In this document: piece by piece, positions 1 to 64,000 of the stretch
How positions within the stretch are numbered: position 1 is the stretch's first letter
How the letters are laid out: every line of letters begins with the position of its first letter
Notes under the pieces: generated by a model
The model's database searches: none
Told to the model about the DNA's origin: nothing
What the model saw: only the letters and a program-made list of their open reading frames with translations
NCBI RefSeq assembly: GCF_000420305.1
Contig: NZ_ATUR01000004.1
Location: 124,001 to 188,000 of the forward strand
DNA from: Novosphingopyxis baekryungensis DSM 16222
GTDB lineage: Bacteria > Pseudomonadota > Alphaproteobacteria > Sphingomonadales > Sphingomonadaceae
Reading direction: 5' to 3'
DNA: 64,000 nucleotides
Translations under genes and position numbers: made by a program

Positions 1-1
1 C

Positions 2-103
2 TTCTTCCACGAACGCGCCTGGGAGGAGGGCAAGCGGCCCGCGATCCTCGACATCATCCTGCACCGCCACGGCGCAGAGGAACGCTCGACCCCGCCTGCG
101 TGA
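2..103 (+). CDS. C-terminal end of an unidentified protein (partial)
   Basis: An open frame enters from the left edge and ends at a TGA at 101-103, giving 33 residues that begin FFHERAWEEGKRPAILDIIL and end in a short Ser/Pro tail. The frame is open from the first base and shows the same GC-rich third positions as neighbouring genes, so it is probably the end of a real plus-strand gene. The fragment is too short to name. It converges on the minus-strand gene that ends at 156. Confidence 0.5.
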   Translation, partial: FFHERAWEEGKRPAILDIILHRHGAEERSTPPA

Positions 104-155
104 TGTCGAGCGCGGTCTGGAGTCGCCGCCCGCTCAGCTTGTTAAAGGCGGCGTT

Positions 156-500
156 TCAGCCTTTGCTCTCGTCGATGCCCCCGCCCGCAATCCGCCGATG
201 CTCGTCCACGCTCCTGCGCATTTCGCGGGCTTGCAGGTGCAGCGCCTGGTTGCTCATGCGGATTTCGCGGCTTTGCTGGTAAAAGCCCAGGACCAGCCAC
301 AGGAAGGCGAGCGGGCTGGATACGCCGCCGAGGAAATCGCCCAGCTCGTTCATTTGCAGATCGGCCGGGTTCTGGCCCTGTATGATCAGATAGACGATCA
401 GACCCAGCACATAGAGCGCGGAGAGCACCAGGCCGATCAGCGGCAGGCGGCGGCGTTCGCGCCGGTCGTTCAGAATGTCTGCCGCTGCGCTATCGCTCAT
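156..500 (-). CDS. Small two-helix membrane protein of unknown function
   Basis: 114 residues. After a short charged N-terminus there are two hydrophobic segments, about residues 20-40 (LIGLVLSALYVLGLIVYLII) and 58-75 (GGVSSPLAFLWLVLGFYQQ). A basic C-terminal segment with heptad-like spacing (SREIRMSNQALHLQAREMRR) could be a short coiled coil in the cytoplasm. Proteins of this plan are common in Proteobacteria and uncharacterised. I do not assign a function. It starts at an ATG and has no partner gene close by on its strand. Confidence 0.65.
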   Translation of the reverse strand: MSDSAAADILNDRRERRRLPLIGLVLSALYVLGLIVYLIIQGQNPADLQMNELGDFLGGVSSPLAFLWLVLGFYQQSREIRMSNQALHLQAREMRRSVDEHRRIAGGGIDESKG

Positions 501-739
501 ATCCCCGCCCTGTTCCTCGATGCCCTGTGACCGCCGGCATCCTCGCGCACAGAAAGCGGCGCGTCCACGGCTTTGTCGATCGCGCCGCCGAAGCAGGGCG
601 GGCTATCGGCTATCGCAGGCGTGCCAGGGCGCGGTCATGCGGTCTGGAAAGGCGAGCCCGGAAACAGCGAAGCCCCGCCACTTTCGTGACGAGGCCTCCA
701 TGATATAACGGACATTGTCATCCGCAAAGAAGACTGGGC

Positions 740-1336
740 TCAGGCGTAGCTGACCGAAACATTCTGACGTTTGCGCTGACGCATCGCGCCGCCAACGAAA
801 CCGAAGCCCAGAAGCATCAGGGCCCAAGTCGCCGGCTCAGGAACCGCACCGGCGATTGCCGGCTCGTACGTTACTGTAACCGTACCACCCGTATAAATGG
901 CATCAGCAAAACCAGGGTCATCGTCGAAGTCTTCGAAAAACTCCGCAAATACCAGACCGTCACTGCCGGCGAAAAAGTCCAGTCCTTCCCCAACCAGATC
1001 GAGGGAGCCCGCATAGCTCGAACTTCCCGCGAAATCGTCACCCGGACCCCAGGTCAGAATGACGCCGTCGAGGGCCGTGCTGTAAAGGCCAAGCTGCGCT
1101 TCTGAAAGCCAACTAAGGCCGAAGGTAGTGAGCGACAAATTCCAGGCCACGTTCGTTACCTGCGCGCCTGCGCCGATATCGTACGAAAAAAGCGCGTTGC
1201 CAGGCTCAAACAAGCCATCAACACTCGGCACGTTGTTAACGTCGATAACAAATTCAGCCGCATTCGCTGCGCTGGGAACCGCAAACATCAGCGCCGCCGC
1301 GCCCATGGCTGCCGTTTTTTTCACCAGGCTCGTCAT
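740..1336 (-). CDS. PEP-CTERM sorting domain protein, exported
   Basis: 198 residues from the ATG at 1336, which has an AGGGGAT ribosome-binding site 6 bases upstream. The longer frame back to 1396 lacks such a site. An N-terminal signal peptide (MTSLVKK, a hydrophobic run, then AANA) leads a low-complexity Asp/Gly/Phe-rich body. The C-terminus carries the sorting signal: AVPEPATWALMLLGFGFVGG, then basic residues MRQRKRQ. In the known system an exosortase recognises the PEP motif and anchors or processes the protein at the envelope, usually linked to exopolysaccharide. No exosortase gene lies in this window. The gene stands alone with AT-richer flanks than its surroundings, which fits accessory surface-protein status. 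Confidence 0.9.
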   Translation of the reverse strand: MTSLVKKTAAMGAAALMFAVPSAANAAEFVIDVNNVPSVDGLFEPGNALFSYDIGAGAQVTNVAWNLSLTTFGLSWLSEAQLGLYSTALDGVILTWGPGDDFAGSSSYAGSLDLVGEGLDFFAGSDGLVFAEFFEDFDDDPGFADAIYTGGTVTVTYEPAIAGAVPEPATWALMLLGFGFVGGAMRQRKRQNVSVSYA

Positions 1337-1396
1337 ATCAAATCCCCTATTATGTGACTTGGCGTGAACTCCGAACTCGAGAAATCGATTCATCAA

Positions 1397-1723
1397 TGGT
1401 TAACTTTTGCTTAAGAGTCAAGTCTTCGCAGCCCCACGGATCGCTGCGTGCCACTTTAGACAGTCAAGTTCGAACGTTCGACTCCGCTGCCGCAATGGAA
1501 GCGACTGCCTTCCACTGCTGACAAAAGCAGGCGTGCATGTTCGCTCAGATACAGTAGCTGCTGCGCCAAGATGTCCAAGACAAGTCCGTCAGATTTTTGT
1601 ATATTTCAGGGAAGGAGGCCCCAATTTGTTGAGCGCCTTCAGTCAGCCCGGTTACGCTCGGCAGTCTGTTTCCTGTCCCCACGCCTTCGAACGGGCCCGA
1701 CCAGCAGACTGCATCGGGCAACG
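1397..1723. other. AT-richer intergenic region, no gene seen
   Basis: There is no convincing coding frame on either strand. Base composition is visibly less GC-rich than the flanks. The minus-strand side near 1420-1400 contains CTTGAC followed by A/T-rich sequence, which could form a promoter for the PEP-CTERM gene, but the -10 is poor. The right end runs into the thiC terminator. Confidence 0.5.
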
Positions 1724-1757
1724 AAAAAGGCGGCGCCTTATGGCACCGCCTTTTCTT
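1724..1757 (-). terminator. Rho-independent terminator of the thiC transcript
   Basis: On the minus strand a GC-rich stem, GGCGGTGCC with GGCGCCGCC around a short ATAA loop, is followed by a run of T residues. It lies about 30 bases after the thiC stop codon. A-rich bases on the other side make it potentially bidirectional. Confidence 0.85.
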
Positions 1758-1786
1758 TGTCTTCTCGCCTTTGCAGCTTCGCGTGA

Positions 1787-4142
<2,356 letters not shown>

Positions 4143-4199
4143 AAGGCCGCCTCCATATCATGTCGGATGGCGGGGGCGGACGGGGCATTCGGGCCCCAC

Positions 4200-4306
4200 G
4201 CCGCTCCCTCCCTCCGCCCGTATTACCGGGATCAGGTTCGACGGGTCGCGGGCTATTCCGCTCTCAACCGGCGTTCACGCGCACGGCTCCCCGGGGATAA
4301 GGGGTG
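4200..4306 (-). promoter_or_regulatory. TPP riboswitch (THI element)
   Basis: Read on the minus strand, the conserved blocks appear in the right order: GGGGAGC, TTGAGAG (4267-4261; the consensus has CTGAGA), GACCCGTCGAACCTGATC (around 4247-4230), GGTAATACGGGCGGAGGGA (around 4229-4205). These are the two thiamine-pyrophosphate sensor arms. The element ends about 60 bases before the small membrane protein gene and should repress that gene and thiC when TPP is abundant. No clear terminator follows, so control may be translational. Confidence 0.95.
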
Positions 4307-4430
4307 ACAATAGAGCGCGTCGTAGCGATAGTCCAGCGGAGCGCTTGGCGATGGTCATCGAATGCACCTTCTCGCCACAGAAGCTCGGACGGCCAATCGG
4401 CTTGACACCATCAGAAGGCGGGGAGGCCTT

Positions 4431-5321
4431 ATGAACCGATTAAAAACCATCATGGTCCAAACTGCGGCAGCAATGTTTTTCATAGGCACCGCGGCTCAGA
4501 CTGCAGCGCAAGATACTGGGCCGAAGGAACAAAGCGCTTCCGGCCCGCAGAATGAAGACATCGTCGTGCAGGGCGAAAGCAAAAATTCGCTGCGCGATCT
4601 TCTGGAATCGGTACTGGCCGAAGCGCGCGACGGCCAGATGGCCCGCTTTGCCGCACCGATCTGCCCGCGCGCCTTGGGCTTTCCCACCACTTATGGACCA
4701 ACAATTGAGCAGCGTATCCGCCGGGATGCCAAGAAAGCGGGCCTGAAAACAGGCGGGGCTAAATGCACCGGCAATCTGATCGTGATCGTATCGGACGATC
4801 CACCGGCTTTTCTATCTTATGCTTTTAAAACCGTGCCTGGCATGTTCGACGCTCTGACGCATGCCGAACGCAATGCGTTGTTTGCCAACACCGGGCCAAG
4901 CTGGGCTTGGCAAGCGGTGGAAGCCGTCGACTCCTATGGGCAGCCGGCTGATATCGCCGGACAAACTAAGATGCGAGCATCACGAATTGGCTTGGAAGGG
5001 CGGCAGAATTTCAGCCTGAGCTTTGTGGTGATCGATGTAGGCGCGATCGAAGGGCTCACGCTCCAGCAGCTCGCAGATTTTGCGGCGATGCGAACGTTGG
5101 CAAAAGTTCGAAACGAGGCGACGCGAAGCCAACGACCCGACAGTATCCTTGGACTGTTTGCGCTCCCGGATAAGAAACGGCCCGAAGAGATTACCAGCGG
5201 TGACCTTGCCATGCTGCGCGCGCTTTATGCCACGTCGCCATCACTCAGTGCCAAACGGCAACGCGCGGCGATGGAGCGCCAAATGAAGCGTGAGGAGGAA
5301 AGCGGCGCCGGGGAGAACTGA
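4431..5321 (+). CDS. Exported protein of unknown function
   Basis: 296 residues from the ATG at 4431, preceded by GGGAGG at good spacing; the longer frame back to 4362 is unlikely. A signal peptide (basic start, hydrophobic core, cleavage near AAQTAAQ) is followed by EDIVVQGE, a motif resembling the mature N-termini of sphingomonad TonB-linked proteins. The rest is soluble, with two cysteines (near CPRALGF and KCTGN) that may form a disulfide. Periplasmic or surface proteins of this type are common and uncharacterised in this group. A TTGACA at 4402 could be part of its promoter. It converges on the MipA-like gene. Confidence 0.75.
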   Translation: MNRLKTIMVQTAAAMFFIGTAAQTAAQDTGPKEQSASGPQNEDIVVQGESKNSLRDLLESVLAEARDGQMARFAAPICPRALGFPTTYGPTIEQRIRRDAKKAGLKTGGAKCTGNLIVIVSDDPPAFLSYAFKTVPGMFDALTHAERNALFANTGPSWAWQAVEAVDSYGQPADIAGQTKMRASRIGLEGRQNFSLSFVVIDVGAIEGLTLQQLADFAAMRTLAKVRNEATRSQRPDSILGLFALPDKKRPEEITSGDLAMLRALYATSPSLSAKRQRAAMERQMKREEESGAGEN

Positions 5322-5342
5322 AGGCCCCCCGGCGTTTATCTT
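5306..5342 (+). terminator. Probable terminator overlapping the stop codon of the exported protein gene
   Basis: CGCCGGGG at 5306-5313 pairs with CCCCGGCG at 5327-5334, and TTTATCTT follows. The TGA stop of the upstream gene lies in the loop. Confidence 0.5.
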
Positions 5343-6207
5343 AAAACGTATAACCCAGGCCGACGCCGCCGATGAACTGGTCTGCGCTGCCGCGGATGCT
5401 CGTGATGGGGCTGTTCTTGGCATCGCCGAACAGGCGCGAATAGCCGGCCAGGGCGAACAGCGCGAAGCCGCCGTCGGTGATGTCGCCATTCAGATCATAG
5501 GTGAACAGCGCATTCACGCCGGCGCTCTTGAAGCCGCCTTCTGCCTGATAGCTTGGCAGGCCGCTGGCGATGGAGCCAGCCGGGCTCACCGAGAAATAAT
5601 AGTCGTTGAAATTATCGTCGACATGATCGGCGCTGACCGAGAGCACGACCGCCGCGCCGCGGCTGACCGGGGTCAGGAAACTGACCGTTGGCGTGATGAT
5701 GCGGCCCTTGTGCGCGCCGGCCACGTCCCACACCACGTCCACGGTGGCGGACAGCGTGTCATAGGGCGTGATGACGCCGCTATACTGGATGCCGGCCTGG
5801 CCGCCCAGCTCGATCGCGGTGTCCAGCTCGCCGAGCCGCTTTATCACATCGTCCTTGATCTGGCGTGTGCGGTTCAGGCGCACGCGCGCGACGGGGCCGA
5901 GCACGAAGCCGATCTTGGCATCGCTGGGATCGTTGATCAGATCCGCGCCGATGCCGGTGCCCTTGGGCTGGAAATTGATGCCGCCGATGCTGCCGGCCGC
6001 GGCGGGCACGGGGAAGAACACATAATCGTCCGAGCCTTCATAGCTTGGGCTGACGGCAAGGCCTGCGCCGATGGTCACCCAGTCGCCGCCATAGACCGTG
6101 TCCTCCACCGCCGGAATATCGGAGGGCGATGCGCTTGCCGTCTGGGCGGCTGCAGGTACGGAGAGGGCGGCAGCGGCCAGGCCGGCAAGAAGAAGGGGCA
6201 AGCGCAT
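5341..6207 (-). CDS. MipA/OmpV family outer-membrane protein
   Basis: 288 residues from the ATG at 6207, where a clear signal peptide begins (MRLPLLLAGLAAAALSVPAAAQ). The frame upstream to 6405 is out of character for a secreted protein. The mature part shows alternating aromatic and glycine-rich strands and ends in YTF, the C-terminal aromatic signature of outer-membrane beta-barrels. Features such as WVTIGAGLAVSPSYEGSDDY and GPVARVRLNR fit MipA/OmpV, a family tied to murein-synthesis scaffolding (MipA) or to outer-membrane channels. Its exact role here is unknown. Confidence 0.9.
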   Translation of the reverse strand: MRLPLLLAGLAAAALSVPAAAQTASASPSDIPAVEDTVYGGDWVTIGAGLAVSPSYEGSDDYVFFPVPAAAGSIGGINFQPKGTGIGADLINDPSDAKIGFVLGPVARVRLNRTRQIKDDVIKRLGELDTAIELGGQAGIQYSGVITPYDTLSATVDVVWDVAGAHKGRIITPTVSFLTPVSRGAAVVLSVSADHVDDNFNDYYFSVSPAGSIASGLPSYQAEGGFKSAGVNALFTYDLNGDITDGGFALFALAGYSRLFGDAKNSPITSIRGSADQFIGGVGLGYTF

Positions 6208-6370
6208 AATGATCGGAATCCTGATTGAAATGTCGGGCGGACAATAGCCGATAGGGCGATTGGTTGCGATTGGCCGACGCGCCGGGTGCACGATCGTCAC
6301 GCAGGTGCGGCTTTTGGGCAACTTCCACCTGCGCGCTCTGTTCGGGCCGCGCCTGCCCCGCGCACGCAGA

Positions 6371-6814
6371 TCAGAGGAAATATTGCATGCGGACCGTCTG
6401 CGCATGCGGCGCGGACGCGATGGTCAATGCCACCCGATCGAAACCGGGCGGGCCGAAGGTGACGCGCGGATTGCGGGAAAAACCGATGCCCTCCTTCGGA
6501 ATGCCGGCAAAGGTATCGAGCCGGTCGTTCGCATTCTCGTCATGATGGGCGGACACCGCATAGCGCGGCTGGGTGAGGCCCTTCACGGTCAGGCTGGGCC
6601 GTCTGGCAGATACGGTCAGGAAACGCTTGTCCGGATCGTTCGAGCAATCGGGGAAAAAGGCCGGGTCTGCGGTGATGCAGATCAGCAGATTGCCCTTGGC
6701 GGACCGCAGATTGGTAAAGCTGAGCTCCAGCGCGTCATCGCCCGCTGTCGTGACCGGCGCCGCGCCAGTGGCGAACGCCAGCAGCGCAGCGCCCAGGGCC
6801 AATCGCGCGATCAT
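6371..6814 (-). CDS. DUF2141 domain exported protein, coupled to a carotenoid-cluster hydroxylase gene
   Basis: 147 residues with a signal peptide (MIARLALGAALLAFATGAAP). The body carries typical DUF2141 features: LRSAKGNLLICITADPAFFPDC, YAVSAHHDENANDRLDT and GIPKEGIGFSRNP. The beta-sandwich domain has no known enzymatic activity. Its ATG overlaps the stop of the upstream hydroxylase (ATGA at 6814-6811), indicating translational coupling. Proteins of this family are repeatedly found beside carotenoid genes in sphingomonads, so an envelope role connected with pigment is a reasonable inference but unproven. Confidence 0.85.
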   Translation of the reverse strand: MIARLALGAALLAFATGAAPVTTAGDDALELSFTNLRSAKGNLLICITADPAFFPDCSNDPDKRFLTVSARRPSLTVKGLTQPRYAVSAHHDENANDRLDTFAGIPKEGIGFSRNPRVTFGPPGFDRVALTIASAPHAQTVRMQYFL

Positions 6815-7548
6815 GCCGCAGACTTCCGGAAGGCGCCCAGGCCCTTGTCGGTGCCGCAGACCCGGTCCCAGAAGCGGAAATAGAGGCCGTAATTGCAGTT
6901 GTACCGCTCATGATGGCGCTGGTGATGGCTGGCGGTGATGGTCCAGCGGCCCAGCGGCCCCTCGGTCCACCAGCGCGGAAACATTTCCCAGCCCATATGG
7001 TTGGTCACGCCCATCAAGGTCATGATGCCCAGCACCAGACCCAGCACCGCGACATGGATCGGCACCAGGAACACCAGCGCCGGGATCACCACCGCGCCGG
7101 TGAGCGCCTCGATCGGGTGGAAGCTCATCGCCGCCCAGGCGGTCGGCGGGCGGCTGTCATGATGCACGGCATGGGCGATCCGGAACCATTTGGGCTGATG
7201 CATCCAGCGATGCGTCCAGTAAAACCATGTGTCATGCGCGAACAGATAGACGAACAGCGACAGCGGCAGATACCAGAGCGGATAGGCTGTCACATCGCCA
7301 TAGATCGCGGTCCATCCGCGTTCCTGCCAGCCCCACATCACCACGCCTGCCGGGATGCCATAGATGGCCGCGCTATAGAGCGACCAGCGCACCTCCCGCC
7401 CCATTTGCGGGCGCATGCCATGGTAAAGACCGGGCCGCACACGCTGGGTCAGCCAGGCGAAAGCGCCGCTGGTGGCCAGATAGCGCAGGCCCACGATCAG
7501 CGTCATCGCCAGCGTGGAGGCGATCAGGGAGAGGATCAGCGTCGTCAT
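6811..7548 (-). CDS. Sterol desaturase/fatty acid hydroxylase family protein (likely carotenoid hydroxylase)
   Basis: 245 residues, several membrane segments and the complete di-iron histidine set of the family: HDTWFYWTHRWMH, HAVHHDS, and ASHHQRHHERYNCNYG near the C-terminus. Members introduce hydroxyl groups or desaturations in membrane lipids or pigments. It is divergent from crtY with the DUF2141 gene as its coupled partner, so hydroxylation of the beta-ionone ring or a related pigment step is the best inference. It is longer than a typical CrtZ (about 160-180 residues), so I do not use that symbol. Confidence 0.88.
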   Translation of the reverse strand: MTTLILSLIASTLAMTLIVGLRYLATSGAFAWLTQRVRPGLYHGMRPQMGREVRWSLYSAAIYGIPAGVVMWGWQERGWTAIYGDVTAYPLWYLPLSLFVYLFAHDTWFYWTHRWMHQPKWFRIAHAVHHDSRPPTAWAAMSFHPIEALTGAVVIPALVFLVPIHVAVLGLVLGIMTLMGVTNHMGWEMFPRWWTEGPLGRWTITASHHQRHHERYNCNYGLYFRFWDRVCGTDKGLGAFRKSAA

Positions 7549-7725
7549 TGCGGCTCTCCTTACGCGATCGATCTGAACGGGTCATGATTTTTGTGCGCGG
7601 CTTGCCCCTGACCGCGCTTGCCGCTTCAATAGCCGAGCAAAAATCGTGGCTTATCGGTGGACAACGCGTGCAGATAAGCAACAGGCGGGATTCACAAGTC
7701 TGTCATGCTGGTCTAAGCCGTCCGC

Positions 7726-8883
7726 ATGCTTGAGAAACGCACCTGCGATCTGGCCATTATCGGCGGCGGCCTGGCCGGCGGCCTGATCGCGCTTGCGCTG
7801 CGCCGGCAGCGCCCGGAGCTGGAGCTGCTGCTGATCGAAAGCGGCGAGACCTTTGGCGGCAACCATATCTGGAGCTATTTCAGCACCGATGTCGCGCCCG
7901 AGCATCGCTGGCTGACCGCGCCGCTGGTGACCCATGGCTGGAGCGGGCACGAGGTGCGCTTTCCGGGCCATAACCGCACGCTGCCCGATATCTATTATTC
8001 GATCGAGAGCGACCGCTTCGATCAGGTGATCCGCGAACAATTGCCGGAGCGGATGCGCGTGACCGGTGTGGAGGTGGCCTCCGCCACCCCCACCGCCATC
8101 GCGCTGAAGGGGCATGGCCGCATCCGCGCTGGCGGCGTGATCGATTGCCGCGGCCCCGCCGATACGCAGGCGCTGGATTGCGGCTGGCAGAAATTCGTCG
8201 GCCAGCTGGTCGAGCTGGAACAGCCCCATGGGCTGACCCACCCCATCATCATGGACGCTACGGTAGAGCAGAAAGATGGCTATCGCTTCGTCTATTGCCT
8301 GCCCTTCACCCCCACCTCCATGTTCGTGGAAGACACCTATTACAGCGACAAGCCGGATCTGGACCGGCGGCGGATCGCGCAGCGGATCGGCGAATATGTC
8401 GATGCGCAGGGCTGGACCATCAGCCGCACGCTGCGCGAAGAAACGGGCGTTCTGCCGGTGGTTCATGGCGGCAATCTGGCGGATTATTGGAAGGCTGGCG
8501 GAGAGCGCACCGCCAAAGCCGGCGCGCGGGCGGCCCTGTTCCACCCCATGACCAGCTATTCGCTGCCCGATGCCGTGCGCACCGCCATGGCCATTGCCGA
8601 GCTGGACGATTTTTCCGGCGATGCGCTGCATCATTTCAGCCGCAAGCTGGCGGGCGAGCACTGGCGCGATGGCGGCTTCTACCGCCTGCTCGGCAAAATG
8701 CTGTTTCTGGGTGCGCAGCCCAAGGAGCGCTATCGCCTGTTCGAACGCTTCTACCGTCTGAGCCCCGAGCTCATCACCCGCTTCTACGCCGGCCAAAGCA
8801 CCGCAGCCGACAAAATCCGCATATTGTCCGGCAAGCCGCCCATACCCATATCACGGGCTCTGCGGGCAATTTTGGGTAAATAG
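7726..8883 (+). CDS. crtY: Lycopene beta-cyclase CrtY
   Basis: 385 residues. The N-terminus is an FAD/NAD-binding Rossmann fold (CDLAIIGGGLAGGLIALAL), followed by the family block GGNHIWSYFSTDV. Further on are FVGQLVELEQPHG and FVYCLPFTPTSMFVEDTYY, all typical of bacterial CrtY. It cyclises both ends of lycopene to beta-carotene at the membrane. Two bases separate its stop from the start of crtI, so the two form one transcription unit. Pairing with the nearby hydroxylase predicts zeaxanthin-type or further hydroxylated yellow pigments. Confidence 0.97.
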   Translation: MLEKRTCDLAIIGGGLAGGLIALALRRQRPELELLLIESGETFGGNHIWSYFSTDVAPEHRWLTAPLVTHGWSGHEVRFPGHNRTLPDIYYSIESDRFDQVIREQLPERMRVTGVEVASATPTAIALKGHGRIRAGGVIDCRGPADTQALDCGWQKFVGQLVELEQPHGLTHPIIMDATVEQKDGYRFVYCLPFTPTSMFVEDTYYSDKPDLDRRRIAQRIGEYVDAQGWTISRTLREETGVLPVVHGGNLADYWKAGGERTAKAGARAALFHPMTSYSLPDAVRTAMAIAELDDFSGDALHHFSRKLAGEHWRDGGFYRLLGKMLFLGAQPKERYRLFERFYRLSPELITRFYAGQSTAADKIRILSGKPPIPISRALRAILGK

Positions 8884-8885
8884 GT

Positions 8886-10454
8886 ATGGCGACGACGATA
8901 GCTCCACGGGCAGGCGCCCAGGATCCGCGCGAGCCCGATCTGTTCGGCGCGCAGGCCCGCCCCGCCCCCACCGGCAAGACCGCGATCGTGATCGGCGCAG
9001 GATTCGGCGGTCTGGCACTCGCCATTCGCCTGCAGTCCGCCGGTATCCAGACCACGCTGGTCGAGGCGCGGGACAAGCCGGGTGGCCGGGGCTATTATTG
9101 GGAGCGCGAGGGTTTCGTCTTCGATGCCGGCCCCACCGTGATCACCGATCCCGATTGCCTGAAGGAACTCTGGTCGCTCACCGGCGCGGACATGGCGCGC
9201 GACGTGACGCTGGAGCCGGTATTCCCCTTCTATCGCCTCAACTGGGTGGACGGCACCAATTTCGATTATTCGAATGACGAGGCCAAGCTGAACGCGGAAA
9301 TCGCCAAGCTGAACCCGGACGATGTGGCAGGCTATGCCAAGTTCCTGGACTATAGCGCAGGCGTGTTCGAGGAAGGCTATGTGAAGCTGGGCCACAAGGC
9401 GTTTCTCGATTTCCCCAGCATGATCAAGGCCGCGCCGGCACTGATGAAATATCAGGCCTGGCGCTCGGTCTATTCCATGGTCAGCAAGTTCGTGAAGAAC
9501 GAGAAGCTGCGCGAGGCGCTGAGCTTCCATACGCTGCTCGTCGGCGGCAATCCCATGACCACCAGCGCCATCTATGCGCTGATCCACAAGCTGGAAAAAG
9601 ACGGCGGCGTCTGGTTCGCGATGGGCGGCACCAACCGGCTGATCGCCGGGATGGCCGCGCATTTCGAGCGGATCGGCGGCACCATGCGGCTGGGCGACCC
9701 GGTCGAGCATATCGAGACGATGGGCGACCGCGCGACGGGCGTGACCACCAAGAGCGGCTGGCATGGCGATGCCGATGCGGTGGCGAGCAATGCGGACATC
9801 GTGCACAGCTACAAGGATCTGCTGGGCAAATCCCCGCGCGGGCAGAAGGCGGCCAAGAAGCTGGCGAAGAAGAAATATTCGCCGTCGCTGTTCGTCGTGC
9901 ATTTCGGCATCGAAGGCCGCTGGCCGGGCATTCCGCACCACATGATCCTGTTCGGCCCGCGCTATGACGGGCTGCTCAAGGACATCTACGATCACGGCGT
10001 GCTGCCGCAGGATTTCTCGATCTATCTGCACCACCCCACCGTCACCGATCCGTCGATGGCGCCGGAGGGCTGCTCCACCTTCTACGCGCTGGTGCCGGTT
10101 GCCCATATGGGCAAACTGCCGATCGATTGGGACGAGGCCGGGCCGCTCCTTGAAAAGCGCGTGCTGGACGAAGTCGGCCGCCGCCTGATCCCCGATATTC
10201 ATGAGCGGATCGTGACCAAGTTCCATTATGCGCCGCCGTATTTCGCGCGCGATCTCTCCGCGCATCTCGGCAGCGCGTTCAGCCTGGAACCGGTGCTGAC
10301 GCAAAGCGCCTATTTCCGCGCCCACAACCGCGACGACCAGATCGGCAATCTGTATTTCGTCGGTGCCGGCACGCATCCGGGCGCAGGCATCCCCGGCGTG
10401 GTCGGCAGCGCCAAAGCCACCGCAGGGCTGATGCTGGAAGACATGCTGGTTTAG
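8886..10454 (+). CDS. crtI: Phytoene desaturase CrtI
   Basis: 522 residues. About 30 extra residues (Ala/Pro/Arg-rich) precede the dinucleotide-binding motif VIGAGFGGLALAIRL. The next block, EARDKPGGRGYYWEREGFVFDAGP, is the CrtI signature, and the C-terminal FAD contact FVGAGTHPGAGIPGVVGSAK is complete. It desaturates phytoene stepwise to lycopene. The last four bases overlap the stop of the convergent GIY-YIG gene. crtB, which normally follows directly, is about 1.1 kb away here. Confidence 0.98.
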   Translation: MATTIAPRAGAQDPREPDLFGAQARPAPTGKTAIVIGAGFGGLALAIRLQSAGIQTTLVEARDKPGGRGYYWEREGFVFDAGPTVITDPDCLKELWSLTGADMARDVTLEPVFPFYRLNWVDGTNFDYSNDEAKLNAEIAKLNPDDVAGYAKFLDYSAGVFEEGYVKLGHKAFLDFPSMIKAAPALMKYQAWRSVYSMVSKFVKNEKLREALSFHTLLVGGNPMTTSAIYALIHKLEKDGGVWFAMGGTNRLIAGMAAHFERIGGTMRLGDPVEHIETMGDRATGVTTKSGWHGDADAVASNADIVHSYKDLLGKSPRGQKAAKKLAKKKYSPSLFVVHFGIEGRWPGIPHHMILFGPRYDGLLKDIYDHGVLPQDFSIYLHHPTVTDPSMAPEGCSTFYALVPVAHMGKLPIDWDEAGPLLEKRVLDEVGRRLIPDIHERIVTKFHYAPPYFARDLSAHLGSAFSLEPVLTQSAYFRAHNRDDQIGNLYFVGAGTHPGAGIPGVVGSAKATAGLMLEDMLV

Positions 10455-10792
10455 CGTTTAACAGGCACCGGGCCTTCATCCGTTCGGGCTGAGCCTGTCG
10501 AAGCCTCGTCCTTCCCTCTGGACTTGGCCAACCGGCTTATCTCCTTCCAGTCGCCGCGAATCAGCGCCTTTTTCTTGGCGCGGCTCCAGCCCTTGATGCG
10601 CCGTTCCATCGAAAGCGCTTCATATCGCGTCGGGAAGTCTTGCGCCCAAACCAGCTTTACCGGTAGGCGGTCCGCCGTGAAACCGGGGATCGAACCGGCA
10701 TGGTGCTGGGCCATGCGGTTTTCCAAATCGCCGGTATCCCCGGTGTAATATTGGCCACCATGGCAATGGAGCATATAGGTCCAGAACGCCAT
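10451..10792 (-). CDS. GIY-YIG nuclease superfamily protein (UPF0213/YhbQ type)
   Basis: 113 residues. The small domain begins WTYMLHCHGGQYYTGDT, in which the usual YVYVLRS...YYIG signature is recognisable though the second motif is YYTG. R25, E60 (SMERRIKGWSR) and the conserved K-rich helix follow. YhbQ-type proteins are single-domain nucleases of uncertain cellular role. The last 20 residues (after SRGKDE) are encoded by a dispersed palindromic repeat rather than by the family domain. The gene sits on the opposite strand between crtI and the LOG gene, flanked by inverted repeat copies, and looks like an insertion into the carotenoid region. Confidence 0.88.
   Translation of the reverse strand: MAFWTYMLHCHGGQYYTGDTGDLENRMAQHHAGSIPGFTADRLPVKLVWAQDFPTRYEALSMERRIKGWSRAKKKALIRGDWKEISRLAKSRGKDEASTGSARTDEGPVPVKR
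10480..10503 (+). repeat. Dispersed extragenic palindrome-like repeat, copy 1
   Basis: A 24-base unit beginning CCGTTCGGGCTGAG and ending CCTGTCGAAG. Copy 2 at 10836-10859 is the same sequence in inverted orientation with two mismatches. This motif family is one I recognise as abundant between genes in sphingomonads. It is translated as the C-terminal tail of the GIY-YIG protein. Confidence 0.85.
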
Positions 10793-10835
10793 GGTCCTGT
10801 CCTGAGGCCGACCTTGATCAAAAGGAAGGACGACC

Positions 10836-10859
10836 CTTCGACAGGCTCAGGGCGAACGG
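10836..10859 (-). repeat. Dispersed extragenic palindrome-like repeat, copy 2
   Basis: The plus strand reads CTTCGACAGGCTCAG then GGCGAACGG, the inverse complement of copy 1 with 22 of 24 matches. It lies just upstream of the LOG gene, so the two copies bracket the GIY-YIG gene. Confidence 0.85.
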
Positions 10860-10869
10860 AGAGAAGAAT

Positions 10870-11463
10870 TTGCCAAGAGAACTGAAAAGCCTGGCCGTCT
10901 ATTGCGGCTCCGCCACCCCTTCCGATCCCATCTATATCGATACCGCCCGCCAGGTCGGGCGCGCGCTGGCGGAGCGGGGCATTCGCGTGGTCTATGGCGG
11001 CGGACGGCTGGGCCTGATGGGCGCGGTGGCCGATGCCGCGCTGGACGCAGGCGGCGAGGTGATCGGCATCATTCCCGAGGCACTGGTCGGCAGCGAAGTG
11101 GCGCATCGCGGCTGCACGGAGCTGACCATCGTGCCAGGCATGCACGCGCGCAAGCAGGCCTTCACCGATCTCAGCGACGGTTTCGTCACCCTGCCCGGCG
11201 GCGTCGGCACCATGGATGAGCTGTGGGAAGCGATCAGCTGGGCGCAGCTGGGCTATCATGACAAACCCGTCGGCCTGCTCAATGTCGGCGGCTTCTATGA
11301 CGAACTGATCGCGTTCAACCGCCGCATGATCGACACCGGCTTCATCCGCGCCCAGCATGCCGGCATCATGGTGCAGGCCGAGGAGATCGGCGCGCTGGTC
11401 GACAAGCTTGCCGCTTACGAACCGCATCGCACCATCTTCCAGATGAAGGCGGATGATTTGTGA
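10870..11463 (+). CDS. LOG family protein (TIGR00730, cytokinin riboside 5'-monophosphate phosphoribohydrolase type)
   Basis: 197 residues from a TTG codon at 10870, with GGAG about 8 bases upstream. The Rossmann-like fold shows VYGGGRLGLMGAVADAAL and the catalytic signature PGGVGTMDELWEAISWAQLG, plus the conserved MHARKQAF. Family members cleave the N-glycosidic bond of nucleoside monophosphates, releasing free base such as a cytokinin or adenine. The bacterial role is often nucleotide salvage or unknown. It lies between the repeat-flanked GIY-YIG gene and crtB in the orientation of the crt genes. Confidence 0.93.
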   Translation: MPRELKSLAVYCGSATPSDPIYIDTARQVGRALAERGIRVVYGGGRLGLMGAVADAALDAGGEVIGIIPEALVGSEVAHRGCTELTIVPGMHARKQAFTDLSDGFVTLPGGVGTMDELWEAISWAQLGYHDKPVGLLNVGGFYDELIAFNRRMIDTGFIRAQHAGIMVQAEEIGALVDKLAAYEPHRTIFQMKADDL

Positions 11464-11471
11464 ACGAATTC

Positions 11472-11568
11472 CGTCATTGCGAGGAGCCGAAGGCGACGCG
11501 GCAATCCAGAGCGGATGCAGCGCTGCGCAAGCCCTGGATTGCTTCGGCCTCGCGGCCTCGCAATGACG
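11472..11568. repeat. Long inverted-repeat (MITE/REP-like) element directly before crtB
   Basis: The left arm (11472-11509) begins CGTCATTGCGAGG and ends GCAATCCAG. The right arm (11534-11568) is its imperfect complement, beginning CTGGATTGC and ending CCTCGCAATGACG. The arms match perfectly for 13 and 9 bases at their ends. The loop contains a further small palindrome, GCAGCGCTGC. The transcript would form a long hairpin ending 9 bases before the crtB start. The same sequence type is dispersed in many alphaproteobacterial genomes. Confidence 0.9.
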
Positions 11569-11577
11569 TCCTGTGTC

Positions 11578-12519
11578 ATGGCTGAGTTCGACCGCCCTGC
11601 CCTCGTCGCCCATGCGCGCGACAGCATCGCCAAGGGCTCGCGCAGCTTTGCCGTGGCGTCCAAGCTGTTCGACAAGCCCACGCGTGAGCGCGCCTGGCTG
11701 CTCTATGCCTGGTGCCGCAAATGCGACGATCTGGCCGATGGGCAGGATCATGGTGGCGGCATGAGCGTGATCGACGATGCGGCGGATCGGCTGAACTATC
11801 TTACCGGCATGACCGAAGCGGCATGGAGCGGCGTGCCTACCGGCGATCCCGCGTTCGACGGCTTCGGGCTGGTCGCACGCGAATGCGGCATTCCGCGCCG
11901 CTATGCCGATGATCTGATTGCCGGGTTTGCGCTGGATGCCGAGGAATGGCGACCGCGCAGCGAGCAGGATCTGTACCGCTATTGCTATCATGTCGCGGGC
12001 GCGGTGGGCTGCATGATGGCCATCATCATGGGCGTGGACCCGGAAGATGACGAGACGCTGGACCGCGCCACGGACCTGGGCCTGGCCTTTCAGCTTGCCA
12101 ATATCGCGCGCGATATCGAGGAGGATGATGCCGCCGGACGCTGCTATTTGCCGATGGAGTGGCTGGCCGAGTTCGACATTCCGCCCGGCCAGCATATGAA
12201 GCCGCCCTTCCGTCCCGCGCTGGTCACGATGGCCAGACGGCTGGCCGATGCGTCGGAGCGCTACGAGGCCTCGGCGCGCGTCGGCGCGGCGCGCCTGCCC
12301 TATCGCAGCCGCTGGGCGGTGCTGGCGGCGGCCGGCATCTATGGCGATATCGCCCGTGAAGTGCGCCGCCGGGGTGCCCATGCCTGGGATCACCGGGTGT
12401 TCACGAGCAAGGCCGATAAATTGCGCTGGGTGGCACGGGCGGCAAAGCAGGCGCGCGGCACGCCGGAACAAGCCAGCCGCGATGGGCTGTGGGACCGCGC
12501 GATGATGCCGCGGGGATAG
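11578..12519 (+). CDS. crtB: Phytoene synthase CrtB
   Basis: 313 residues from ATG 11578. An in-frame ATG at 11563 lies inside the preceding repeat. No Shine-Dalgarno sequence is visible for either start because the repeat occupies the leader. Both Asp-rich substrate-binding motifs are present: CRKCDDLAD near residue 50 and LANIARDIEEDD in the second half. GRCYLP and the R-rich YRSRWAVLAAAGIYG also match the squalene/phytoene synthase family. It condenses two geranylgeranyl diphosphates to phytoene, the first committed carotenoid step. Confidence 0.97.
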   Translation: MAEFDRPALVAHARDSIAKGSRSFAVASKLFDKPTRERAWLLYAWCRKCDDLADGQDHGGGMSVIDDAADRLNYLTGMTEAAWSGVPTGDPAFDGFGLVARECGIPRRYADDLIAGFALDAEEWRPRSEQDLYRYCYHVAGAVGCMMAIIMGVDPEDDETLDRATDLGLAFQLANIARDIEEDDAAGRCYLPMEWLAEFDIPPGQHMKPPFRPALVTMARRLADASERYEASARVGAARLPYRSRWAVLAAAGIYGDIAREVRRRGAHAWDHRVFTSKADKLRWVARAAKQARGTPEQASRDGLWDRAMMPRG

Positions 12520-12561
12520 GGTGCGCGAGCGGACCGGCGTGGCGTTGCCACGGAGGCCCCC

Positions 12562-13347
12562 TCAATCCCCCGATAGAATCTCCGCCGCTTTGGGTGCCAA
12601 CCGCTCCACCACCGCGCCGTGAATGCCCGGCGCGCAGACGATCAGGCCAAAATCCTTGGGGCTCGCCTTGTTATAACGAATGGGATCGCCCAGCGCGTCG
12701 CTCACCGTGGCGCCCGCTTCGGCGGCGATCAGATTGGCCGCCGCGACATCCCATTCATTGCCCCAGCGCAGCGTGGCGACCAGATCGGCCGCATTGCTCG
12801 CCACCATGCAGATGCGCAGCGCAATGCTGTTGGGCTTGGGCACCATCGACAGGTCCCGGTCGGCCTTGGCCAGCCCGTCGCTCGGCACGCGCGCGCCGGT
12901 GATGTTCGCGCGGGTGCTCGCATGGATGGCGGCGCCGTTCAGCCATGCGCCCTCGCCGTGCCGGGCGGTGAAACAGCGGTCGCCCACCGGCGCATAGATC
13001 ACCGAGAAGACCGGACGGCCGCCTTTCATCAGGGCGATCGACACCGCCCAGCCCTTGCGCCCGCGAATGAAATCGCGCGTGCCGTCCACCGGATCGACCA
13101 GCCAGGTCCAGTCGCGCCGGATACGATCGCTATTGTCCTCGGTTTCCTCGCTCAACCACCCCGCCTCGGGCAGGATCGCGCAAAGCCGTTCCTTCAGCAG
13201 ATCGTCCACTGCCAGATCGATGTCGCATACCGGATGGCCGGGCTTTTTCTCCCACACCTTGCAGTCCGGCTGCTGCCCTTCGCGCCAGCGTTCCATCGCC
13301 AGAGCACCGCCGTCGCGCGCGGCAGCGATGATGGCATCACCGTTCAC
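12562..13347 (-). CDS. Inositol monophosphatase family phosphatase (CysQ-like)
   Basis: 261 residues. The metal-binding motifs of the family are complete: SEETEDN, WLVDPVDGTRDFI and the C-terminal WDVAAANLIAAEAG. Proteins with this domain include inositol-1-phosphatase, 3'(2'),5'-bisphosphate nucleotidase CysQ and histidinol-phosphatase. CysQ is favoured by the GWLSEETEDN and KPGHPVCDIDLAVDDLLK regions, but sequence alone does not decide. Its start codon overlaps the stop of pmbA (ATGA), so it is translated behind it. Confidence 0.9.
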   Translation of the reverse strand: MNGDAIIAAARDGGALAMERWREGQQPDCKVWEKKPGHPVCDIDLAVDDLLKERLCAILPEAGWLSEETEDNSDRIRRDWTWLVDPVDGTRDFIRGRKGWAVSIALMKGGRPVFSVIYAPVGDRCFTARHGEGAWLNGAAIHASTRANITGARVPSDGLAKADRDLSMVPKPNSIALRICMVASNAADLVATLRWGNEWDVAAANLIAAEAGATVSDALGDPIRYNKASPKDFGLIVCAPGIHGAVVERLAPKAAEILSGD

Positions 13348-14702
13348 GCCGCAACCGTCATGCCGTCGATGCGCAGCGTGGGCACGTTGAGCGCGCGGGT
13401 GAACGCCAGATCGTCGGCAGGGGTCAGCCCCGCGAACATGTCCTTCAGATTGCCCGCCACGGTAATCTCGCTCACCGGCCGGGTGATCTGCCCGTCCTCG
13501 ATCAGGAAACCACCCGCGCCGCGGCTGTAATCGCCCGTCACGCCGTTCACGCCCTGGCCGATCAGTTCGGTCAGATAGACGCCGCGCTCGATGCCGGCCA
13601 TCAGCGCGGCGGGGCTCTGTGTGCCCGCTTCCATGTGCACATTGGTGGCGCCCACACCGGGCGATCCGCCGACGCCGCGCGTGGCATGGCCGTTCGGCGC
13701 CAACCCCAATTGCCGCGCCGATGCCGTATTGAGCAGCCAGTGGGTGAGCACACCCTTGTCGATCAGTCTGGACGGCGCCGTCGGCAGGCCCTCTCCATCG
13801 AACGCCTTGGAGGCGAGGCCGCGCATGCGGTGCGGATCGTCCACGATCGTCACGCCGCTGTCGAACAGCGCTTCCCCCAGCATATCCATCAGGAAACTGG
13901 CGCGCCGGGCCACCGACGGGCCGGAGATCGCGCCGAGCAGATGGCCGACGAGCGACCCGCCCACGCGCGGATCGAGAAGGACGGGCATCGCGCCGCCCTG
14001 CAATTTCACCGGATCAAGCCGCGCCACCGCCCGCTCGCCCGCCTTGCGCCCGATCTCTTCGGGGCTGGGCAGATCGGCGGCATGGCGCGCGGTGCGATAG
14101 GCATAGTCGCGCTCCTTGGCCGCGCCCTCGCCCGCCAGCACGCTGGCCGAGAGGCTGTGGCTGGAGCGCGCATAGACGCCGCCGAACCCGGTGCTGGTGG
14201 CCAGCGCGACGATGGAGCGGCCCACGCTGGCCCCGCCGCCTTCGCTGTTGGTCACGCCGGGTACGGCGCGCGCGGCATCTTCTGCCGCCAGCGCGGCTTC
14301 GCGCAGCGCCTGCGGGTCTGCGGCCGCGCCGCCATCCTCGCCCAGATCGTCCAGATCGAAATCGCCGAACGGCCCGCGCGCCAGCCGCTCCTCCGGGGCC
14401 AGCCCGGCATAGGGATCTTCTGGCGCAGCTTTGGCCATCGCCACCGCCCGCTCGGCCAGCTCGCGCAGCAATTCGGGCGCCAGCGCGCTGCTCGAAACGC
14501 TGGCGGAGCGTTTGCCGACGAACAGCCGCAGACCGATCTCCTCGCCCTCCGACCGTCCGGCATCTTCCAGCTTGCCCAGACGCACGGCGATTTCCGTCGC
14601 CGCGCCGCCGGCGTAAATCGCGTCGGCGGCATCGGCACCGGCGTCGCGCGCGGCGGAAACCAGCAATATTGCGCGTTCCAGCGCCTGTTTCTCGTTCAGC
14701 AT
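13344..14702 (-). CDS. pmbA: TldD/PmbA family metalloprotease, PmbA-like subunit
   Basis: 452 residues from ATG 14702. The frame open further upstream to 14843 would overlap the divergent kinase promoter and lacks family similarity. The family features are the N-terminal EIAVRLGKLEDAGRSEGEEIGLRLFVGKR, the central LDPRVGGSLVGHLLGAISG and the C-terminal GVTGDYSRGAGGFLIEDGQI. With a TldD partner the protein forms a hollow protease that in E. coli matures microcin B17 and degrades CcdA. TldD is not in this window. The PmbA subunit lacks the zinc HExxH motif, as expected. Confidence 0.93.
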   Translation of the reverse strand: MLNEKQALERAILLVSAARDAGADAADAIYAGGAATEIAVRLGKLEDAGRSEGEEIGLRLFVGKRSASVSSSALAPELLRELAERAVAMAKAAPEDPYAGLAPEERLARGPFGDFDLDDLGEDGGAAADPQALREAALAAEDAARAVPGVTNSEGGGASVGRSIVALATSTGFGGVYARSSHSLSASVLAGEGAAKERDYAYRTARHAADLPSPEEIGRKAGERAVARLDPVKLQGGAMPVLLDPRVGGSLVGHLLGAISGPSVARRASFLMDMLGEALFDSGVTIVDDPHRMRGLASKAFDGEGLPTAPSRLIDKGVLTHWLLNTASARQLGLAPNGHATRGVGGSPGVGATNVHMEAGTQSPAALMAGIERGVYLTELIGQGVNGVTGDYSRGAGGFLIEDGQITRPVSEITVAGNLKDMFAGLTPADDLAFTRALNVPTLRIDGMTVAA

Positions 14703-14820
14703 AGACCGGGCGATGTAAGCAGCGCCCTGCCGCCGGTCAATCGCCGCGCCGTCGCAGGCACCCGTCCTGCCGTTCGCTCGCTTGTCGGCGGCAGGACAAG
14801 GGCGTAAACGGCTGCCGATC

Positions 14821-16164
14821 ATGATCGAACGCCTCAAATCCATCTGGCAGGAATTGCTGAGCCCGGAACGCCAGCATGGCTACGGCACCACCTTGCTGCC
14901 CGCCGCCGTGGCGCTGGCGATTCTGATCCTACTATCCGGCGGCATCGCCATCATCGGCGCGATCGACAGCGAGCGGGAGGCACGCGAGGCCAGCCAGTAT
15001 ACCACCGGCGTGATCGCGCGGCTGGAAAAGGTGCGCGCGCTGGCGGTGGATATCGAGACCGGGCAGCGCGGCTATCTTCTGACCGGCCAGCGCAGCCTGC
15101 TGACGCCGATGAAGGAGGCTGCCGAGCGTGAGGTGCAGCTGCTCGATGAACTGAAGACCTATGCCTATGGCAATATGGAAGGCCCGCAGGAAGGCTGGCT
15201 GATGGAGATCGACCGGCTGGTGCGCGCCCATTATTCCGATGCCGCCGAGAGCGTGAGCCTGGCCCGCCGGGGGCAGCGCGCCGCCGCTATCGAGGATGTC
15301 CGCTCCGGCGCGGGCAAGGCGCGCATGGACCGGCTGCGCGCGCTGATCGATCGCTACGAGGCCTATGAATATAACCGGCAGGCGCGCAGCCTGGACGATG
15401 CGCGCGATTATGAGCAGATCGGCGGACAGCAGGTGCTGCTCGTGCTGGTGGTCCTGCTGCTTTTGCTGCTGCTGATCGCCTATCTGCTGTGGCGCAACAC
15501 CCGCCTTCTGAAGACCGAAATCGAACTGACCGAGGTGACCGAGGCCAAGGAGCAGGTGGAGTTGATCAGCCGCGAGCTGAACCACCGCGTGAAGAACCTG
15601 TTTGCCGTGGTGATGGCGATCATCAGCATGACCGCCCGGCGCGAAAGCGATGCCACGGTGGCCGGTGACAAGATGCGCCAGCGCGTCAACGCCCTGGCCC
15701 GCGCGCATCAGCTGACCATCGATCAGGATGGTGGCCGCGCCGTCAGTCTGCGTTCTCTGGCGGAAGATGTGCTGGCTCCCTATGCCTCGGCCGCGCTGCG
15801 CAAGAATGTGGAAGGCCCGGAGGTGCAGCTCGTGCCCCGCGCGGCCACGCCGATCGGCCTAGCCCTGCATGAAATGGCCACCAACGCCGTCAAATATGGC
15901 GGCTGGTCCAACGAAGCGGGCGGCGAGATTTCCATTCGCTGGACCGCCACCGACGATGCGGACCGCAGCCATGTGGAACTGGTCTGGTGCGAAAGCGGCG
16001 GCCCGCCGGTGGCCGCGCCGGCAGAAGACAGCAAGGGCTTTGGCAGTCAGCTGGTGGCCCAGAGCCTGCGGCAGATTGGCGGCCAATATGAGGCGCAATG
16101 GCTGGAAAGCGGCCTGCGCGCCGTGCTGCGGTTCAGCGTAAGCAGGGAACCGGACGACGCGTAA
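14821..16164 (+). CDS. CHASE3 sensor histidine kinase of the HWE/HisKA_2 class
   Basis: 447 residues. A transmembrane helix (about 20-45) is followed by a periplasmic CHASE3 domain with the conserved ETGQRGYLLTGQ, a second helix (about 205-228) rich in leucine and valine, then a short coiled stretch. The cytoplasmic phosphoacceptor block is ELNHRVKNLFAVV (His near residue 255). The ATPase N-box is ALHEMATNAVKYGG and there is a G-rich FGSQLV. HWE/HisKA_2 kinases in alphaproteobacteria often act in general stress or light responses. A single-domain receiver gene follows 14 bases downstream and is its obvious partner. Confidence 0.93.
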   Translation: MIERLKSIWQELLSPERQHGYGTTLLPAAVALAILILLSGGIAIIGAIDSEREAREASQYTTGVIARLEKVRALAVDIETGQRGYLLTGQRSLLTPMKEAAEREVQLLDELKTYAYGNMEGPQEGWLMEIDRLVRAHYSDAAESVSLARRGQRAAAIEDVRSGAGKARMDRLRALIDRYEAYEYNRQARSLDDARDYEQIGGQQVLLVLVVLLLLLLLIAYLLWRNTRLLKTEIELTEVTEAKEQVELISRELNHRVKNLFAVVMAIISMTARRESDATVAGDKMRQRVNALARAHQLTIDQDGGRAVSLRSLAEDVLAPYASAALRKNVEGPEVQLVPRAATPIGLALHEMATNAVKYGGWSNEAGGEISIRWTATDDADRSHVELVWCESGGPPVAAPAEDSKGFGSQLVAQSLRQIGGQYEAQWLESGLRAVLRFSVSREPDDA

Positions 16165-16178
16165 TCTCTTTAATATGT

Positions 16179-16535
16179 ATGAAGAACTTTACCGTCATGG
16201 TGGCCGAAGATGAAGCCCTGATAGCCCTGGACATGGTCGAGGGCCTTCGTGAGCGCGGAATGGACGTGATCGGCCCGTGCATGTCGCTGAAGGAATGCAT
16301 GGATTGCATTGGCGGCGCGCAGACGATCGACGCGGCTATTCTGGACGTCGACCTGGCGGGCAAGGATGTGTTTCCGGCGGCCATGCTGCTGCGAAAGCTG
16401 GGCATTCCGTTCATATTTCACAGCGGGCATCTGGAACGCGCGCATCTGCCCCGCGAGCTGGCGGACGTGCCGCTGTTCAACAAGCCGGCGCCGCTGGACA
16501 GTATGGCCCGCGGCCTCCAACGCACGATCAACTGA
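16179..16535 (+). CDS. Single-domain response regulator (receiver only)
   Basis: 118 residues: an acidic pocket (VAEDEALIALDMVE), phospho-acceptor Asp near residue 56 (AAILDVDLAG), FIFHSGH and the conserved Lys (LFNKPAP). No output domain follows, so it works by protein contacts or as a phosphate sink. ATG 16179 is the start matching the family N-terminus. It is co-transcribed with the upstream HWE kinase, and a strong terminator follows. FixJ- or PhyR-type output domains are absent. Confidence 0.93.
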   Translation: MKNFTVMVAEDEALIALDMVEGLRERGMDVIGPCMSLKECMDCIGGAQTIDAAILDVDLAGKDVFPAAMLLRKLGIPFIFHSGHLERAHLPRELADVPLFNKPAPLDSMARGLQRTIN

Positions 16536-16557
16536 GGCGTAGTTCATCCGATCAGAA

Positions 16558-16582
16558 CAGGCTGCTTCGGCAGCCTTTTTCT
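16558..16582 (+). terminator. Rho-independent terminator after the kinase/receiver operon
   Basis: AGGCTGC and GCAGCCT pair around a TTCG tetraloop and run straight into TTTTT. A textbook terminator 23 bases after the receiver stop. Confidence 0.93.
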
Positions 16583-16616
16583 TGGGCACCCAAGGCAGGC
16601 ACGCCGCCGCCGAGTG

Positions 16617-17249
16617 TCAGGGAATGCCCAGCATCTTGTGGGTCTGCAGGCTCAGCCGCCAGCGCGGATGGCCTTCCACGAAGCGCATCGCCTCCAGCCG
16701 GTTGGCGTCCGCTGCGGCGCTGTCCATCGGCTGGATCAGCAAATGGGTGAACGCCCAGTCCTCCATCGCCCGCCAGTCCGACCCCGCCTGTGGCCAGACC
16801 AGTTTCAGCTCGTCGCCCGATCGCTGCACCGTGTCCGACCCGGCCTTGGGGCTGATGCAGATCCAGTCGATGCTGCGCGGTACCGGCAATGTCCCGTTGC
16901 TCTCGATCGCGATCTCGAACCCGCGCGCATGCAGCGCGTCGATCAGCGCGTCGTCCACCTGCAGCATGGGCTCCCCGCCCGTCATCACGACATAGCGCCG
17001 CTCGGTCCCCGCGCCCCATAGCGCGGCCACCTTGTCGGCCAGCGCATCGGCGGTGCGGTAGCGCGCTCCATTTTCGCCATTCATGCCGACAAAGTCCGTG
17101 TCGCAAAACTGGCAGATGGCGGTGGCGCGGTCCTGCTCCCGCCCGGTCCACAGATTGCAGCCGGCAAAGCGCAGGAACACCGCGCGCCGCCCGGCCTGCG
17201 CGCCTTCACCCTGCAAGGTCGGGAATATCTCCTTGACGGCATAGCTCAT
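16617..17249 (-). CDS. queE: 7-carboxy-7-deazaguanine synthase QueE
   Basis: 210 residues from ATG 17249. A radical-SAM enzyme converting 6-carboxytetrahydropterin to 7-carboxy-7-deazaguanine in queuosine synthesis. The cluster motif is the C-X14-C-X2-C variant (first Cys in RFAGCNLW, the others in AICQFCDTDF), as in E. coli and Burkholderia QueE. FPTLQGEGAQAGRRAVFLRF and VVMTGGEPMLQ are the expected substrate and SAM regions. It begins 16 bases after the queC stop and is in the same transcript. Confidence 0.97.
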   Translation of the reverse strand: MSYAVKEIFPTLQGEGAQAGRRAVFLRFAGCNLWTGREQDRATAICQFCDTDFVGMNGENGARYRTADALADKVAALWGAGTERRYVVMTGGEPMLQVDDALIDALHARGFEIAIESNGTLPVPRSIDWICISPKAGSDTVQRSGDELKLVWPQAGSDWRAMEDWAFTHLLIQPMDSAAADANRLEAMRFVEGHPRWRLSLQTHKMLGIP

Positions 17250-17265
17250 GGGCGCACGATCCGTG

Positions 17266-17976
17266 TCATGCCACGTCCGGGGTGACGGCATAGACGGTGG
17301 GGTCCGCGATCCCGGCCTCGACAAATCCGCCATGGCGCAGGCGGCAGCTGTCGCATTCGCCGCAATGCTTGCCGTCCGCCGTGGGGTCATAGCAGCTCCA
17401 GCTCATCGCCGGGTCGAGCCCCAGCCGCATGGCCTCTGCCGCAATCCTGGCCTTGGTCATATATTGCAGCGGCGCGCGCACCTCGAAGCTCTCCTTGGCG
17501 TCTCCCGCCTTGGTGCCGAGCAGCGCCAGTTTCTGAAAGGCGTCGATAAATTCCGGGCGGCAATCGGGATAGCCCGAATAATCCAGCGCATTGACGCCGA
17601 TCACCATGTCGCGCGCGCCCGCCGCCTCGGCCCAGCCCAGGCACAGCGACAAAAAGATGGTGTTGCGCGCCGGCACATAGGTAATCGGGACGCCGCCATC
17701 CTCCCGCGTGCCCGCGCCATCCTTGGGCACATCGATATCCGCCGTGAGCGCCGATCCACCGAATTGGGTTAGATCGAGCGGCAGCACCACATGGCGCAAT
17801 GCCCCCAACTCCTTTGCAATGCGTGCGGCGCTTTCCAGCTCGACCCGGTGGCGTTGATTATAGTCGATCGTCAGGGCGAGGATATCGAACCCCTGCTCGC
17901 GTGCGATACCGCCTGCCACCATCGAATCCAGTCCACCGGACAGGAGGACCACCGCTTTTTTTCCATGTTCGCTCAT
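17266..17976 (-). CDS. queC: 7-cyano-7-deazaguanine synthase QueC
   Basis: 236 residues from ATG 17976; the longer frame to 18036 crosses the upstream terminator region. The PP-loop ATPase signature VVLLSGGLDSMVAG is at the N-terminus and the zinc-binding cysteines near the C-terminus (CYDPTADGKHCGECDSCRLR) are complete. It turns the QueE product into preQ0 with ATP and ammonia. Together with queE it supplies the middle steps of queuosine synthesis for tRNA. QueD and QueF are not in this window. Confidence 0.97.
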   Translation of the reverse strand: MSEHGKKAVVLLSGGLDSMVAGGIAREQGFDILALTIDYNQRHRVELESAARIAKELGALRHVVLPLDLTQFGGSALTADIDVPKDGAGTREDGGVPITYVPARNTIFLSLCLGWAEAAGARDMVIGVNALDYSGYPDCRPEFIDAFQKLALLGTKAGDAKESFEVRAPLQYMTKARIAAEAMRLGLDPAMSWSCYDPTADGKHCGECDSCRLRHGGFVEAGIADPTVYAVTPDVA

Positions 17977-18022
17977 TCCGCGGGAGCTAAGCCTCCCGCA
18001 TCCGCACTGCAACCACCCGCAT

Positions 18023-18052
18023 AAAAAACGGGCCACCCCGATGGAGCGGCCC
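18023..18052 (-). terminator. Strong rho-independent terminator upstream of queC
   Basis: On the minus strand GGGCCGCTCC and GGGGTGGCCC pair over ten positions (two wobble pairs) and are followed by G and six T. It ends whatever is transcribed from upstream before queC begins, and forms the 3' end of the candidate sRNA. Confidence 0.85.
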
Positions 18053-18109
18053 AGTTATGGCTCGCAAAAGCCAGCTAGGGAGGAAAGCGTACCGAACCGG
18101 GTACGTCAC
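18023..18109 (-). ncRNA. Candidate trans-acting small RNA with an exposed CCTCCC segment
   Basis: Minus-strand reading from about 18109: a hairpin GTACC/GGTAC (18105-18090 region), a pyrimidine-rich unpaired stretch TTTCCTCCCTA (18086-18076), a second hairpin GGCT/AGCC, then a ten-pair terminator stem followed by TTTTTT. A possible -10 box CTATAA sits at 18119-18114 with a poor -35 (TTAAGC) further up. There is no open frame. The CCTCCC segment is complementary to Shine-Dalgarno sequences, as in several known alphaproteobacterial sRNAs. Alternatively the stem is just the terminator of the gene at 18173-18568. Confidence 0.5.
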
Positions 18110-18172
18110 ATGCTTATAGCACGCACCCATAAACAGACGCTTAACGAACGTTCAGGCGGTATCCGGTCGCCG

Positions 18173-18568
18173 TCAGCACGGGCCGGTCTGCCGCGCTTCA
18201 TAGTCGAATGCGAACGGCTCGTTATGGTCCAGCCCCTGGCTTCGGATCTGCACCAGCCGATCGGTTTCGCGCCGGATGCTCGTGTTCCCGCGCACACCGT
18301 TGCAGCTGTAGCGGAAGGAAGCGATCCGCCCGTCCGCCCGCAGCTGCCGAATATCGCAGGACTTGCCCCGGTGCCGTGCATGGACAAGCGCTTGTGGATT
18401 GCCAAGGCAGATCCTGCCGACCGTTTTCATGTCATGGTCCTTGTCGCGCAAGGTCCACGCGCCCTTTTCCAGCGTCTTCAGGGAAAAGACGGGCGAGGCG
18501 GCCATCGCCGCGCCGGACAGTATGACGGCCGTCGTCAGGCCGAGCATGATGGTGGTTGGTTTTTTCAT
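18173..18568 (-). CDS. Small exported protein, DUF3617-like
   Basis: 131 residues from ATG 18568 (MKKPTTIMLGL); two other ATGs lie 9 and 15 bases upstream and no ribosome-binding site clearly decides between them. A signal peptide ends near GAAMAAS. The mature part has four cysteines (CLGN, SCDIRQL, YSCNGVRG and the terminal C) placed as in DUF3617 proteins, with the recurrent pattern GNTSIRRETDRLVQIRSQGL. Probably a disulfide-bonded periplasmic protein. Function unknown. Confidence 0.7.
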   Translation of the reverse strand: MKKPTTIMLGLTTAVILSGAAMAASPVFSLKTLEKGAWTLRDKDHDMKTVGRICLGNPQALVHARHRGKSCDIRQLRADGRIASFRYSCNGVRGNTSIRRETDRLVQIRSQGLDHNEPFAFDYEARQTGPC

Positions 18569-18624
18569 AATGGTCATCCGCATGATTCCATGACCCGCCG
18601 TTGCCAGCATAGGCCGAAATCGAT

Positions 18625-18659
18625 CAAAAAGCGAGTCTGCCGGCACGTCATGCCGGCAG
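18625..18659 (-). terminator. Probable terminator after hslO
   Basis: Minus strand: a perfect nine-pair stem, CTGCCGGCA with TGCCGGCAG around TGACG, then ACTCGC and five T, 13 bases after the hslO stop. The T-run is displaced by a few bases, so termination may be partial. Confidence 0.65.
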
Positions 18660-18671
18660 CGACATCGCCGT

Positions 18672-19619
18672 TCAGTTTTCCAGGCTTACCAGAGAGATCG
18701 GGAACTGGCGGCTGCAAAATTCGCAATCCACCTTGATCGCACCGTCATCGTCGGCCATGGCGCGCCGTTCCTCGGCGGGGAAACGCCCGATGACCGAGCG
18801 GATATGGTCGGGATCACAGCGGCAACCCTTGCGCAGCATCGTGCCCTGTTCGATCCGCACTTCCTGTTCCTCATGGAACAGGCGCCACACCAGCTCTTCC
18901 AGCGGCAGACCCGGATGGCCCAGCTCCTCCGGCTTCACCGTCTCGGCCAGCGCGCGCAGATGCTCCCATTCCGGATGGTCGAGCCGCACGTGCAGACGCT
19001 CGCGCCCCTCCTCGCCCTCGGCCAGATGCTGGATCAGAAATCCGCCCGCCACGGGCCGCCCGTCGACCACGCCGCGCGCGGTGCGGATCAGCGTCGGGAT
19101 CTGCTCGGACTGCGCGAAATAATATTCGCACGCCTCCGCCAGCGAGGCGCCTTCCAGCGGGACGATGCCCTGATAGCGCCCGCCCGGTTCATCCTTGTTC
19201 TGCGTGCGCCGATCGAACGTGATCGCCAGATAGCCCTGGCCGAACAGCCCGAACAGCGATGGCTCGGGCGGCAGCTCGGCCACCTTGGCCTCGTCATATT
19301 GGGCATAGCCGCGCAGCTCTCCGTCGCGATAATCGCACACCAGCAGCGTCACCGCGCCCTGGCCCTGATTGGCCTGCATGGTCAGCTCGCCGCCGACATC
19401 CTTCAGCAGCGATCCGAGCAGCGCGGTCAGCGTGACCGCTTCGGTCAGCAATGCCTCCACGGCGGGGGGATAGACATGGGCGGACAGGATATCGGCCAGG
19501 CTGTCCTCGATCCGCACGGCACGGCCCCGCGCGCTGCGCCCCGGAATGGAGAAGCGCAAGGGCCGGTCGGAAAAGGTTTCGGATTGGGGGCTGTTCTGGG
19601 GAGTGTTCTGGTCAGTCAT
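18672..19619 (-). CDS. hslO: Redox-regulated chaperone Hsp33
   Basis: 315 residues from ATG 19619. The N-terminal domain has the family pattern (LTMQANQGQGAVTLLVCDYRDG, GYLAITFDR). The C-terminal zinc switch is complete: C-X-C near 266-268 (KGCRCDPDH) and C-X2-C near 299-302 (CEFC). Under oxidation the cysteines release zinc, the linker unfolds and the dimer holds unfolding proteins. The gene follows argF by 13 bases, giving an argD-argF-hslO order. Confidence 0.96.
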   Translation of the reverse strand: MTDQNTPQNSPQSETFSDRPLRFSIPGRSARGRAVRIEDSLADILSAHVYPPAVEALLTEAVTLTALLGSLLKDVGGELTMQANQGQGAVTLLVCDYRDGELRGYAQYDEAKVAELPPEPSLFGLFGQGYLAITFDRRTQNKDEPGGRYQGIVPLEGASLAEACEYYFAQSEQIPTLIRTARGVVDGRPVAGGFLIQHLAEGEEGRERLHVRLDHPEWEHLRALAETVKPEELGHPGLPLEELVWRLFHEEQEVRIEQGTMLRKGCRCDPDHIRSVIGRFPAEERRAMADDDGAIKVDCEFCSRQFPISLVSLEN

Positions 19620-19632
19620 CGCCCATAGATAG

Positions 19633-20559
19633 TCAGAGCTGGCCGAAAACCCAGCGCAGGATCGATTTTTGCGCATGCAGCCGGTTTTCCGCCTCGTCGA
19701 ATATCACCGATTGCGGACCATCGATAACGGCGGGCGTCACCTCCTCACCGCGATGCGCGGGCAGGCAATGCAGGAACAGCGCGTCCGGTTTGGCCTGACC
19801 CATCAATGCGGCATCGACCTGATAGGGGCTCATATCGGCCATCTTCGCCTCGCCGCCCTCCTGCCCCATGGAAATCCACGTGTCGGCCACAATGATATCC
19901 GCGCCCGCCGCCGCCTCGGCTGCGTCCCGGTGGATGCTGATCTTTGCGCCGCCTTGGCGGGCGCGGCCGATAAAGCCCTCGTCCGGATCATAGCCCTCCG
20001 GGCAGCCGATGCGCACATCGAACTGCATCAGGCCCGCCGCCTCGACAATGGAATTCAGCACATTATTGCCATCGCCCAGCCAGGCCAGCTGCAGGCCGGG
20101 CAGCGCCTTGCCATGCTCCACGATGGTCAGCAAATCCGCGACGATCTGGCAGGGATGCGACAGATCGGTGAGCGCATTGATCACCGGCACGCTGGCGTGG
20201 CGCGCCATCTCCTCCACATTGTCATGCCCGTCGGTGCGCAGCATGATGGCATCGACATAGCGGCTGAGCACCTGCGCGGTGTCGGCCACCGTTTCGCCGC
20301 GGCCCAGTTGCATCGATCCGGCATCGGCCACGATGGCGCTGCCGCCCAGCTGCCGCATCGCCATTTCAAAGCTGAAGCGGGTGCGCGTGCTGCTCTTTTC
20401 GAAGATCATCGCCAGCACATGGCCATCCAGCGGACGGTCGGCGTCCGGCTTTCCCTTCGGCCAGCCCTTGCGCAGCGCCTTGCGGTCGATCGCATCGGCC
20501 AGCATGGCGGCAATGGCATCGCCGCCGGCATCGGAGAGATTCAGGAAATGGCGCGTCAT
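19633..20559 (-). CDS. argF: Ornithine carbamoyltransferase ArgF
   Basis: 308 residues from ATG 20559, which has GGGGGAA upstream. The carbamoyl-phosphate loop [12 protein letters not shown] is at about 57-68; [13 protein letters not shown] and the ornithine/catalytic [11 protein letters not shown] are intact. It makes citrulline from ornithine in arginine synthesis. It lies 88 bases behind argD and just ahead of hslO. The N-terminus has a slightly long insert ([16 protein letters not shown]) before the first strand, as in other alphaproteobacterial members. Confidence 0.97.
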
Positions 20560-20647
20560 ATCGTTCCCCCTGCTAGATTGTGATCGATGCATATACGCCG
20601 CCCCTGCCGCTCGTTCCGAGCGGTAGGACGGCGTGCACGGCCTGCCC

Positions 20648-21841
20648 TCAAGCCGCTTCCGGCACCTTGTAGCTTGCCGCACCGGCGCTGAGCTTCTGCA
20701 TGAACTCGTCGATATGCGCATCCTCGATCACCAGCGGCGGCAGCACGCGGATCGTGTTGTCCGCCGCGGCCACCGTCATCAGATCGTGATGATCGCGCAG
20801 ATGTTCGTAGAAGGGCCGGCTCTCGACCTTCATTTTCAGGCCGAGCATCAGTCCCTTGCCGCGCACCAGCTCGAACAGATCGGAGTGATTGCCGATAAAC
20901 TGTTCCAGCGCGCCGCGCAGCCGCTCGCCCCTGGCCGTAACATCGGCCAGAAACGCCTCGTCCGAAATGATCTTCCACACGGCCTCGCCCGCCGCCATGG
21001 CCAGCGGATTGCCGCCATAGGTGGAGCCGTGGCTGCCAAAACCCATGCCCTGCGCGCCCTTTTCGGTGGCGAGGCAGGCGCCCAGTGGAAAGCCGCCGGC
21101 AATGCCCTTGGCGGTCGCCAAGATGTCCGGCTGCACATCATACAGCTCATGCGCGTAGAGCTTGCCGGTGCGCCCCACGCCGCATTGCACCTCGTCCAGC
21201 ACCAGCATCAGATCCTGCTCGTCGCAGATGTCGCGCAGGCCGGTCAGGAATTCCTGGCTGGCCGGGCGGATACCGCCTTCGCCCTGGATCGGTTCGACCA
21301 GGAAGCCGGCGGTGTGCGGGCCAACGGCAGCGCGCGCCGCTTCCAGATCGTCAAACTCCACATATTTGAAGCCCGGCAGCAATGGCAGAAAGCCCTTGTG
21401 CATCTTATCCTGATTGGAGGCGCTGATGGTGGCCATGGTGCGGCCGTGGAAGGCCATGGAAAAGGTGATGATCTCGGTGCGCTTGGGATCGCCGCCCTCG
21501 CGCTGATGATAGGCGCGCGCGGTCTTGATCGCGCATTCCACCGCCTCGGCCCCGGAATTGGTGAAGAACACCGTATCGGCAAAGGTCGTGTCCACGATCA
21601 TCTGCGCCAGCCGCTCGCCCTGCGGGCTGCCATACATGTTGGACACATGCATCAGCTTGGCCGCCTGGCTCTGGATCGCTTCGATCAGCGCCGGATGGCT
21701 ATGGCCCAGCGAATTGACCGCGATGCCGCTGGCAAAGTCCAGCAGCCGCCGGCCATCCTCGGTAATCAGATGGCAGCCATCGCCCTCCACCGGACGCACA
21801 TCGCAACGCGGATAGACGGGCATAAGCGGAGTGATGGACAT
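20648..21841 (-). CDS. argD: Acetylornithine/succinylornithine aminotransferase ArgD
   Basis: 397 residues from ATG 21841; the longer frame would run through the upstream terminator. Class-III aminotransferase with [30 protein letters not shown], the Asp contact [13 protein letters not shown] and the PLP-lysine block [15 protein letters not shown]. It transfers an amino group to N-acetylglutamate semialdehyde (arginine) and may also serve in lysine synthesis. It is the first gene of argD-argF-hslO. Confidence 0.97.
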
Positions 21842-21860
21842 GGGGGACGGCCTTTCATGT

Positions 21861-21895
21861 AAAAACAGGGGCGGCCACATCGGGCCGCCCTGAAA
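21861..21895 (-). terminator. Rho-independent terminator between the GAF gene and argD
   Basis: Minus strand: CAGGGCGGCC pairs with GGCCGCCCCTG around a short loop and is followed by TTTTT. It separates the GAF-domain gene from the arginine genes; argD therefore needs its own promoter or reads through. Confidence 0.85.
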
Positions 21896-21940
21896 CATCA
21901 CATTAGGCTCTGCTCATGCGAGAATCAATGCAGCCGGCCC

Positions 21941-22444
21941 TTACCGATCGAGCCGCTGCGCTTCGATCTTGCGTTGCTCCATCAATCGCACCGTGTCGTC
22001 GACCAGTGCGGATAGCTGCCGGCTATGGTTATCGCCAAAATCGAACCGCGGCTTCTGATCGATCACGCACAGGGTGCCCCGGCGCATGCCATTCGGAAGG
22101 CGCAGCGGCAGGCCGGCATAAAAGCGGATGCCCGGCTGTCCCGTCACCAGAGGGTTGTTGACGAAACGCGCATCCAGATGCGTATCGTCCACCTTGAACA
22201 GACCGTCCCGCTGCACCGCATGCGTGCAAAAGGACATCGCCAGCGGCGTCTCGTCCGGCATCAGGCCGACCTTCGCCTTGAACCACTGCCGCCGATCATC
22301 GAGGATGGAAATCAGCGCGATCGGCGCGGAAAACATCCGTGCCGCCCGCTGAACGATGAATTCGAACGCCGGATCTTTTGTGTTTTTGAGGGCGGCAGCA
22401 TCTCTGCTGGATGATGAAGCGATAATTCTAGTCTGCGTAGTCAT
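21941..22444 (-). CDS. Stand-alone GAF domain protein
   Basis: 167 residues. After a Ser/Ala-rich N-terminus comes one GAF domain: VQRAARMFSAPIALISILDDRRQWFKAKVGL, SFCTHAVQRDGLFKVDD, ARFVNNPLVTGQPGIRFYAGLPLRLPNG and RGTLCVIDQ. This is the arrangement seen at the N-termini of many sensor kinases and diguanylate cyclases, but no output domain follows. A short C-terminal helix could dimerise. A ligand- or redox-sensing role is possible; no partner is adjacent. Confidence 0.9.
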   Translation of the reverse strand: MTTQTRIIASSSSRDAAALKNTKDPAFEFIVQRAARMFSAPIALISILDDRRQWFKAKVGLMPDETPLAMSFCTHAVQRDGLFKVDDTHLDARFVNNPLVTGQPGIRFYAGLPLRLPNGMRRGTLCVIDQKPRFDFGDNHSRQLSALVDDTVRLMEQRKIEAQRLDR

Positions 22445-22556
22445 GACGCCCCGCGTCTATCGCGCGCTACTTTCCATTCGGTAAACGCCATGCGACCTGC
22501 CACTTGGCGGCGGCCAATCACGCCGCCGGCGGCCGGTGCGGCGCGCGCGGGCGGCT

Positions 22557-22928
22557 TCAGAACAGCCGCCCGCCGTCCGGCACGCCCTGATCAGGGCGTA
22601 GCAGCACGACATGGCCGTTCTCGTCCGGCACGCCGAGCGTCAGCACCTCGCTCCTGACCGGGCCGATCTGGCGCGGCGGAAAATTGACGATCGCCAGCAC
22701 CTGCGTACCGACCAGATCCTCCAGCCGGTGCCGCTCGGTAATCTGCGCGCTGGAGCGCTTGATACCGATCGGTGCGCCGAAATCGATGCGCAGCTTGAAG
22801 GCAGGCTTGCGCGCTTCGGGAAAGGCTTCGGCCTCCACGATCGTGCCGACACGAATGTCGACCTTCAGGAAATCGTCGAAGCTGATGCTGTCGGCAGGAT
22901 CCGCGCCCGCCGCGTGATTAACGTGCAT
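22557..22928 (-). CDS. CsaA-like tRNA-binding domain protein
   Basis: 123 residues from ATG 22928. The OB-fold domain has the family signature FLKVDIRVGTIVEAEAFPEARKPAFKLRIDFG and TQVLAIVNFPPRQIGPVRSEVLTLGV. CsaA was described as a secretion chaperone in Bacillus, while the same fold binds tRNA in synthetase appendices. It overlaps the 3' end of the MaoC gene by 11 bases, so the two are translated in sequence. A link between the two functions is not evident. Confidence 0.92.
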   Translation of the reverse strand: MHVNHAAGADPADSISFDDFLKVDIRVGTIVEAEAFPEARKPAFKLRIDFGAPIGIKRSSAQITERHRLEDLVGTQVLAIVNFPPRQIGPVRSEVLTLGVPDENGHVVLLRPDQGVPDGGRLF

Positions 22929-23379
22929 CGGCTGGCTTCTTATGTTGCAGTCCGCTGCGCTTGCAGCTGCCGACCAGCGTGCCATCCTGATTGAAGGCGC
23001 GGTGGATGAAGGTGACGATCCCGGCCTTGGGGCGCGACTTGCTCTCGCGCAGATCGGCCACTTCGCTCTGGATGGTCAGCGTATCGCCGACGAACACCGG
23101 CGCGGGAAAGCGCACCTCGTCCCAGCCCAGATTGGCGATGGCGGTGCCCAGCGTGGTATCCCCCACCGACACGCCGACCATCAGGCCCAGCGTGAAGGTG
23201 GAATTGACCAGCACCCGGCCATAATCGCTGTCCTTCATATATTCGGCATCGAGATGCAGCGCGGCGGGATTATGCGTCAGCGTGGTGAACAGCAGATTGT
23301 CCGTCTCGGTCACCGTGCGGCGCATCGTATGATCGAATATCTGCCCAACTTCCAGTTCCTCGAACCACAGACCTGCCAT
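22918..23379 (-). CDS. MaoC family hot-dog dehydratase
   Basis: 153 residues, the length of a single MaoC hot-dog domain. It begins WFEELEVGQIFDHTMRRTVTETDNLLFTTLTHNPAALHLD, with the hydratase-type Asp/His region and a later DTLTIQSEVADLRESKSRPKAGIV. Members hydrate (R)-3-hydroxyacyl-CoA precursors or mesaconyl- and methylfumaryl-type CoA esters. The TETDNLLFTTLTHNP stretch resembles the mesaconyl-CoA hydratase subgroup. It overlaps the CsaA gene. The substrate cannot be settled from the sequence. Confidence 0.92.
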   Translation of the reverse strand: MAGLWFEELEVGQIFDHTMRRTVTETDNLLFTTLTHNPAALHLDAEYMKDSDYGRVLVNSTFTLGLMVGVSVGDTTLGTAIANLGWDEVRFPAPVFVGDTLTIQSEVADLRESKSRPKAGIVTFIHRAFNQDGTLVGSCKRSGLQHKKPADAR

Positions 23380-23535
23380 GCTCTAATTCTCCCAAGATGA
23401 TCGCTTTTCGATGCGACGGGCGTGCGGCAAGCGGCGCGGCGCTGTCAACCGGCCTGCTGCGGGAAGGGCTGGCCTATCGCCTACGCGCGGCCTAGGGGGC
23501 GCCTGATCACCGCAGCCATCGACCGAGTCCAGCCC

Positions 23536-24435
23536 ATGCGCCCCCTACATTTCTTCCTCGCTCTGGCGGTCATGGCGGTATGGGGCACCAATTTCGTGAT
23601 TATTCATGAAGCGATCGCCGTGCTGCCGCCGCTGCTGTTCGCGGCGCTGCGCTTCACCATCGCCTTTCTGCCCGCCGCCTTCTTCGTAAAGCGCCCGGCG
23701 GTGCCGCTGTGGAACCTGGCGGCGTTCGGGCTGCTGATCGGCGTCGGCCAGTTCGGCGTGCTGTTCATCGCCATGGACGGGCAGATCACGCCCGGCCTCG
23801 CCTCGCTGGTGGTGCAGATGCAGGTGTTCTTCACCATCGGCCTGTCGGTCTGGCTGACCGGCGAGCGGGTGAAACCGATGCAGATCGCCGCGCTGCTGCT
23901 GGCGGCGGGCGGCGTGCTGATCATTGCGCTGCATATCGAGGGGGCGACCACCATCGTCGGCCTGCTGCTCACGCTGTTTGCCGGTGCCAGCTGGGCGGCG
24001 GGGAACATGGTCTCACGCCGCAACGGCAAGATCGACATGCTGGGCTATATCGTCTGGAGCAGCCTGTTCCCCATCCCGGTATTGTTCGCGCTGGCCTTTC
24101 TGTTCGAAGGGCCGGGCGCGATCATGGCCGGGCTGCAAAGTGCGCATGCGGGCACCTGGGCCGCCGTGATATGGCAGGCGGTGGGCAACACGCTGTTCGG
24201 CTATGGCATCTGGTCGTGGCTGCTCGCGCGCCATCCGGCGGCGACCGTTGCGCCCTTCGCGCTGCTGGTGCCGATCTTCGGCCTCGGCGCATCGGCCCTC
24301 TTGCTGGGCGAGGCGCTGCCGCTGTGGAAGATCATTGCCTCGGCCATGGTCATCGGCGGGCTGGCCGTGGGCTTTGTCGATTCCCAGCGGCTTGCCCGTA
24401 TCTTTGCGCGCTCCGGCCAGGGCGGCGCGGCCTGA
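23536..24435 (+). CDS. EamA/DMT family transporter
   Basis: 299 residues from ATG 23536, where the first membrane helix begins (MRPLHFFLALAVMAVWGTNFVIIHEAI); the frame upstream is not conserved in character. About ten membrane helices form two EamA repeats, the second beginning near GLLLTLFAGASWAAGNMVSRR. The family exports amino acids, purines or other metabolites. AVWGTNFVIIH and LLGEALPLWK suggest the O-acetylserine/cysteine exporter (EamA/YdeD) branch, but substrate is inferred only. Confidence 0.92.
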   Translation: MRPLHFFLALAVMAVWGTNFVIIHEAIAVLPPLLFAALRFTIAFLPAAFFVKRPAVPLWNLAAFGLLIGVGQFGVLFIAMDGQITPGLASLVVQMQVFFTIGLSVWLTGERVKPMQIAALLLAAGGVLIIALHIEGATTIVGLLLTLFAGASWAAGNMVSRRNGKIDMLGYIVWSSLFPIPVLFALAFLFEGPGAIMAGLQSAHAGTWAAVIWQAVGNTLFGYGIWSWLLARHPAATVAPFALLVPIFGLGASALLLGEALPLWKIIASAMVIGGLAVGFVDSQRLARIFARSGQGGAA

Positions 24436-24451
24436 CGCGCGCCGCCTTGCG

Positions 24452-26287
24452 TCACTCCACCGTTACGGATTTGGCCAGATTGCGCGGCTGATCGACATCG
24501 GTGCCCTTGGCCACGGCGACATGATAGGCCAGCAGCTGCACCGGCACCGCATAGACCAGCGGCGCGATCAGCGGGTGCACGCTGGGCATCTCGATCGTAG
24601 CCATGGCGCCGTCGCCCGCCTCGGCAATGCCTTCCGCGTCGGAGATCAGCACGATCTTGCCGCCGCGTGCGGCCACTTCCTGCATATTGCTCACCGTCTT
24701 GTCGAACAGCGGGCCGCTGGGCGCGATCACGATCACCGGCACCGCCTCGTCGATCAACGCGATGGGACCATGCTTCATTTCTCCGGCGGCATAGCCTTCG
24801 GCGTGAATATAGCTGATTTCCTTCAGCTTGAGCGCGCCCTCCATCGCCATCGGATAATCCGGGCCGCGGCCCAGATAGAGCACGTCGCGCGCGGGCGCGA
24901 TCAGCGGGGCGATGGCCTCGATCGCGGCGTCGCGGCTCAGCGCATCGTTCATCGCGCCGGGCGCTTCCTGCAAGTGGGCGACGATCTGCTTTTCTTCCTC
25001 CGCCGTCATGCGCCCCTTCACCCGGGCAAAATGCGCGGCGAGGGCGGCGAGCACGGCAAGCTGGCAGGTAAACGCCTTGGTCGAGGCGACGCCGATTTCC
25101 GGACCGGCATGGGTGGGCAGCAGCAGGTCCGCCTCACGCGCCATGGTGCTGGTCGGCACGTTGACGACGACGGCGATCTTCTGCCCCTCGGCGCGCGCAT
25201 GGCGCAGCGCGGCCAGCGTATCCGCCGTCTCGCCCGACTGGCTGATGAACAGCGCCAGGCCGCCCTCTTCCATGATCGGTTCGCGATAGCGGAATTCGGA
25301 CGCCACATCGATATCCACGGGCACCCGGGCAAATTGCTCGAACCAGTATTTGGCCACCATCCCGGCATAATAGCTGGTGCCGCAAGCGACGATGGTGACG
25401 CGGCGGATTTGCGACACGTCGAACTGGATATCGGGCAGCGCCACGATATTCTCCAGCGGCCGCAAATAGCTGCCCAGAGTCTGTGCGACCACGGTGGGCT
25501 GCTCGTAGATTTCCTTGAGCATGAAGTGGCGATAATTGCCCTTCTCGATGGCCCCCGCCGTCACGCCGCTGTCCACGAACTCGCGCTCGACCGGCTGATC
25601 CTGCGCATCGAAAATGGCGATATCGCCACGCTTCACCACCACCCGGTCGCCTTCCTTCAGATAGGCGATGCGGCGGGTGAGCGGGGCGAGCGCCAGCGCG
25701 TCGGAGCCGAGATAGGCCTCGCCCTCTTCATCGCCTTCGCCGCGCCCCACCACCAGCGGCGATCCGAGCCGGGCGCCGATCATCAGATCGTCATGATCGC
25801 GAAACAGGATGGCCAGCGCGAAAGCCCCTTCCAGCCGGGGCAGCACGGCCTTGACCGCCTCATGCGGCGTGTTGCCCGCCTCCACCTGTTCGGCGATCAG
25901 ATGGACCACCACTTCGGTATCGGTCTGGCTTTCGAAGGTGCGCCCGCGCGCTTCCAGTTCACGGCGCAGCGGTTTGAAATTCTCGATAATACCATTGTGC
26001 ACCACCGCGACCGCGCCGCTGGCGTGCGGATGGGCATTGTCCACCGTCGGCGCGCCATGGGTGGCCCAGCGGGTATGCGCGATGCCGGCGGACCCGGAAG
26101 CCGGCTCCCCCACCAGCTTTTCGGCCAGATTCTTCAGCTTGCCCTCGGCCCGGCGGCGATCGAACTGGCCGTCATGCACGGTACAGATGCCGGCGGAATC
26201 ATAACCGCGATATTCCAGCCGCTTCAGCCCTTCGACCAGCCGATCGGCCACATCGCCGCGTCCAAGAATTCCAATAATGCCGCACAT
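24452..26287 (-). CDS. glmS: Glutamine--fructose-6-phosphate aminotransferase GlmS
   Basis: 611 residues. The N-terminal nucleophile domain starts MCGIIGILG, so Cys is exposed after Met removal, followed by a glutaminase domain (HTRWATHGAPT, NGIIENF). The two SIS domains follow (ACGTSYYAGMVAKYW, SQSGETADTLAALR; GRGPDYPMAMEGALKLKEISYIHAEGYAAGEMKHGPIALI), ending in KSVTVE. It makes glucosamine-6-phosphate for peptidoglycan and LPS. It is the last gene of a minus-strand run glmU, lipoprotein, vapB, vapC, glmS, only 16 bases behind the toxin gene. No glmS ribozyme is seen or expected. Confidence 0.98.
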   Translation of the reverse strand: MCGIIGILGRGDVADRLVEGLKRLEYRGYDSAGICTVHDGQFDRRRAEGKLKNLAEKLVGEPASGSAGIAHTRWATHGAPTVDNAHPHASGAVAVVHNGIIENFKPLRRELEARGRTFESQTDTEVVVHLIAEQVEAGNTPHEAVKAVLPRLEGAFALAILFRDHDDLMIGARLGSPLVVGRGEGDEEGEAYLGSDALALAPLTRRIAYLKEGDRVVVKRGDIAIFDAQDQPVEREFVDSGVTAGAIEKGNYRHFMLKEIYEQPTVVAQTLGSYLRPLENIVALPDIQFDVSQIRRVTIVACGTSYYAGMVAKYWFEQFARVPVDIDVASEFRYREPIMEEGGLALFISQSGETADTLAALRHARAEGQKIAVVVNVPTSTMAREADLLLPTHAGPEIGVASTKAFTCQLAVLAALAAHFARVKGRMTAEEEKQIVAHLQEAPGAMNDALSRDAAIEAIAPLIAPARDVLYLGRGPDYPMAMEGALKLKEISYIHAEGYAAGEMKHGPIALIDEAVPVIVIAPSGPLFDKTVSNMQEVAARGGKIVLISDAEGIAEAGDGAMATIEMPSVHPLIAPLVYAVPVQLLAYHVAVAKGTDVDQPRNLAKSVTVE

Positions 26288-26303
26288 GGATCAAACGCTT
26301 TCG

Positions 26304-26669
26304 TCAGAGAGTATAGGGAACGCGGATGCCCGGCATATTTGCCGGAAAATCCTTGGTATTTCGTGTAATCAGGATTGCGCCATTTACCTGCGCGGTGGCC
26401 AGAATATATGCATCCAGCAGCTTCATGCGGGTGCGAAAGCGAATATCGGCTGCAGCCAGCGCAATACGCGCGTCCACCTCCACCAGTTCGAAGTAGGACA
26501 GCATGTCGCGCACCTGCTCGCGATCTTCCAGCCGCTCTCCGGCAAGCACCTCGGTCCATACGATCCGGCTGATGCGATGCGTACGATAGCGCCGCAACTC
26601 CGCCCGCGCTTCCTCCTTGCGCTTCAGCCAGTCGATCAGGATATTGGTATCGAAAAACGGATCGGACAC
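26304..26669 (-). CDS. vapC: PIN-domain ribonuclease toxin (VapC type)
   Basis: 121 residues. The PIN-domain acidic residues are in place: FFDTNILIDW at the start, WTEVLAGERL, KLLDAYILATAQ and RNTKDF. This matches VapC toxins, which cleave RNA, often initiator tRNA or 23S rRNA. It starts 3 bases after the end of the RHH antitoxin gene and ends 16 bases before glmS. The order antitoxin then toxin is the standard vapBC arrangement. Confidence 0.93.
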   Translation of the reverse strand: MSDPFFDTNILIDWLKRKEEARAELRRYRTHRISRIVWTEVLAGERLEDREQVRDMLSYFELVEVDARIALAAADIRFRTRMKLLDAYILATAQVNGAILITRNTKDFPANMPGIRVPYTL

Positions 26670-26672
26670 GCC

Positions 26673-26921
26673 TCAAAGCTCGTCATAGGGTCTGCGGTCT
26701 TGCCGAATATTGCGCTGATAGTCCAAGCCGTCGGCTATATCGTCGCGATCCGCCCAAAGCCCGAACCCCTTGTCAATCCAGCTGCGATCATCGCTGGATC
26801 GCGCCAGAAAATCATGGATGGCCTCGCGCACCAAGGATGCGCGCGATCGCTCCTTGCGCAGCGCAAGAGCGTCCAGCTTCTGGATATCCTCATCGGGCAG
26901 ATCGGCGAGAATGCGGGTCAT
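26673..26921 (-). CDS. vapB: Ribbon-helix-helix antitoxin (VapB type)
   Basis: 82 residues. The N-terminal half is an RHH DNA-binding domain: TRILADLPDEDIQKLDALALRKERSRASLVREAI. The C-terminal half is acidic and aromatic (SWIDKGFGLWADRDDIADGLDYQRNIR), the kind of tail that threads into the toxin active site. The start codon is 9 bases from a perfect palindrome at 26930-26948, probably its own operator. Confidence 0.92.
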   Translation of the reverse strand: MTRILADLPDEDIQKLDALALRKERSRASLVREAIHDFLARSSDDRSWIDKGFGLWADRDDIADGLDYQRNIRQDRRPYDEL

Positions 26922-26929
26922 GCCATCGC

Positions 26930-26948
26930 GATATCATATCATGATATC
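26930..26948. promoter_or_regulatory. Palindromic operator of the vapBC pair
   Basis: GATATCAT and ATGATATC are perfect inverted arms around the spacer ATC. A CTTGAC box lies immediately upstream on the minus strand (26956-26951), so the palindrome would overlap the core promoter and block it when the VapBC complex binds. Confidence 0.8.
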
Positions 26949-26968
26949 AAGTCAAGCAGGGCGGGAGA

Positions 26969-27640
26969 TCATTCATGCATTATGATGTCTGCGCCCTCAT
27001 CCTTTTGCGCGTATTTTTCGGCCTTTTCATAATCGATCGACATCAGGCCGGCGGGCCTACATTGATGGGCGGCGATCGTCTTGTCGCCGCGCATGGCGAA
27101 GATGCCGTCGTTGAATTCCGGCTTGTTGCCGCCTTCGCCAAAACCGGTGCGGATGACATTGCTGTAGACCACATAGGTCGTATCGCCGCGTTCGAACATC
27201 AGCTGCGCCTCGCCGCCGCCGGAATAGGGCACCGAGACGAAGCGGATCGCGCCGCCCTGCCGCGATTTGGGATAGACCAGCTCGCTCTCCTCGCCCTGCA
27301 TGCCATAGCGATATTGCGCGAACCGCGATCCGCCGATCTGCGCAGCCGCGCAGACGGAGGCGATCTTGCCGTTTTCCAGCGAGCAGGAAAACAGGACTTT
27401 TTCTCCCGGAGCGCAAAGATTGTCGAGACCCGGCTTTGTCTTGACCACGGATGCAGGCGCCATGGCCATGGTCGCCATGCTGCCCCGTGAGGTCGCCTTG
27501 GCCTCCGGCGTACCTGGCGTGGCACGGGCCGCCGGTGCATCGATCGGATCGCCGCTATCGGAGGGCTCCGGCGTGCAGGCGAGCATACCGATCGCCAGCA
27601 GCGCTGCGGCCGAAAATCCGGCTATGCGTGTCGACCGCAT
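26969..27640 (-). CDS. Lipoprotein of unknown function
   Basis: 223 residues. The signal peptide ends in the lipobox IGMLAC (Cys near 22). A Pro/Ala/Thr linker follows to about residue 65, then a globular domain with cysteines at LCAPGEKVLFSCSLENGKIASVCAAAQ and near the end (AHQCRPAG). The motif EKVLFSCSLENGKIASVC recurs in uncharacterised sphingomonad lipoproteins. Its start immediately follows the glmU stop with no gap, so it belongs to the glmU transcript. An envelope role is inferred; no enzyme motif is seen. Confidence 0.85.
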   Translation of the reverse strand: MRSTRIAGFSAAALLAIGMLACTPEPSDSGDPIDAPAARATPGTPEAKATSRGSMATMAMAPASVVKTKPGLDNLCAPGEKVLFSCSLENGKIASVCAAAQIGGSRFAQYRYGMQGEESELVYPKSRQGGAIRFVSVPYSGGGEAQLMFERGDTTYVVYSNVIRTGFGEGGNKPEFNDGIFAMRGDKTIAAHQCRPAGLMSIDYEKAEKYAQKDEGADIIMHE

Positions 27641-28987
27641 TCAGCCTTCCTTTTTCTTGCGCATGCTGCTGTTGAACCGGTCCGCCCAGCCGGGCTTGAC
27701 CAGCTGCTCTCCGCGCACGAGCCGCAGATCGCCATCACCCACATCGCGGCTGACCGCGCTGCCCGCCGCCACGATCGCGCCACGCCCGATCCGCACCGGC
27801 GCGATCAGCGCGCTGTTCGATCCAATGAACGCACCGTCGCCGATCTCGGTCTTGTGCTTGAACCAGCCATCATAGTTGCAGGTGATGGTGCCTGCCCCGA
27901 TATTCGCGCCCGCGCCGACCGTGGCATCGCCCAGATAGGTGAGGTGGTTCGCCTTGGCCCCCTTGCCCAGCACGGTCTTCTTCATCTCCACGAAATTGCC
28001 GACCTTGGCGCCTTCTTCCATGATCGAGCCGGGCCGCAACCGGGCATAGGGACCAACCGAACAGCCGCCCTTCACATGCGCGCCTTCCAGATGGCTGAAC
28101 GCATGGATCACCGCGCCGTCCTCTATCGTCACGCCCGGCCCGAACACGACATTCGGCTCCACCGTCACGTCCCGGCCCAGCACGGTATCATGCGCGAAGA
28201 ACACCGTTTCCGGCGCGATCAGCGTGGCACCATCGGCCATCGCCTGGGCGCGGCGCAGCTGCTGCCAGTCCGCCTCCACCCGCGCCAGTTCCGCGCGGCT
28301 GTTGACGCCCGCCACTTCGCCCGCGCCGGTCTCGATCACGGCGCTTTTCTGCCCCGGCAGCATCACGATATCGGGCAGATAATATTCGCCCGCCGCATTA
28401 TCGTTGCCGATCTGGTCGAGCAGCACGAACAGGTCCGTCGCGCGCGCCGCCATCAGGCCGCTATTGCACAAGGTAACAGCGCGCTCGGCCTCGCTCGCGT
28501 CCTTATACTCCACCATTTTCTCGATCGTGCCGGTGCCGTCCGCCACGATCCGCCCATAGGCCGCCGGATCATCGGGCCGGAAACCCAGCACCACGCAGCG
28601 CGGATCGTCCCCGAAACGCAGGCGGTCGACCATCGCCTGCATGGTTTCGGCGCTCACCAGCGGCACGTCGCCGTAGAGGATCAGCACATCGCCGGAAAAG
28701 CCCTTGAGCGCGTCATGCGCCTGGCGCACGGCATGGCCAGTGCCCAGCTGCTCGGTCTGCTCGGCAATAACAATGTCGCGGTCCGCCAGGCTGGCGGCAA
28801 CCTGCTCCTTGCGCGCGCCGACCACCACGACGGTGCGCTCCACACCAAGCGCGCCCAGCGTGTCGGCCAGATGATGCAGCATCGGCTTGCCCGCAATGGG
28901 GTGCAGAACCTTGTGCAGATCGGACTTCATGCGCGTGCCGGACCCGGCGGCAAGCACGATGGCGGCGAGCGGACGATCGGTGTTCAA
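27641..28987 (-). CDS. glmU: Bifunctional UDP-GlcNAc pyrophosphorylase/GlcN-1-P acetyltransferase GlmU
   Basis: 448 residues from a TTG at 28987, which has AAGGAG 8 bases upstream; no ATG exists before the catalytic loop. The uridylyltransferase domain starts AAIVLAAGSGTRMKSDLHKVLHPI. It is followed by the left-handed beta-helix acetyltransferase domain with hexapeptide repeats (GCSVGPYARLRPG, GNFVEMKKTVLGKGAKANHLTYLGDA, GAGTITCNYDG). It completes UDP-GlcNAc synthesis. glmS, which supplies the pathway, lies downstream after three inserted genes. Confidence 0.98.
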   Translation of the reverse strand: MNTDRPLAAIVLAAGSGTRMKSDLHKVLHPIAGKPMLHHLADTLGALGVERTVVVVGARKEQVAASLADRDIVIAEQTEQLGTGHAVRQAHDALKGFSGDVLILYGDVPLVSAETMQAMVDRLRFGDDPRCVVLGFRPDDPAAYGRIVADGTGTIEKMVEYKDASEAERAVTLCNSGLMAARATDLFVLLDQIGNDNAAGEYYLPDIVMLPGQKSAVIETGAGEVAGVNSRAELARVEADWQQLRRAQAMADGATLIAPETVFFAHDTVLGRDVTVEPNVVFGPGVTIEDGAVIHAFSHLEGAHVKGGCSVGPYARLRPGSIMEEGAKVGNFVEMKKTVLGKGAKANHLTYLGDATVGAGANIGAGTITCNYDGWFKHKTEIGDGAFIGSNSALIAPVRIGRGAIVAAGSAVSRDVGDGDLRLVRGEQLVKPGWADRFNSSMRKKKEG

Positions 28988-29060
28988 TGGCTGTCTCCTT
29001 GCGGCAGTGCTGTTGCATGGCACACTTGCATAATCCAGTGGCTTGCGGCCATGTCCGCCC

Positions 29061-29768
29061 ATGACAGATTTTCCTTACGCCATCATGGGTTTTGATCTGG
29101 ACGGCACGCTGCTCGATACCAGTGACGAGCTGACCGCATCGGTCAACCACACGCTCGGCCTGATGGGCCGCGAGACGCTGACGCGCGATCAGGTAAAGCC
29201 GATGGTCGGCCTGGGCGCCAAACATATGCTGAAGGTGGGGATAGAGCGGACCGGCAGCGACGGCGATGATCGGGATGCGCTGCTGAAGGAATATCTGCCC
29301 AGATTGCTGGAGCATTATGGCGCCAATCTTGGCAGCGGATCCCATCCCTATCCGGGCCTGATCGACGCGATGGACGCGCTGCAGGAACGCGGCGTGACGC
29401 TGGCCGTGGTCACCAACAAGTTCGAAAATTTCGCCGAGACGCTGCTGACAGCCGTCGGGCTGCGGGATCGCTTCGCCTGCGTGATCGGCGGGGACACCAT
29501 GGGCAAGGGCAAGTCCAAGCCGCACCGTGCACCGATCGACGAGATGGTCCGGCGCTGTGGCGGCACGGTGAACGAGACCCCGGCGGCGTTCATCGGCGAT
29601 TCGATTTACGATATCATGGCCGCGCATAATGGCGGCCTGCCCGCCATCGCCGTCAGCTTCGGCTTCCTGCACCAGCCGGTCGAGGAACTGGGCGCGGACG
29701 CGATCATCGATCATTATGACGCGCTGATCCCGACGCTGGAGAAGATCGCGAAGGCGTCCACCAGGTGA
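29061..29768 (+). CDS. gph: HAD-family phosphatase, phosphoglycolate-phosphatase-like
   Basis: 235 residues from ATG 29061, divergent from glmU. HAD motif I is GFDLDGTLLDTSDEL, motif II TNKFENF, and motif III/IV GKGKSKPHRAP with FIGDSIYDIMAAHNGG. The cap insertion is helical, as in Gph. Gph hydrolyses 2-phosphoglycolate arising from DNA repair or oxygenation. The motif IV residues deviate from GDSxxD spacing only slightly. The stop overlaps the GTG start of the crotonase gene. Confidence 0.9.
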   Translation: MTDFPYAIMGFDLDGTLLDTSDELTASVNHTLGLMGRETLTRDQVKPMVGLGAKHMLKVGIERTGSDGDDRDALLKEYLPRLLEHYGANLGSGSHPYPGLIDAMDALQERGVTLAVVTNKFENFAETLLTAVGLRDRFACVIGGDTMGKGKSKPHRAPIDEMVRRCGGTVNETPAAFIGDSIYDIMAAHNGGLPAIAVSFGFLHQPVEELGADAIIDHYDALIPTLEKIAKASTR

Positions 29769-30517
29769 CCATCTCGCGCAGCAACGATGACGGCATCGGC
29801 ACCATCCTGATGGACCGGCCACGGCGCAAGAACGCGCTGCAGCTGGAAGACTGGGAGGCCTTGGCCAGCGCGATTGCCGATGCAGACGCCGATGACGATG
29901 TGCGCGCCATCATCCTGACGAGCGCCCAGCCCGGCCTGTTCTGCGCCGGCGCGGACATTGCGGACATCGCCGCGCATCATGAGGACGCCGAATGGCGCGC
30001 GCGCAAATATGAAGCGGTGCAGGCCTGCAACCGCGGGCTATGGTCCAGCGACAAGCCGGTGATCGCCGCCATCGATGGCGATTGCATCGGCGGCGGCTGC
30101 GGGCTGGCACTGGCCTGCGACATCCGCATCGCCGCCCCCCACGCGCGCTTCGGCGTGACGCCGGCCAAGCTCGGCATCGCCTATGCCCGCTTCGACACTG
30201 CCCTGCTGGTGGCGGCCGTCGGCATTGCGCAGGCGCGTCGCCTGTTGATCACGGCCGACCTTATCGACGCTCCGGAAGCTCTGCGCATAGGCCTGATCGA
30301 CGAAATTTCCGACGATCCACGGTCTCTCGCCAACATCAGGGCGCAAGCTCTGCAAAGCCTTTCGCAGCACAGTATTGCAGTCTCAAAGAAACATTTGCGC
30401 GCTATCATGCAAGGCACGGTGCTGGAAGACGCGGAAAGCCGGTCGCTTTTTATCGAAAGCTATACGCGGGAAGGGTTCAGGGAGCGGCTCGACAGCTTTG
30501 TGCGCCGCAAGGGATAG
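29765..30517 (+). CDS. Crotonase superfamily protein lacking the usual catalytic glutamates
   Basis: 250 residues from GTG 29765, overlapping the gph stop (GTGA). The fold is clear: DRPRRKNALQLEDWEAL, the oxyanion-hole blocks LFCAGADIADI and CIGGGCGLALACDIRIAA. However, the position normally occupied by PE in enoyl-CoA hydratases reads TPAKLGIAY, and the second glutamate region reads AQARRLLITADLI. Both acid/base glutamates therefore appear missing, so simple hydratase activity is doubtful. An isomerase, a hydrolase-like activity or a non-catalytic role are alternatives. Confidence 0.88.
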   Translation: MTISRSNDDGIGTILMDRPRRKNALQLEDWEALASAIADADADDDVRAIILTSAQPGLFCAGADIADIAAHHEDAEWRARKYEAVQACNRGLWSSDKPVIAAIDGDCIGGGCGLALACDIRIAAPHARFGVTPAKLGIAYARFDTALLVAAVGIAQARRLLITADLIDAPEALRIGLIDEISDDPRSLANIRAQALQSLSQHSIAVSKKHLRAIMQGTVLEDAESRSLFIESYTREGFRERLDSFVRRKG

Positions 30518-30593
30518 GACTTTCGTTACACGGTTCATTTTTGCAGAAGCTGAAATATTGTCGAACGCTGGTCGACGCTCTGGGGGGAGTATC

Positions 30594-32198
30594 ATGCGCA
30601 TTCTATTCTTTTTCGCGATCCTGGTCCTGGCTGTCGGCCTGCCAGGGAGCGCTCAGGCCAGATGGCTGGAAGCGTCGAGCGACCATTTCGTGGTCTATGC
30701 CGATGATAGCGAAAAGGATTTGCGCGCCTTCACGCAGCAACTCGAACGCTATGATGCGGCGATGGGGTTTCTATTCAACGACCGGGCAGCCAAACCGAGT
30801 CCATCCAACCGCGTCACGATCTATGTCGTAAAAAACGAACGCGACGTGCGAAAGCTGCTGGGGAATGGAGCAAAAAACGTTGCGGGTTTCTACGTGCCAC
30901 GGGCCGGCGCTTCGGTCGCATTCGTGCCCAAGATCGACGTGCAGTCGCGCGAAACCGACAGATCCATGCTTATTCTGCTGCATGAATATGCCCATCATTT
31001 CCTGATTTCGAACAGCAGTTTTCCCATGCCGGCCTGGATGTCTGAGGGGGCGGCGGAGTTCTATGCTTCGGCCAGTTTCAATAAGGATGGCGGTGTCAGC
31101 CTGGGCCGTCCGGCGCAGCACCGCGCCTATGAATTGTACAATGATGGCGGCCTGACCGTCGAGCAGATCCTATCCACGCCGCGCAATGATCGAAGCCGCA
31201 GTTTCAGTGCTTTTTATGGCAAAAGCTGGCTCCTCTATCATTACCTGATGCTGTCAGGGGACCGAACTGGCCAAATTCGCAAATATGGCCAGGCTCTGCA
31301 AAACGGCCTGCCCTTGCGCGACGCTGCCGTGGAAGCCTTTGGCGACCTCGATCAGTTGGAGAAGGACGTCGGCAAATATCTGTCGCGACGGCGAATGAAT
31401 GTCATTCAATTATCAGGCGAAAAAATCGACATCGGGCCGGTGCAGATACGCACCCTGGGCAACGGCGAAGCCGATATGATGCCCGTGCGCATCACCTCCA
31501 AAAGTGGCGTGACGCGCGAACAGGCGCTCGAACTGCTTAGCGACGCACGCGAGATAGCCGCAGACTATCCCGGCGATGCCGCCGTGCTGGCGGCGCTGGC
31601 GGAAGCGGAATTCGATGCCGGTTTTGACGACCGGGCCATTGCAGCTGCCGATGGCGCCCTGGCGATCGATCCGAAGCGGGTGAATGCCTATGTGCAAAAA
31701 GGCTATGCCATGTTCAGGAAAGCCGAAAATGCGGACGACAGGGAAGCCGCCTTCGCCGAAGCCGTAAAGCCCTTCGTCGCGCTGAATAAAATCGAAAACG
31801 ACCATCCGCTTCCGCTCATCTATTTCTACAGAAGTTATATGGAACGTGGCGCCAAGCCCAGTGAATTGGCGGTGCGCGGCCTGGATTGGGCATCGCAGCT
31901 TGCACGTTTCGATCTGGGCTTGCGGTTCATGCTGGCCCGGCAGGATTTGCTGGACCGCGATTTCGCACGCGCACGCGCGAACCTGATCCCGGTGGCCTAT
32001 AATCCCCATGGCGGCGCGCTGGCGTCGCAGGCGCGTGCCGTGCTGGACGCGCTGGAAAAGATCGGAGACCCGGAACAACTGGCCAGAATGATGGCGGCCA
32101 GTCCCGAGACAGACATGCAAACCGGCGGCGACCGTGAAGGGGAGAACGGGGAAGAGGATGGCGAAACCGGGGACGCGCTTTCCAGCACACCCCGTTAG
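30594..32198 (+). CDS. Exported DUF1570-like metallopeptidase with TPR-type repeats
   Basis: 534 residues from ATG 30594 with GGGGGGAG just upstream. Signal peptide: MRILFFFAILVLAVGLPGSAQA. The first half carries a gluzincin site, LLHEYAHHFL, followed by the third ligand region WMSEGAAEFYAS, consistent with a zinc peptidase (DUF1570-like). The second half has helical TPR-like repeats (ADYPGDAAVLAALAEAEFDAGFDDRAIAAADGALAIDPKRVNAYVQKGYAM, split here over residues about 340-400). The C-terminal tail is acidic. Likely periplasmic; substrate unknown. Confidence 0.87.
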   Translation: MRILFFFAILVLAVGLPGSAQARWLEASSDHFVVYADDSEKDLRAFTQQLERYDAAMGFLFNDRAAKPSPSNRVTIYVVKNERDVRKLLGNGAKNVAGFYVPRAGASVAFVPKIDVQSRETDRSMLILLHEYAHHFLISNSSFPMPAWMSEGAAEFYASASFNKDGGVSLGRPAQHRAYELYNDGGLTVEQILSTPRNDRSRSFSAFYGKSWLLYHYLMLSGDRTGQIRKYGQALQNGLPLRDAAVEAFGDLDQLEKDVGKYLSRRRMNVIQLSGEKIDIGPVQIRTLGNGEADMMPVRITSKSGVTREQALELLSDAREIAADYPGDAAVLAALAEAEFDAGFDDRAIAAADGALAIDPKRVNAYVQKGYAMFRKAENADDREAAFAEAVKPFVALNKIENDHPLPLIYFYRSYMERGAKPSELAVRGLDWASQLARFDLGLRFMLARQDLLDRDFARARANLIPVAYNPHGGALASQARAVLDALEKIGDPEQLARMMAASPETDMQTGGDREGENGEEDGETGDALSSTPR

Positions 32199-32226
32199 TC
32201 CCGCAGGGACCGCCGATCGCCGCAGC

Positions 32227-33288
32227 TCAACTCCTGCGCCATTTGGTCCACAGATGGCGCGCCAGCATGGCAGGCGGCATGCGCATGGCATGCCCGCGGA
32301 TGGTGAAGGCCAGGCGCAGTAACGGTCTGGTTTGCCGCCCCCAGCCGTCGCGGGCCATCAGGCGGGCCTCGAACAGATTGTCCATCCGGCTGTTATGACC
32401 GCGCAGCTTTTCGTCCACCGGGGTGCCGTAGATCCGCTCGGACAGGCGCAGCGCGCGGCGGACATGGGAAAGCAACTGATGGCGGCGCGCGCGCACGGCC
32501 AGCGCGTCCCAGAAATTGGCCGATCCGGCAAATTCGCGCAGCATCCGGTCGATATCCCACAGATTGCGCAGGCCGCCCTCCATCTCGCCATCGGCAAACA
32601 GATGCGCGATCGCATGGCAGACCATGTCTGCGGGCGACAGGACATGGAGCCCGTGCCAGCTGCTGAACTTGGCCAGCCGTACGCCTTTCTGCTGCGCATC
32701 GGGCTGCAGCGCGATGGCCGATGCCAGCATGGCGGCGGGATCCGGGCTGGGCCGCGCCGTGCGGGGAAGGATGGTGTGATGCACGTCGATCATCCGATCC
32801 CGCTCACGGTGGATCAGCGGCGGCAGCTCATGCATCCAGCGGCGATAATATTGATCGTCATAGGCGTCTTCCTTCACCCATTCCCATCCGGCCGCGAGCA
32901 GCGCCTTCTCCACCTCATCCAGATCCTTTTCGGCGACAAGGATGTCCAGATCACCAATCGAGCGGCCAGCCCCGGCATCCATGTTCGCCGCAACATAGGC
33001 GGTGCCTTTCAGCAGAACCGCCTTGCCATGATAGTCTTTCAGCGCGCGGCGGCAGCAATCGGCTTCCCACAAAGCCGCGCGCCGCTCCTGTTCGGAAGAG
33101 CGCCGCGCGTCGGCCAGCACGGCCTCCACCTCGACGGGCAGACCGCGCCCTTCCAGCCGCACGGCCAGCGCACCGATCAGCCGTTCCGCCCGCGCCACCG
33201 CGATCAGCGCATTCCATTGGCGCGCCCCGAAACTGCCGGCCAGGCGGGGGTCCCGCAAGGTCGCGGCGAGACGGCGAATGGGGGTCAT
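32227..33288 (-). CDS. Nucleotidyltransferase-fold protein (NTP_transf_5 type) of the HprK/PqqD operon
   Basis: 353 residues from ATG 33288, which overlaps the stop of the kinase gene (ATGA). The nucleotidyltransferase core is at residues 90-125: VLLKGTAYVAAN, then RSIGDLDILVAE with the paired acidic residues of the Pol-beta type fold, and a downstream HPF-like DVHHTILPR. The family is largely uncharacterised, and members occur in operons with an HprK-like kinase and a PqqD-like protein. In some lasso-peptide clusters a protein of this fold modifies a phosphorylated peptide. Here the substrate is unknown. Confidence 0.88.
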   Translation of the reverse strand: MTPIRRLAATLRDPRLAGSFGARQWNALIAVARAERLIGALAVRLEGRGLPVEVEAVLADARRSSEQERRAALWEADCCRRALKDYHGKAVLLKGTAYVAANMDAGAGRSIGDLDILVAEKDLDEVEKALLAAGWEWVKEDAYDDQYYRRWMHELPPLIHRERDRMIDVHHTILPRTARPSPDPAAMLASAIALQPDAQQKGVRLAKFSSWHGLHVLSPADMVCHAIAHLFADGEMEGGLRNLWDIDRMLREFAGSANFWDALAVRARRHQLLSHVRRALRLSERIYGTPVDEKLRGHNSRMDNLFEARLMARDGWGRQTRPLLRLAFTIRGHAMRMPPAMLARHLWTKWRRS

Positions 33289-34142
33289 GGAAACTGCGCC
33301 CAGAGCTGGTCGATTAGCTCCAGCCCCTCTTCCCCGCGCCGATAGTCGATGGCCCGTGCAGGCACCGTTTCGCAAAAGCGCGTGAGCGCGGCAAAACCGG
33401 CTTCGCCAAGCGCGACATAATTGGTCGAGGCCTGGGTGAGCCGCATGAACAGCTCGCTTGGGGGGACGGTGCGGATGGCGCGCGCTTCGCCGAAACGCGG
33501 AAACAGGATCAGCCTGGGCAGGGCCGCCTCGTCCATCCGCTGGATCGCATCGTGCGACGGCACGAGGTGGCGGATATCGCCCTTCGGCGTGCCACGCAGA
33601 CGTGGCCCGAGCCGCTGATGGCCGACCCGCTGTTCCAGCGCTTCGATACCCTCATTTTTCAGGCTGACCAGCCGGGGAAAGGGATGCACCGCGCCATCCT
33701 CCAGCCCCAGCAGGGCAAACTCGTCGCTCAGGAACCGCCAGCCGCTTTCGCCCAGCAGCGCGGCCATGGTGGATTTGCCCGATCCGGACATCCCGGTCAT
33801 CACCAGCGCGCGGCCATCCTTCTCCGCCGCGCCGGCATGCAGCAGCAGATGCCGCCGCCAGCCCAGCGCCATCTGCAGGTTCATGCCCATTTCCGCCGCC
33901 AGCAGCCCTTGCACAAGCGGCAGCGGCGCAGCGTCCGGCAACATGTAATCGCCCGAAATCATGACCGAGGGCCGCAGCCATCGGCGCCACGGACGGGCCG
34001 GTTCCAGCCGGACCGTATAGTCGCAATAAGACGGCGTGGGGTACGCCGCGTAAAGGCGCTCGAGCGCCGCGACGGGCGCCCGCCAGGCCGATCCGATGCG
34101 AAAGGCCGCCGGACCGACGCGGATGCGCAATTCATGCATCAT
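33285..34142 (-). CDS. HprK-related kinase A
   Basis: 285 residues. Walker A is GMSGSGKST at 117-125, preceded by LLLHAGAAEKDGRALVMT, where HPr kinases carry their conserved His region. The Walker-B-like segment is FLSDEFALLG near 137-146; classic HprK has an aspartate pair here. The N-terminal 100 residues have no HprK sensor domain similarity. The protein resembles the HprK-related kinase A family, which is not a sugar-control kinase and occurs with PqqD-like proteins. Overlaps of four bases at both ends (ATGA) couple it to its neighbours. Confidence 0.9.
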   Translation of the reverse strand: MMHELRIRVGPAAFRIGSAWRAPVAALERLYAAYPTPSYCDYTVRLEPARPWRRWLRPSVMISGDYMLPDAAPLPLVQGLLAAEMGMNLQMALGWRRHLLLHAGAAEKDGRALVMTGMSGSGKSTMAALLGESGWRFLSDEFALLGLEDGAVHPFPRLVSLKNEGIEALEQRVGHQRLGPRLRGTPKGDIRHLVPSHDAIQRMDEAALPRLILFPRFGEARAIRTVPPSELFMRLTQASTNYVALGEAGFAALTRFCETVPARAIDYRRGEEGLELIDQLWAQFP

Positions 34143-34456
34143 GGCCCGCCTTCTGCGCCGTCCGCCTGCCCGGGGCTTACCCGTTCGGCCAAACCAAGCG
34201 CCGCCAGCTCTTCCAGCCGCGCGCCGATGATCGCCGCCGCATCGGTCTGCGGCAGCTCGTAATCCTCCGCCAGACGCGCGGCGATGGCGGGCGCATCCAT
34301 CGCCCTGTCCTGCATGACCGAGAGGATCTGGGGCACCGGTTCCATCACGATATGGGTCTGCCCGGACCGGCGATGATAGACCAGCGTCACCGCGTCGAGC
34401 GGATGCCAGACGAGCTCGCTTTCGGGCACACGGATATAGAGTGGATCATGGGGCAT
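34139..34456 (-). CDS. PqqD-like peptide chaperone of the HPr-rel-A type
   Basis: 105 residues. The PqqD fold pattern is visible: LVWHPLDAVTLVYHRRSGQTHIVMEPVPQILSVMQ, then MDAPAIAARLAEDYELPQTDAAAIIGARLEELAALGLAERV. PqqD-type domains bind leader peptides and deliver them to modifying enzymes (RRE, RiPP recognition element). Coupling to the HprK-related kinase by an ATGA overlap suggests that this protein presents a peptide or protein for phosphorylation. It starts 63 bases after the small exported protein gene. Confidence 0.88.
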   Translation of the reverse strand: MPHDPLYIRVPESELVWHPLDAVTLVYHRRSGQTHIVMEPVPQILSVMQDRAMDAPAIAARLAEDYELPQTDAAAIIGARLEELAALGLAERVSPGQADGAEGGP

Positions 34457-34519
34457 GATCTGCCCCTTGTCCGCACGCAGGGCGCAGGGCGCAAGCCCGA
34501 AAAGGGCCGGAATGCGCGA

Positions 34520-34951
34520 TCAGCGCGGCATTTGCAGCGATGCGTAGCAGGTAAAGCCGCTCTGGCCGGCCTGCAGCCTGCGGATATAGTTCAGATAGGC
34601 CTGGTTCTGCTCATAGCTTGCGCCGGGCAAGGCGCCGCCCTTCATCGCACGCTTGACCTCTTCGCCGGTAAAAGGCCGCCCCGGCGGCGCAAAGGAACCC
34701 GGCGTATCGGCGGGCACCAGGCGGCCGTCGCCCGCAATATATTGTCCGGCATGGCTGCGGTCCGGCACGGGAATTTCGCAGTTGAGAACCGATCCGGCGG
34801 CCTGCGCAATGGCCGGGCGCACGCTGACGATGGTGGAGGCGGCAAAGGCACCCAGCATCAGGGCGCGGCGGCGATCGACCACGCCTGCGGTCTTTTTCGC
34901 TGCGTTATCTCCGTCCGCATCCGCCTGTTCATGCTCAGGACCGTCACTCAC
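34520..34951 (-). CDS. Small exported protein, first gene of the PqqD/HprK operon
   Basis: 143 residues from a GTG at 34951 with GGGAG 9 bases upstream; the longer frame to 35020 lacks a ribosome-binding site. About 30 charged residues lead to a twin-arginine-like signal, VDRRRALMLGAFAASTIVS, ending near AIAQA. The mature part of about 90 residues has two cysteines (LNCEIPVP, GFTCYASLQMPR) and Pro/Gly-rich stretches (DTPGSFAPPGRPF). No family is recognised. Being first in the operon of the modifying enzymes, it is the natural candidate substrate; this is inference. Confidence 0.75.
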   Translation of the reverse strand: MSDGPEHEQADADGDNAAKKTAGVVDRRRALMLGAFAASTIVSVRPAIAQAAGSVLNCEIPVPDRSHAGQYIAGDGRLVPADTPGSFAPPGRPFTGEEVKRAMKGGALPGASYEQNQAYLNYIRRLQAGQSGFTCYASLQMPR

Positions 34952-35116
34952 CGCTATCGTCTCCCAGAAAAACGAGAAGCCATTGCATAGCGAGCGATGC
35001 AGATGAAAGCGAGGGTGCACGGCGCATGCCCTTGCCGGTCGTCCGATGCCGGGACGGTCGGCGATGGTGAAAATCGCAATTTGTGGCGCTCCGGCAAGCT
35101 GCTATGGCCTCTGCAC

Positions 35117-36376
35117 ATGAGCCGCTCTTCCCTCTTTCGTCTCTCCATGGCGGCGCTGCTGCTGTTTATCGGCGCGATGGCGGCGGCCAGTTCCGGCGCC
35201 TTGGCCGAGCGCACCGTCATCATGTTCGTGGCCGGGATGGCGGCGATTTTCGTGGCGTCGGATCAAGGCGGCGGCCGGGCCCGTGCGCGCTCCACGCGGC
35301 AGGCCCAGCGCCCGCCCATGCGGATCAGCCACCACCTCGATTTTCAGAGATTTATCGATGCCTCGACCGATCCGATCATCGTGGTGGAAGCGGCGCGGGT
35401 GACCAACGCCAATGACGCGGCGTTACGGCTCTTCGGGGAAAATGTGGTGGGCGAAAATGTGCGCACCGTGGTGCGGCATGCCGGCGCGGCGGAACGACTG
35501 GCCGATGAAGAGGCCTCGCATGAAGGCCGCCCGTTGCGACTGACCGGCATCGGCATGCGCGATCAAAGCTGGGACATGCGCATTCAACGCATCGCGTCCG
35601 GCCAGAAGCTGGTGCAGCTGACCGACCGCACGTCCAGCCAGGCGGCGGAAAAGATGCGCGTCGATTTCGTGGCCAATGCCAGCCATGAACTGATGACTCC
35701 ATTAAGCTCGGTCAAAGGCTTCATCGAGACGTTGAGAGAGCCGGATGCGGGCGAATCCGCACCGGTGCGGGAACGCTTTCTCGCAATCATGGCCGCCGAG
35801 ACCGACCGGATGCAGGCCCTGGTACGCGATCTGATGTCGCTCAGCCGGATCGAGGCGGAAAAGCATCATCCCGTCGAAACCAGCGTCGATATCAGCGCGA
35901 TTGCAAAAAGCGTGGCGGGCGAGCTGGCTGCAGGGTCCAATCCGCGCGGCGGCGAGATTGCGCTGGAAGGGGTCGACCAGCCGGTCATGGTGATGGGCGA
36001 TGTCAGCCAGCTGCGGCAGTTGCTCTACAACATTCTCTTCAACGCCATGAAATATGGCCGCGCCGGCACGCCGATCACGCTGAGCTTGGGGCTGTCGCGA
36101 TCGGGATCGATGGCGCGGCTGCGTGTGGCCGATCAGGGCGAAGGCATTGCGCCGGAACATATTCCGCGCCTGACCGAGCGTTTCTACCGCGTCGATTCCG
36201 GCCGCAGCCGCCAATTGGGCGGCACCGGGCTGGGGCTCTCTTTGGTCAAGCATATCGTCGATCGCCATCGCGGCCATCTGGAAATATCCAGTGAGCTTGG
36301 CAAAGGCACGGCCATCACCGTGATGCTGCAGATCGCGCGCGATCGGCTGGCCATGCCGGTGCAGGATATCACCTAG
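35117..36376 (+). CDS. phoR: Phosphate-regulon sensor histidine kinase PhoR
   Basis: 419 residues from ATG 35117, where the first membrane helix begins; the longer frame to 34997 overlaps the divergent promoter region. Two helices near the N-terminus (MAALLLFIGAMAAASSGAL, VIMFVAGMAAIFVAS) are followed by a PAS domain. The phosphoacceptor block is FVANASHELMTPLSSVKGFIE (split over residues 185-205, His near 190; M where most kinases have R). The catalytic ATPase has NILFNAMKYG and GGTGLGLSLVKHI. It heads the pst-pho module and would phosphorylate PhoB when phosphate is low. Confidence 0.95.
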   Translation: MSRSSLFRLSMAALLLFIGAMAAASSGALAERTVIMFVAGMAAIFVASDQGGGRARARSTRQAQRPPMRISHHLDFQRFIDASTDPIIVVEAARVTNANDAALRLFGENVVGENVRTVVRHAGAAERLADEEASHEGRPLRLTGIGMRDQSWDMRIQRIASGQKLVQLTDRTSSQAAEKMRVDFVANASHELMTPLSSVKGFIETLREPDAGESAPVRERFLAIMAAETDRMQALVRDLMSLSRIEAEKHHPVETSVDISAIAKSVAGELAAGSNPRGGEIALEGVDQPVMVMGDVSQLRQLLYNILFNAMKYGRAGTPITLSLGLSRSGSMARLRVADQGEGIAPEHIPRLTERFYRVDSGRSRQLGGTGLGLSLVKHIVDRHRGHLEISSELGKGTAITVMLQIARDRLAMPVQDIT

Positions 36377-36446
36377 GCCTAGGGCCACCCAATCGGCACC
36401 GCCATCGGCACGGCAGCGCGCGCTTTGTAAGAGCATTGGACAAAAA

Positions 36447-36475
36447 TTGTCACGCGACTGTCATGTGACAGTCAC
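36447..36475 (+). promoter_or_regulatory. Triple Pho box upstream of pstS
   Basis: Three 7-base units, TTGTCAC, CTGTCAT and CAGTCAC, are spaced by exactly 4 bases (GCGA, GTGA), giving an 11-base period on one face of the helix. This fits the PhoB binding consensus (CTGTCAT repeated every 11). The first unit starts 137 bases before the pstS ATG. Confidence 0.88.
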
Positions 36476-36583
36476 CGGGAAGCCATGCCGCATCCCTAAA
36501 GCGCGCAGATGATACCGGCCTTTCGAACAGCTGATGCCAATGGCCGGAAATATAACAAACGCTCATTTTTCAAGAGGTTTACG

Positions 36584-37633
36584 ATGTTCAAGCAGGTTGC
36601 GGCCCTGTCCGCGGGAATCGCGCTTCTGGCAGGCTGTCAGGATCAGGCCAGCACCTCGGGTGGCGGCACGCGCGATCATATTGCCATCGTTGGCTCCTCG
36701 ACCGTCTTCCCCTTCGCCAAGGCCGTGTCCGAGCGTTATGCCTCGGGTGCAGCAGGCCGCACCGCACCTGTGCTGGAATCGACCGGCACCGGCGGCGGTA
36801 TCGAGCAATTCTGCGCCGGCGTCGGCCCGGGCACGCCCGATGTGGCCAATGCCTCGCGCCGCATGAAAGTGAGCGAGCTGGAAACCTGCCAGAAGAACGG
36901 CGTGACCGATGTGGCCGAGGTTACCATCGGTATCGATGGCATCGCCATGGCCCAGTCCGTCGAGGGACCGAAGTTCGCGCTCACCGAAGCGCAGATCTAT
37001 CAGGCGCTGGCGGCCAAGCCCTATGGCATGGAACAGACGGCCAAGACCTGGGCCGATGTCGATGCCTCGCTGCCCAACATTCCGATCGCCGTCTATGGCC
37101 CGCCCAGCACGTCCGGCACGCGCGATGCCTTTGAGGAACTGATCCTTCAGAAAGGCTGCGACGCCAATCCGAAGATGGCCGCGCTGAAGGAAAGCGACAA
37201 GGACCAGCATGATGCGGTCTGCACCGACATCCGCACCGACGGCGCATATAAGGAGCAGGGCGAGAACGACAATCTGATCGTCCAGAAGCTGGCCAGCAAC
37301 CCGGACATGCTGGGTGTGTTCGGCTACAGCTATATGGAAGCGAACGCCAACAAGGTGCGCGGCATCCCGATCCAGGGCGTAACGCCCACCTATGATACGA
37401 TCGCCAGCGGCGAATATCCCGGTGCGCGCCCGCTCTACATCTATGTCAAGAAGGCGCATATCGGCAAGATTCCGGGCCTGAAGGATTATGTGCAGGAATT
37501 TGTTTCGGCAGGTGGCAAGGATGGCTATCTTGCGCCGCTCGGCCTGATTGCCCTGCCCGACGATGCGCGGGCAAAGGCGGCTGCCGATGTGGACGCCATG
37601 ACCTCTATCGACGCGGCTGCGCTGGCCAATTGA
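36584..37633 (+). CDS. pstS: Phosphate ABC transporter substrate-binding protein PstS
   Basis: 349 residues from ATG 36584 with AGAGG upstream; the frame back to 36509 passes out of the Pho-box leader. The signal peptide ends in the lipobox LLAGC, so it is a lipoprotein, unusual compared with the soluble E. coli form but known in other groups. Phosphate-binding motifs IVGSSTVFPFAKAV, ESTGTGGGIEQFC and GPPSTSGTRDAFEEL are intact. It captures phosphate in the periplasm for PstCAB and is the most strongly induced gene of the Pho regulon. Confidence 0.97.
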   Translation: MFKQVAALSAGIALLAGCQDQASTSGGGTRDHIAIVGSSTVFPFAKAVSERYASGAAGRTAPVLESTGTGGGIEQFCAGVGPGTPDVANASRRMKVSELETCQKNGVTDVAEVTIGIDGIAMAQSVEGPKFALTEAQIYQALAAKPYGMEQTAKTWADVDASLPNIPIAVYGPPSTSGTRDAFEELILQKGCDANPKMAALKESDKDQHDAVCTDIRTDGAYKEQGENDNLIVQKLASNPDMLGVFGYSYMEANANKVRGIPIQGVTPTYDTIASGEYPGARPLYIYVKKAHIGKIPGLKDYVQEFVSAGGKDGYLAPLGLIALPDDARAKAAADVDAMTSIDAAALAN

Positions 37634-37647
37634 TCGGGATATGGCAG

Positions 37648-37688
37648 GGCGTGGCTGGGCCTGCCGTTTCGGCGGCAGGCGGCACGCC
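37648..37688 (+). other. Intercistronic hairpin between pstS and pstC
   Basis: GCCTGCCG (37659-37666) pairs with CGGCAGGC (37673-37680), extended by GGCGTG and CACGCC outside. No T-run follows, so it is unlikely to be a strong terminator. Such structures protect the upstream message or attenuate reading into the next gene, which would keep PstS in excess over the permease. Confidence 0.7.
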
Positions 37689-37749
37689 GGGGCTAATCCG
37701 CAGATGGCGTGGATGCTGACGATGTTTTGGACCGGGAAAGGCTGAGCGA

Positions 37750-39126
37750 ATGGCTGGGGCAGGTCTGTTATTTCTGGTGCTGGGGCTGGGCCTGATCGCA
37801 TGGATCACGGGCCGGGCGCGGGCGGCTGCGTTCGTCAAGGCGGACCGGACGAACCTCAACAGCCTGCCCAGCTATCATGGCTGGTACATGGCGCTGTTCG
37901 CCGTGGTGCCGCCGCTGCTGTTCCTGGCGGTCTGGGGCGCCATCGTTCCGGCGCTGCAAACGGACATGGTGCTGTCTGCGCCCGCTGCGCAGGCGCTGCC
38001 GATGGACGGTTTTGCCCGCGCATCGATCCTGTCCGAAGCCCGGGCCATCGCGTCCGGCGCGCAGGACACCGCGTTCCAGCCGATGGCCGAACAGTTCGTG
38101 CCGCTCTACCGGGCCGCGATCGCCCATTATAACTGGATTGCCGTGGCCGCGACGGTGCTGCTGCTGTTTGCTGGCGGCACCTACGCCTTTACCCGGTTGA
38201 AGCCTGATTTCCGCGCCCGCACCAAGGTGGAACGGGTGGTCATGGGCGCGCTGCTGACGGCCTCGCTCATCGCCATCGTCACCACCATCGGCATCGTCGC
38301 CTCGCTGATTTTCGAGACGGTCCGCTTCTTCCAGATGGTCAACCCGATCGAGTTTCTCTTCGGCGCGACCTGGAACCCGCAAAGCACGGTCACGCCGGGT
38401 GGGGACAATGGCTTTGGCGCCATTCCGCTGTTCTGGGGAACGGTGTTCATCGGCGCGATCATTGCCATGATCGTGGCCATTCCGCTCGGCCTCATGAGCG
38501 CGGTCTATCTGACCCAATATGCCCGTCCCGCCGTGCGCAAATGGATGAAGCCAATTCTGGAGATCCTCGCCGGTGTGCCGACCGTGGTCTATGGCTATTT
38601 CGCCGCCCTGACGATTGCCCCTGCCCTGCGCGATTTTGCCGCCGCCGTGGGCATTCCCGGTGCCTCGTCCGAGAGCGCGCTCGCCGCCGGCGTGGTGATG
38701 GGGGTGATGATCATTCCCTTCGTTTCTTCCATGGCCGACGATTCGATTGCAGCAGTGCCCAATTCCATGCGGGACGGTTCGCTGGCAATGGGCTCGACCA
38801 AGTCTGAAACCATCAAGAAGGTGCTGATCCCGGCCGCGCTGCCCGGTGTGGTCGGCGGCGTGCTGCTGGCCGTCAGCCGCGCCATCGGGGAAACCATGAT
38901 CGTGGTGATGGCCGCCGGCCTGACCGCCAACATGACCGCCAACCCCTTTGCCAGCGTGACCACGGTGACGGTGCAGATCGTCCAGCTGCTGACCGGCGAT
39001 CAGGAATTCGACAGCCCCAAGACGCTTGCCGCCTTCGCGCTGGGCCTGGTGCTGTTCATCGTCACGCTGCTGCTGAACCTCGTCGCCCTGCGCGTGGTGA
39101 AGCGGTACCGGGAGGCCTATGAATGA
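37750..39126 (+). CDS. pstC: Phosphate ABC transporter permease PstC (long form)
   Basis: 458 residues, longer than the E. coli protein by about 140 because of an extra N-terminal region with two membrane segments (residues 1-20 and 48-65) and a further helix near 125. The core permease region starts around 190 and has the EAA-type loop SMRDGSLAMGSTKSETIKKVLIPAALPG. This long form is usual in alphaproteobacteria. The stop overlaps the pstA ATG. Confidence 0.96.
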   Translation: MAGAGLLFLVLGLGLIAWITGRARAAAFVKADRTNLNSLPSYHGWYMALFAVVPPLLFLAVWGAIVPALQTDMVLSAPAAQALPMDGFARASILSEARAIASGAQDTAFQPMAEQFVPLYRAAIAHYNWIAVAATVLLLFAGGTYAFTRLKPDFRARTKVERVVMGALLTASLIAIVTTIGIVASLIFETVRFFQMVNPIEFLFGATWNPQSTVTPGGDNGFGAIPLFWGTVFIGAIIAMIVAIPLGLMSAVYLTQYARPAVRKWMKPILEILAGVPTVVYGYFAALTIAPALRDFAAAVGIPGASSESALAAGVVMGVMIIPFVSSMADDSIAAVPNSMRDGSLAMGSTKSETIKKVLIPAALPGVVGGVLLAVSRAIGETMIVVMAAGLTANMTANPFASVTTVTVQIVQLLTGDQEFDSPKTLAAFALGLVLFIVTLLLNLVALRVVKRYREAYE

Positions 39127-40409
39127 TTGATACGACGCCCCGCTTCACCGTGGACGGCACGCGCACCGCGCCGACCAACTGGGACAGTCCGGACATGCGC
39201 AAGCGCATTGCGCGGCGCTATGCTGCCGAGCGGCGTTTCAAATATCTCGGCATGGGCGCCGTCATCCTGTCGGCGGCGTTCCTCGCCTTTCTGCTCTATG
39301 TGATGATCGGCAACGGGCTGAGCGGGTTTCAGCGGACCGAAGTGGCGCTGGACGTGGACTTCCCCGCGCTGACCGGCGGCACCGGCGCCGCCGCGCTGAC
39401 CGGGCCGAGCGCGGAAAACACCGCGGCATCGCTCGATCTGCCGGGCGTCGTGTCCGTCGCAGTGGAAGCGCAATATGGCGAGACCGAGGTGCCGATCTTT
39501 TCCAGCGGTGCCTGGCAGATCGTGCAGAAACGTCTGCTGGAGGATCCGGCGCTGATCGAGGCCAGGCAGACCATGTGGCTGCCCGCCTCGTCCGAACTGG
39601 ATATCGCGGCCAAGGAAGGCGGTAGCGCGCAGGCCGAGCGGCTGCTTGCCGCCCTGCGCGCCGGCGATGCGGTGCAGACCGGCTTCAACAGCAGCTTCCT
39701 GACCGGATCGGATGCGACCGATCCCGCGCAGGCCGGCATCTGGTCCGCCTTCAAGGGATCGCTGATGACCATGCTGGTCACCGTTATCCTTGCCTTCCCG
39801 ATCGGCGTGCTGGCCGCGCTCTATCTGGAGGAATATGCGCCCAAGAATCGCTGGACCGATCTGATCGAGGTGTCGATCAACAATCTGGCGGCCGTGCCCT
39901 CCATTATCTTCGGCCTGCTGGGCCTCGTCGTTTTCCTGAACTGGTTCAACATGCCGCGCTCCGCCGCGATCGTCGGCGGTCTGACGCTGGCTTTGATGAC
40001 CATGCCGATCATCGTCATCGCCGGGCGCAATGCGATCAAGTCGGTGCCGCCGTCGATCCGCGAGGCGGCGCTCGGTATCGGTGCCTCGCCCATTCAGGTG
40101 GTGTTCCACCATGTCCTGCCGCTGGCGCTGCCCGGCATCCTGACCGGCACGATCATCGGCATGGCGCGCGCGCTGGGTGAAACCGCGCCGCTGCTGCTGA
40201 TCGGCATGCGCGCCTTCATTCCTACCCCGCCCGGTGGCCTGACCGATCCGTCCACCGTGCTGCCCGTCCAGATCTATCTCTGGTCGGACGAGGTCAATCG
40301 CGGGTTCGTCGAGAAGACCAGCGCCGCGATTATCGTGCTGCTGCTCTTTCTCCTGTCGATGAACGCGCTGGCCATCTATCTGCGCAACAAATTCGAAACC
40401 CGCTGGTGA
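39123..40409 (+). CDS. pstA: Phosphate ABC transporter permease PstA (long form)
   Basis: 428 residues. The N-terminal 210 residues (cytoplasmic basic start, a helix around 40-62, then a periplasmic domain rich in Ala/Gly/Thr) correspond to the DUF3333-type extension. The permease core has [25 protein letters not shown] and the coupling loop [28 protein letters not shown] (residues about 300-330). Pairs with PstC in the membrane. Four bases separate it from pstB. Confidence 0.96.
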
Positions 40410-40413
40410 TCCG

Positions 40414-41271
40414 ATGACCGATGATAACAGACGCAATGAGCAGCTTGCCCGCATCGCGCGCAACAATATGGGCGAAGCTGCCGCCGATGTGCCGTCCGAG
40501 CCGATAGGGCTGGCCGATCCCAAGATCAGCGCCCGCGGCGTCAATGTGTTCTATGGCGCCAAGCAGGCGATCAAGGACGTCTCGATCGATGTCGGCATGG
40601 ACAATGTCGTTGCCTTCATCGGCCCTTCGGGCTGCGGCAAATCCACCTTTCTGCGCACGCTCAACCGCATGAACGATACCATCCCCATCGCGCGGGTGGA
40701 GGGCGATATCCGCCTGGACGGTGAAGATATCTATTCCCCCAAGATGGACGTGGTGCAGCTGCGCGCACGGGTGGGCATGGTGTTCCAGAAGCCCAACCCC
40801 TTCCCCAAATCGATCTACGACAATGTGGCTTATGGCCCGCGCATCCACGGGCTGGCCTCCGGCAAGGCGGAGCTGGACGAGATCGTCGAGCGATCGCTGC
40901 AGCGTGCCGGGCTGTGGAACGAGGTCAGCGACCGGCTGAGCGATAGCGGCACGGCGCTCTCCGGCGGGCAGCAGCAGCGTCTGTGCATTGCGCGCGCCAT
41001 CGCCGTCGATCCCGAAGTGATCCTGATGGATGAGCCCTGTTCCGCGCTCGATCCGATTGCCACGGCGAAGATCGAGGAACTGATTCACGCGCTGCGCGGG
41101 CAATATGCTATCGTCATCGTGACGCATAACATGCAGCAGGCCGCCCGCGTCTCGCAACGCACGGCCTTTTTCCACCTCGGCACGCTGGTGGAATATGGCA
41201 AGACATCGGAAATCTTCACCAACCCGCGTGAAGAAAAGACCAAGGACTATATCACCGGTCGCTACGGCTAA
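40414..41271 (+). CDS. pstB: Phosphate ABC transporter ATP-binding protein PstB
   Basis: 285 residues. Walker [10 protein letters not shown], signature [17 protein letters not shown], Walker [14 protein letters not shown] and the H-loop [18 protein letters not shown] are all present. The typical PstB features RMNDTIP and [17 protein letters not shown] confirm the assignment. An N-terminal extension of about 40 residues precedes the domain. Energises phosphate uptake by PstCA and takes part in PhoR signalling with PhoU. Confidence 0.98.
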
Positions 41272-41295
41272 CCTAGCACCGCAGAGGAACAGGAT

Positions 41296-41970
41296 ATGAA
41301 TCAGGCTGGCCATACCGTCAAAGCGTTCGACGATGAAATGTCCGACATCCGCGGCATGATCTCGGACATGGGCGCACGCGCCGAAGCGGCCGTCGAGGCG
41401 GCGATGAATGCGCTGCGCGACAATGACGTGGAAAGCGCGCGCGAGATCGTGAAGGGCGACAAGGAAATCGACGCGATCGAGGCGACCGTGGAGCGCCGCG
41501 TGGTGCGCACCATCGCGCTGCGCGCCCCGATGGCCGACGATCTGCGCGATCTGGTCGCCGCACTGAAAATGAGCGGCGTGATCGAGCGCATCGGCGACTA
41601 TGGCAAGAACGTCGCCAAGCGCGTGGGCGCGCTGGAGGGCCATGGCTTTCTGGACAGCAATCCGCAGCTTTTCCGCATGGCCGATATCGCCATCGAGATG
41701 GTGCATATGGCGATGGAAGCCTATGCGCGGCGCGATGTCGACATGGCCCGCGCGGTGTGCGTGCGCGACGATGATGTCGACCAGCTACACAAGGAGCTGT
41801 TTGTCGATTTCATCGCGCATGTCGCCAAACATCCGACCGACGCAACCGAGATCGCGCATCTGCTGTCGATTTCCAAGAATCTGGAACGCATCGGCGATCA
41901 CGCCACCAACTGTGCCGAGATGGTCTATTTCTCGCAGACCGGCAGCAATCTCGGCGACGAGTTCGATTGA
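41296..41970 (+). CDS. phoU: Phosphate signalling complex protein PhoU
   Basis: 224 residues, all helical, with two PhoU repeats. The metal-binding-type motifs are ADDLRDLVAALKMSGVIERIGDYGKNVAKR and the second repeat LSISKNLERIGDHATNCAEMV. It links the Pst transporter to PhoR and keeps the regulon off in high phosphate. It follows pstB and precedes phoB by 13 bases. Confidence 0.97.
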   Translation: MNQAGHTVKAFDDEMSDIRGMISDMGARAEAAVEAAMNALRDNDVESAREIVKGDKEIDAIEATVERRVVRTIALRAPMADDLRDLVAALKMSGVIERIGDYGKNVAKRVGALEGHGFLDSNPQLFRMADIAIEMVHMAMEAYARRDVDMARAVCVRDDDVDQLHKELFVDFIAHVAKHPTDATEIAHLLSISKNLERIGDHATNCAEMVYFSQTGSNLGDEFD

Positions 41971-41983
41971 GGAACCGCGCATT

Positions 41984-42679
41984 ATGAACAAACCCCGCAT
42001 GCTGCTGGTCGAGGATGACGAATCGCTGGCTGAACTGGTCCGCTGGCATTTCGAGCGGGAGGAGTTTCAGGTGCGGCACACGCCGGATGGCGAGGAAGCC
42101 CTGCTGCTGGCGCGCGAACAGACGCCCGATATCGTGCTGCTCGACTGGATGATCGAAAATCTGTCCGGCATCGAGGTGTGCCGCCAGCTGCGCAAGATCG
42201 AGACCACCGCCAATGTTCCGATCATCATGCTCACCGCGCGCGGCGAGGAGGATGACCGTATCCGCGGGTTCGAGATCGGCGCGGACGATTATGTCACCAA
42301 GCCCTTCAGCCCGCGCGAGCTGGTGGCCCGCGTCAATGCCGTGCTGCGCCGCGTGCGCCCCGCACTGGCCGGCGAGACGCTGAAATTCGCCGATGTCGAG
42401 ATGGACACGGTGGCCCACAAGGTGAAACGCGACGGCCAGACCATCGCGCTCGGCCCCACCGAATACCGCCTGTTCAAACATTTCCTGGAGCATCCCGGCT
42501 GGGTGTTCAGCCGCGAACGTCTGCTCGACAGCGTCTGGGGCCATGACAGCGATATCGAACCGCGCACCGTGGACGTGCATATCCGCCGCCTGCGCAAGGC
42601 GCTGAACATAGACGGCAAGCCGGACCTGATCCGCACCGTCCGCTCGGCCGGCTATTCGCTGGATCAGGACGCGGCCTAA
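41984..42679 (+). CDS. phoB: Phosphate regulon response regulator PhoB
   Basis: 231 residues from ATG 41984 with GAGGAA upstream; longer frames read through phoU. The receiver domain has acidic residues LLVEDDESL, phospho-acceptor Asp near 54 (LLDWMIENLSG) and DDYVTKPFSPRELVARVNA. The OmpR-type winged-helix output ends with the recognition region EPRTVDVHIRRLRKALN. Here phoB is at the end of the pst operon, while phoR is at its head. Confidence 0.97.
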   Translation: MNKPRMLLVEDDESLAELVRWHFEREEFQVRHTPDGEEALLLAREQTPDIVLLDWMIENLSGIEVCRQLRKIETTANVPIIMLTARGEEDDRIRGFEIGADDYVTKPFSPRELVARVNAVLRRVRPALAGETLKFADVEMDTVAHKVKRDGQTIALGPTEYRLFKHFLEHPGWVFSRERLLDSVWGHDSDIEPRTVDVHIRRLRKALNIDGKPDLIRTVRSAGYSLDQDAA

Positions 42680-42867
42680 GCGCACGCCCGATCGCCCCTC
42701 GCTTTTTCTGGCGGCTGAGGAAGACGACCCGATCCTGTCGGGTGGCGGCCTTTAAGTATTTGGGAATGCTACCTGTCTACCGACGCATGTTTCATGAGGC
42801 GTTGAAACGGCGTGCCGAGGCGGCGCGCGTTTGCGCGTGGGGACTTGGCGCGTAGAAGGGAGGGGGG

Positions 42868-44517
42868 ATGGCCAGACAGGCGATAGCGCAGATCGGCAAG
42901 CCGCTCCTGCTGGCGGCCTATCTGTTGTCGCTCACGCCAACCCTTGTCGAACGGACGCGCGGGATCGAAGATTGGCCGGGCCTCGTCCTCTATGCCCTGC
43001 TGTTTGCCGGTACTTCGGTGGCACTGGTGGCGACAGGCTATATCCGCCGCAGCGCAATCCGCCTGCCCCTGGCCGCGCTGCTGGCCATCGCGGCGTGGTT
43101 CAGCCTGACCTACACCGGTGCCACCACCCAATTTCTAAGCTATGACGGCTTCATCAACATGGTGCGGTCCGCCGGTTTTGCGCAGGACGCCATCGCCCAG
43201 AATGGCCATGCCATCCTATCTTCGCTCCTTGCGCCGGTCCTGTTGTTGTTGGGCCTTGCCCTTCCACCGCCATCGGTGCCGGCGCGCGTGCGCTATGCGC
43301 CTATCCTGTCGCTGCCTTTGGCGATGGCGTTGCTGACCGGCATCCTGTTTCTGCGCGGCGGGGAAGGCGCGCGCGGCCTGCCGGACAGCTATGCACCGCT
43401 CTCCTATGCCCTGCTGATGGGGTATGAGGCGGTCATGCTGGATACCGGCCCGCGCCAGCCGGTGACGATGCAGCCGCAGCGCCGCACCACCGCGCATATC
43501 GTGCTGATCGTGGATGAAAGCGTGACCGGGCGATATCTGGATATCAACAGCGAAACCGGCGTGCCGACGCCGCTGTCGCAAGCCTGGCCAGGGGTGACTA
43601 TCCGCAACTTCGGCGTTGCCGCAGCGGTGACGACCTGCAGCATCGGCAGCAACGTCACGCTGCGGCATGGCGGCACGCGCGGTGATTACCGGCGGATCAA
43701 TGCCACGCTGCCGCCGATCTGGGCCTATGCAAAGCGCAGCGGACGCAGGACCGTGTATATCGACGGTCAACGCAATCATGGCCGATTGCAGAACCGTATG
43801 ACGCAAACGGAAGCCGCCATGATCGATCGCTTCGTGCAGTTCGACGATGTGCCGGTACAGCGCCGCGATATGGCCATCGCCGCGCGGTTGACCGACCTCC
43901 TGCGCTCGCGCGAACCGCTGTTCATCATGGTCAACAAGGTTGGTGCCCATTTTCCGGTGCACGACAAATTTCCGGACAGCATGGCAGTCGACAGGCCGAT
44001 GCTGGCGCGCGGCACCCATCTGGACATAGCCGATACCGGCAATCGAACCGGCTTTGAAGGGCAGCCCGAGGACTGGCGACGCTATCGTAACAGCTACCGC
44101 AACACGCTGCGCTGGAATGTCGGCATGTTCTTCGAGCGGCTTCGCAAGCGTGCCGATCTGTCCAACACCATCATGCTGTACACGTCGGACCATGGCCAGA
44201 ATCTGCATGAGGATGGCGGTGCCGGACTGTCGACGCACTGCAATCCTGATCCGGTGAAGACCGAAGGCGAAGTGCCGCTGGTGATGCTGGCGGGCCATCG
44301 CACCGCCAAAGACGCGCCAAGCGCGACACCGTCCGGACCGGCAAGCCATTACCAGGTCTTCCCTACCCTGCTCCACCTGATGGGCTATGCGAAGCGCGAC
44401 ATTGCGCCAGTCTACGGCATGGGGCTGGACAGCGACGCGCCCGACCCCGGCACCTTCAACGCCCGGTTCAACGCACGGCTGAACAGGCAGCCCGTGTGGC
44501 GCAGGATCGGCCAGTAG
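42868..44517 (+). CDS. Phosphoethanolamine-transferase-like sulfatase-fold membrane protein
   Basis: 549 residues. Five hydrophobic segments occupy the first 180 residues. The periplasmic alkaline-phosphatase-type domain follows, with metal ligands HIVLIVDESVTGRYLDI, a nucleophile region VAAAVTTCSIGSNVTLR (Thr), and TSDHGQNLHEDG near 460. The architecture is that of EptA/CptA-type lipid phosphoethanolamine transferases. It lies 190 bases after phoB on the same strand, so a link to phosphate-dependent envelope remodelling is possible. I see no Pho box in the intergenic gap. The acceptor is unknown. Confidence 0.88.
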   Translation: MARQAIAQIGKPLLLAAYLLSLTPTLVERTRGIEDWPGLVLYALLFAGTSVALVATGYIRRSAIRLPLAALLAIAAWFSLTYTGATTQFLSYDGFINMVRSAGFAQDAIAQNGHAILSSLLAPVLLLLGLALPPPSVPARVRYAPILSLPLAMALLTGILFLRGGEGARGLPDSYAPLSYALLMGYEAVMLDTGPRQPVTMQPQRRTTAHIVLIVDESVTGRYLDINSETGVPTPLSQAWPGVTIRNFGVAAAVTTCSIGSNVTLRHGGTRGDYRRINATLPPIWAYAKRSGRRTVYIDGQRNHGRLQNRMTQTEAAMIDRFVQFDDVPVQRRDMAIAARLTDLLRSREPLFIMVNKVGAHFPVHDKFPDSMAVDRPMLARGTHLDIADTGNRTGFEGQPEDWRRYRNSYRNTLRWNVGMFFERLRKRADLSNTIMLYTSDHGQNLHEDGGAGLSTHCNPDPVKTEGEVPLVMLAGHRTAKDAPSATPSGPASHYQVFPTLLHLMGYAKRDIAPVYGMGLDSDAPDPGTFNARFNARLNRQPVWRRIGQ

Positions 44518-44562
44518 GCAGGCGCACGGTCCACAGCGAAGAAACGATCGGTTTTGCGTGCC

Positions 44563-45402
44563 TCACTCCATCCCCGGCACCGTCACCTCGAACATGGTCG
44601 GCCACAGCTTGCCGGTGATGAACAGCCGCCGCCCCTTGGCGTCCCAGGCTATGCCGTTGAGGACGGCATTCGGCTCGATCGCGCCGATTTCTTCTGCGAT
44701 CGCGCGGCAATCGATGATCTGGGTGACGATGCCGGTTCTGGCGTCGATGCGCAGGATGAATCCGGTCATCCAGACATTGGCGAGGATGCTGCCGTCCACA
44801 TATTCCAGCTCGTTCAGCTGCGGGATGGCGCGGCCGTCCGGCATCTGGACGAGCAGCGTGCGGCGCTGCGCGAACGTGTCCGGGTCCATGAAGCGCAGGA
44901 TGGGCGATCCGTCGGACAGGATCAGCGACTGCCCGTCCCCGGTCAGTCCCCAGCCCTCGCCCGCATAGTGAAATGCGCCCCTGGGCGCGAAATCCTTCAG
45001 CGCCCAGCGATGCGCCACGCCTGCCTGCCAGGTGAGGCTGATCAGCGCGTCCTTCCACAGCGCCAGCCCCTCGCCAAATTCCTGCGGCGGGATGGCGGTG
45101 CGTTGCAGCACCGCACCGTCTTCCAGACGAACCTTGCGAATTTCGGACTGTGCGCGCTGGCCCGTGCTCTCATACAGCGCGCCGTCATGCCAGAGCAGCC
45201 CCTGTGTGAACGCCCGCGGATCATGCGGATAGCGGGCGGCGATGGTGGGCACCACGACAGGCGGCAGCGCGGGCGGCCTCTCTGCGGCCCGCGCCTCGTC
45301 CTGCAATGTCCGGGTGGCCGCCTGCGCAGACGCCGTTTGCGCCGCCGCGCAGCCGGGCAGCAACAGGGCCAGCGATAGGGACGCGAACAGATAGGCTTTC
45401 AT
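44563..45402 (-). CDS. Glutaminyl-peptide cyclotransferase (bacterial beta-propeller type)
   Basis: 279 residues from ATG 45402; two ATGs just upstream are equally possible. The signal peptide ends in LLPGC, so probably a lipoprotein. The beta-propeller motifs are FTQGLLWHDGALYESTGQRAQSEIRKV, EFGEGLALWKDALISLTWQAGVAHRW, GEGWGLTGDGQSLILSDGSPILRFMDP and NELEYVDGSILANVWMTGFILRID (each repeated blade). It cyclises N-terminal Gln to pyroglutamate on exported proteins. Confidence 0.93.
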   Translation of the reverse strand: MKAYLFASLSLALLLPGCAAAQTASAQAATRTLQDEARAAERPPALPPVVVPTIAARYPHDPRAFTQGLLWHDGALYESTGQRAQSEIRKVRLEDGAVLQRTAIPPQEFGEGLALWKDALISLTWQAGVAHRWALKDFAPRGAFHYAGEGWGLTGDGQSLILSDGSPILRFMDPDTFAQRRTLLVQMPDGRAIPQLNELEYVDGSILANVWMTGFILRIDARTGIVTQIIDCRAIAEEIGAIEPNAVLNGIAWDAKGRRLFITGKLWPTMFEVTVPGME

Positions 45403-45504
45403 GGCCGCCATCATGCCCGCACGGCGCGGCATGGTAAATCGCGATTGCGACGAACCGCTGAACGGCCTTGTGTGGCCGAACGGCTGGAAAGCGCTGCCAA
45501 AAGG

Positions 45505-46920
45505 CTAGAAAGCGATCTGCGCGCGCGCGCCAATCTCGTCCACCGCATAATCGCGATTGCCATTGGTGCCGGGAAGGATGGCATCGCGGTACACCAGATG
45601 GCCATAGGTCATCAGAAAACGGACATAATCCACCGGCGTCCAGATCAACGAAGCTTCATAGCCGTCCTGTGTGCCGCCGATGATCGGCCCGTCGATCAAA
45701 TCCAGCCGGTCATAACGGATATTGGCCTGGATCGCGCCGATCCCGCCATCGCTTACGGGATCGCTCACCTTGACGCCCCGGAACATGCCGCCCCTGTAGA
45801 CCCGGCTGTCGTCGGTGAAGAAATAGCCCGCCTCCAGCGAGGCCCCGAAGAAGGTGGGGTCGAAACCGGTCTCGCTATCGACCTGCTGAGAAAAGGTCTC
45901 TGCCGCGGCATGGAAGCGCCCGGAGATGGCGGCAGCTTCCAGCCCATAGCCGAACGTGTCCTTCGCGGTCAGCGACGGCGTGCCGATAAAGCGGACATCG
46001 GTGGTATGGAGGAGTGGGCGCTGGCGATAGATCACGCGCTGCTCGGTCTCGCCCAGATCGCGATAATGCAGCGATCCGCCGAAATGCAGCTGGGTTGCCC
46101 CCAGCTTGGGCGCATAGACCAGCCGGGCGTCTCCACCCACGGCGTTGTTGGCATCGTCGAGCAGATCTTCGGCATTGGCGGTGAACACACCGCCCTGCAC
46201 CAGCCAGGGACCATCATTATATTGTGCGGAAATACCGACACGGCGGATAAAATCGAACGCATCGGTAAAGGCCGCGCGTTCGATGAAGCTGGTGTCGTTG
46301 GAGCTGGAAAGCTCTTCCAGCCCCTGAAAGGGATTATGCTGGCCGACGGTGACGACCAGCGGGCCGTCCTGATAATCCAGGAAGGCATCGATCACCACGA
46401 CCGAGTCGGCGGAAAAATCCATTTCCAGCTTGTACCCGAACCCGCCCGGCATGGTGCCGTCCACGCCCAGCCGCGCGCGCCGCAGCTCATTGGAAAAACC
46501 GAGGCCGGGATCGCTGACGCCGGCGGGCGAACTGACATAGCCGGCGTCCAGCATGACGCGGCCACGCGGCTTGAAGCTCCAGCCATCGCCGGTGCTGATC
46601 TGCGGCGCGCCCTTCCAGCCGATCTTGTCGGACGGCGCGGCCACCGGCGTGCTGGCGGCCACGGCCATGGGAGGCGCGGCTGGCGGGGTGGTGCTTGCCG
46701 GCGTGCCGGCTGCGGAGGACGGGGCGACGGCGGAAGATGGCGCGCTCAAGGACGAGGCATCGCCCTGACCCACCTTCGCCTCCAGCGCGGCCAGCCGTGC
46801 TTTCAGTTCCGCGATCTCCGCGCGCAAGGCCGCATTATCGGCGGCGGACGTCTGCGCCTGCGCCGGCGCGATGGCCATAAGGCCAGCCAGCAGAATGGCG
46901 GTTTTCGGGAGGGCTTTCAT
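45505..46920 (-). CDS. OprP/OprO-type phosphate-selective porin
   Basis: 471 residues. Signal peptide MKALPKTAILLAGLMAIAPAQAQ; a coiled-coil segment follows (NAALRAEIAELKARLAALEAKV), then a Ser/Ala/Pro linker and the barrel with family motifs (LRRARLGVDGTMPGGFGYKLEMDFSADSVVVIDAFLDYQ, split over residues 125-165). The C-terminus GARAQIAF ends in Phe, as expected for barrel insertion. It likely imports phosphate or polyphosphate across the outer membrane, consistent with the neighbouring pst-pho region. Confidence 0.93.
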   Translation of the reverse strand: MKALPKTAILLAGLMAIAPAQAQTSAADNAALRAEIAELKARLAALEAKVGQGDASSLSAPSSAVAPSSAAGTPASTTPPAAPPMAVAASTPVAAPSDKIGWKGAPQISTGDGWSFKPRGRVMLDAGYVSSPAGVSDPGLGFSNELRRARLGVDGTMPGGFGYKLEMDFSADSVVVIDAFLDYQDGPLVVTVGQHNPFQGLEELSSSNDTSFIERAAFTDAFDFIRRVGISAQYNDGPWLVQGGVFTANAEDLLDDANNAVGGDARLVYAPKLGATQLHFGGSLHYRDLGETEQRVIYRQRPLLHTTDVRFIGTPSLTAKDTFGYGLEAAAISGRFHAAAETFSQQVDSETGFDPTFFGASLEAGYFFTDDSRVYRGGMFRGVKVSDPVSDGGIGAIQANIRYDRLDLIDGPIIGGTQDGYEASLIWTPVDYVRFLMTYGHLVYRDAILPGTNGNRDYAVDEIGARAQIAF

Positions 46921-46929
46921 CGCGCCGAT

Positions 46930-46992
46930 TCACTCCAAACTCGAATCCGGGCCGCGATAGGGGACAAAAGAAATATTGCAAAGAACCGACAT
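46930..46992 (-). CDS. Twenty-codon leader ORF before the porin gene
   Basis: A perfect AAGGAGG (47007-47001) lies 8 bases before an ATG that opens MSVLCNISFVPYRGPDSSLE, ending 9 bases upstream of the porin ATG. The porin has its own GGAGTG overlapping the end of this ORF. A translated leader could couple or attenuate porin expression. No family is expected at this size. Confidence 0.5.
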   Translation of the reverse strand: MSVLCNISFVPYRGPDSSLE

Positions 46993-47160
46993 TCCCGTGA
47001 CCTCCTTATGGCACCCGATATCTCGCGGCCCGTGATGGCTGGCCCGTGCGGCAAATGAGACCGGGCAATTGCGCGGGGACGATGAGCGCCGAGAAATTGC
47101 CGCACCGGCTTTCCATGCACGCCGCTGCTCGCTAGGCCTGTCGCGGTGACAGGAGAGACC

Positions 47161-47211
47161 ATGCCAGCGACCAGAATACAGCCCGCCCCCACGCAAGTGC
47201 CAGCGCCATGA
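47161..47211 (+). CDS. Sixteen-codon leader ORF overlapping the carboxylase start
   Basis: AGGAG lies 6 bases before the ATG that opens [16 protein letters not shown]. Its TGA (47209-47211) overlaps the ATG of the carboxylase subunit (47208), an ATGA coupling. The carboxylase itself has no clear Shine-Dalgarno sequence, so its translation probably depends on this leader. Confidence 0.6.
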
Positions 47212-48812
47212 GTGCACCGGTGCTGACCAGCCAGATCGACACCGGCGGCGAGGCTTTTGCCGCCAATGCCGCGCATAACCGTGCGCTGGTGGAAAATTTG
47301 CGCGCCGATGTGGCGACCGCTGCGCTGGGCGGGGCCGAGGGCAGTCGGCAGCGTCATGTCGATAGGGGCAAACTACTCCCGCGTGACCGGGTGGAACGGC
47401 TGCTTGATGCGGGCTCGCCTTTCCTCGAGATCGGCCAGCTTGCCGCCAATGGTTTGTACGGCAAGGACGATATTCCGGGTGCCGGCGTGATTGCAGGCAT
47501 CGGCCGCGTCTCTGGCCGCCAGTGCATGATCGTCTGCAACGACGCCACGGTGAAGGGCGGCACCTATTATCCGATGACGGTGAAGAAGCATGTCCGCGCG
47601 CAGGAGATCGCACAGGAAAACCGGCTGCCGTGCATCTATCTGGTCGATAGCGGCGGCGCGAACCTGCCGCATCAGGCCGAGGTGTTTCCGGACCGCGACC
47701 ATTTCGGCCGCATCTTCTTCAACCAGGCGCAGATGAGCAGCCAGGGCATTGCGCAGATCGCCTGCGTGATGGGCAGCTGCACCGCAGGCGGCGCCTATGT
47801 GCCGGCCATGGCCGACGAAAGCGTGATCGTGCGCGAGCAGGGCACCATCTTCTTAGGGGGTCCACCGCTGGTGAAAGCGGCGACCGGCGAGGAGATCAGC
47901 GCCGAGGATCTGGGCGGCGGCGATCTGCACGGACGCAAGAGCGGCGTGGTCGATCATGTCGCCGAGAGCGACGAGCATGCCCTGACCATCGTGCGCGATA
48001 TCGTCAGCACCCTGCCGCAGGACCATGTGCCGGACGTCAACCTGGCCGCGCCCCGCCCGCCCCGCTTCGATGCGGAAGAATTGTACGGCATCATCCCGCA
48101 GGACGTGCGCCAGCCCTATGATGTGCGCGAGATTATCGCCCGGCTCGTCGACGGCAGCGAGTTTCAGGAGTTCAAGGCGCTCTACGGCGAAACGCTGGTC
48201 TGCGGCTTTGCCCATATCCACGGGCTTCCGGTGGCGATCCTGGCCAATAACGGCATCCTGTTCAGCGAGAGTGCGGTCAAGGGCGCGCATTTCATCGAAC
48301 TGGCCTGCCAGCGGCGCATCCCGCTATTGTTCCTGCAGAATATCAGCGGCTTCATGGTCGGCGGAAAATATGAGGCGGAGGGCATCGCCAAACATGGCGC
48401 CAAGCTCGTCACCGCGGTGGCCACGGCCAGCGTGCCCAAGGTCACCGTCCTGATCGGCGGCAGCTTCGGCGCGGGCAATTACGGCATGAGCGGGCGCGCT
48501 TATTCGCCGCGCTTCCTGTTCAGCTGGCCCAATAGCCGGATCAGCGTGATGGGCGGCGAACAGGCGGCCAGCGTGCTCGCCACCGTGCACCGCGATGCGG
48601 ACAACTGGAGCGAAGAAGAGGCCGAAGCCTTCAAGGCGCCGATCCGCGAGAAATATGAGGAAGAGGGCAACCCCTATTACGCCACCGCCCGCGGCTGGGA
48701 CGATGGCATCATCGATCCCGCGCAGACGAGGGATGTGCTCGGCCTGGCCTTCGGGGCCTGCCTGAATGCGCCGGTGCCGGAGAAGCCGCAGTTCGGTGTT
48801 TTCCGGATGTGA
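47208..48812 (+). CDS. Methylcrotonyl-CoA-type carboxylase beta (carboxyltransferase) subunit
   Basis: 534 residues. The carboxyltransferase halves are recognised by [46 protein letters not shown] (about residues 120-170) and by [37 protein letters not shown] (about 420-460). Both are closest in pattern to 3-methylcrotonyl-CoA carboxylase, used in leucine breakdown, rather than propionyl-CoA carboxylase. Its partner biotin subunit follows. No isovaleryl-CoA dehydrogenase or methylglutaconyl hydratase gene is adjacent, so the pathway assignment is inference. A leader ORF overlaps its start. Confidence 0.9.
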
Positions 48813-48872
48813 TGATGCCCCGACGCTCCAGCCATATCTGTGCCCCGGTCAGGGGATCAATCGAGGTCCTTC

Positions 48873-50708
48873 ATGCTTAAATCCCTCCTTATCGCCAATC
48901 GCGGCGAAATCGCCTGCCGCGTTATCCGTACTGCACGCGCGCTCGGCATTCGTACCGTCGCGGTCTATTCGGACGCCGACGCCAACGCGTTGCATATGCG
49001 CATGGCCGATGAGGCCGTGCATATCGGGCCCTCGCCCGCGAACGAGAGCTATCTGGTCGGTGACAAGATCATCGCTGCGGCCAAAGACAGCGGCGCGGAG
49101 GCGATCCATCCCGGCTATGGCTTCCTCAGCGAGAATGCGGACTTCGCGCAGGCGGTGCTGGATGCGGGGCTGATCTGGGTCGGCCCCAAGCCCGCCAGCA
49201 TCCGCGCCATGGGCCTGAAGGACGCGGCCAAGACACTGATGGACAAGGCCGGGGTGCCGACCACGCCCGGCTATATCGGCGACAATCAGGACCCCGATTA
49301 TCTTGCCGAGCGCGCCGCCGAGATCGGCTATCCGGTGCTGATCAAGGCGGTTGCGGGCGGCGGCGGCAAGGGCATGCGCAAGGTGGAGGCCGCCGAGGGC
49401 TTTGCCGACGGACTGCAATCCGCCCAGCGCGAAGCCAAAGCGGCGTTCGGCAATGATATCGTGCTGATCGAAAAATGGGTCGAAAGCCCGCGCCATATCG
49501 AGGTGCAGGTCTTCGGCGATTCCCTCGGCAACGTCGTCCACCTGTTCGAGCGGGACTGCTCGCTCCAGCGCCGCCACCAGAAGGTGATCGAGGAAGCCCC
49601 TGCCCCCGGCATGGACGAGGCCACCCGTGCCTCCGTCTGCGACGCAGCCGTGCGCGCCGCCAAGGCGGTGGATTATGAAGGCGCGGGCACGATCGAGTTC
49701 ATCGCCGACGGCTCCGAGGGTCTGCGCGCCGACCATATTTACTTCATGGAAATGAACACGCGGCTTCAGGTCGAACATCCGGTGACCGAGGAGATCACCG
49801 GCGTCGATCTGGTCGAATGGCAATTGCGCGTGGCCAGCGGCGAGCCGATCCCGATGCAGCAGGACGAGCTTGCCATCAACGGCCACGCCATCGAGGCGCG
49901 GCTCTATGCCGAGGATCCGGCCAGCGGCTTTCTGCCCAGCACCGGGCGGCTGGAACTGTTCGATCTGCCGGATATGGGCCGGGTTGAAACCGGCGTGGGC
50001 GAAGGCGCGGACATATCGCCCTTTTACGATCCCATGATCGCCAAGCTGATCTGCCATGGCGCGAGCCGCGACGAGGCGCTGGCGGGCCTGCGCGAGATGG
50101 TGGCCGACAGCGCCGTCTGGCCGGTCAAGAGCAATGCCGGCTTCCTGGTGCGCGCGCTCGATCATCCGGACTTCGTTGCCGCCAATCTGGACACCGGCCT
50201 GATCGGCCGTGCGGGCGACGATCTGATGCCGCAGGGCGCCCCGACGGACGAGGAGCTGGGCGAAGAGGCCGATGCGTTGATCCAGGGCGGCCCGATGGCG
50301 GGCTTCCGCCTCAATGCGCCGCGCAAGGACAGCGCCTGGTTCCTGCTCGATGGCGATCCGGTGGAACTGCCCGTCGGTACAGGCGTGGAGGAACCCGCCG
50401 AGGAACTGCTGATCGCCAGCGAGGGCGAAGTATGGCAGCTCCAACCCTTCCGCGCGGACGGCAGCGGCGCGGCGGCTGCCGGCGACGGCGCGATCCTTGC
50501 GCCCATGCCCGGCAAGATCATCGCCGTCAGCGTGGCCGAGGGCGATGCGGTGAAGACGGGCGACAAGCTGGTCACGCTGGAAGCCATGAAGATGGAACAC
50601 AGCCTCACTGCGCCGTTCGACGGCACGGTGACCGAGCTGAAAGCCAGCCAAGGCGCTCAGGTGCAGAAGGACGCGGCGCTGGTGGTGGTCACGCCAGACG
50701 AAAGCTGA
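48873..50708 (+). CDS. Methylcrotonyl-CoA-type carboxylase alpha (biotin) subunit
   Basis: 611 residues from ATG 48873. The biotin carboxylase domain begins LLIANRGEIACRVIRTARALGI and has HPGYGFLSENADF, the ATP loop AGGGGKGMRKV and MNTRLQVEHPVTE. A linker region leads to the C-terminal biotinyl domain with the acceptor lysine in LEAMKMEHSL (near 573). It carboxylates biotin for the beta subunit. The pair is separated by 60 bases. Confidence 0.92.
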   Translation: MLKSLLIANRGEIACRVIRTARALGIRTVAVYSDADANALHMRMADEAVHIGPSPANESYLVGDKIIAAAKDSGAEAIHPGYGFLSENADFAQAVLDAGLIWVGPKPASIRAMGLKDAAKTLMDKAGVPTTPGYIGDNQDPDYLAERAAEIGYPVLIKAVAGGGGKGMRKVEAAEGFADGLQSAQREAKAAFGNDIVLIEKWVESPRHIEVQVFGDSLGNVVHLFERDCSLQRRHQKVIEEAPAPGMDEATRASVCDAAVRAAKAVDYEGAGTIEFIADGSEGLRADHIYFMEMNTRLQVEHPVTEEITGVDLVEWQLRVASGEPIPMQQDELAINGHAIEARLYAEDPASGFLPSTGRLELFDLPDMGRVETGVGEGADISPFYDPMIAKLICHGASRDEALAGLREMVADSAVWPVKSNAGFLVRALDHPDFVAANLDTGLIGRAGDDLMPQGAPTDEELGEEADALIQGGPMAGFRLNAPRKDSAWFLLDGDPVELPVGTGVEEPAEELLIASEGEVWQLQPFRADGSGAAAAGDGAILAPMPGKIIAVSVAEGDAVKTGDKLVTLEAMKMEHSLTAPFDGTVTELKASQGAQVQKDAALVVVTPDES

Positions 50709-50846
50709 GGGTGCGGCAGACACCGGCAAGGCAAAATTTGCAGCGGCGCAGCGCTTGACATCGAACCGCCGCCTCGCCATTGACCCGGCCTTGTCCGCGG
50801 CGTGGCCGCTCGCGGACCGCCGCTCCATCGGAGCGGTCGACCCTGG

Positions 50847-50932
50847 GGACAGGTGGCCGAGTGGTTAAAGGCAGCAGACTGTAAATCTGCCCGGTTTTCC
50901 GTACGCTGGTTCGAATCCAGCCCTGTCCACCA
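50847..50932 (+). tRNA. tRNA-Tyr (anticodon GTA), CCA encoded
   Basis: The acceptor stem GGACAGG pairs fully with CCTGTCC. D arm, anticodon loop CTGTAAA with GTA, a long class-II variable arm (CCCGGTTTTCCGTAC region) and the T arm GCTGG/CCAGC around TTCGAAT are all present, followed by A and CCA. The long variable arm is as expected for tRNA-Tyr. Its queuosine-modifiable G34 links it to queC and queE in the same window. A TTGACA at 50755-50760 could be its -35 box. Confidence 0.97.
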
Positions 50933-51071
50933 GACTTCCCTTGCTTCGATCCACGCCGATATCCCGGCACCGCCTGCCCCTGCCCCTTTGGCGTGCGCCA
51001 TCGCATCTGTTTTGACGATGCGCATTCGCTGCGCTGGCACATATGGGCGGCCGGGACTATAGGCGCGCTCC

Positions 51072-52301
51072 ATGTTGTCTGCGCTGAACAATGTCCGCAC
51101 CTTCTTGCTGGCGATCTTCATGATCATGGCCGGCAGTGGTTTCCTGTCCACGCTCATTGCGGTGCGGCTGGAGCTGGGCGGCACGCCGGCCCCGCTGATC
51201 GGTCTGGTCGGCACCGCCTATTTTGCAGGCCTGACCGTGGGATCGCTGCGGGTTGGCAAGCTGATCGGCCAGGTCGGGCATATCCGGTCGATCGCCGCCT
51301 TCCTGTCCATGTTCTCCGCCAGCAGCCTGTCCTATGCGCTGTGGCAGGATGTCGCCTTCTGGACGGTGCTGCGCTTCGTCGACGGGTTCACCATCGCCGG
51401 GATCTTCGTCTGTCTGGAAAGCTGGCTGAACGACCGTACCGACAGCACCACGCGCAGCTCTGCGCTGGCCGCCTATATGGTGGCCTTGTATCTGGGGCAG
51501 GCCCTGGGCCAGTTCCTGCTCAATCTGAGCCAGGAAGCGCCCGCGCTGCCGTTCATGTTCTCCGCCATCCTGTTGTCGCTGGCGTTGCTGCCGGTGGCGC
51601 TGACCAAGGCGACCCAGCCCGCAATTCAGGACATGAAGCCCCTGTCGATCAAGCGGTTGTACGGCATCTCTCCGCTCGGCGTGGTCGGCACCGCGGCAAC
51701 CGGCGTCATGCTGGGCGCTTTTTATGCCCTGGGCGCGGTGTTCATTCGCAGGCTGGGCCTCAGCATTTCGGACGTGGCCTTCTTCACCTCCTGCGCGATC
51801 GGCGGGGGCGTGCTGCTGCAGTGGCCGCTCGGCATGCTGTCGGACCGGTTCGACCGCCGCCGCGTGCTGGTCAGCAGCTTCATGATGGCCGCGCTGGTCT
51901 GCGCTGCGCTGACTGTGCTGAGCGAGATACGGCTGCTGCTGTTCGCGCTCGGCGCGATGTTCGGCGGCCTTGCCTTTGCGCTCTATCCGCTGTGCGTGGC
52001 GCACACCAATGATCATATCGAGGCGGGCGACCGCGTGGGGGCCAGCGGCAGTCTGGTCATGCTCTATTCGGCAGGCGCGGTGGCCGGGCCGCTGATCGGA
52101 TCGCTCGGCATGGCCATCTTCGGTCCGCCCGGCCTGTTCGGCACGATCGGGCTGGCGGCCTTGCTGGCGGCGCTGTTCGGCATGTGGCGGCTCTACGCCG
52201 CTCCGCCCGTGCCGAGCGAGGATCAGACGGCCTATCTCGGCATGGCCCGGACGACCGCGCTCGCCATGACGTCGGAAGAGGAGGCCAGCGAGGCGCCCTA
52301 G
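51072..52301 (+). CDS. MFS transporter (YcaD/UMF-like)
   Basis: 409 residues, twelve predicted membrane helices. The typical loop LIGLVGTAYFAGLTVGSLRVGKLIGQVGHIRSI and the second-half motif WPLGMLSDRFDRRRVLVSS match the major facilitator superfamily. The pattern GGTPAPLIGLVG...GSLRVGKL and FVCLESWLNDR is like the YcaD family of putative effluxers. No substrate can be read from the sequence. It follows tRNA-Tyr on the same strand by 140 bases. Confidence 0.9.
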   Translation: MLSALNNVRTFLLAIFMIMAGSGFLSTLIAVRLELGGTPAPLIGLVGTAYFAGLTVGSLRVGKLIGQVGHIRSIAAFLSMFSASSLSYALWQDVAFWTVLRFVDGFTIAGIFVCLESWLNDRTDSTTRSSALAAYMVALYLGQALGQFLLNLSQEAPALPFMFSAILLSLALLPVALTKATQPAIQDMKPLSIKRLYGISPLGVVGTAATGVMLGAFYALGAVFIRRLGLSISDVAFFTSCAIGGGVLLQWPLGMLSDRFDRRRVLVSSFMMAALVCAALTVLSEIRLLLFALGAMFGGLAFALYPLCVAHTNDHIEAGDRVGASGSLVMLYSAGAVAGPLIGSLGMAIFGPPGLFGTIGLAALLAALFGMWRLYAAPPVPSEDQTAYLGMARTTALAMTSEEEASEAP

Positions 52302-52392
52302 CGCCTGCGCGGGCCATATCGCCCGCCCTGCCCACCGCGCATATCTCGCGGCCTAAGGAACGAAAGCGACGTCCAGCGCTTCAACTGGCATC

Positions 52393-53181
52393 ATGACATC
52401 AACGAACGACCACCCTGCCATCAAACATCTGGCGGACGACTTCTGGAATATCCGTGGCGATTTCCGGATCGCCAAGATTCTCAACGTCGGCGCCCATATG
52501 TCTCTGGTCCGCAGGCCCAATGGCAAATTCCTGCTGATCGATTCCTACGAGTTGGACAAGGAGGGTCTGGAAGCGCTGAAAGCGCTGACGGACGGCGGCA
52601 CCAAGATCGAAGCGGTGTTGAACGTGCACCCGTTCCACACCGTCCATTGCGCCTTTGTGCACGCGCTGTTGCCGCATGCGCGTCTCATCGGCACGCGTCG
52701 CCATCATCGGATACAGCCCGATCTTCAGTGGGACAAAGCCCTTATAGAAGACGCCGCCACGCAAGCCGAATTTTCCGACGTGCTGGACTTTTCCATTCCC
52801 GCCGGCGTCGATTTCATCTCCAGGGATGAAAGCGTCCATGTCGGCTCGGTCCTGGTGCGTCACCGGACGAGCGGGATCGTGCATGTCGATGACACGCTGA
52901 ACGCGTTCGACCTTCCTTCGCTGGTGCAGAAAGTGGTTGGCGAGCGCGCGCTGCGTTTCCATCCCAAGCTTGCGGACGGCCTGGAAAAGAGGGCCGGGGC
53001 GGCCGGCGATTATGCGGCGTGGGCGCGCAGGCTCGGCCGCGACTGGGCGGACAGCCCGATCGTTTGCACCGCGCATAACAGCATCTTCAATCTGTCCGGC
53101 GCGACCTTTTCCGACGCGATGACCGATGCCCTCGCGCATGCCAGCGACACGCTGTCCAAGCATCACCAAAGCTATGGCTGA
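52393..53181 (+). CDS. Metallo-beta-lactamase-fold-like protein without the usual metal motif
   Basis: 262 residues. The order of strands (VGAHMSLVRRPNGKFLLIDSY, KIEAVLNVHPFHTVHCAF, VDFISRDESVHVGSVLVRHRTSGIVHVDDTLN) resembles the MBL fold of the DUF4336-like group. The canonical HxHxDH motif is replaced by HPFHTVH, which keeps three histidines at different spacing. A hydrolase role is plausible but not assured. It precedes the succinate-semialdehyde dehydrogenase gene by 53 bases on the same strand and may share its transcript. Confidence 0.65.
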   Translation: MTSTNDHPAIKHLADDFWNIRGDFRIAKILNVGAHMSLVRRPNGKFLLIDSYELDKEGLEALKALTDGGTKIEAVLNVHPFHTVHCAFVHALLPHARLIGTRRHHRIQPDLQWDKALIEDAATQAEFSDVLDFSIPAGVDFISRDESVHVGSVLVRHRTSGIVHVDDTLNAFDLPSLVQKVVGERALRFHPKLADGLEKRAGAAGDYAAWARRLGRDWADSPIVCTAHNSIFNLSGATFSDAMTDALAHASDTLSKHHQSYG

Positions 53182-53234
53182 CGTCGGCACTCCCATGCCG
53201 ACACGCCGATCAATTTTCGAAGAAGGATATCCCC

Positions 53235-54614
53235 ATGAGCGACAAGACCATTCAGACCATCAATCCGCTGACCGAAGAGGTGCTGCAGACCTATCCGATC
53301 ATGACGGATGCCGAAGCCAATGATGTGGTGCGCAAAAGCCATGAAGCGCATCTGGAATGGCGCCTGAAAAGCCTGGAAGAGCGCGCCAAGATCATCGGCG
53401 CCATCGGCGAGCAGCTGCGCAAGGACAAGGACGCCTTTGCCCAGCTGATGACCGACGAGGTCGGCAAGCTGCTTGGCGGATCGAAGCAGGAAATCGATCT
53501 GTGCGCCGGGATCTGCGATTATACCGCCAAGAACGGCCCGGACATGCTAGCCGATGAAGAGCGCGAGCTGCAGCAGGGACGCGGGATCGTCACCCATTCG
53601 CCGATGGGCGTGATCTACGGCATCCAGCCGTGGAATTTCCCCTGCTATCAGGCGGTGCGCTATTCCATCTCCAGCCTGATGGTCGGCAACGGCGTGCTGC
53701 TGAAGCATTCCGAGAACTGCACTGGCAGCGCGCTGAAGCTGAAGGAAATCTACGAGGCGGCGGGTCTGCCGAAGGATCTGTTCGGCGTGCTCCTGATCAC
53801 CCATGACCAGTCCGACAAGATCATCGAGCATGATCTGGTGCGCGGCGTGACGCTGACGGGCAGCGATAAGGCCGGCCGCACGGTGGCGCAGAAGGCCGCT
53901 TCGGTCACCAAGAAGACCGTGCTCGAGCTGGGATCGAACGATGCCTATATGATCTTCGACGATGCCGATCTGGACAAGGCGATCAAGACCTGCGTGCAGG
54001 GGCGTCTGTTTAACAATGGCCAGACCTGCGTCAACGCCAAGCGCTTCATCGTGACCGAGAAGAATTACGACGCGTTCGTAAAGGGCTATGCCGAGGCTTT
54101 TGCCGCCATCGAGATGGGCGATCCCACGCAGGACGGCACCAAGCTTGGCCCGTTGGTCTCCAAGAGTCAGCGCGATCAGGTGCACAAGCAGGTGGAAGCC
54201 AGCATCGAGAAGGGCGCGCGCCTGGTTGCCGGTGGCACCGTGCCGGATCGCACGGGCTGGTTCTACCCCGCCACCGCGCTCGCCGATGTGACGCCCGGTC
54301 AGCCCGCCTATGACGACGAGATCTTTGGCCCCGTCGCCTCGATCATCAAGGCGAAGGACGATGAGGACGCCATGCGCATCGCCAATGACAGCCGCTATGG
54401 CCTTGGCGGCGGCATCTTCAGCAAGGACGAAGCCCGCGCGATCAAGATGGCGTCGGACTATTTCGACACCGGCATGGTCAACATCAACACCTACGCCATC
54501 GCCCAGCCAAACATGCCGTTCGGCGGCGTGAAGGACTCCGGCTATGGCCGTGAACATGGCGAGGTTGGGCTGAAGGAGTTCGCCAACGTCAAGTCGATCA
54601 CCATCGGCGGCTGA
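53235..54614 (+). CDS. NAD(P)-dependent succinate-semialdehyde dehydrogenase family protein
   Basis: 459 residues with AAGGA before the ATG. Aldehyde dehydrogenase motifs: PWNFPCYQAVRYSISSLMVGNGVLLKHSENC, catalytic Cys in FNNGQTCVNAKRFIV and the C-terminal MPFGGVKDSGYGREHGEVGLKEFANVKSITI. The glutamate region reads KTVLELGSNDAYMIF, where most members have ELGGS. The short length (no N-terminal extension) and sequence resemble the SSADH/GabD-type group. It is followed immediately by a disulfide reductase gene. Confidence 0.9.
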   Translation: MSDKTIQTINPLTEEVLQTYPIMTDAEANDVVRKSHEAHLEWRLKSLEERAKIIGAIGEQLRKDKDAFAQLMTDEVGKLLGGSKQEIDLCAGICDYTAKNGPDMLADEERELQQGRGIVTHSPMGVIYGIQPWNFPCYQAVRYSISSLMVGNGVLLKHSENCTGSALKLKEIYEAAGLPKDLFGVLLITHDQSDKIIEHDLVRGVTLTGSDKAGRTVAQKAASVTKKTVLELGSNDAYMIFDDADLDKAIKTCVQGRLFNNGQTCVNAKRFIVTEKNYDAFVKGYAEAFAAIEMGDPTQDGTKLGPLVSKSQRDQVHKQVEASIEKGARLVAGGTVPDRTGWFYPATALADVTPGQPAYDDEIFGPVASIIKAKDDEDAMRIANDSRYGLGGGIFSKDEARAIKMASDYFDTGMVNINTYAIAQPNMPFGGVKDSGYGREHGEVGLKEFANVKSITIGG

Positions 54615-54615
54615 T

Positions 54616-56028
54616 ATGGCGGAAACACTGCATTGCGACGTTGCGATCATCGGGGCGGGCACGGCTGGGCTGGCGGCGCAAAGCGCTGTTCATGCCGCCG
54701 GAGGCAAGGCCCTGCTGATCGATCCCTATTTTGCCGGGACGACCTGCGCCACGGTGGGCTGCATGCCCTCCAAGCTACTGATCGCGGCATCGCATGCAGC
54801 CCATGGGGCGCGCACGACCGACATGTTCGGCGTGCGCGTGCCGACCGTGACCATCGACGGCAAGGCGGTGATGCAGCGGGTACGCGACGAGCGGGACCGC
54901 TTTGCCCGCCTGACGCGCGAAAATATTCAGGATCTGCCGGACGATGTGCGCATGCAGGCGCGCGCGCGCTTCATCGGTGCCAATCGCCTTGCGCTGGACA
55001 ATGGCCAGGAGGTGGAAGCGCGAAGCATCGTGATCGCCACCGGCTCTTCCCCCTTCGTGCCGGACGCCTTTGCCGATCTGGGTGATCGCATGCTGACCAA
55101 CGAGACTATATTCGATCTGGAAGACCTGCCGAACCGGCTTGCGGTGATCGGATCGGGCTCGATCGGGCTGGAGCTGGCGCAGGCGATGGCGCGGCTGGGC
55201 GTGGACGTGACGCTGTTCGACGCGGGCAAAACGTTGGGCAGCGTGCGCTGTGCCCGTGTCCATGACGCGTTGAAGGACATCATCACGAACGATCTGACCG
55301 TTCATATGGGCGTCGATCTGGAGGCCGAGCAGAAGGAGGATGGCGTTTCGCTGCGCTGGACCGGAGACTCCTCTGGTCAGGCGGCGTTCGATTATGTGCT
55401 GGTGGCCACGGGCCGTCCGCCCAATCTCGACAGCCTCGATCTGGACAAGGCCGGGATCGCGCTGGACGATCATGGCGTGCCCGTCCACGATCGCAACAGC
55501 ATGCAATGCGGCGACAGCGCGATCTTCATCGCCGGCGATGTCGCGTCCGATCTGCCGCTGCTGCACGAAGCGTCGCAGGACGGCGCTTTGGCCGGGCGCA
55601 ACGCGGTGGCGTTTCCGGCCACGGTGAAGAGCGAGCGGTTTGCCGCCTTCGGCATTACGTTCACCAGCCCGCCCACGGTATGGGTCGGCAAATCGGAAGA
55701 AGAGGGCGTCATCACCGGCGTGGCCGATTTCAGCGATCAGGGCCGTTCGCGCGTCGAGGGCGTCAATCAGGGCGTGCTGACGCTCTATGCCGCCGCCCCC
55801 GATGGCCGGCTGATCGGCGCGGATCTGTGCTGCCCGGCGAGCGAGCATCTGGGCCATATGCTGGCCTGGGCCGTACAGCAGGGCCAGACGGCCACGCAGC
55901 TCCTCGAAATGCCCTTCTATCATCCCACGATCGAGGAAGGGCTGAAGTCTGCCCTGCGCACCATTTGCGGCGCCGTTCCGCTGCCGCTGCCGGAAAATCA
56001 GGACCGCGGCTCCCCGCCCGGCGCGTGA
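54616..56028 (+). CDS. Class-I pyridine nucleotide-disulfide oxidoreductase (dihydrolipoyl-dehydrogenase-like)
   Basis: 470 residues. FAD motif CDVAIIGAGTAGLAAQSAV, redox pair CATVGCMPSK (C-X4-C), NAD motif LAVIGSGSIGLELAQAMARLG, FAD contact FIAGDVASDLPLLHEASQDG, and the C-terminal catalytic pair in MPFYHPTIEEGLKSALR. It resembles the divergent dihydrolipoyl dehydrogenase or mercuric-reductase-like branch rather than the Lpd of the main dehydrogenase complexes; it lacks a mercury-binding N-terminal domain. The start is one base after the dehydrogenase stop, so the two are co-translated. Confidence 0.88.
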   Translation: MAETLHCDVAIIGAGTAGLAAQSAVHAAGGKALLIDPYFAGTTCATVGCMPSKLLIAASHAAHGARTTDMFGVRVPTVTIDGKAVMQRVRDERDRFARLTRENIQDLPDDVRMQARARFIGANRLALDNGQEVEARSIVIATGSSPFVPDAFADLGDRMLTNETIFDLEDLPNRLAVIGSGSIGLELAQAMARLGVDVTLFDAGKTLGSVRCARVHDALKDIITNDLTVHMGVDLEAEQKEDGVSLRWTGDSSGQAAFDYVLVATGRPPNLDSLDLDKAGIALDDHGVPVHDRNSMQCGDSAIFIAGDVASDLPLLHEASQDGALAGRNAVAFPATVKSERFAAFGITFTSPPTVWVGKSEEEGVITGVADFSDQGRSRVEGVNQGVLTLYAAAPDGRLIGADLCCPASEHLGHMLAWAVQQGQTATQLLEMPFYHPTIEEGLKSALRTICGAVPLPLPENQDRGSPPGA

Positions 56029-56127
56029 GGCGTCAGTTGCCGCCACAGTTGCAGGCGGGCGGCGGCTGTGGCAGCGCTGCCACGCGCCTTTCCGGCGCTT
56101 CGCATCATAGCATTAGAGGATAGGCCC

Positions 56128-56868
56128 ATGGCCAAACGAGGACGCGCGCGCAAGGAAGCCAAACGGGGCCTGCCGCATTTCTATGGCCGCCACGCGGTCG
56201 AGGCGGCGCTGGACAATGAGGACCGTGAGGTCAAGAAACTGTTCCTGACGCGCGAAGCGGCAGCCACGCTGGATATTCCCGAAGGCATGCAGGTGCAATA
56301 TTGCGAGGTGACGGACCTTGCGCGGCACGTCCCCAAGGATGCGCCGCATCAGGGCATGGTGGCCGAGGTGATGCCGCTGGACGATCTGTATCTGGCCGAT
56401 GTGATGGACGCCGGGCCGCAGGGCACCTTGCTGTTCCTCGACCAAGTGACCGATCCGCACAATGTCGGCGCGATCTTCCGCTCCGCCGCCGCCTTCGATG
56501 CCGTGGCCGTGGTGACGCAGGACCGGCACGCCCCGCCCGAAAGCGGCGTGGTGGCCAAGGCCGCGTCCGGCGCGCTGGAACTGGTGCCATGGATCCGCGT
56601 CGTGAACTTGTCGCGCGCGCTGATCGAGGCGGCAGAGGCGGGCTATTGGCGCATCGGGCTGGCCGGCGAATCGGAGATGCTTCTGTCCGACGCGCTGACG
56701 CCGGGCCGCAATGCGCTGGTGCTGGGCGCGGAAGGCGAAGGCCTGCGCCACAATGTCGGCGAGCATTGCGATCAGCTGGCCAGGCTGCCGATCTCCGATC
56801 GCATGGAAAGCCTCAACGTTTCCAACGCCGCCGCCATCGCGCTCTACGCCACCGCCATGCGCGGCTGA
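56128..56868 (+). CDS. rlmB: TrmH-family RNA 2'-O-methyltransferase (RlmB-like)
   Basis: 246 residues from ATG 56128 with AGAGGA. The L30e-like N-terminal substrate-binding domain (YGRHAVEAALDNEDREVKKLFLT) is followed by the knotted SPOUT domain: FLDQVTDPHNVGAIFRSAAAFDA, ALVLGAEGEGLRHNV and PISDRMESLNVSNAAAIALY. This is the arrangement of RlmB, which methylates G2251 of 23S rRNA. A mere TrmH relative with another RNA target is possible. The gene precedes the AlkA-like gene by 10 bases. Confidence 0.92.
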   Translation: MAKRGRARKEAKRGLPHFYGRHAVEAALDNEDREVKKLFLTREAAATLDIPEGMQVQYCEVTDLARHVPKDAPHQGMVAEVMPLDDLYLADVMDAGPQGTLLFLDQVTDPHNVGAIFRSAAAFDAVAVVTQDRHAPPESGVVAKAASGALELVPWIRVVNLSRALIEAAEAGYWRIGLAGESEMLLSDALTPGRNALVLGAEGEGLRHNVGEHCDQLARLPISDRMESLNVSNAAAIALYATAMRG

Positions 56869-56878
56869 TCCGCTGCCG

Positions 56879-57496
56879 ATGGGCCTGACCGCCGATCAGA
56901 TTACCGCTGCGCTCGATACGCTGGGCGCGCAGGAGCCTGCCGTTGCGCGCGCCGTGGCGGCTGCAGGCTATCCCGAGCCGCGCATCCGCGATCGCGGTTA
57001 TGCCACGCTGCTGCGCACCATCGTTGGCCAGCAGGTCAGCGTGGCGGCGGCGGCATCGGTCTGGACCAAGCTGGAAACGTTGTTGGGGCCAGGCTGCCCA
57101 CCCGGCGCGCTGACTGCGCAGGATTTCGACTCCTTGCGCGCCTGCGGGCTTTCCCGGCAAAAACAGGGCTATGCCCGCTCGCTTGCCGAGCTGATACTGT
57201 CCGGCGATCTGCCACTCGACGCTCTGCCCCAGGATGATGAGGAGGCGATTGCCTATCTCACGCGGGTGAAGGGCATCGGGCGCTGGTCTGCCGAAATCTA
57301 TCTGCTGTTCGCAGAGGGCCGCCCGGACATCTGGCCGGCAGGCGACCTTGCAGTGCAGGCCGGCCTCCACAAAATCCTCAATTTGCCCGAACGCCCGGCC
57401 GAGAAAGAAGCCCGCCGCCTGACCGAAACCTGGTCCCCCCATCGCGGCGCCGCATCGCTGCTGACCTGGCATGTCTATAACAATCCGGCACTGTAA
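56879..57496 (+). CDS. DNA-3-methyladenine glycosylase II, AlkA-type
   Basis: 205 residues. HhH-GPD superfamily: LLRTIVGQQVSVAAAASVWTKLE, the helix-hairpin-helix VKGIGRWSAEIYLLFA and the catalytic Asp within IWPAGDLAVQAGL. It lacks the extra N-terminal domain of E. coli AlkA, as do many alphaproteobacterial members. It removes alkylated purines to start base-excision repair. It starts 10 bases after the rlmB stop. Confidence 0.92.
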   Translation: MGLTADQITAALDTLGAQEPAVARAVAAAGYPEPRIRDRGYATLLRTIVGQQVSVAAAASVWTKLETLLGPGCPPGALTAQDFDSLRACGLSRQKQGYARSLAELILSGDLPLDALPQDDEEAIAYLTRVKGIGRWSAEIYLLFAEGRPDIWPAGDLAVQAGLHKILNLPERPAEKEARRLTETWSPHRGAASLLTWHVYNNPAL

Positions 57497-57517
57497 CGCA
57501 TCGCCGACGGCTGTCTG

Positions 57518-57566
57518 TAAAGAATTCTTGACTGACAAGAACCTTTGACAGTAAAGAGTTCTTGTC
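57518..57566. promoter_or_regulatory. Repeated operator of the XRE regulator/membrane protein pair
   Basis: A TAAAGA plus TTCTTG unit occurs twice, at 57518 and 57552, with a 34-base period. The dyad GACAAGAAC (57534-57542) and GTTCTTGTC (57558-57566) is a perfect 9-base inverted repeat, and TTCTTG (57525-57530) with CAAGAA (57536-57541) forms another. A TTGACT box (57528-57533) lies inside, so binding would control the promoter. Probable autoregulation by the downstream HTH protein. Confidence 0.8.
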
Positions 57567-57595
57567 AGCGCAAATGGCTGTTGGGAGATCGAGGT

Positions 57596-57808
57596 TTGGA
57601 AAACCGGTTGAAGGGGCTGCGCGAAGCGGCGGCGTGGAGCCAGGGCGAACTTGCCCGGCGGCTCGGCGTATCCAGGCAGACCATCAACGCGGTCGAAACC
57701 GATAAATATGATCCCAGCCTGCCGCTCGCGCTGCGCATGGCGAAACTGTTTGAAGTGCCGGTGACCGATATCTTCATCGATCGCTGGACACCGGAGGACG
57801 TGACATGA
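57596..57808 (+). CDS. Small XRE-family helix-turn-helix regulator
   Basis: 70 residues from a TTG at 57596, with GGGAG about 8 bases upstream; the frame back to 57545 lies inside the operator, and the family normally begins ENRLK. The HTH is ENRLKGLREAAAWSQGELARRLGVSRQTINAVETDKYDPSLPLALRMAKLF, i.e. nearly the whole protein (residues 2-52). Short regulators of this type are often translated together with a membrane protein of the same operon. Here the stop overlaps the next ATG (ATGA). Confidence 0.88.
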   Translation: MENRLKGLREAAAWSQGELARRLGVSRQTINAVETDKYDPSLPLALRMAKLFEVPVTDIFIDRWTPEDVT

Positions 57809-58449
57809 ACACACTTGCAGCGAAGGAAAAAAAGAATGCTTCCTGGAAGCGCCTGATCCTGCCGATGGGGATTGGCGCTGTGGTCGGCTACACGGCGATG
57901 CACTTTGGTCACGTTCCCGTGGAGAGGTTCCTGAGCGGGATCGCGCCAGATCATCTGGCGGGCATGGCCATGGGACTGCTGGCGCTGGTGGTGGCTTTGG
58001 GATGCTTTGCCGGGTCGCTGTTCCCAGCATCGGTCGCGCGGTCCTATGGCATTGGGCCGGGCGAGGATGTGACCGACGAAACCACGCTGATGCGCTGGAG
58101 CGCGCTGTGCGCCGTCTTCTACGCGCTGTTCCTGCTCACCCTGGGCTTTACGGGACAGCTGACGGATGCTGCCGCTGGAACATTTGCCGTCATCGGCCTG
58201 ATCGGTGCGGTGGCCACCAACGCCTATCTTTGGCACCGCTATGACGAGCTTTGGCGGGAGATTACCGCGCAGGCCTGCGTCATCACGTTCACGCTGTTTC
58301 ACTATGTCCTGATGGCCTGGGCAGCGCTGGCCGTGCTGACCGACAGCATCGGCTTTGGCCCGGTCAGCGTGCTTTCAGTCCTCCTGGGTATTTTCACCGG
58401 GGCATCGATCTATGCCACGGCCAAACGCGGCATGGTCCACATGCCGTGA
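57805..58449 (+). CDS. Multi-pass membrane protein paired with the XRE regulator
   Basis: 214 residues with about six membrane helices (near 17-36, 49-72, 95-117, 122-142, 155-177, 182-203). No family motif is recognised. Its ATG overlaps the regulator stop, so it is co-translated with the regulator and shares the repeated operator. This regulator/membrane-protein pairing recurs in bacteria. It may sense a signal at the membrane or respond to it; function unknown. Confidence 0.82.
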   Translation: MNTLAAKEKKNASWKRLILPMGIGAVVGYTAMHFGHVPVERFLSGIAPDHLAGMAMGLLALVVALGCFAGSLFPASVARSYGIGPGEDVTDETTLMRWSALCAVFYALFLLTLGFTGQLTDAAAGTFAVIGLIGAVATNAYLWHRYDELWREITAQACVITFTLFHYVLMAWAALAVLTDSIGFGPVSVLSVLLGIFTGASIYATAKRGMVHMP

Positions 58450-58470
58450 CGCCGGGGCGGGCAAGACGGC

Positions 58471-58995
58471 CTATTCGATCGGGGCGAGCACCGCCGGGTT
58501 GAGCGCCTTCACCTCGCGCAGGAAGCTTTTCGGCTTCTTCCAATATTCGGTCTGCGGATTGATCTTCAGGCCGATCGACCTGGACACCCCGGCGATGAAG
58601 TGGACGCAATTGGCTTTTTTGAGGCTGTAGCTCGGCTGCTGTGCGGCGGCCCAACGGCGCACCTCGGCCATCAGCGCCTTATATTGCGCGTCGCTCAGCC
58701 GGACCGAGAAATGCGCGTCGCTGTCGTCGATATAGCTCTGCTTGGCGACATCGAGGCGGCCATGCACAGAGCCCATGAGCAGGGCCGGGCTGATGGTCTT
58801 GGCGGTAAAGCCATAATTGGTATCGACCGCTGCGCCCGTGACATCGTCGGTGCCCTCCAACTTCACAAAGGCATGCGGAAAGCTGCCACCGAAGTCCTGG
58901 CTGTAGAAGGTGGCTACCACCTCCGCCTGCGCGGCGGAGCCCAGGCCGAACAGCGCGGCAAAACACGCCGCAAGCGTCACTATCCAGAACCGCAT
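58471..58995 (-). CDS. Exported protein with possible papain-like residues
   Basis: 174 residues. The signal peptide ends near GSAAQAE. The mature part contains YSQDFGGSFPHAFVKLEGTD with a conserved-looking His and later KKANCVHFIAGVSRSIGL with a Cys, a plan seen in circularly permuted NlpC/P60-like and LRAT-like proteins. I see no full family match. Periplasmic location is clear. It precedes nothing in common with the ABC genes upstream on the same strand, 4 bases after their end. Confidence 0.7.
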   Translation of the reverse strand: MRFWIVTLAACFAALFGLGSAAQAEVVATFYSQDFGGSFPHAFVKLEGTDDVTGAAVDTNYGFTAKTISPALLMGSVHGRLDVAKQSYIDDSDAHFSVRLSDAQYKALMAEVRRWAAAQQPSYSLKKANCVHFIAGVSRSIGLKINPQTEYWKKPKSFLREVKALNPAVLAPIE

Positions 58996-58999
58996 ATGT

Positions 59000-60553
59000 C
59001 TAGTCTCCCTGATCTTCCATCTGCTGCGCTAGCCAACGGGCCGCCGCCTCCGGCGTCTGCTTGTCCTCTTCCCGGTCGACCAGATAATTGGCCTGCCGCA
59101 TCAGATCGACATCGATCTTCCCTGTCAGCGGCTCCAGCGCCGCCAGAAAGCGCGCGTCCTTCGCCCGCCCCGGCGCCACCAGCATGATCGCGTCGTAATT
59201 GGGCAGCACCCCCTTGGGGTCTTCCAGCGTCACGAAATTCTGCGCCGCGATCCGTCCGTCCGAGGAAAAGGCGCTGATCGCATCGACCTGCCCGCTCGAT
59301 AAAGCGGCATACATGAACGTAGGATCGAAACTGCGTTTGGAGGCGAAGTCGATCGGATAGGCCGCCTGCAGCTGCTGCCATTCCGGCCGCTCCAGAAAAT
59401 CCAGATCGGCGCCAAAGCGCAGGCGGGACGACTGGCGCGCCAGATCGTCGATCGTGCGCAGCCCGGCGTCCGCATCGGCGCGGCGCACGGCAATGGCATA
59501 GGCATTTTCGAAACCCAGCGTGCCGATCAGCCGCGCGTCATGTTCCTGCGCCATCCACTGCGCGATCGCGGCACGCATGGCATCGCGCGCGATCGGCTTT
59601 TCGCGGTTCATCTCGTTGGTCCAGATCGTCCCGGCATAGTCGACATAGACATCGACCGAATCGTTGAGCAGCGAGCGGAACACGACGGCCGATCCGAGGC
59701 CCTCCTTGTAGGCGACGTCATATCCTGCCGCTTCCAGCCGATCGCCGATCAGCCGCGCGATGATATATTGCTCGGTAAAGGTCTTGGCCCCCACGGTCAC
59801 CTGCTCGCGCCCGTCACCGCCGGACGGGATCAACCGCGGTGCCAGCGCGGTGGCCAGACCAATGGCAATGATGGTGAGCGCCGCCCATATCTTCCACCGC
59901 TGACGCTGCGCGATGCCGCGCTGGATCAGCCCAAGCAGCTGGTCCGCCGCCAGCGCCAGGCCAGCCGACGCGATGCAGCCGGCCAGCACCAGCGACCAGT
60001 TCTGCGTCTGCAATCCGGCAAAGATCAGATCGCCCAGGCTGGTCTGCCCCACGGTGGTGGCCAGCGTGGCGATGCCGATGGTCCAGACGGCGGCGGTGCG
60101 GATGCCGGCCATGATCGTCGGCGCGGCCAGCGGGGCCTGCACCCAGAGCAGTTTCTGCCGCCGCGTCATGCCCACGCCGTCCGCCGCCTCGGTCATAGCC
60201 GGATCGACGCCGGTCAGCCCGGTCACCGCATTGCGGATGATCGGCAGCAAGGCATAGAGGGTCAGCGACAGCAGGGACGGCAGGAAACCAAGCGGCGTGA
60301 TCCAGTCGCCCAGCAGCGATCGCAGCGCCAGCAGCAGCGGATAGAACAGCGCCAGCAGTGCCAGGGTCGGGATGGTCTGCACCAGGCTGGCCCCGGTCAG
60401 CACCACGCCGGCCACCGCGGGCCTCCGCGCGGCCAGGATGGCAAGCGGCAGGCTGATCAGGATGGCGAGCGCCAGCGCGGCGATGCACAGTTCCAGATGC
60501 GCGGCGAGCAATGTCGGCACGCGTTCGAAGGCGCTGGACCAGCGATCGTTCAT
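59000..60553 (-). CDS. Fused permease and substrate-binding protein of an osmoprotectant-type ABC transporter
   Basis: 517 residues. The first 210 or so form the permease with five to six helices and the coupling loop AADGVGMTRRQKLLWVQAPLAAPTIMAGI. A transmembrane helix near 220-235 leads to a periplasmic OpuAC-type binding domain starting near residue 250: TVGAKTFTEQYIIARLIGDRLEAAG, VYVDYAGTIWTNEM. The fusion is known for quaternary-amine or similar uptake systems (OpuCB-OpuCC plan, also EgtU for ergothioneine). Substrate unresolved. The start overlaps the ATPase stop (ATGA). Confidence 0.93.
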   Translation of the reverse strand: MNDRWSSAFERVPTLLAAHLELCIAALALAILISLPLAILAARRPAVAGVVLTGASLVQTIPTLALLALFYPLLLALRSLLGDWITPLGFLPSLLSLTLYALLPIIRNAVTGLTGVDPAMTEAADGVGMTRRQKLLWVQAPLAAPTIMAGIRTAAVWTIGIATLATTVGQTSLGDLIFAGLQTQNWSLVLAGCIASAGLALAADQLLGLIQRGIAQRQRWKIWAALTIIAIGLATALAPRLIPSGGDGREQVTVGAKTFTEQYIIARLIGDRLEAAGYDVAYKEGLGSAVVFRSLLNDSVDVYVDYAGTIWTNEMNREKPIARDAMRAAIAQWMAQEHDARLIGTLGFENAYAIAVRRADADAGLRTIDDLARQSSRLRFGADLDFLERPEWQQLQAAYPIDFASKRSFDPTFMYAALSSGQVDAISAFSSDGRIAAQNFVTLEDPKGVLPNYDAIMLVAPGRAKDARFLAALEPLTGKIDVDLMRQANYLVDREEDKQTPEAAARWLAQQMEDQGD

Positions 60554-61341
60554 GGCTGTGCCTTCCTTCCAGCGCGCTCCATCGCGACCAGCCGCTCGGC
60601 CTGCCGCCGGGGCACCGCCACCAGCGCCTGCGCCGCTTCGGGCAGCGGTTCGTTCATGATCCCGTCGGGCGTGTCGTCGGCAATCACCTGGCCATGCGAC
60701 ATCACCAGAACACGGTCGGCATGGAGCAGCGCCTCGGCCATGTCGTGCGTCACCATCAGCGTGGTCATGCCCAGCCGCTCGTGCAGGCGGCGATAGGTTT
60801 CACCCAGCGTATCGCGCGTCAGCGGATCGAGCGCGCCGAAGGGTTCGTCCATCAGCATCAGTCCCGGCCGCCCCGCCAGTGCGCGCGCCACGCCCACACG
60901 CTGCGCCTGTCCGCCGGATAATTCCGTGGGGCGGCGGCTGGCGAAAGCGCGCGGCAGTTCGACCATGTCCAGCAATGCGCCGGCATCGCCGCCGCCGGCT
61001 TCCCCTGCAATCCGCCGGTCGATCAGGATATTCTCGGCCACCGTCATATGCGGGAACAGGCCGATATTCTGGAAGACGTAGCCGATCGATCGGCGCAGGG
61101 CGTGCGGCTCCTGCGCGGCGACATCTCCGCCATCCAGCATGACCTGTCCCTCATCCGGCACGATCAGGCGGTTGATCGTCTTCAGCAACGTGGACTTGCC
61201 GGAGCCCGACTGGCCGACCAGCGCGACGAAGCTGCCCGCCGCAATCTCCAGCGAAACGCCATCCACCGCCGCCACGTCACCATAACGCTTCGTCATATGT
61301 TCAAAACGGACCACCGGCCCGGTTGTCTCAGTTTCACCCAT
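60550..61341 (-). CDS. ATP-binding protein of the osmoprotectant-type ABC transporter
   Basis: 263 residues from ATG 61341; the longer frame to 62124 runs antisense through the SDR gene and is not coding. Walker A GQSGSGKST, signature LSGGQAQRVGVARALA, Walker B LMLMDEPFGALDP and H-loop VTHDMAEALLHADRV are intact. The domain order and adjacent fused permease match OpuCA/ProV-like ATPases, but there is no CBS regulatory pair at the C-terminus, so gating by ionic strength is not evident. Confidence 0.95.
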   Translation of the reverse strand: MGETETTGPVVRFEHMTKRYGDVAAVDGVSLEIAAGSFVALVGQSGSGKSTLLKTINRLIVPDEGQVMLDGGDVAAQEPHALRRSIGYVFQNIGLFPHMTVAENILIDRRIAGEAGGGDAGALLDMVELPRAFASRRPTELSGGQAQRVGVARALAGRPGLMLMDEPFGALDPLTRDTLGETYRRLHERLGMTTLMVTHDMAEALLHADRVLVMSHGQVIADDTPDGIMNEPLPEAAQALVAVPRRQAERLVAMERAGRKAQP

Positions 61342-61428
61342 CCGATGCCTTCTGACGCGCGCCGCCGCCCAAGGCAATGCTGGACTAAGCGCGGCGGCAG
61401 CGTAGGAAGGTGGCAAGGAGAAACGCAG

Positions 61429-62238
61429 ATGAGAGATCGAAAGATTCTGTTCGTGACCGGCGCCGCATCCGGCATCGGCCGCGAAGTGGCCCGCTATTTT
61501 ACCGAACGCGGCTGGTTCGCCGGGCTGACCGATGTGGACGAGGCCGGCCTTGCCGAGACCGCTGCGATGATCGGTGCGGACAATTGCTGGACGCACCGGC
61601 TCGACGTGGTCGATCGCGCGGCATGGAGCGAGGTCATCGCCGCCTTTTCGCAGCGCACCGATGGCCGCCTGCACCTGCTGTTCAACAATGCCGGCATCGG
61701 CAAGGGCGGACCCTTTCAGGAGATGACGCCAGCCGATATCGACCGATTGGTCGCGATCAATTTTACCGGGGTGATGAACGGCACGCAGGCCGCGTTCGAT
61801 CTGCTGAAGGCGTCGCCCGGTGCCTGCATCCTCAACACCAGCTCGGCCTCCGGGATCTACGGATCTGCGGGCCTCAGCGTTTACAGCGCCACGAAATTCG
61901 CCGTACGCGGGCTGACCGAAGCCTGGGACATCGAATTTGCCCCGCACAATATCCGGGTTCGATCGCTGATGCCGGGCTTCATCGATACCAATATCCTCGC
62001 TGCTGTGGGGGAGCAGAGCAACCAGTCCGGCAAGGAGCGCCTGCAGTCCGCAGGCATCGAGGTCAGCCCGATCGAAATCATCGGCAAGGCGGCCTGGGAT
62101 GCGGTGCATGGCAATGCGGTGCACACGCCGGTAAACAGCATGGCCAAGCAGCTGATGTTCGCGGCGCGCTGGTTCCCGGGGCGGCTGCGCAAGACCATGG
62201 GGCTGGTGAACGGGCTCGATAAAGCCGTTGCCAGCTAA
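61429..62238 (+). CDS. Short-chain dehydrogenase/reductase
   Basis: 269 residues from ATG 61429 with AAGGAG upstream. The cofactor motif is TGAASGIGREVARYF, followed by NNAGIGKGGPF, the catalytic Ser (LNTSSASGIYG) and YSATKFAVRGLTEAW with Tyr and Lys. Asp at the end of the second strand (LTDVDEAG) favours NAD. Substrate cannot be inferred. It is divergent from the ABC operon. Confidence 0.93.
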   Translation: MRDRKILFVTGAASGIGREVARYFTERGWFAGLTDVDEAGLAETAAMIGADNCWTHRLDVVDRAAWSEVIAAFSQRTDGRLHLLFNNAGIGKGGPFQEMTPADIDRLVAINFTGVMNGTQAAFDLLKASPGACILNTSSASGIYGSAGLSVYSATKFAVRGLTEAWDIEFAPHNIRVRSLMPGFIDTNILAAVGEQSNQSGKERLQSAGIEVSPIEIIGKAAWDAVHGNAVHTPVNSMAKQLMFAARWFPGRLRKTMGLVNGLDKAVAS

Positions 62239-62283
62239 GCCAGCCTATCGCCCGGCCGGTCCGCCAGCCTGTCGGAGGACGTG

Positions 62284-62661
62284 ATGGACAATGACGGGAT
62301 GGCGGCCACCGCGCGGCGGTCGATCGCCGGCTTGCCGGACCAGTTTCGGCAGCATCTGGCCGATGTCGTGGTGCAGGTGCAGGACGTGGCCGATGCGGAC
62401 ATGCTGGCGTCGGTGGGCCTCACCCATCCGATGCAGCTGTCTGGCCTGTATTCCGGCCGTCCGATCGGTGACAAGAGCATATGGGATATCCCCGGCGGCA
62501 CGCCCGACCGCATCTATCTTTTCCGCCTGCCCATTCTGGCCGAAGCGCGGGATCGCGACATTCCGGTGGAGCGGCTGATCCACCATGTGACGATCCACGA
62601 GATCGGCCATCATTTCGGCCTGAGCGATGACGATATGCACGCGCTGGAAGAGGAGGGCTAG
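62284..62661 (+). CDS. Metallopeptidase family protein (Zincin_1, MMP-like type)
   Basis: 125 residues from ATG 62284 (GGAGG five bases upstream; GTG at 62281 is an alternative). The zinc motif is HHVTIHEIGHHFGLSDDDMHALE, with HEIGH and the third His/Asp region HFGLSDDD matching the PF06262-type small zincins. These are short cytosolic proteins of unknown substrate found widely in Alphaproteobacteria and Actinobacteria. The N-terminal half has DIPGGTPDRIYLFRLPILAEA. It follows the SDR gene by 45 bases. Confidence 0.9.
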   Translation: MDNDGMAATARRSIAGLPDQFRQHLADVVVQVQDVADADMLASVGLTHPMQLSGLYSGRPIGDKSIWDIPGGTPDRIYLFRLPILAEARDRDIPVERLIHHVTIHEIGHHFGLSDDDMHALEEEG

Positions 62662-62699
62662 CAGCGGCAGCGCCGATACGCGTGCGCCCGGCGTGAGGC

Positions 62700-62987
62700 T
62701 CAGACCAAGCCGTCCACCGTCTTTGCCAGCGCCACGTCCTTTTCGCTCAGCCCGTCGCAGTCATGCGTGGTCAGCGTGATGTCCACTTTATTATAGACGT
62801 TCGACCATTCGGGATGATGGTCCGCCTTTTCGGCATGCAGCGCCACGCGCGCCATGAAACCGAAGGCGGCCACGAAATCGTCGAATTCGAAGCTTTTCGA
62901 AATCGCATCGCGTGCCGAGTCATGTTTCCAGCCCATCAGATCGGAAAGGGCGTCCTTGCGGTCACTGTCGCTGAGTTTCTGGACCAT
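62700..62987 (-). CDS. 4a-hydroxytetrahydrobiopterin dehydratase (PCD/DCoH)
   Basis: 95 residues, the usual length. The active-site signature is [24 protein letters not shown], with the catalytic histidines and the W-x-N-V-Y element. It regenerates quinonoid dihydrobiopterin for aromatic amino acid hydroxylases; no phenylalanine hydroxylase gene is adjacent. It converges on the zincin gene and is divergent from ccmA. Confidence 0.96.
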
Positions 62988-63038
62988 GATATGCGTCTCC
63001 GGCTTGGCAGTTGGGGTGAGAGATGCCTAAGTCGCGCC

Positions 63039-63641
63039 ATGGAGCAGCGTCAAGCGGAGCCCGCACCCGATGCGGTGGTGATCGACCGGCTGGCCTGCCT
63101 GCGCGGTGGGCGGCTGGTGTTCGAGCGGCTGGACTGGCGCATCGCGCGCGGCACGCTGGGGCTGCTGACCGGACCAAACGGTGCGGGCAAATCCACCTTG
63201 CTGCGGATCATCGCCGGCTTGCTGCGCCCTGCCGCGGGGTCGATCATGGTGGAGGGCCGGGTGGCGCTGGCCGATGAACGGCGCGCCCTCGATCCGCTGC
63301 CGACCTTGCGGCAGGGGCTGCGCTTCTGGGCGGCCATGGATGCGCAACCGGCCACCGCCACCGATAGGGTGCTGGAATCGCTGGGCCTTGCGCCGCTGGC
63401 GGACGTGCCGGTGCGCATGCTCTCGACCGGGCAGACCAAGCGCGCCGTGGTGGCCCGTGCGCTGCAATCGGGCGCGGACATCATGCTGCTCGACGAACCG
63501 ATGAACGGGCTCGACAAGGCCAGCGCCGCGCTGATGGCGGCAGCGCTGGCGGCGCAGGTCCGTGCCGGCACCACGCTGGTCCTTGCCTCCCACATTCCCA
63601 TCGGCATCGATCCGACCACGACGCTGGATATGGCCATATGA
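63039..63641 (+). CDS. ccmA: Heme ABC exporter ATP-binding protein CcmA
   Basis: 200 residues from ATG 63039. Walker A TGPNGAGKST, signature MLSTGQTKRAVVARAL (LSTGQ form typical of CcmA) and Walker B IMLLDEPMNGLD are present. It energises the CcmABCD complex, which releases holo-CcmE in cytochrome c maturation. The stop overlaps the ccmB ATG (ATGA). Confidence 0.95.
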   Translation: MEQRQAEPAPDAVVIDRLACLRGGRLVFERLDWRIARGTLGLLTGPNGAGKSTLLRIIAGLLRPAAGSIMVEGRVALADERRALDPLPTLRQGLRFWAAMDAQPATATDRVLESLGLAPLADVPVRMLSTGQTKRAVVARALQSGADIMLLDEPMNGLDKASAALMAAALAAQVRAGTTLVLASHIPIGIDPTTTLDMAI

Positions 63642-64000
63642 GCGCGCTGCGCCTGATCGCGCGCGATCTGCGGCTGGCCTGGACCGGCGGCGGGCTATGG
63701 CTGCCGATCCTGTTCTTTCTGGCCGTCGCCATCCTCTATCCGTTCGCCGTGGGCCCGGACGCCAAGCTGCTGCGCGCCACCGGCGGCGCGATGCTGTGGA
63801 TCGCGGCGCTGCTGGCGGCGCTCTTACCGATCGAGCGGCTGATCCGGCCGGACTGGGAGAGCGGCTTTCTCGATCAGCTGGCCGTGCGGGGCTGGGCGGA
63901 CGAGGCGGTGGCCGCGCTCAAGATCGCTGCCCATTGGCTGAGCTTCGGTCCGCCGCTGCTGCTGGCCACATTGGTCGGCGCGGCGCTGTTCGATCTGGAT
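63638..64000 (+). CDS. ccmB: Heme exporter membrane protein CcmB (partial, runs off the window)
   Basis: The first 121 residues are seen, beginning MSALRLIARDLRLAWTGG, with membrane segments near residues 20-37 and 48-63 and a third starting around 100. The basic, Leu-rich opening and position right after ccmA with an ATGA overlap fit CcmB. The rest lies beyond the right edge. Confidence 0.92.
   Translation, partial: MSALRLIARDLRLAWTGGGLWLPILFFLAVAILYPFAVGPDAKLLRATGGAMLWIAALLAALLPIERLIRPDWESGFLDQLAVRGWADEAVAALKIAAHWLSFGPPLLLATLVGAALFDLD

Follow-up and report, generated by a model that had tools for sequence, protein, structure and literature searches.

Layout of the operon and conservation of its enzymes

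What do a PqqD-like protein, an HprK-related kinase and a protein of the NTP_transf_5 family act on when their genes share an operon with that of a small exported protein? The question is raised by the window analysed here, a 64,000-nt stretch of the genome of Novosphingopyxis baekryungensis DSM 16222 (contig NZ_ATUR01000004.1, 124,001-188,000), to which all coordinates below refer. An earlier note on this DNA had proposed a four-gene operon whose enzymes modify the exported protein, and the coordinates that it gave proved exact. Read 5' to 3' on the minus strand, the genes encode the exported protein (EXP), PqqD, the kinase and the NTP_transf_5 protein (NTP protein), with a spacing of 63 nt between EXP and PqqD, 4-nt overlaps at the PqqD/kinase and kinase/NTP junctions, and the motifs GMSGSGKST in the kinase and GDLDILV in the NTP protein. 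EXP begins with GTG, while its longest open reading frame (ORF) opens at 35020. The features are listed below; A1 is an alignment of 20 EXP proteins and the basis of the EXP profile, and A2 and A3 comprise 30 sequences each.

34520..34951, minus strand: EXP, 143-aa exported protein and candidate substrate, with a twin-arginine-type signal, co-inherited with the kinase
34805..34951, minus strand: leader/signal of EXP, residues 1-49 (RRR 27-29, AIA 47-49), from the sequence and A1, with a putative cleavage site
34790..34792, minus strand: Ser54 codon of EXP, alternative candidate acceptor, invariant (20/20) in A1
34778..34780, minus strand: Cys58 codon of EXP, invariant in A1
34547..34549, minus strand: Cys135 codon of EXP, part of the C-terminal C-x-x-S, from A1
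34538..34540, minus strand: Ser138 codon of EXP, preferred candidate acceptor, invariant in A1 and covered by the blind motif tests
34139..34456, minus strand: PqqD-like RiPP recognition element (RRE), TIGR04353, from profile, predicted model and fold matches
33285..34142, minus strand: HprK-related kinase A, TIGR04352, from profile, with its residues kept in 81/81 loci
33837..33839, minus strand: His102 codon of the kinase, invariant in A2
33774..33776, minus strand: Walker A Lys123 codon of the kinase, invariant in A2
33720..33725, minus strand: Asp140-Glu141 codons of the kinase, invariant in A2
32227..33288, minus strand: NTP_transf_5 protein, PF14907, from profile
32944..32952, minus strand: Asp113-Leu-Asp115 codons of the NTP protein (GDLDIL), both Asp invariant in A3

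All three downstream products scored above the cut-offs of their families: PqqD with 63.9 bits against TIGR04353 (cut-off 35), the kinase with 233.6 bits against TIGR04352 (cut-off 200), and the NTP protein, scored as the longer 382-aa ORF, with 162.4 bits against PF14907 (cut-off 31.2). With kinase and PqqD both over their cut-offs, the operon resembles the HPr-rel-A system (TIGR04352, TIGR04353), but the model descriptions of that system name no substrate, and a partner class is added to it here. The kinase exceeded its curated cut-off in 88 of the 196 genomes of the order (among the matches listed), and the operon is therefore no chance gene set. PADLOC returned no result for it. Degeneration of the kinase residues, which had been named beforehand as an argument against the substrate model, was not seen. 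A profile search over all ORFs found the kinase in 81 of 81 loci, several of which gene calling had missed, and the pattern His / Walker A / Asp-[Asp/Glu] is kept in every one. At these same positions the kinase profile aligns with HPr kinase/phosphorylase (1ko7; E 0.0004), although the alignment spans only about 45 residues and no HPr-type gene lies in the operon. Of 79 NTP proteins, all keep K-G, 76 keep the D-x-D pattern and 74 D-x-H-H; the NTP profile only weakly resembles AbiEii-type nucleotidyltransferases (best E 0.17).

The PqqD-like protein of the operon has, judged by its predicted structure (pLDDT 89.8), the RRE fold. In Foldseek the best matches of the model were 6jx3, 5v1v, 8t19 and 5sxy, which comprise leader-bound lasso RREs as well as PbtF and PqqD, all with probability 1.00 and E-values of 0.002-0.02, none below 0.001. 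When the PqqD profile was compared with PDB sequences, designed helical proteins came out on top and the first natural RRE was TfuB1 (E 0.013). The RRE fold agrees with the proposal of a PqqD-type leader-recognition domain. The motif [Y/W]xxP, to which the RREs of lasso peptides and of linear polyphosphorylated peptides (LPP) bind, was found in none of the 73 class I leaders described below, and this absence either indicates a new mode of recognition or argues against leader binding.

Co-inheritance of EXP with the kinase

If EXP is the substrate, it would be expected wherever the kinase is. The EXP profile was searched in 196 genomes of the order, and in the family to which the window belongs EXP was found at E 1e-3 in 32/32 kinase-positive and 0/81 kinase-negative sampled genomes, with genomes counted as independent. 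Among the positives, 31 matched at E < 1e-50 and one (G053) at 2.2e-8, while three of the 81 negatives gave sub-threshold matches with E-values of 0.003-0.007. One genus, g11, includes both kinase-positive and kinase-negative genomes. In six of these 32 genomes EXP and the kinase are not linked. Five of them (G035, G080, G097, G119, G167) have EXP on another contig or 160-690 kb away, next to a PhoR-like gene; in G053 a PqqD-like gene accompanies the partner, a PhoR-like gene is again adjacent, and kinase and NTP genes are on a different contig.

EXP is the constant partner of the kinase, as had been suspected. In a collection of named species (80 of 421 relatives taken in, from genera that include Sphingomonas, Sphingobium, Sphingorhabdus, Parasphingorhabdus, Sphingopyxis and Novosphingobium), PqqD, kinase and NTP genes were all present in 74/74 loci with at least 2.7 kb of downstream sequence. 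Among the loci read, no second short gene was seen repeatedly within the operon.

A partner class with a shared build

EXP carries RRR at residues 27-29, then a hydrophobic stretch and AIA at 47-49, which bears out the twin-arginine-like signal claimed for it. Twin arginine, hydrophobic stretch and AxA are features of a Tat substrate, and TatC is encoded in the genome (E 3.4e-72). The Tat-signal profile TIGR01409 did not match EXP at E 0.1; it matched two of eight partners of other types below its cut-off. No Pfam or NCBIfam family matched EXP at E 0.1, and none of the eight other-type partners reached a cut-off in either collection. A PDB sequence search with EXP found nothing useful. The predicted EXP structure is weak (mean pLDDT 65.9), and Foldseek with this model gave no PDB match (best E 3.5). 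Ser54 and Ser138 are equally invariant in A1. A disulfide between Cys58 and Cys135 would be the natural reading of the sequence; the EXP model lends it no support, because pLDDT is low at both residues (about 58 at Cys58 and 57 at Cys135).

The gene 5' of PqqD in other families and classes frequently encodes a protein in which no similarity to EXP was detected but which is built in the same way. In what we call class I, this build consists of a twin-arginine signal, S-x2-3-C just after it, a variable middle, a C-terminal C-x-x-S and an even number of Cys residues. Neither the pairing with partners unlike EXP in sequence nor this S..C / C..S signature was part of the earlier note. The class I build was found in other Sphingomonadales and in beta-type loci, and each of the 61 Sphingomonadales genomes read encodes a class I protein, 55 near the operon and six elsewhere. 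Two partners occur in some genomes, either in tandem (L032, L044, L170) or unlinked (L167-L169). Among 73 class I proteins, in which the C-terminal motif is present by selection (74 before the false row L043 was left out), 72 have a Ser 3 or 4 residues before the first post-signal Cys. An even Cys number was seen in 84 of 85 non-identical mature class I proteins, 29 of which are of the window's type with two each; it is also common in controls, namely in 27/33 signal-like proteins and in 129/234 control genes with at least two Cys.

The C-terminal motif was also counted blind, with candidates chosen by position and signal while the C-terminus was ignored, and C-x-x-S scored within 60 residues of the end. 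It was present in 43 of 49 candidates from the order (61 loci), in 6/8 from outside the order (20 loci) and in 20/22 from beta-type loci (30 loci), as compared with 8 of 442 control genes, from which genes near the kinase were left out. The beta-type set overlaps with the non-order set, in that six of its 20 positives and both negatives (L091, L094) come from genomes also read as L121-L134. No blind candidate was obtained in 12 of the 61 Sphingomonadales loci, 12 of the 20 non-order loci, 8 of the 30 beta-type loci and 3 of the 15 loci of a set around G452. Of the six motif-less candidates within the order, two look wrong-frame (L032, L045), three are long distant ORFs (L035, L036, L041) and one is another gene (L081); outside the order, the candidates of L133 and L139 lack the motif. 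A motif-bearing ORF adjoining the operon was missing in eight of the 61 Sphingomonadales loci (L035, L036, L037, L040, L041, L043, L072, L081), and since the match in L058 is false, 52/61 loci are left. The miss in L040 is a matter of ORF choice, EXP lies further upstream in L058 and L081, and it is elsewhere in the genome in L035, L036, L037, L041, L043 and L072.

A second class of partners was found in gamma-type loci. Class II proteins are unrelated to EXP in sequence and share the signal and a conserved region after it, without the C-terminal motif. In part of the class, C-x-x-S follows the signal (L121/L091, L124/L094, L128, L136, L137, L256, L257, L258, L260); in L138, L140/L269, L261, L263-L267 and L139/L268 it does not, L268 and L269 being repeats of L139 and L140. 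In the set around G452, C-x-x-S follows the signal in only 4/12 candidates. In a quick tree of 80 of the 81 kinases, ten class II-type kinases group in one clade (support 0.937); L131, a kinase-NTP fusion whose tail was kept, is misplaced in this tree.

Comparison with known systems

An enzyme set of this kind without a cyclase is already known from LPP (Nat Commun, May 2026; PMC13381572), which combines a discrete RRE, an HprK-like kinase and an NTP transferase without a lasso cyclase and is called restricted to Bacillota. In that study LppK phosphorylates Ser3 of the linear precursor core, just after the cleavage site, deletion of lppN caused no visible change, and the clusters sit in capsular polysaccharide loci, as paeninodin clusters also do. 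The operon resembles LPP in its enzymes and in having no cyclase, in a precursor with a conserved N-terminus and a variable C-terminal part (35-200 aa in LPP, 143 aa in EXP), and in that some relatives of the operon lie near exosortase genes where LPP clusters lie in polysaccharide loci. It differs from LPP in that EXP-class leaders lack [Y/W]xxP, no SipW-like peptidase or MsbA-like transporter is found among the genes adjoining the window's operon, EXP has a twin-arginine-type signal and paired Cys, and the host belongs to the Proteobacteria.

Paeninodin and pseudomycoidin likewise share with the operon an HprK-like kinase, an NTP-type protein and a discrete RRE; according to a review (PMC9266682), the lasso kinase PadeK acts on the C-terminal Ser and PsmN is credited with adding hexoses onto the phosphorylated C-terminal Ser. 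Unlike phosphorylated lasso peptide systems, the operon has no macrolactam cyclase among its genes, and its genome gave no match to the B2 leader peptidase family PF13471, in keeping with the earlier note's proposal of a modification without any lasso cyclase. Leader motif and peptidase and transporter neighbours set the operon apart from LPP, and the leader peptidase sets it apart from lasso systems; it may still work alike. In the open-licence literature we found no paper with the HprK-related kinase A or PqqD partner family names, none joining HprK with exosortase or HprK-related kinase with PqqD, none combining twin-arginine, RiPP, PqqD and exopolysaccharide, and none combining HPr kinase, exopolysaccharide and PqqD.

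A proposed route and its alternatives

What was read by sequence, namely co-inheritance, gene order, catalytic residues, the RRE fold and the signature, suggests that the enzymes modify EXP before export, and we think it probable that the four genes make and export a single modified protein. The steps that we infer are binding of the leader, phosphorylation and the site where it occurs, a second modification, export by Tat and formation of the disulfide. As an RRE, PqqD would bind the leader/signal region at the N-terminus of EXP in the cytoplasm, and the HprK-type kinase would phosphorylate one of the invariant Ser residues of EXP, for which Ser138 in the C-terminal C-x-x-S is the likeliest candidate. 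Onto this phosphate the NTP protein would place a further group, which may be a hexose. EXP would then exit through Tat and lose its signal to signal peptidase, and the two Cys may form a disulfide that ties both ends of mature EXP beside the invariant Ser, with the variable segment between them. The kinase, NTP and Tat steps are proposed by analogy with PadeK, PsmN and LppK. On this analogy the system is most likely a proteobacterial, Tat-exported counterpart of LPP and paeninodin of the Bacillota, in which a Ser would be phosphorylated and perhaps capped. A more specific version is possible, if somewhat doubtful: a proteobacterial class of RRE-guided, kinase-modified Tat cargo, hypervariable, with ends S-x2-3-C...C-x-x-S tied by a disulfide and a phospho-sugar on one Ser. 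Several observations count against the proposed route: class II has no C-terminal motif, the leader motif is absent from the 73 class I leaders, pLDDT is low at both Cys of the EXP model, even Cys numbers are common in signal-like controls as well, TIGR01409 does not match EXP, loss of lppN had no visible effect in LPP, some kinase-bearing genomes outside the order gave no exosortase, and Ser54 is as invariant as Ser138.

The last of these points leads to a serious alternative, in which the system is the same, the acceptor is Ser54 (in the S-x3-C after the signal cleavage site), and C-x-x-S merely holds the disulfide. We regard this as unlikely, even though Ser54 is invariant in A1, Ser precedes the first Cys by 3-4 residues in 72/73 class I proteins as compared with about 9% Ser in the mature sequence, and LppK also uses a core Ser just past the cleavage site. 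Ser residues are frequent around cleavage sites in general, and some class II proteins place C-x-x-S behind the signal with no Ser ahead of the Cys. We favour Ser138 on two grounds: lasso kinases are reported to act at the C-terminal Ser, and C-x-x-S turns up again in some of the class II proteins. The enzymes might instead act on another peptide or a small molecule, with EXP as a co-inherited user or carrier of the product outside the cell. That EXP can be far from the enzymes and that class II partners are unrelated in sequence would fit such an arrangement, but EXP follows the kinase in 32/32 against 0/81 genomes, the PqqD-like gene of G053 lies with the partner although kinase and NTP genes are elsewhere, and the loci read show no further short gene as a regular part of the operon, all of which makes this reading improbable.

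The modification itself could also be dispensed with, if PqqD proofread the EXP signal as a Tat chaperone and the kinase served to regulate export or folding. The conserved region of the partners is the signal itself, and no RRE-binding motif was seen in them; this account is nevertheless very improbable, since it leaves the invariant Ser and the NTP protein without explanation, and the predicted PqqD structure matches RiPP RREs best. The remaining alternative concerns the neighbourhood, where the divergent gene is PhoR-like (300.6 bits, under the model cut-off of 334.2), followed by a PstS-like gene (PF12849, 158 bits, cut-off 27). A PhoR-like gene lies upstream on the opposite strand in 63 of the 74 named loci, and it is usually divergent from EXP, also in all six unlinked cases. 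On this reading the association would reflect synteny kept around phoR-pst and glmU, and the secreted protein would be regulated by phosphate. We find this scarcely credible: EXP and operon are kept together in L031, L066 and L069 with no PhoR-like gene within the approximately 20 kb read, partners and kinase recur in other classes, and no Pho-box-like match was found between EXP and phoR. The three loci without a PhoR-like gene and the missing Pho-box-like match also leave the suggestion that phoR ties the operon to phosphate status unsupported; the phoR association looks like synteny.

Returning to the preferred route, in which EXP is modified before export, the partner class offers two candidate acceptor residues, so that cultured sphingomonads could serve for a direct test of the system. 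Should the route hold, phospho-RiPP chemistry would reach beyond small peptides of the Bacillota and include proteins that Proteobacteria export; in the more specific version it would be a RiPP-type modification of protein-sized Tat cargo.

Neighbourhood of the operon

By profile, the flanking genes in the window are gph-, TPR/DUF1570-, PhoR- and PstS-like; others we take to be glmU-, hydratase- and pst-permease-like. In the order's remaining families, an exosortase gene is found no more than 15 kb from 31 of 56 kinases, which are all the same-contig cases among the matches listed, whereas in the window's family 0/16 same-contig kinases lie within 20 kb of one (among the matches listed), and the exosortases of the window's genome are on a different contig from the operon. 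Within the window's family an exosortase is present in 32/32 kinase-positive and 54/81 kinase-negative genomes, and its presence predicts the kinase weakly. Outside the order, 15/20 kinase-bearing genomes encode an exosortase, which lies within 20 kb of the kinase only in G477 and at about 20-60 kb in several; the search found none in G201, G231, G239, G286 and G213, one of which is a single contig. With five of 20 non-order genomes lacking an exosortase and one kinase within 20 kb of it, the idea that beta-type loci are exosortase loci is weakened. Close linkage to an exosortase is seen in only some families of the order, and an exosortase is not required. Around the operon, some beta-type loci presumably encode glycosyltransferases and an asparagine synthase-like protein, and from the neighbourhood of some relatives one might guess, as a lead only, at a cell-surface or polysaccharide role.

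Locations and variants of the operon proteins in other genomes

Joint action of the HprK-related kinase and the nucleotidyltransferase-fold protein NTP would fit the arrangement in one locus from another genome (L131), where a single 706-aa frame at 9468–11588 spans both proteins. The proposed substrate, the exported protein EXP, is also found apart from the enzyme genes: near 8100–11700 in loci L161–L165 it is still divergent from a PhoR-like gene, though PqqD, HprK and NTP are located elsewhere, next to what appears to be a MarR-like gene.

Second partners of class I, those sharing the build of EXP, are present near 9300–10200 in L167, L168 and L169 (family f5). These are unlinked; next to them lie two genes, one apparently coding for a sigma factor and the other small and YCII-like. 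The gamma-type, class II partners in L256, L257 and L258 have a second common motif, SPGYWK-like, after the first conserved region.

Surroundings of the operon

Directly upstream of pstS, at 36447–36475, lie two overlapping Pho-box-like matches with two mismatches apiece; over the entire window, the number of such matches was not higher than in shuffles. NTP adjoins gph in many other loci, unlike in the window, where two genes (29765–32198) separate them, one of which we take to be hydratase-like, while the other is TPR/DUF1570-like with a profile score below the cut-off. Between glmU and glmS are two small genes (26304–26921), which we assume to be ribbon-helix-helix-like and PIN-like, and their gene clusters, c15 and c20, were found again in several further sphingomonad loci.
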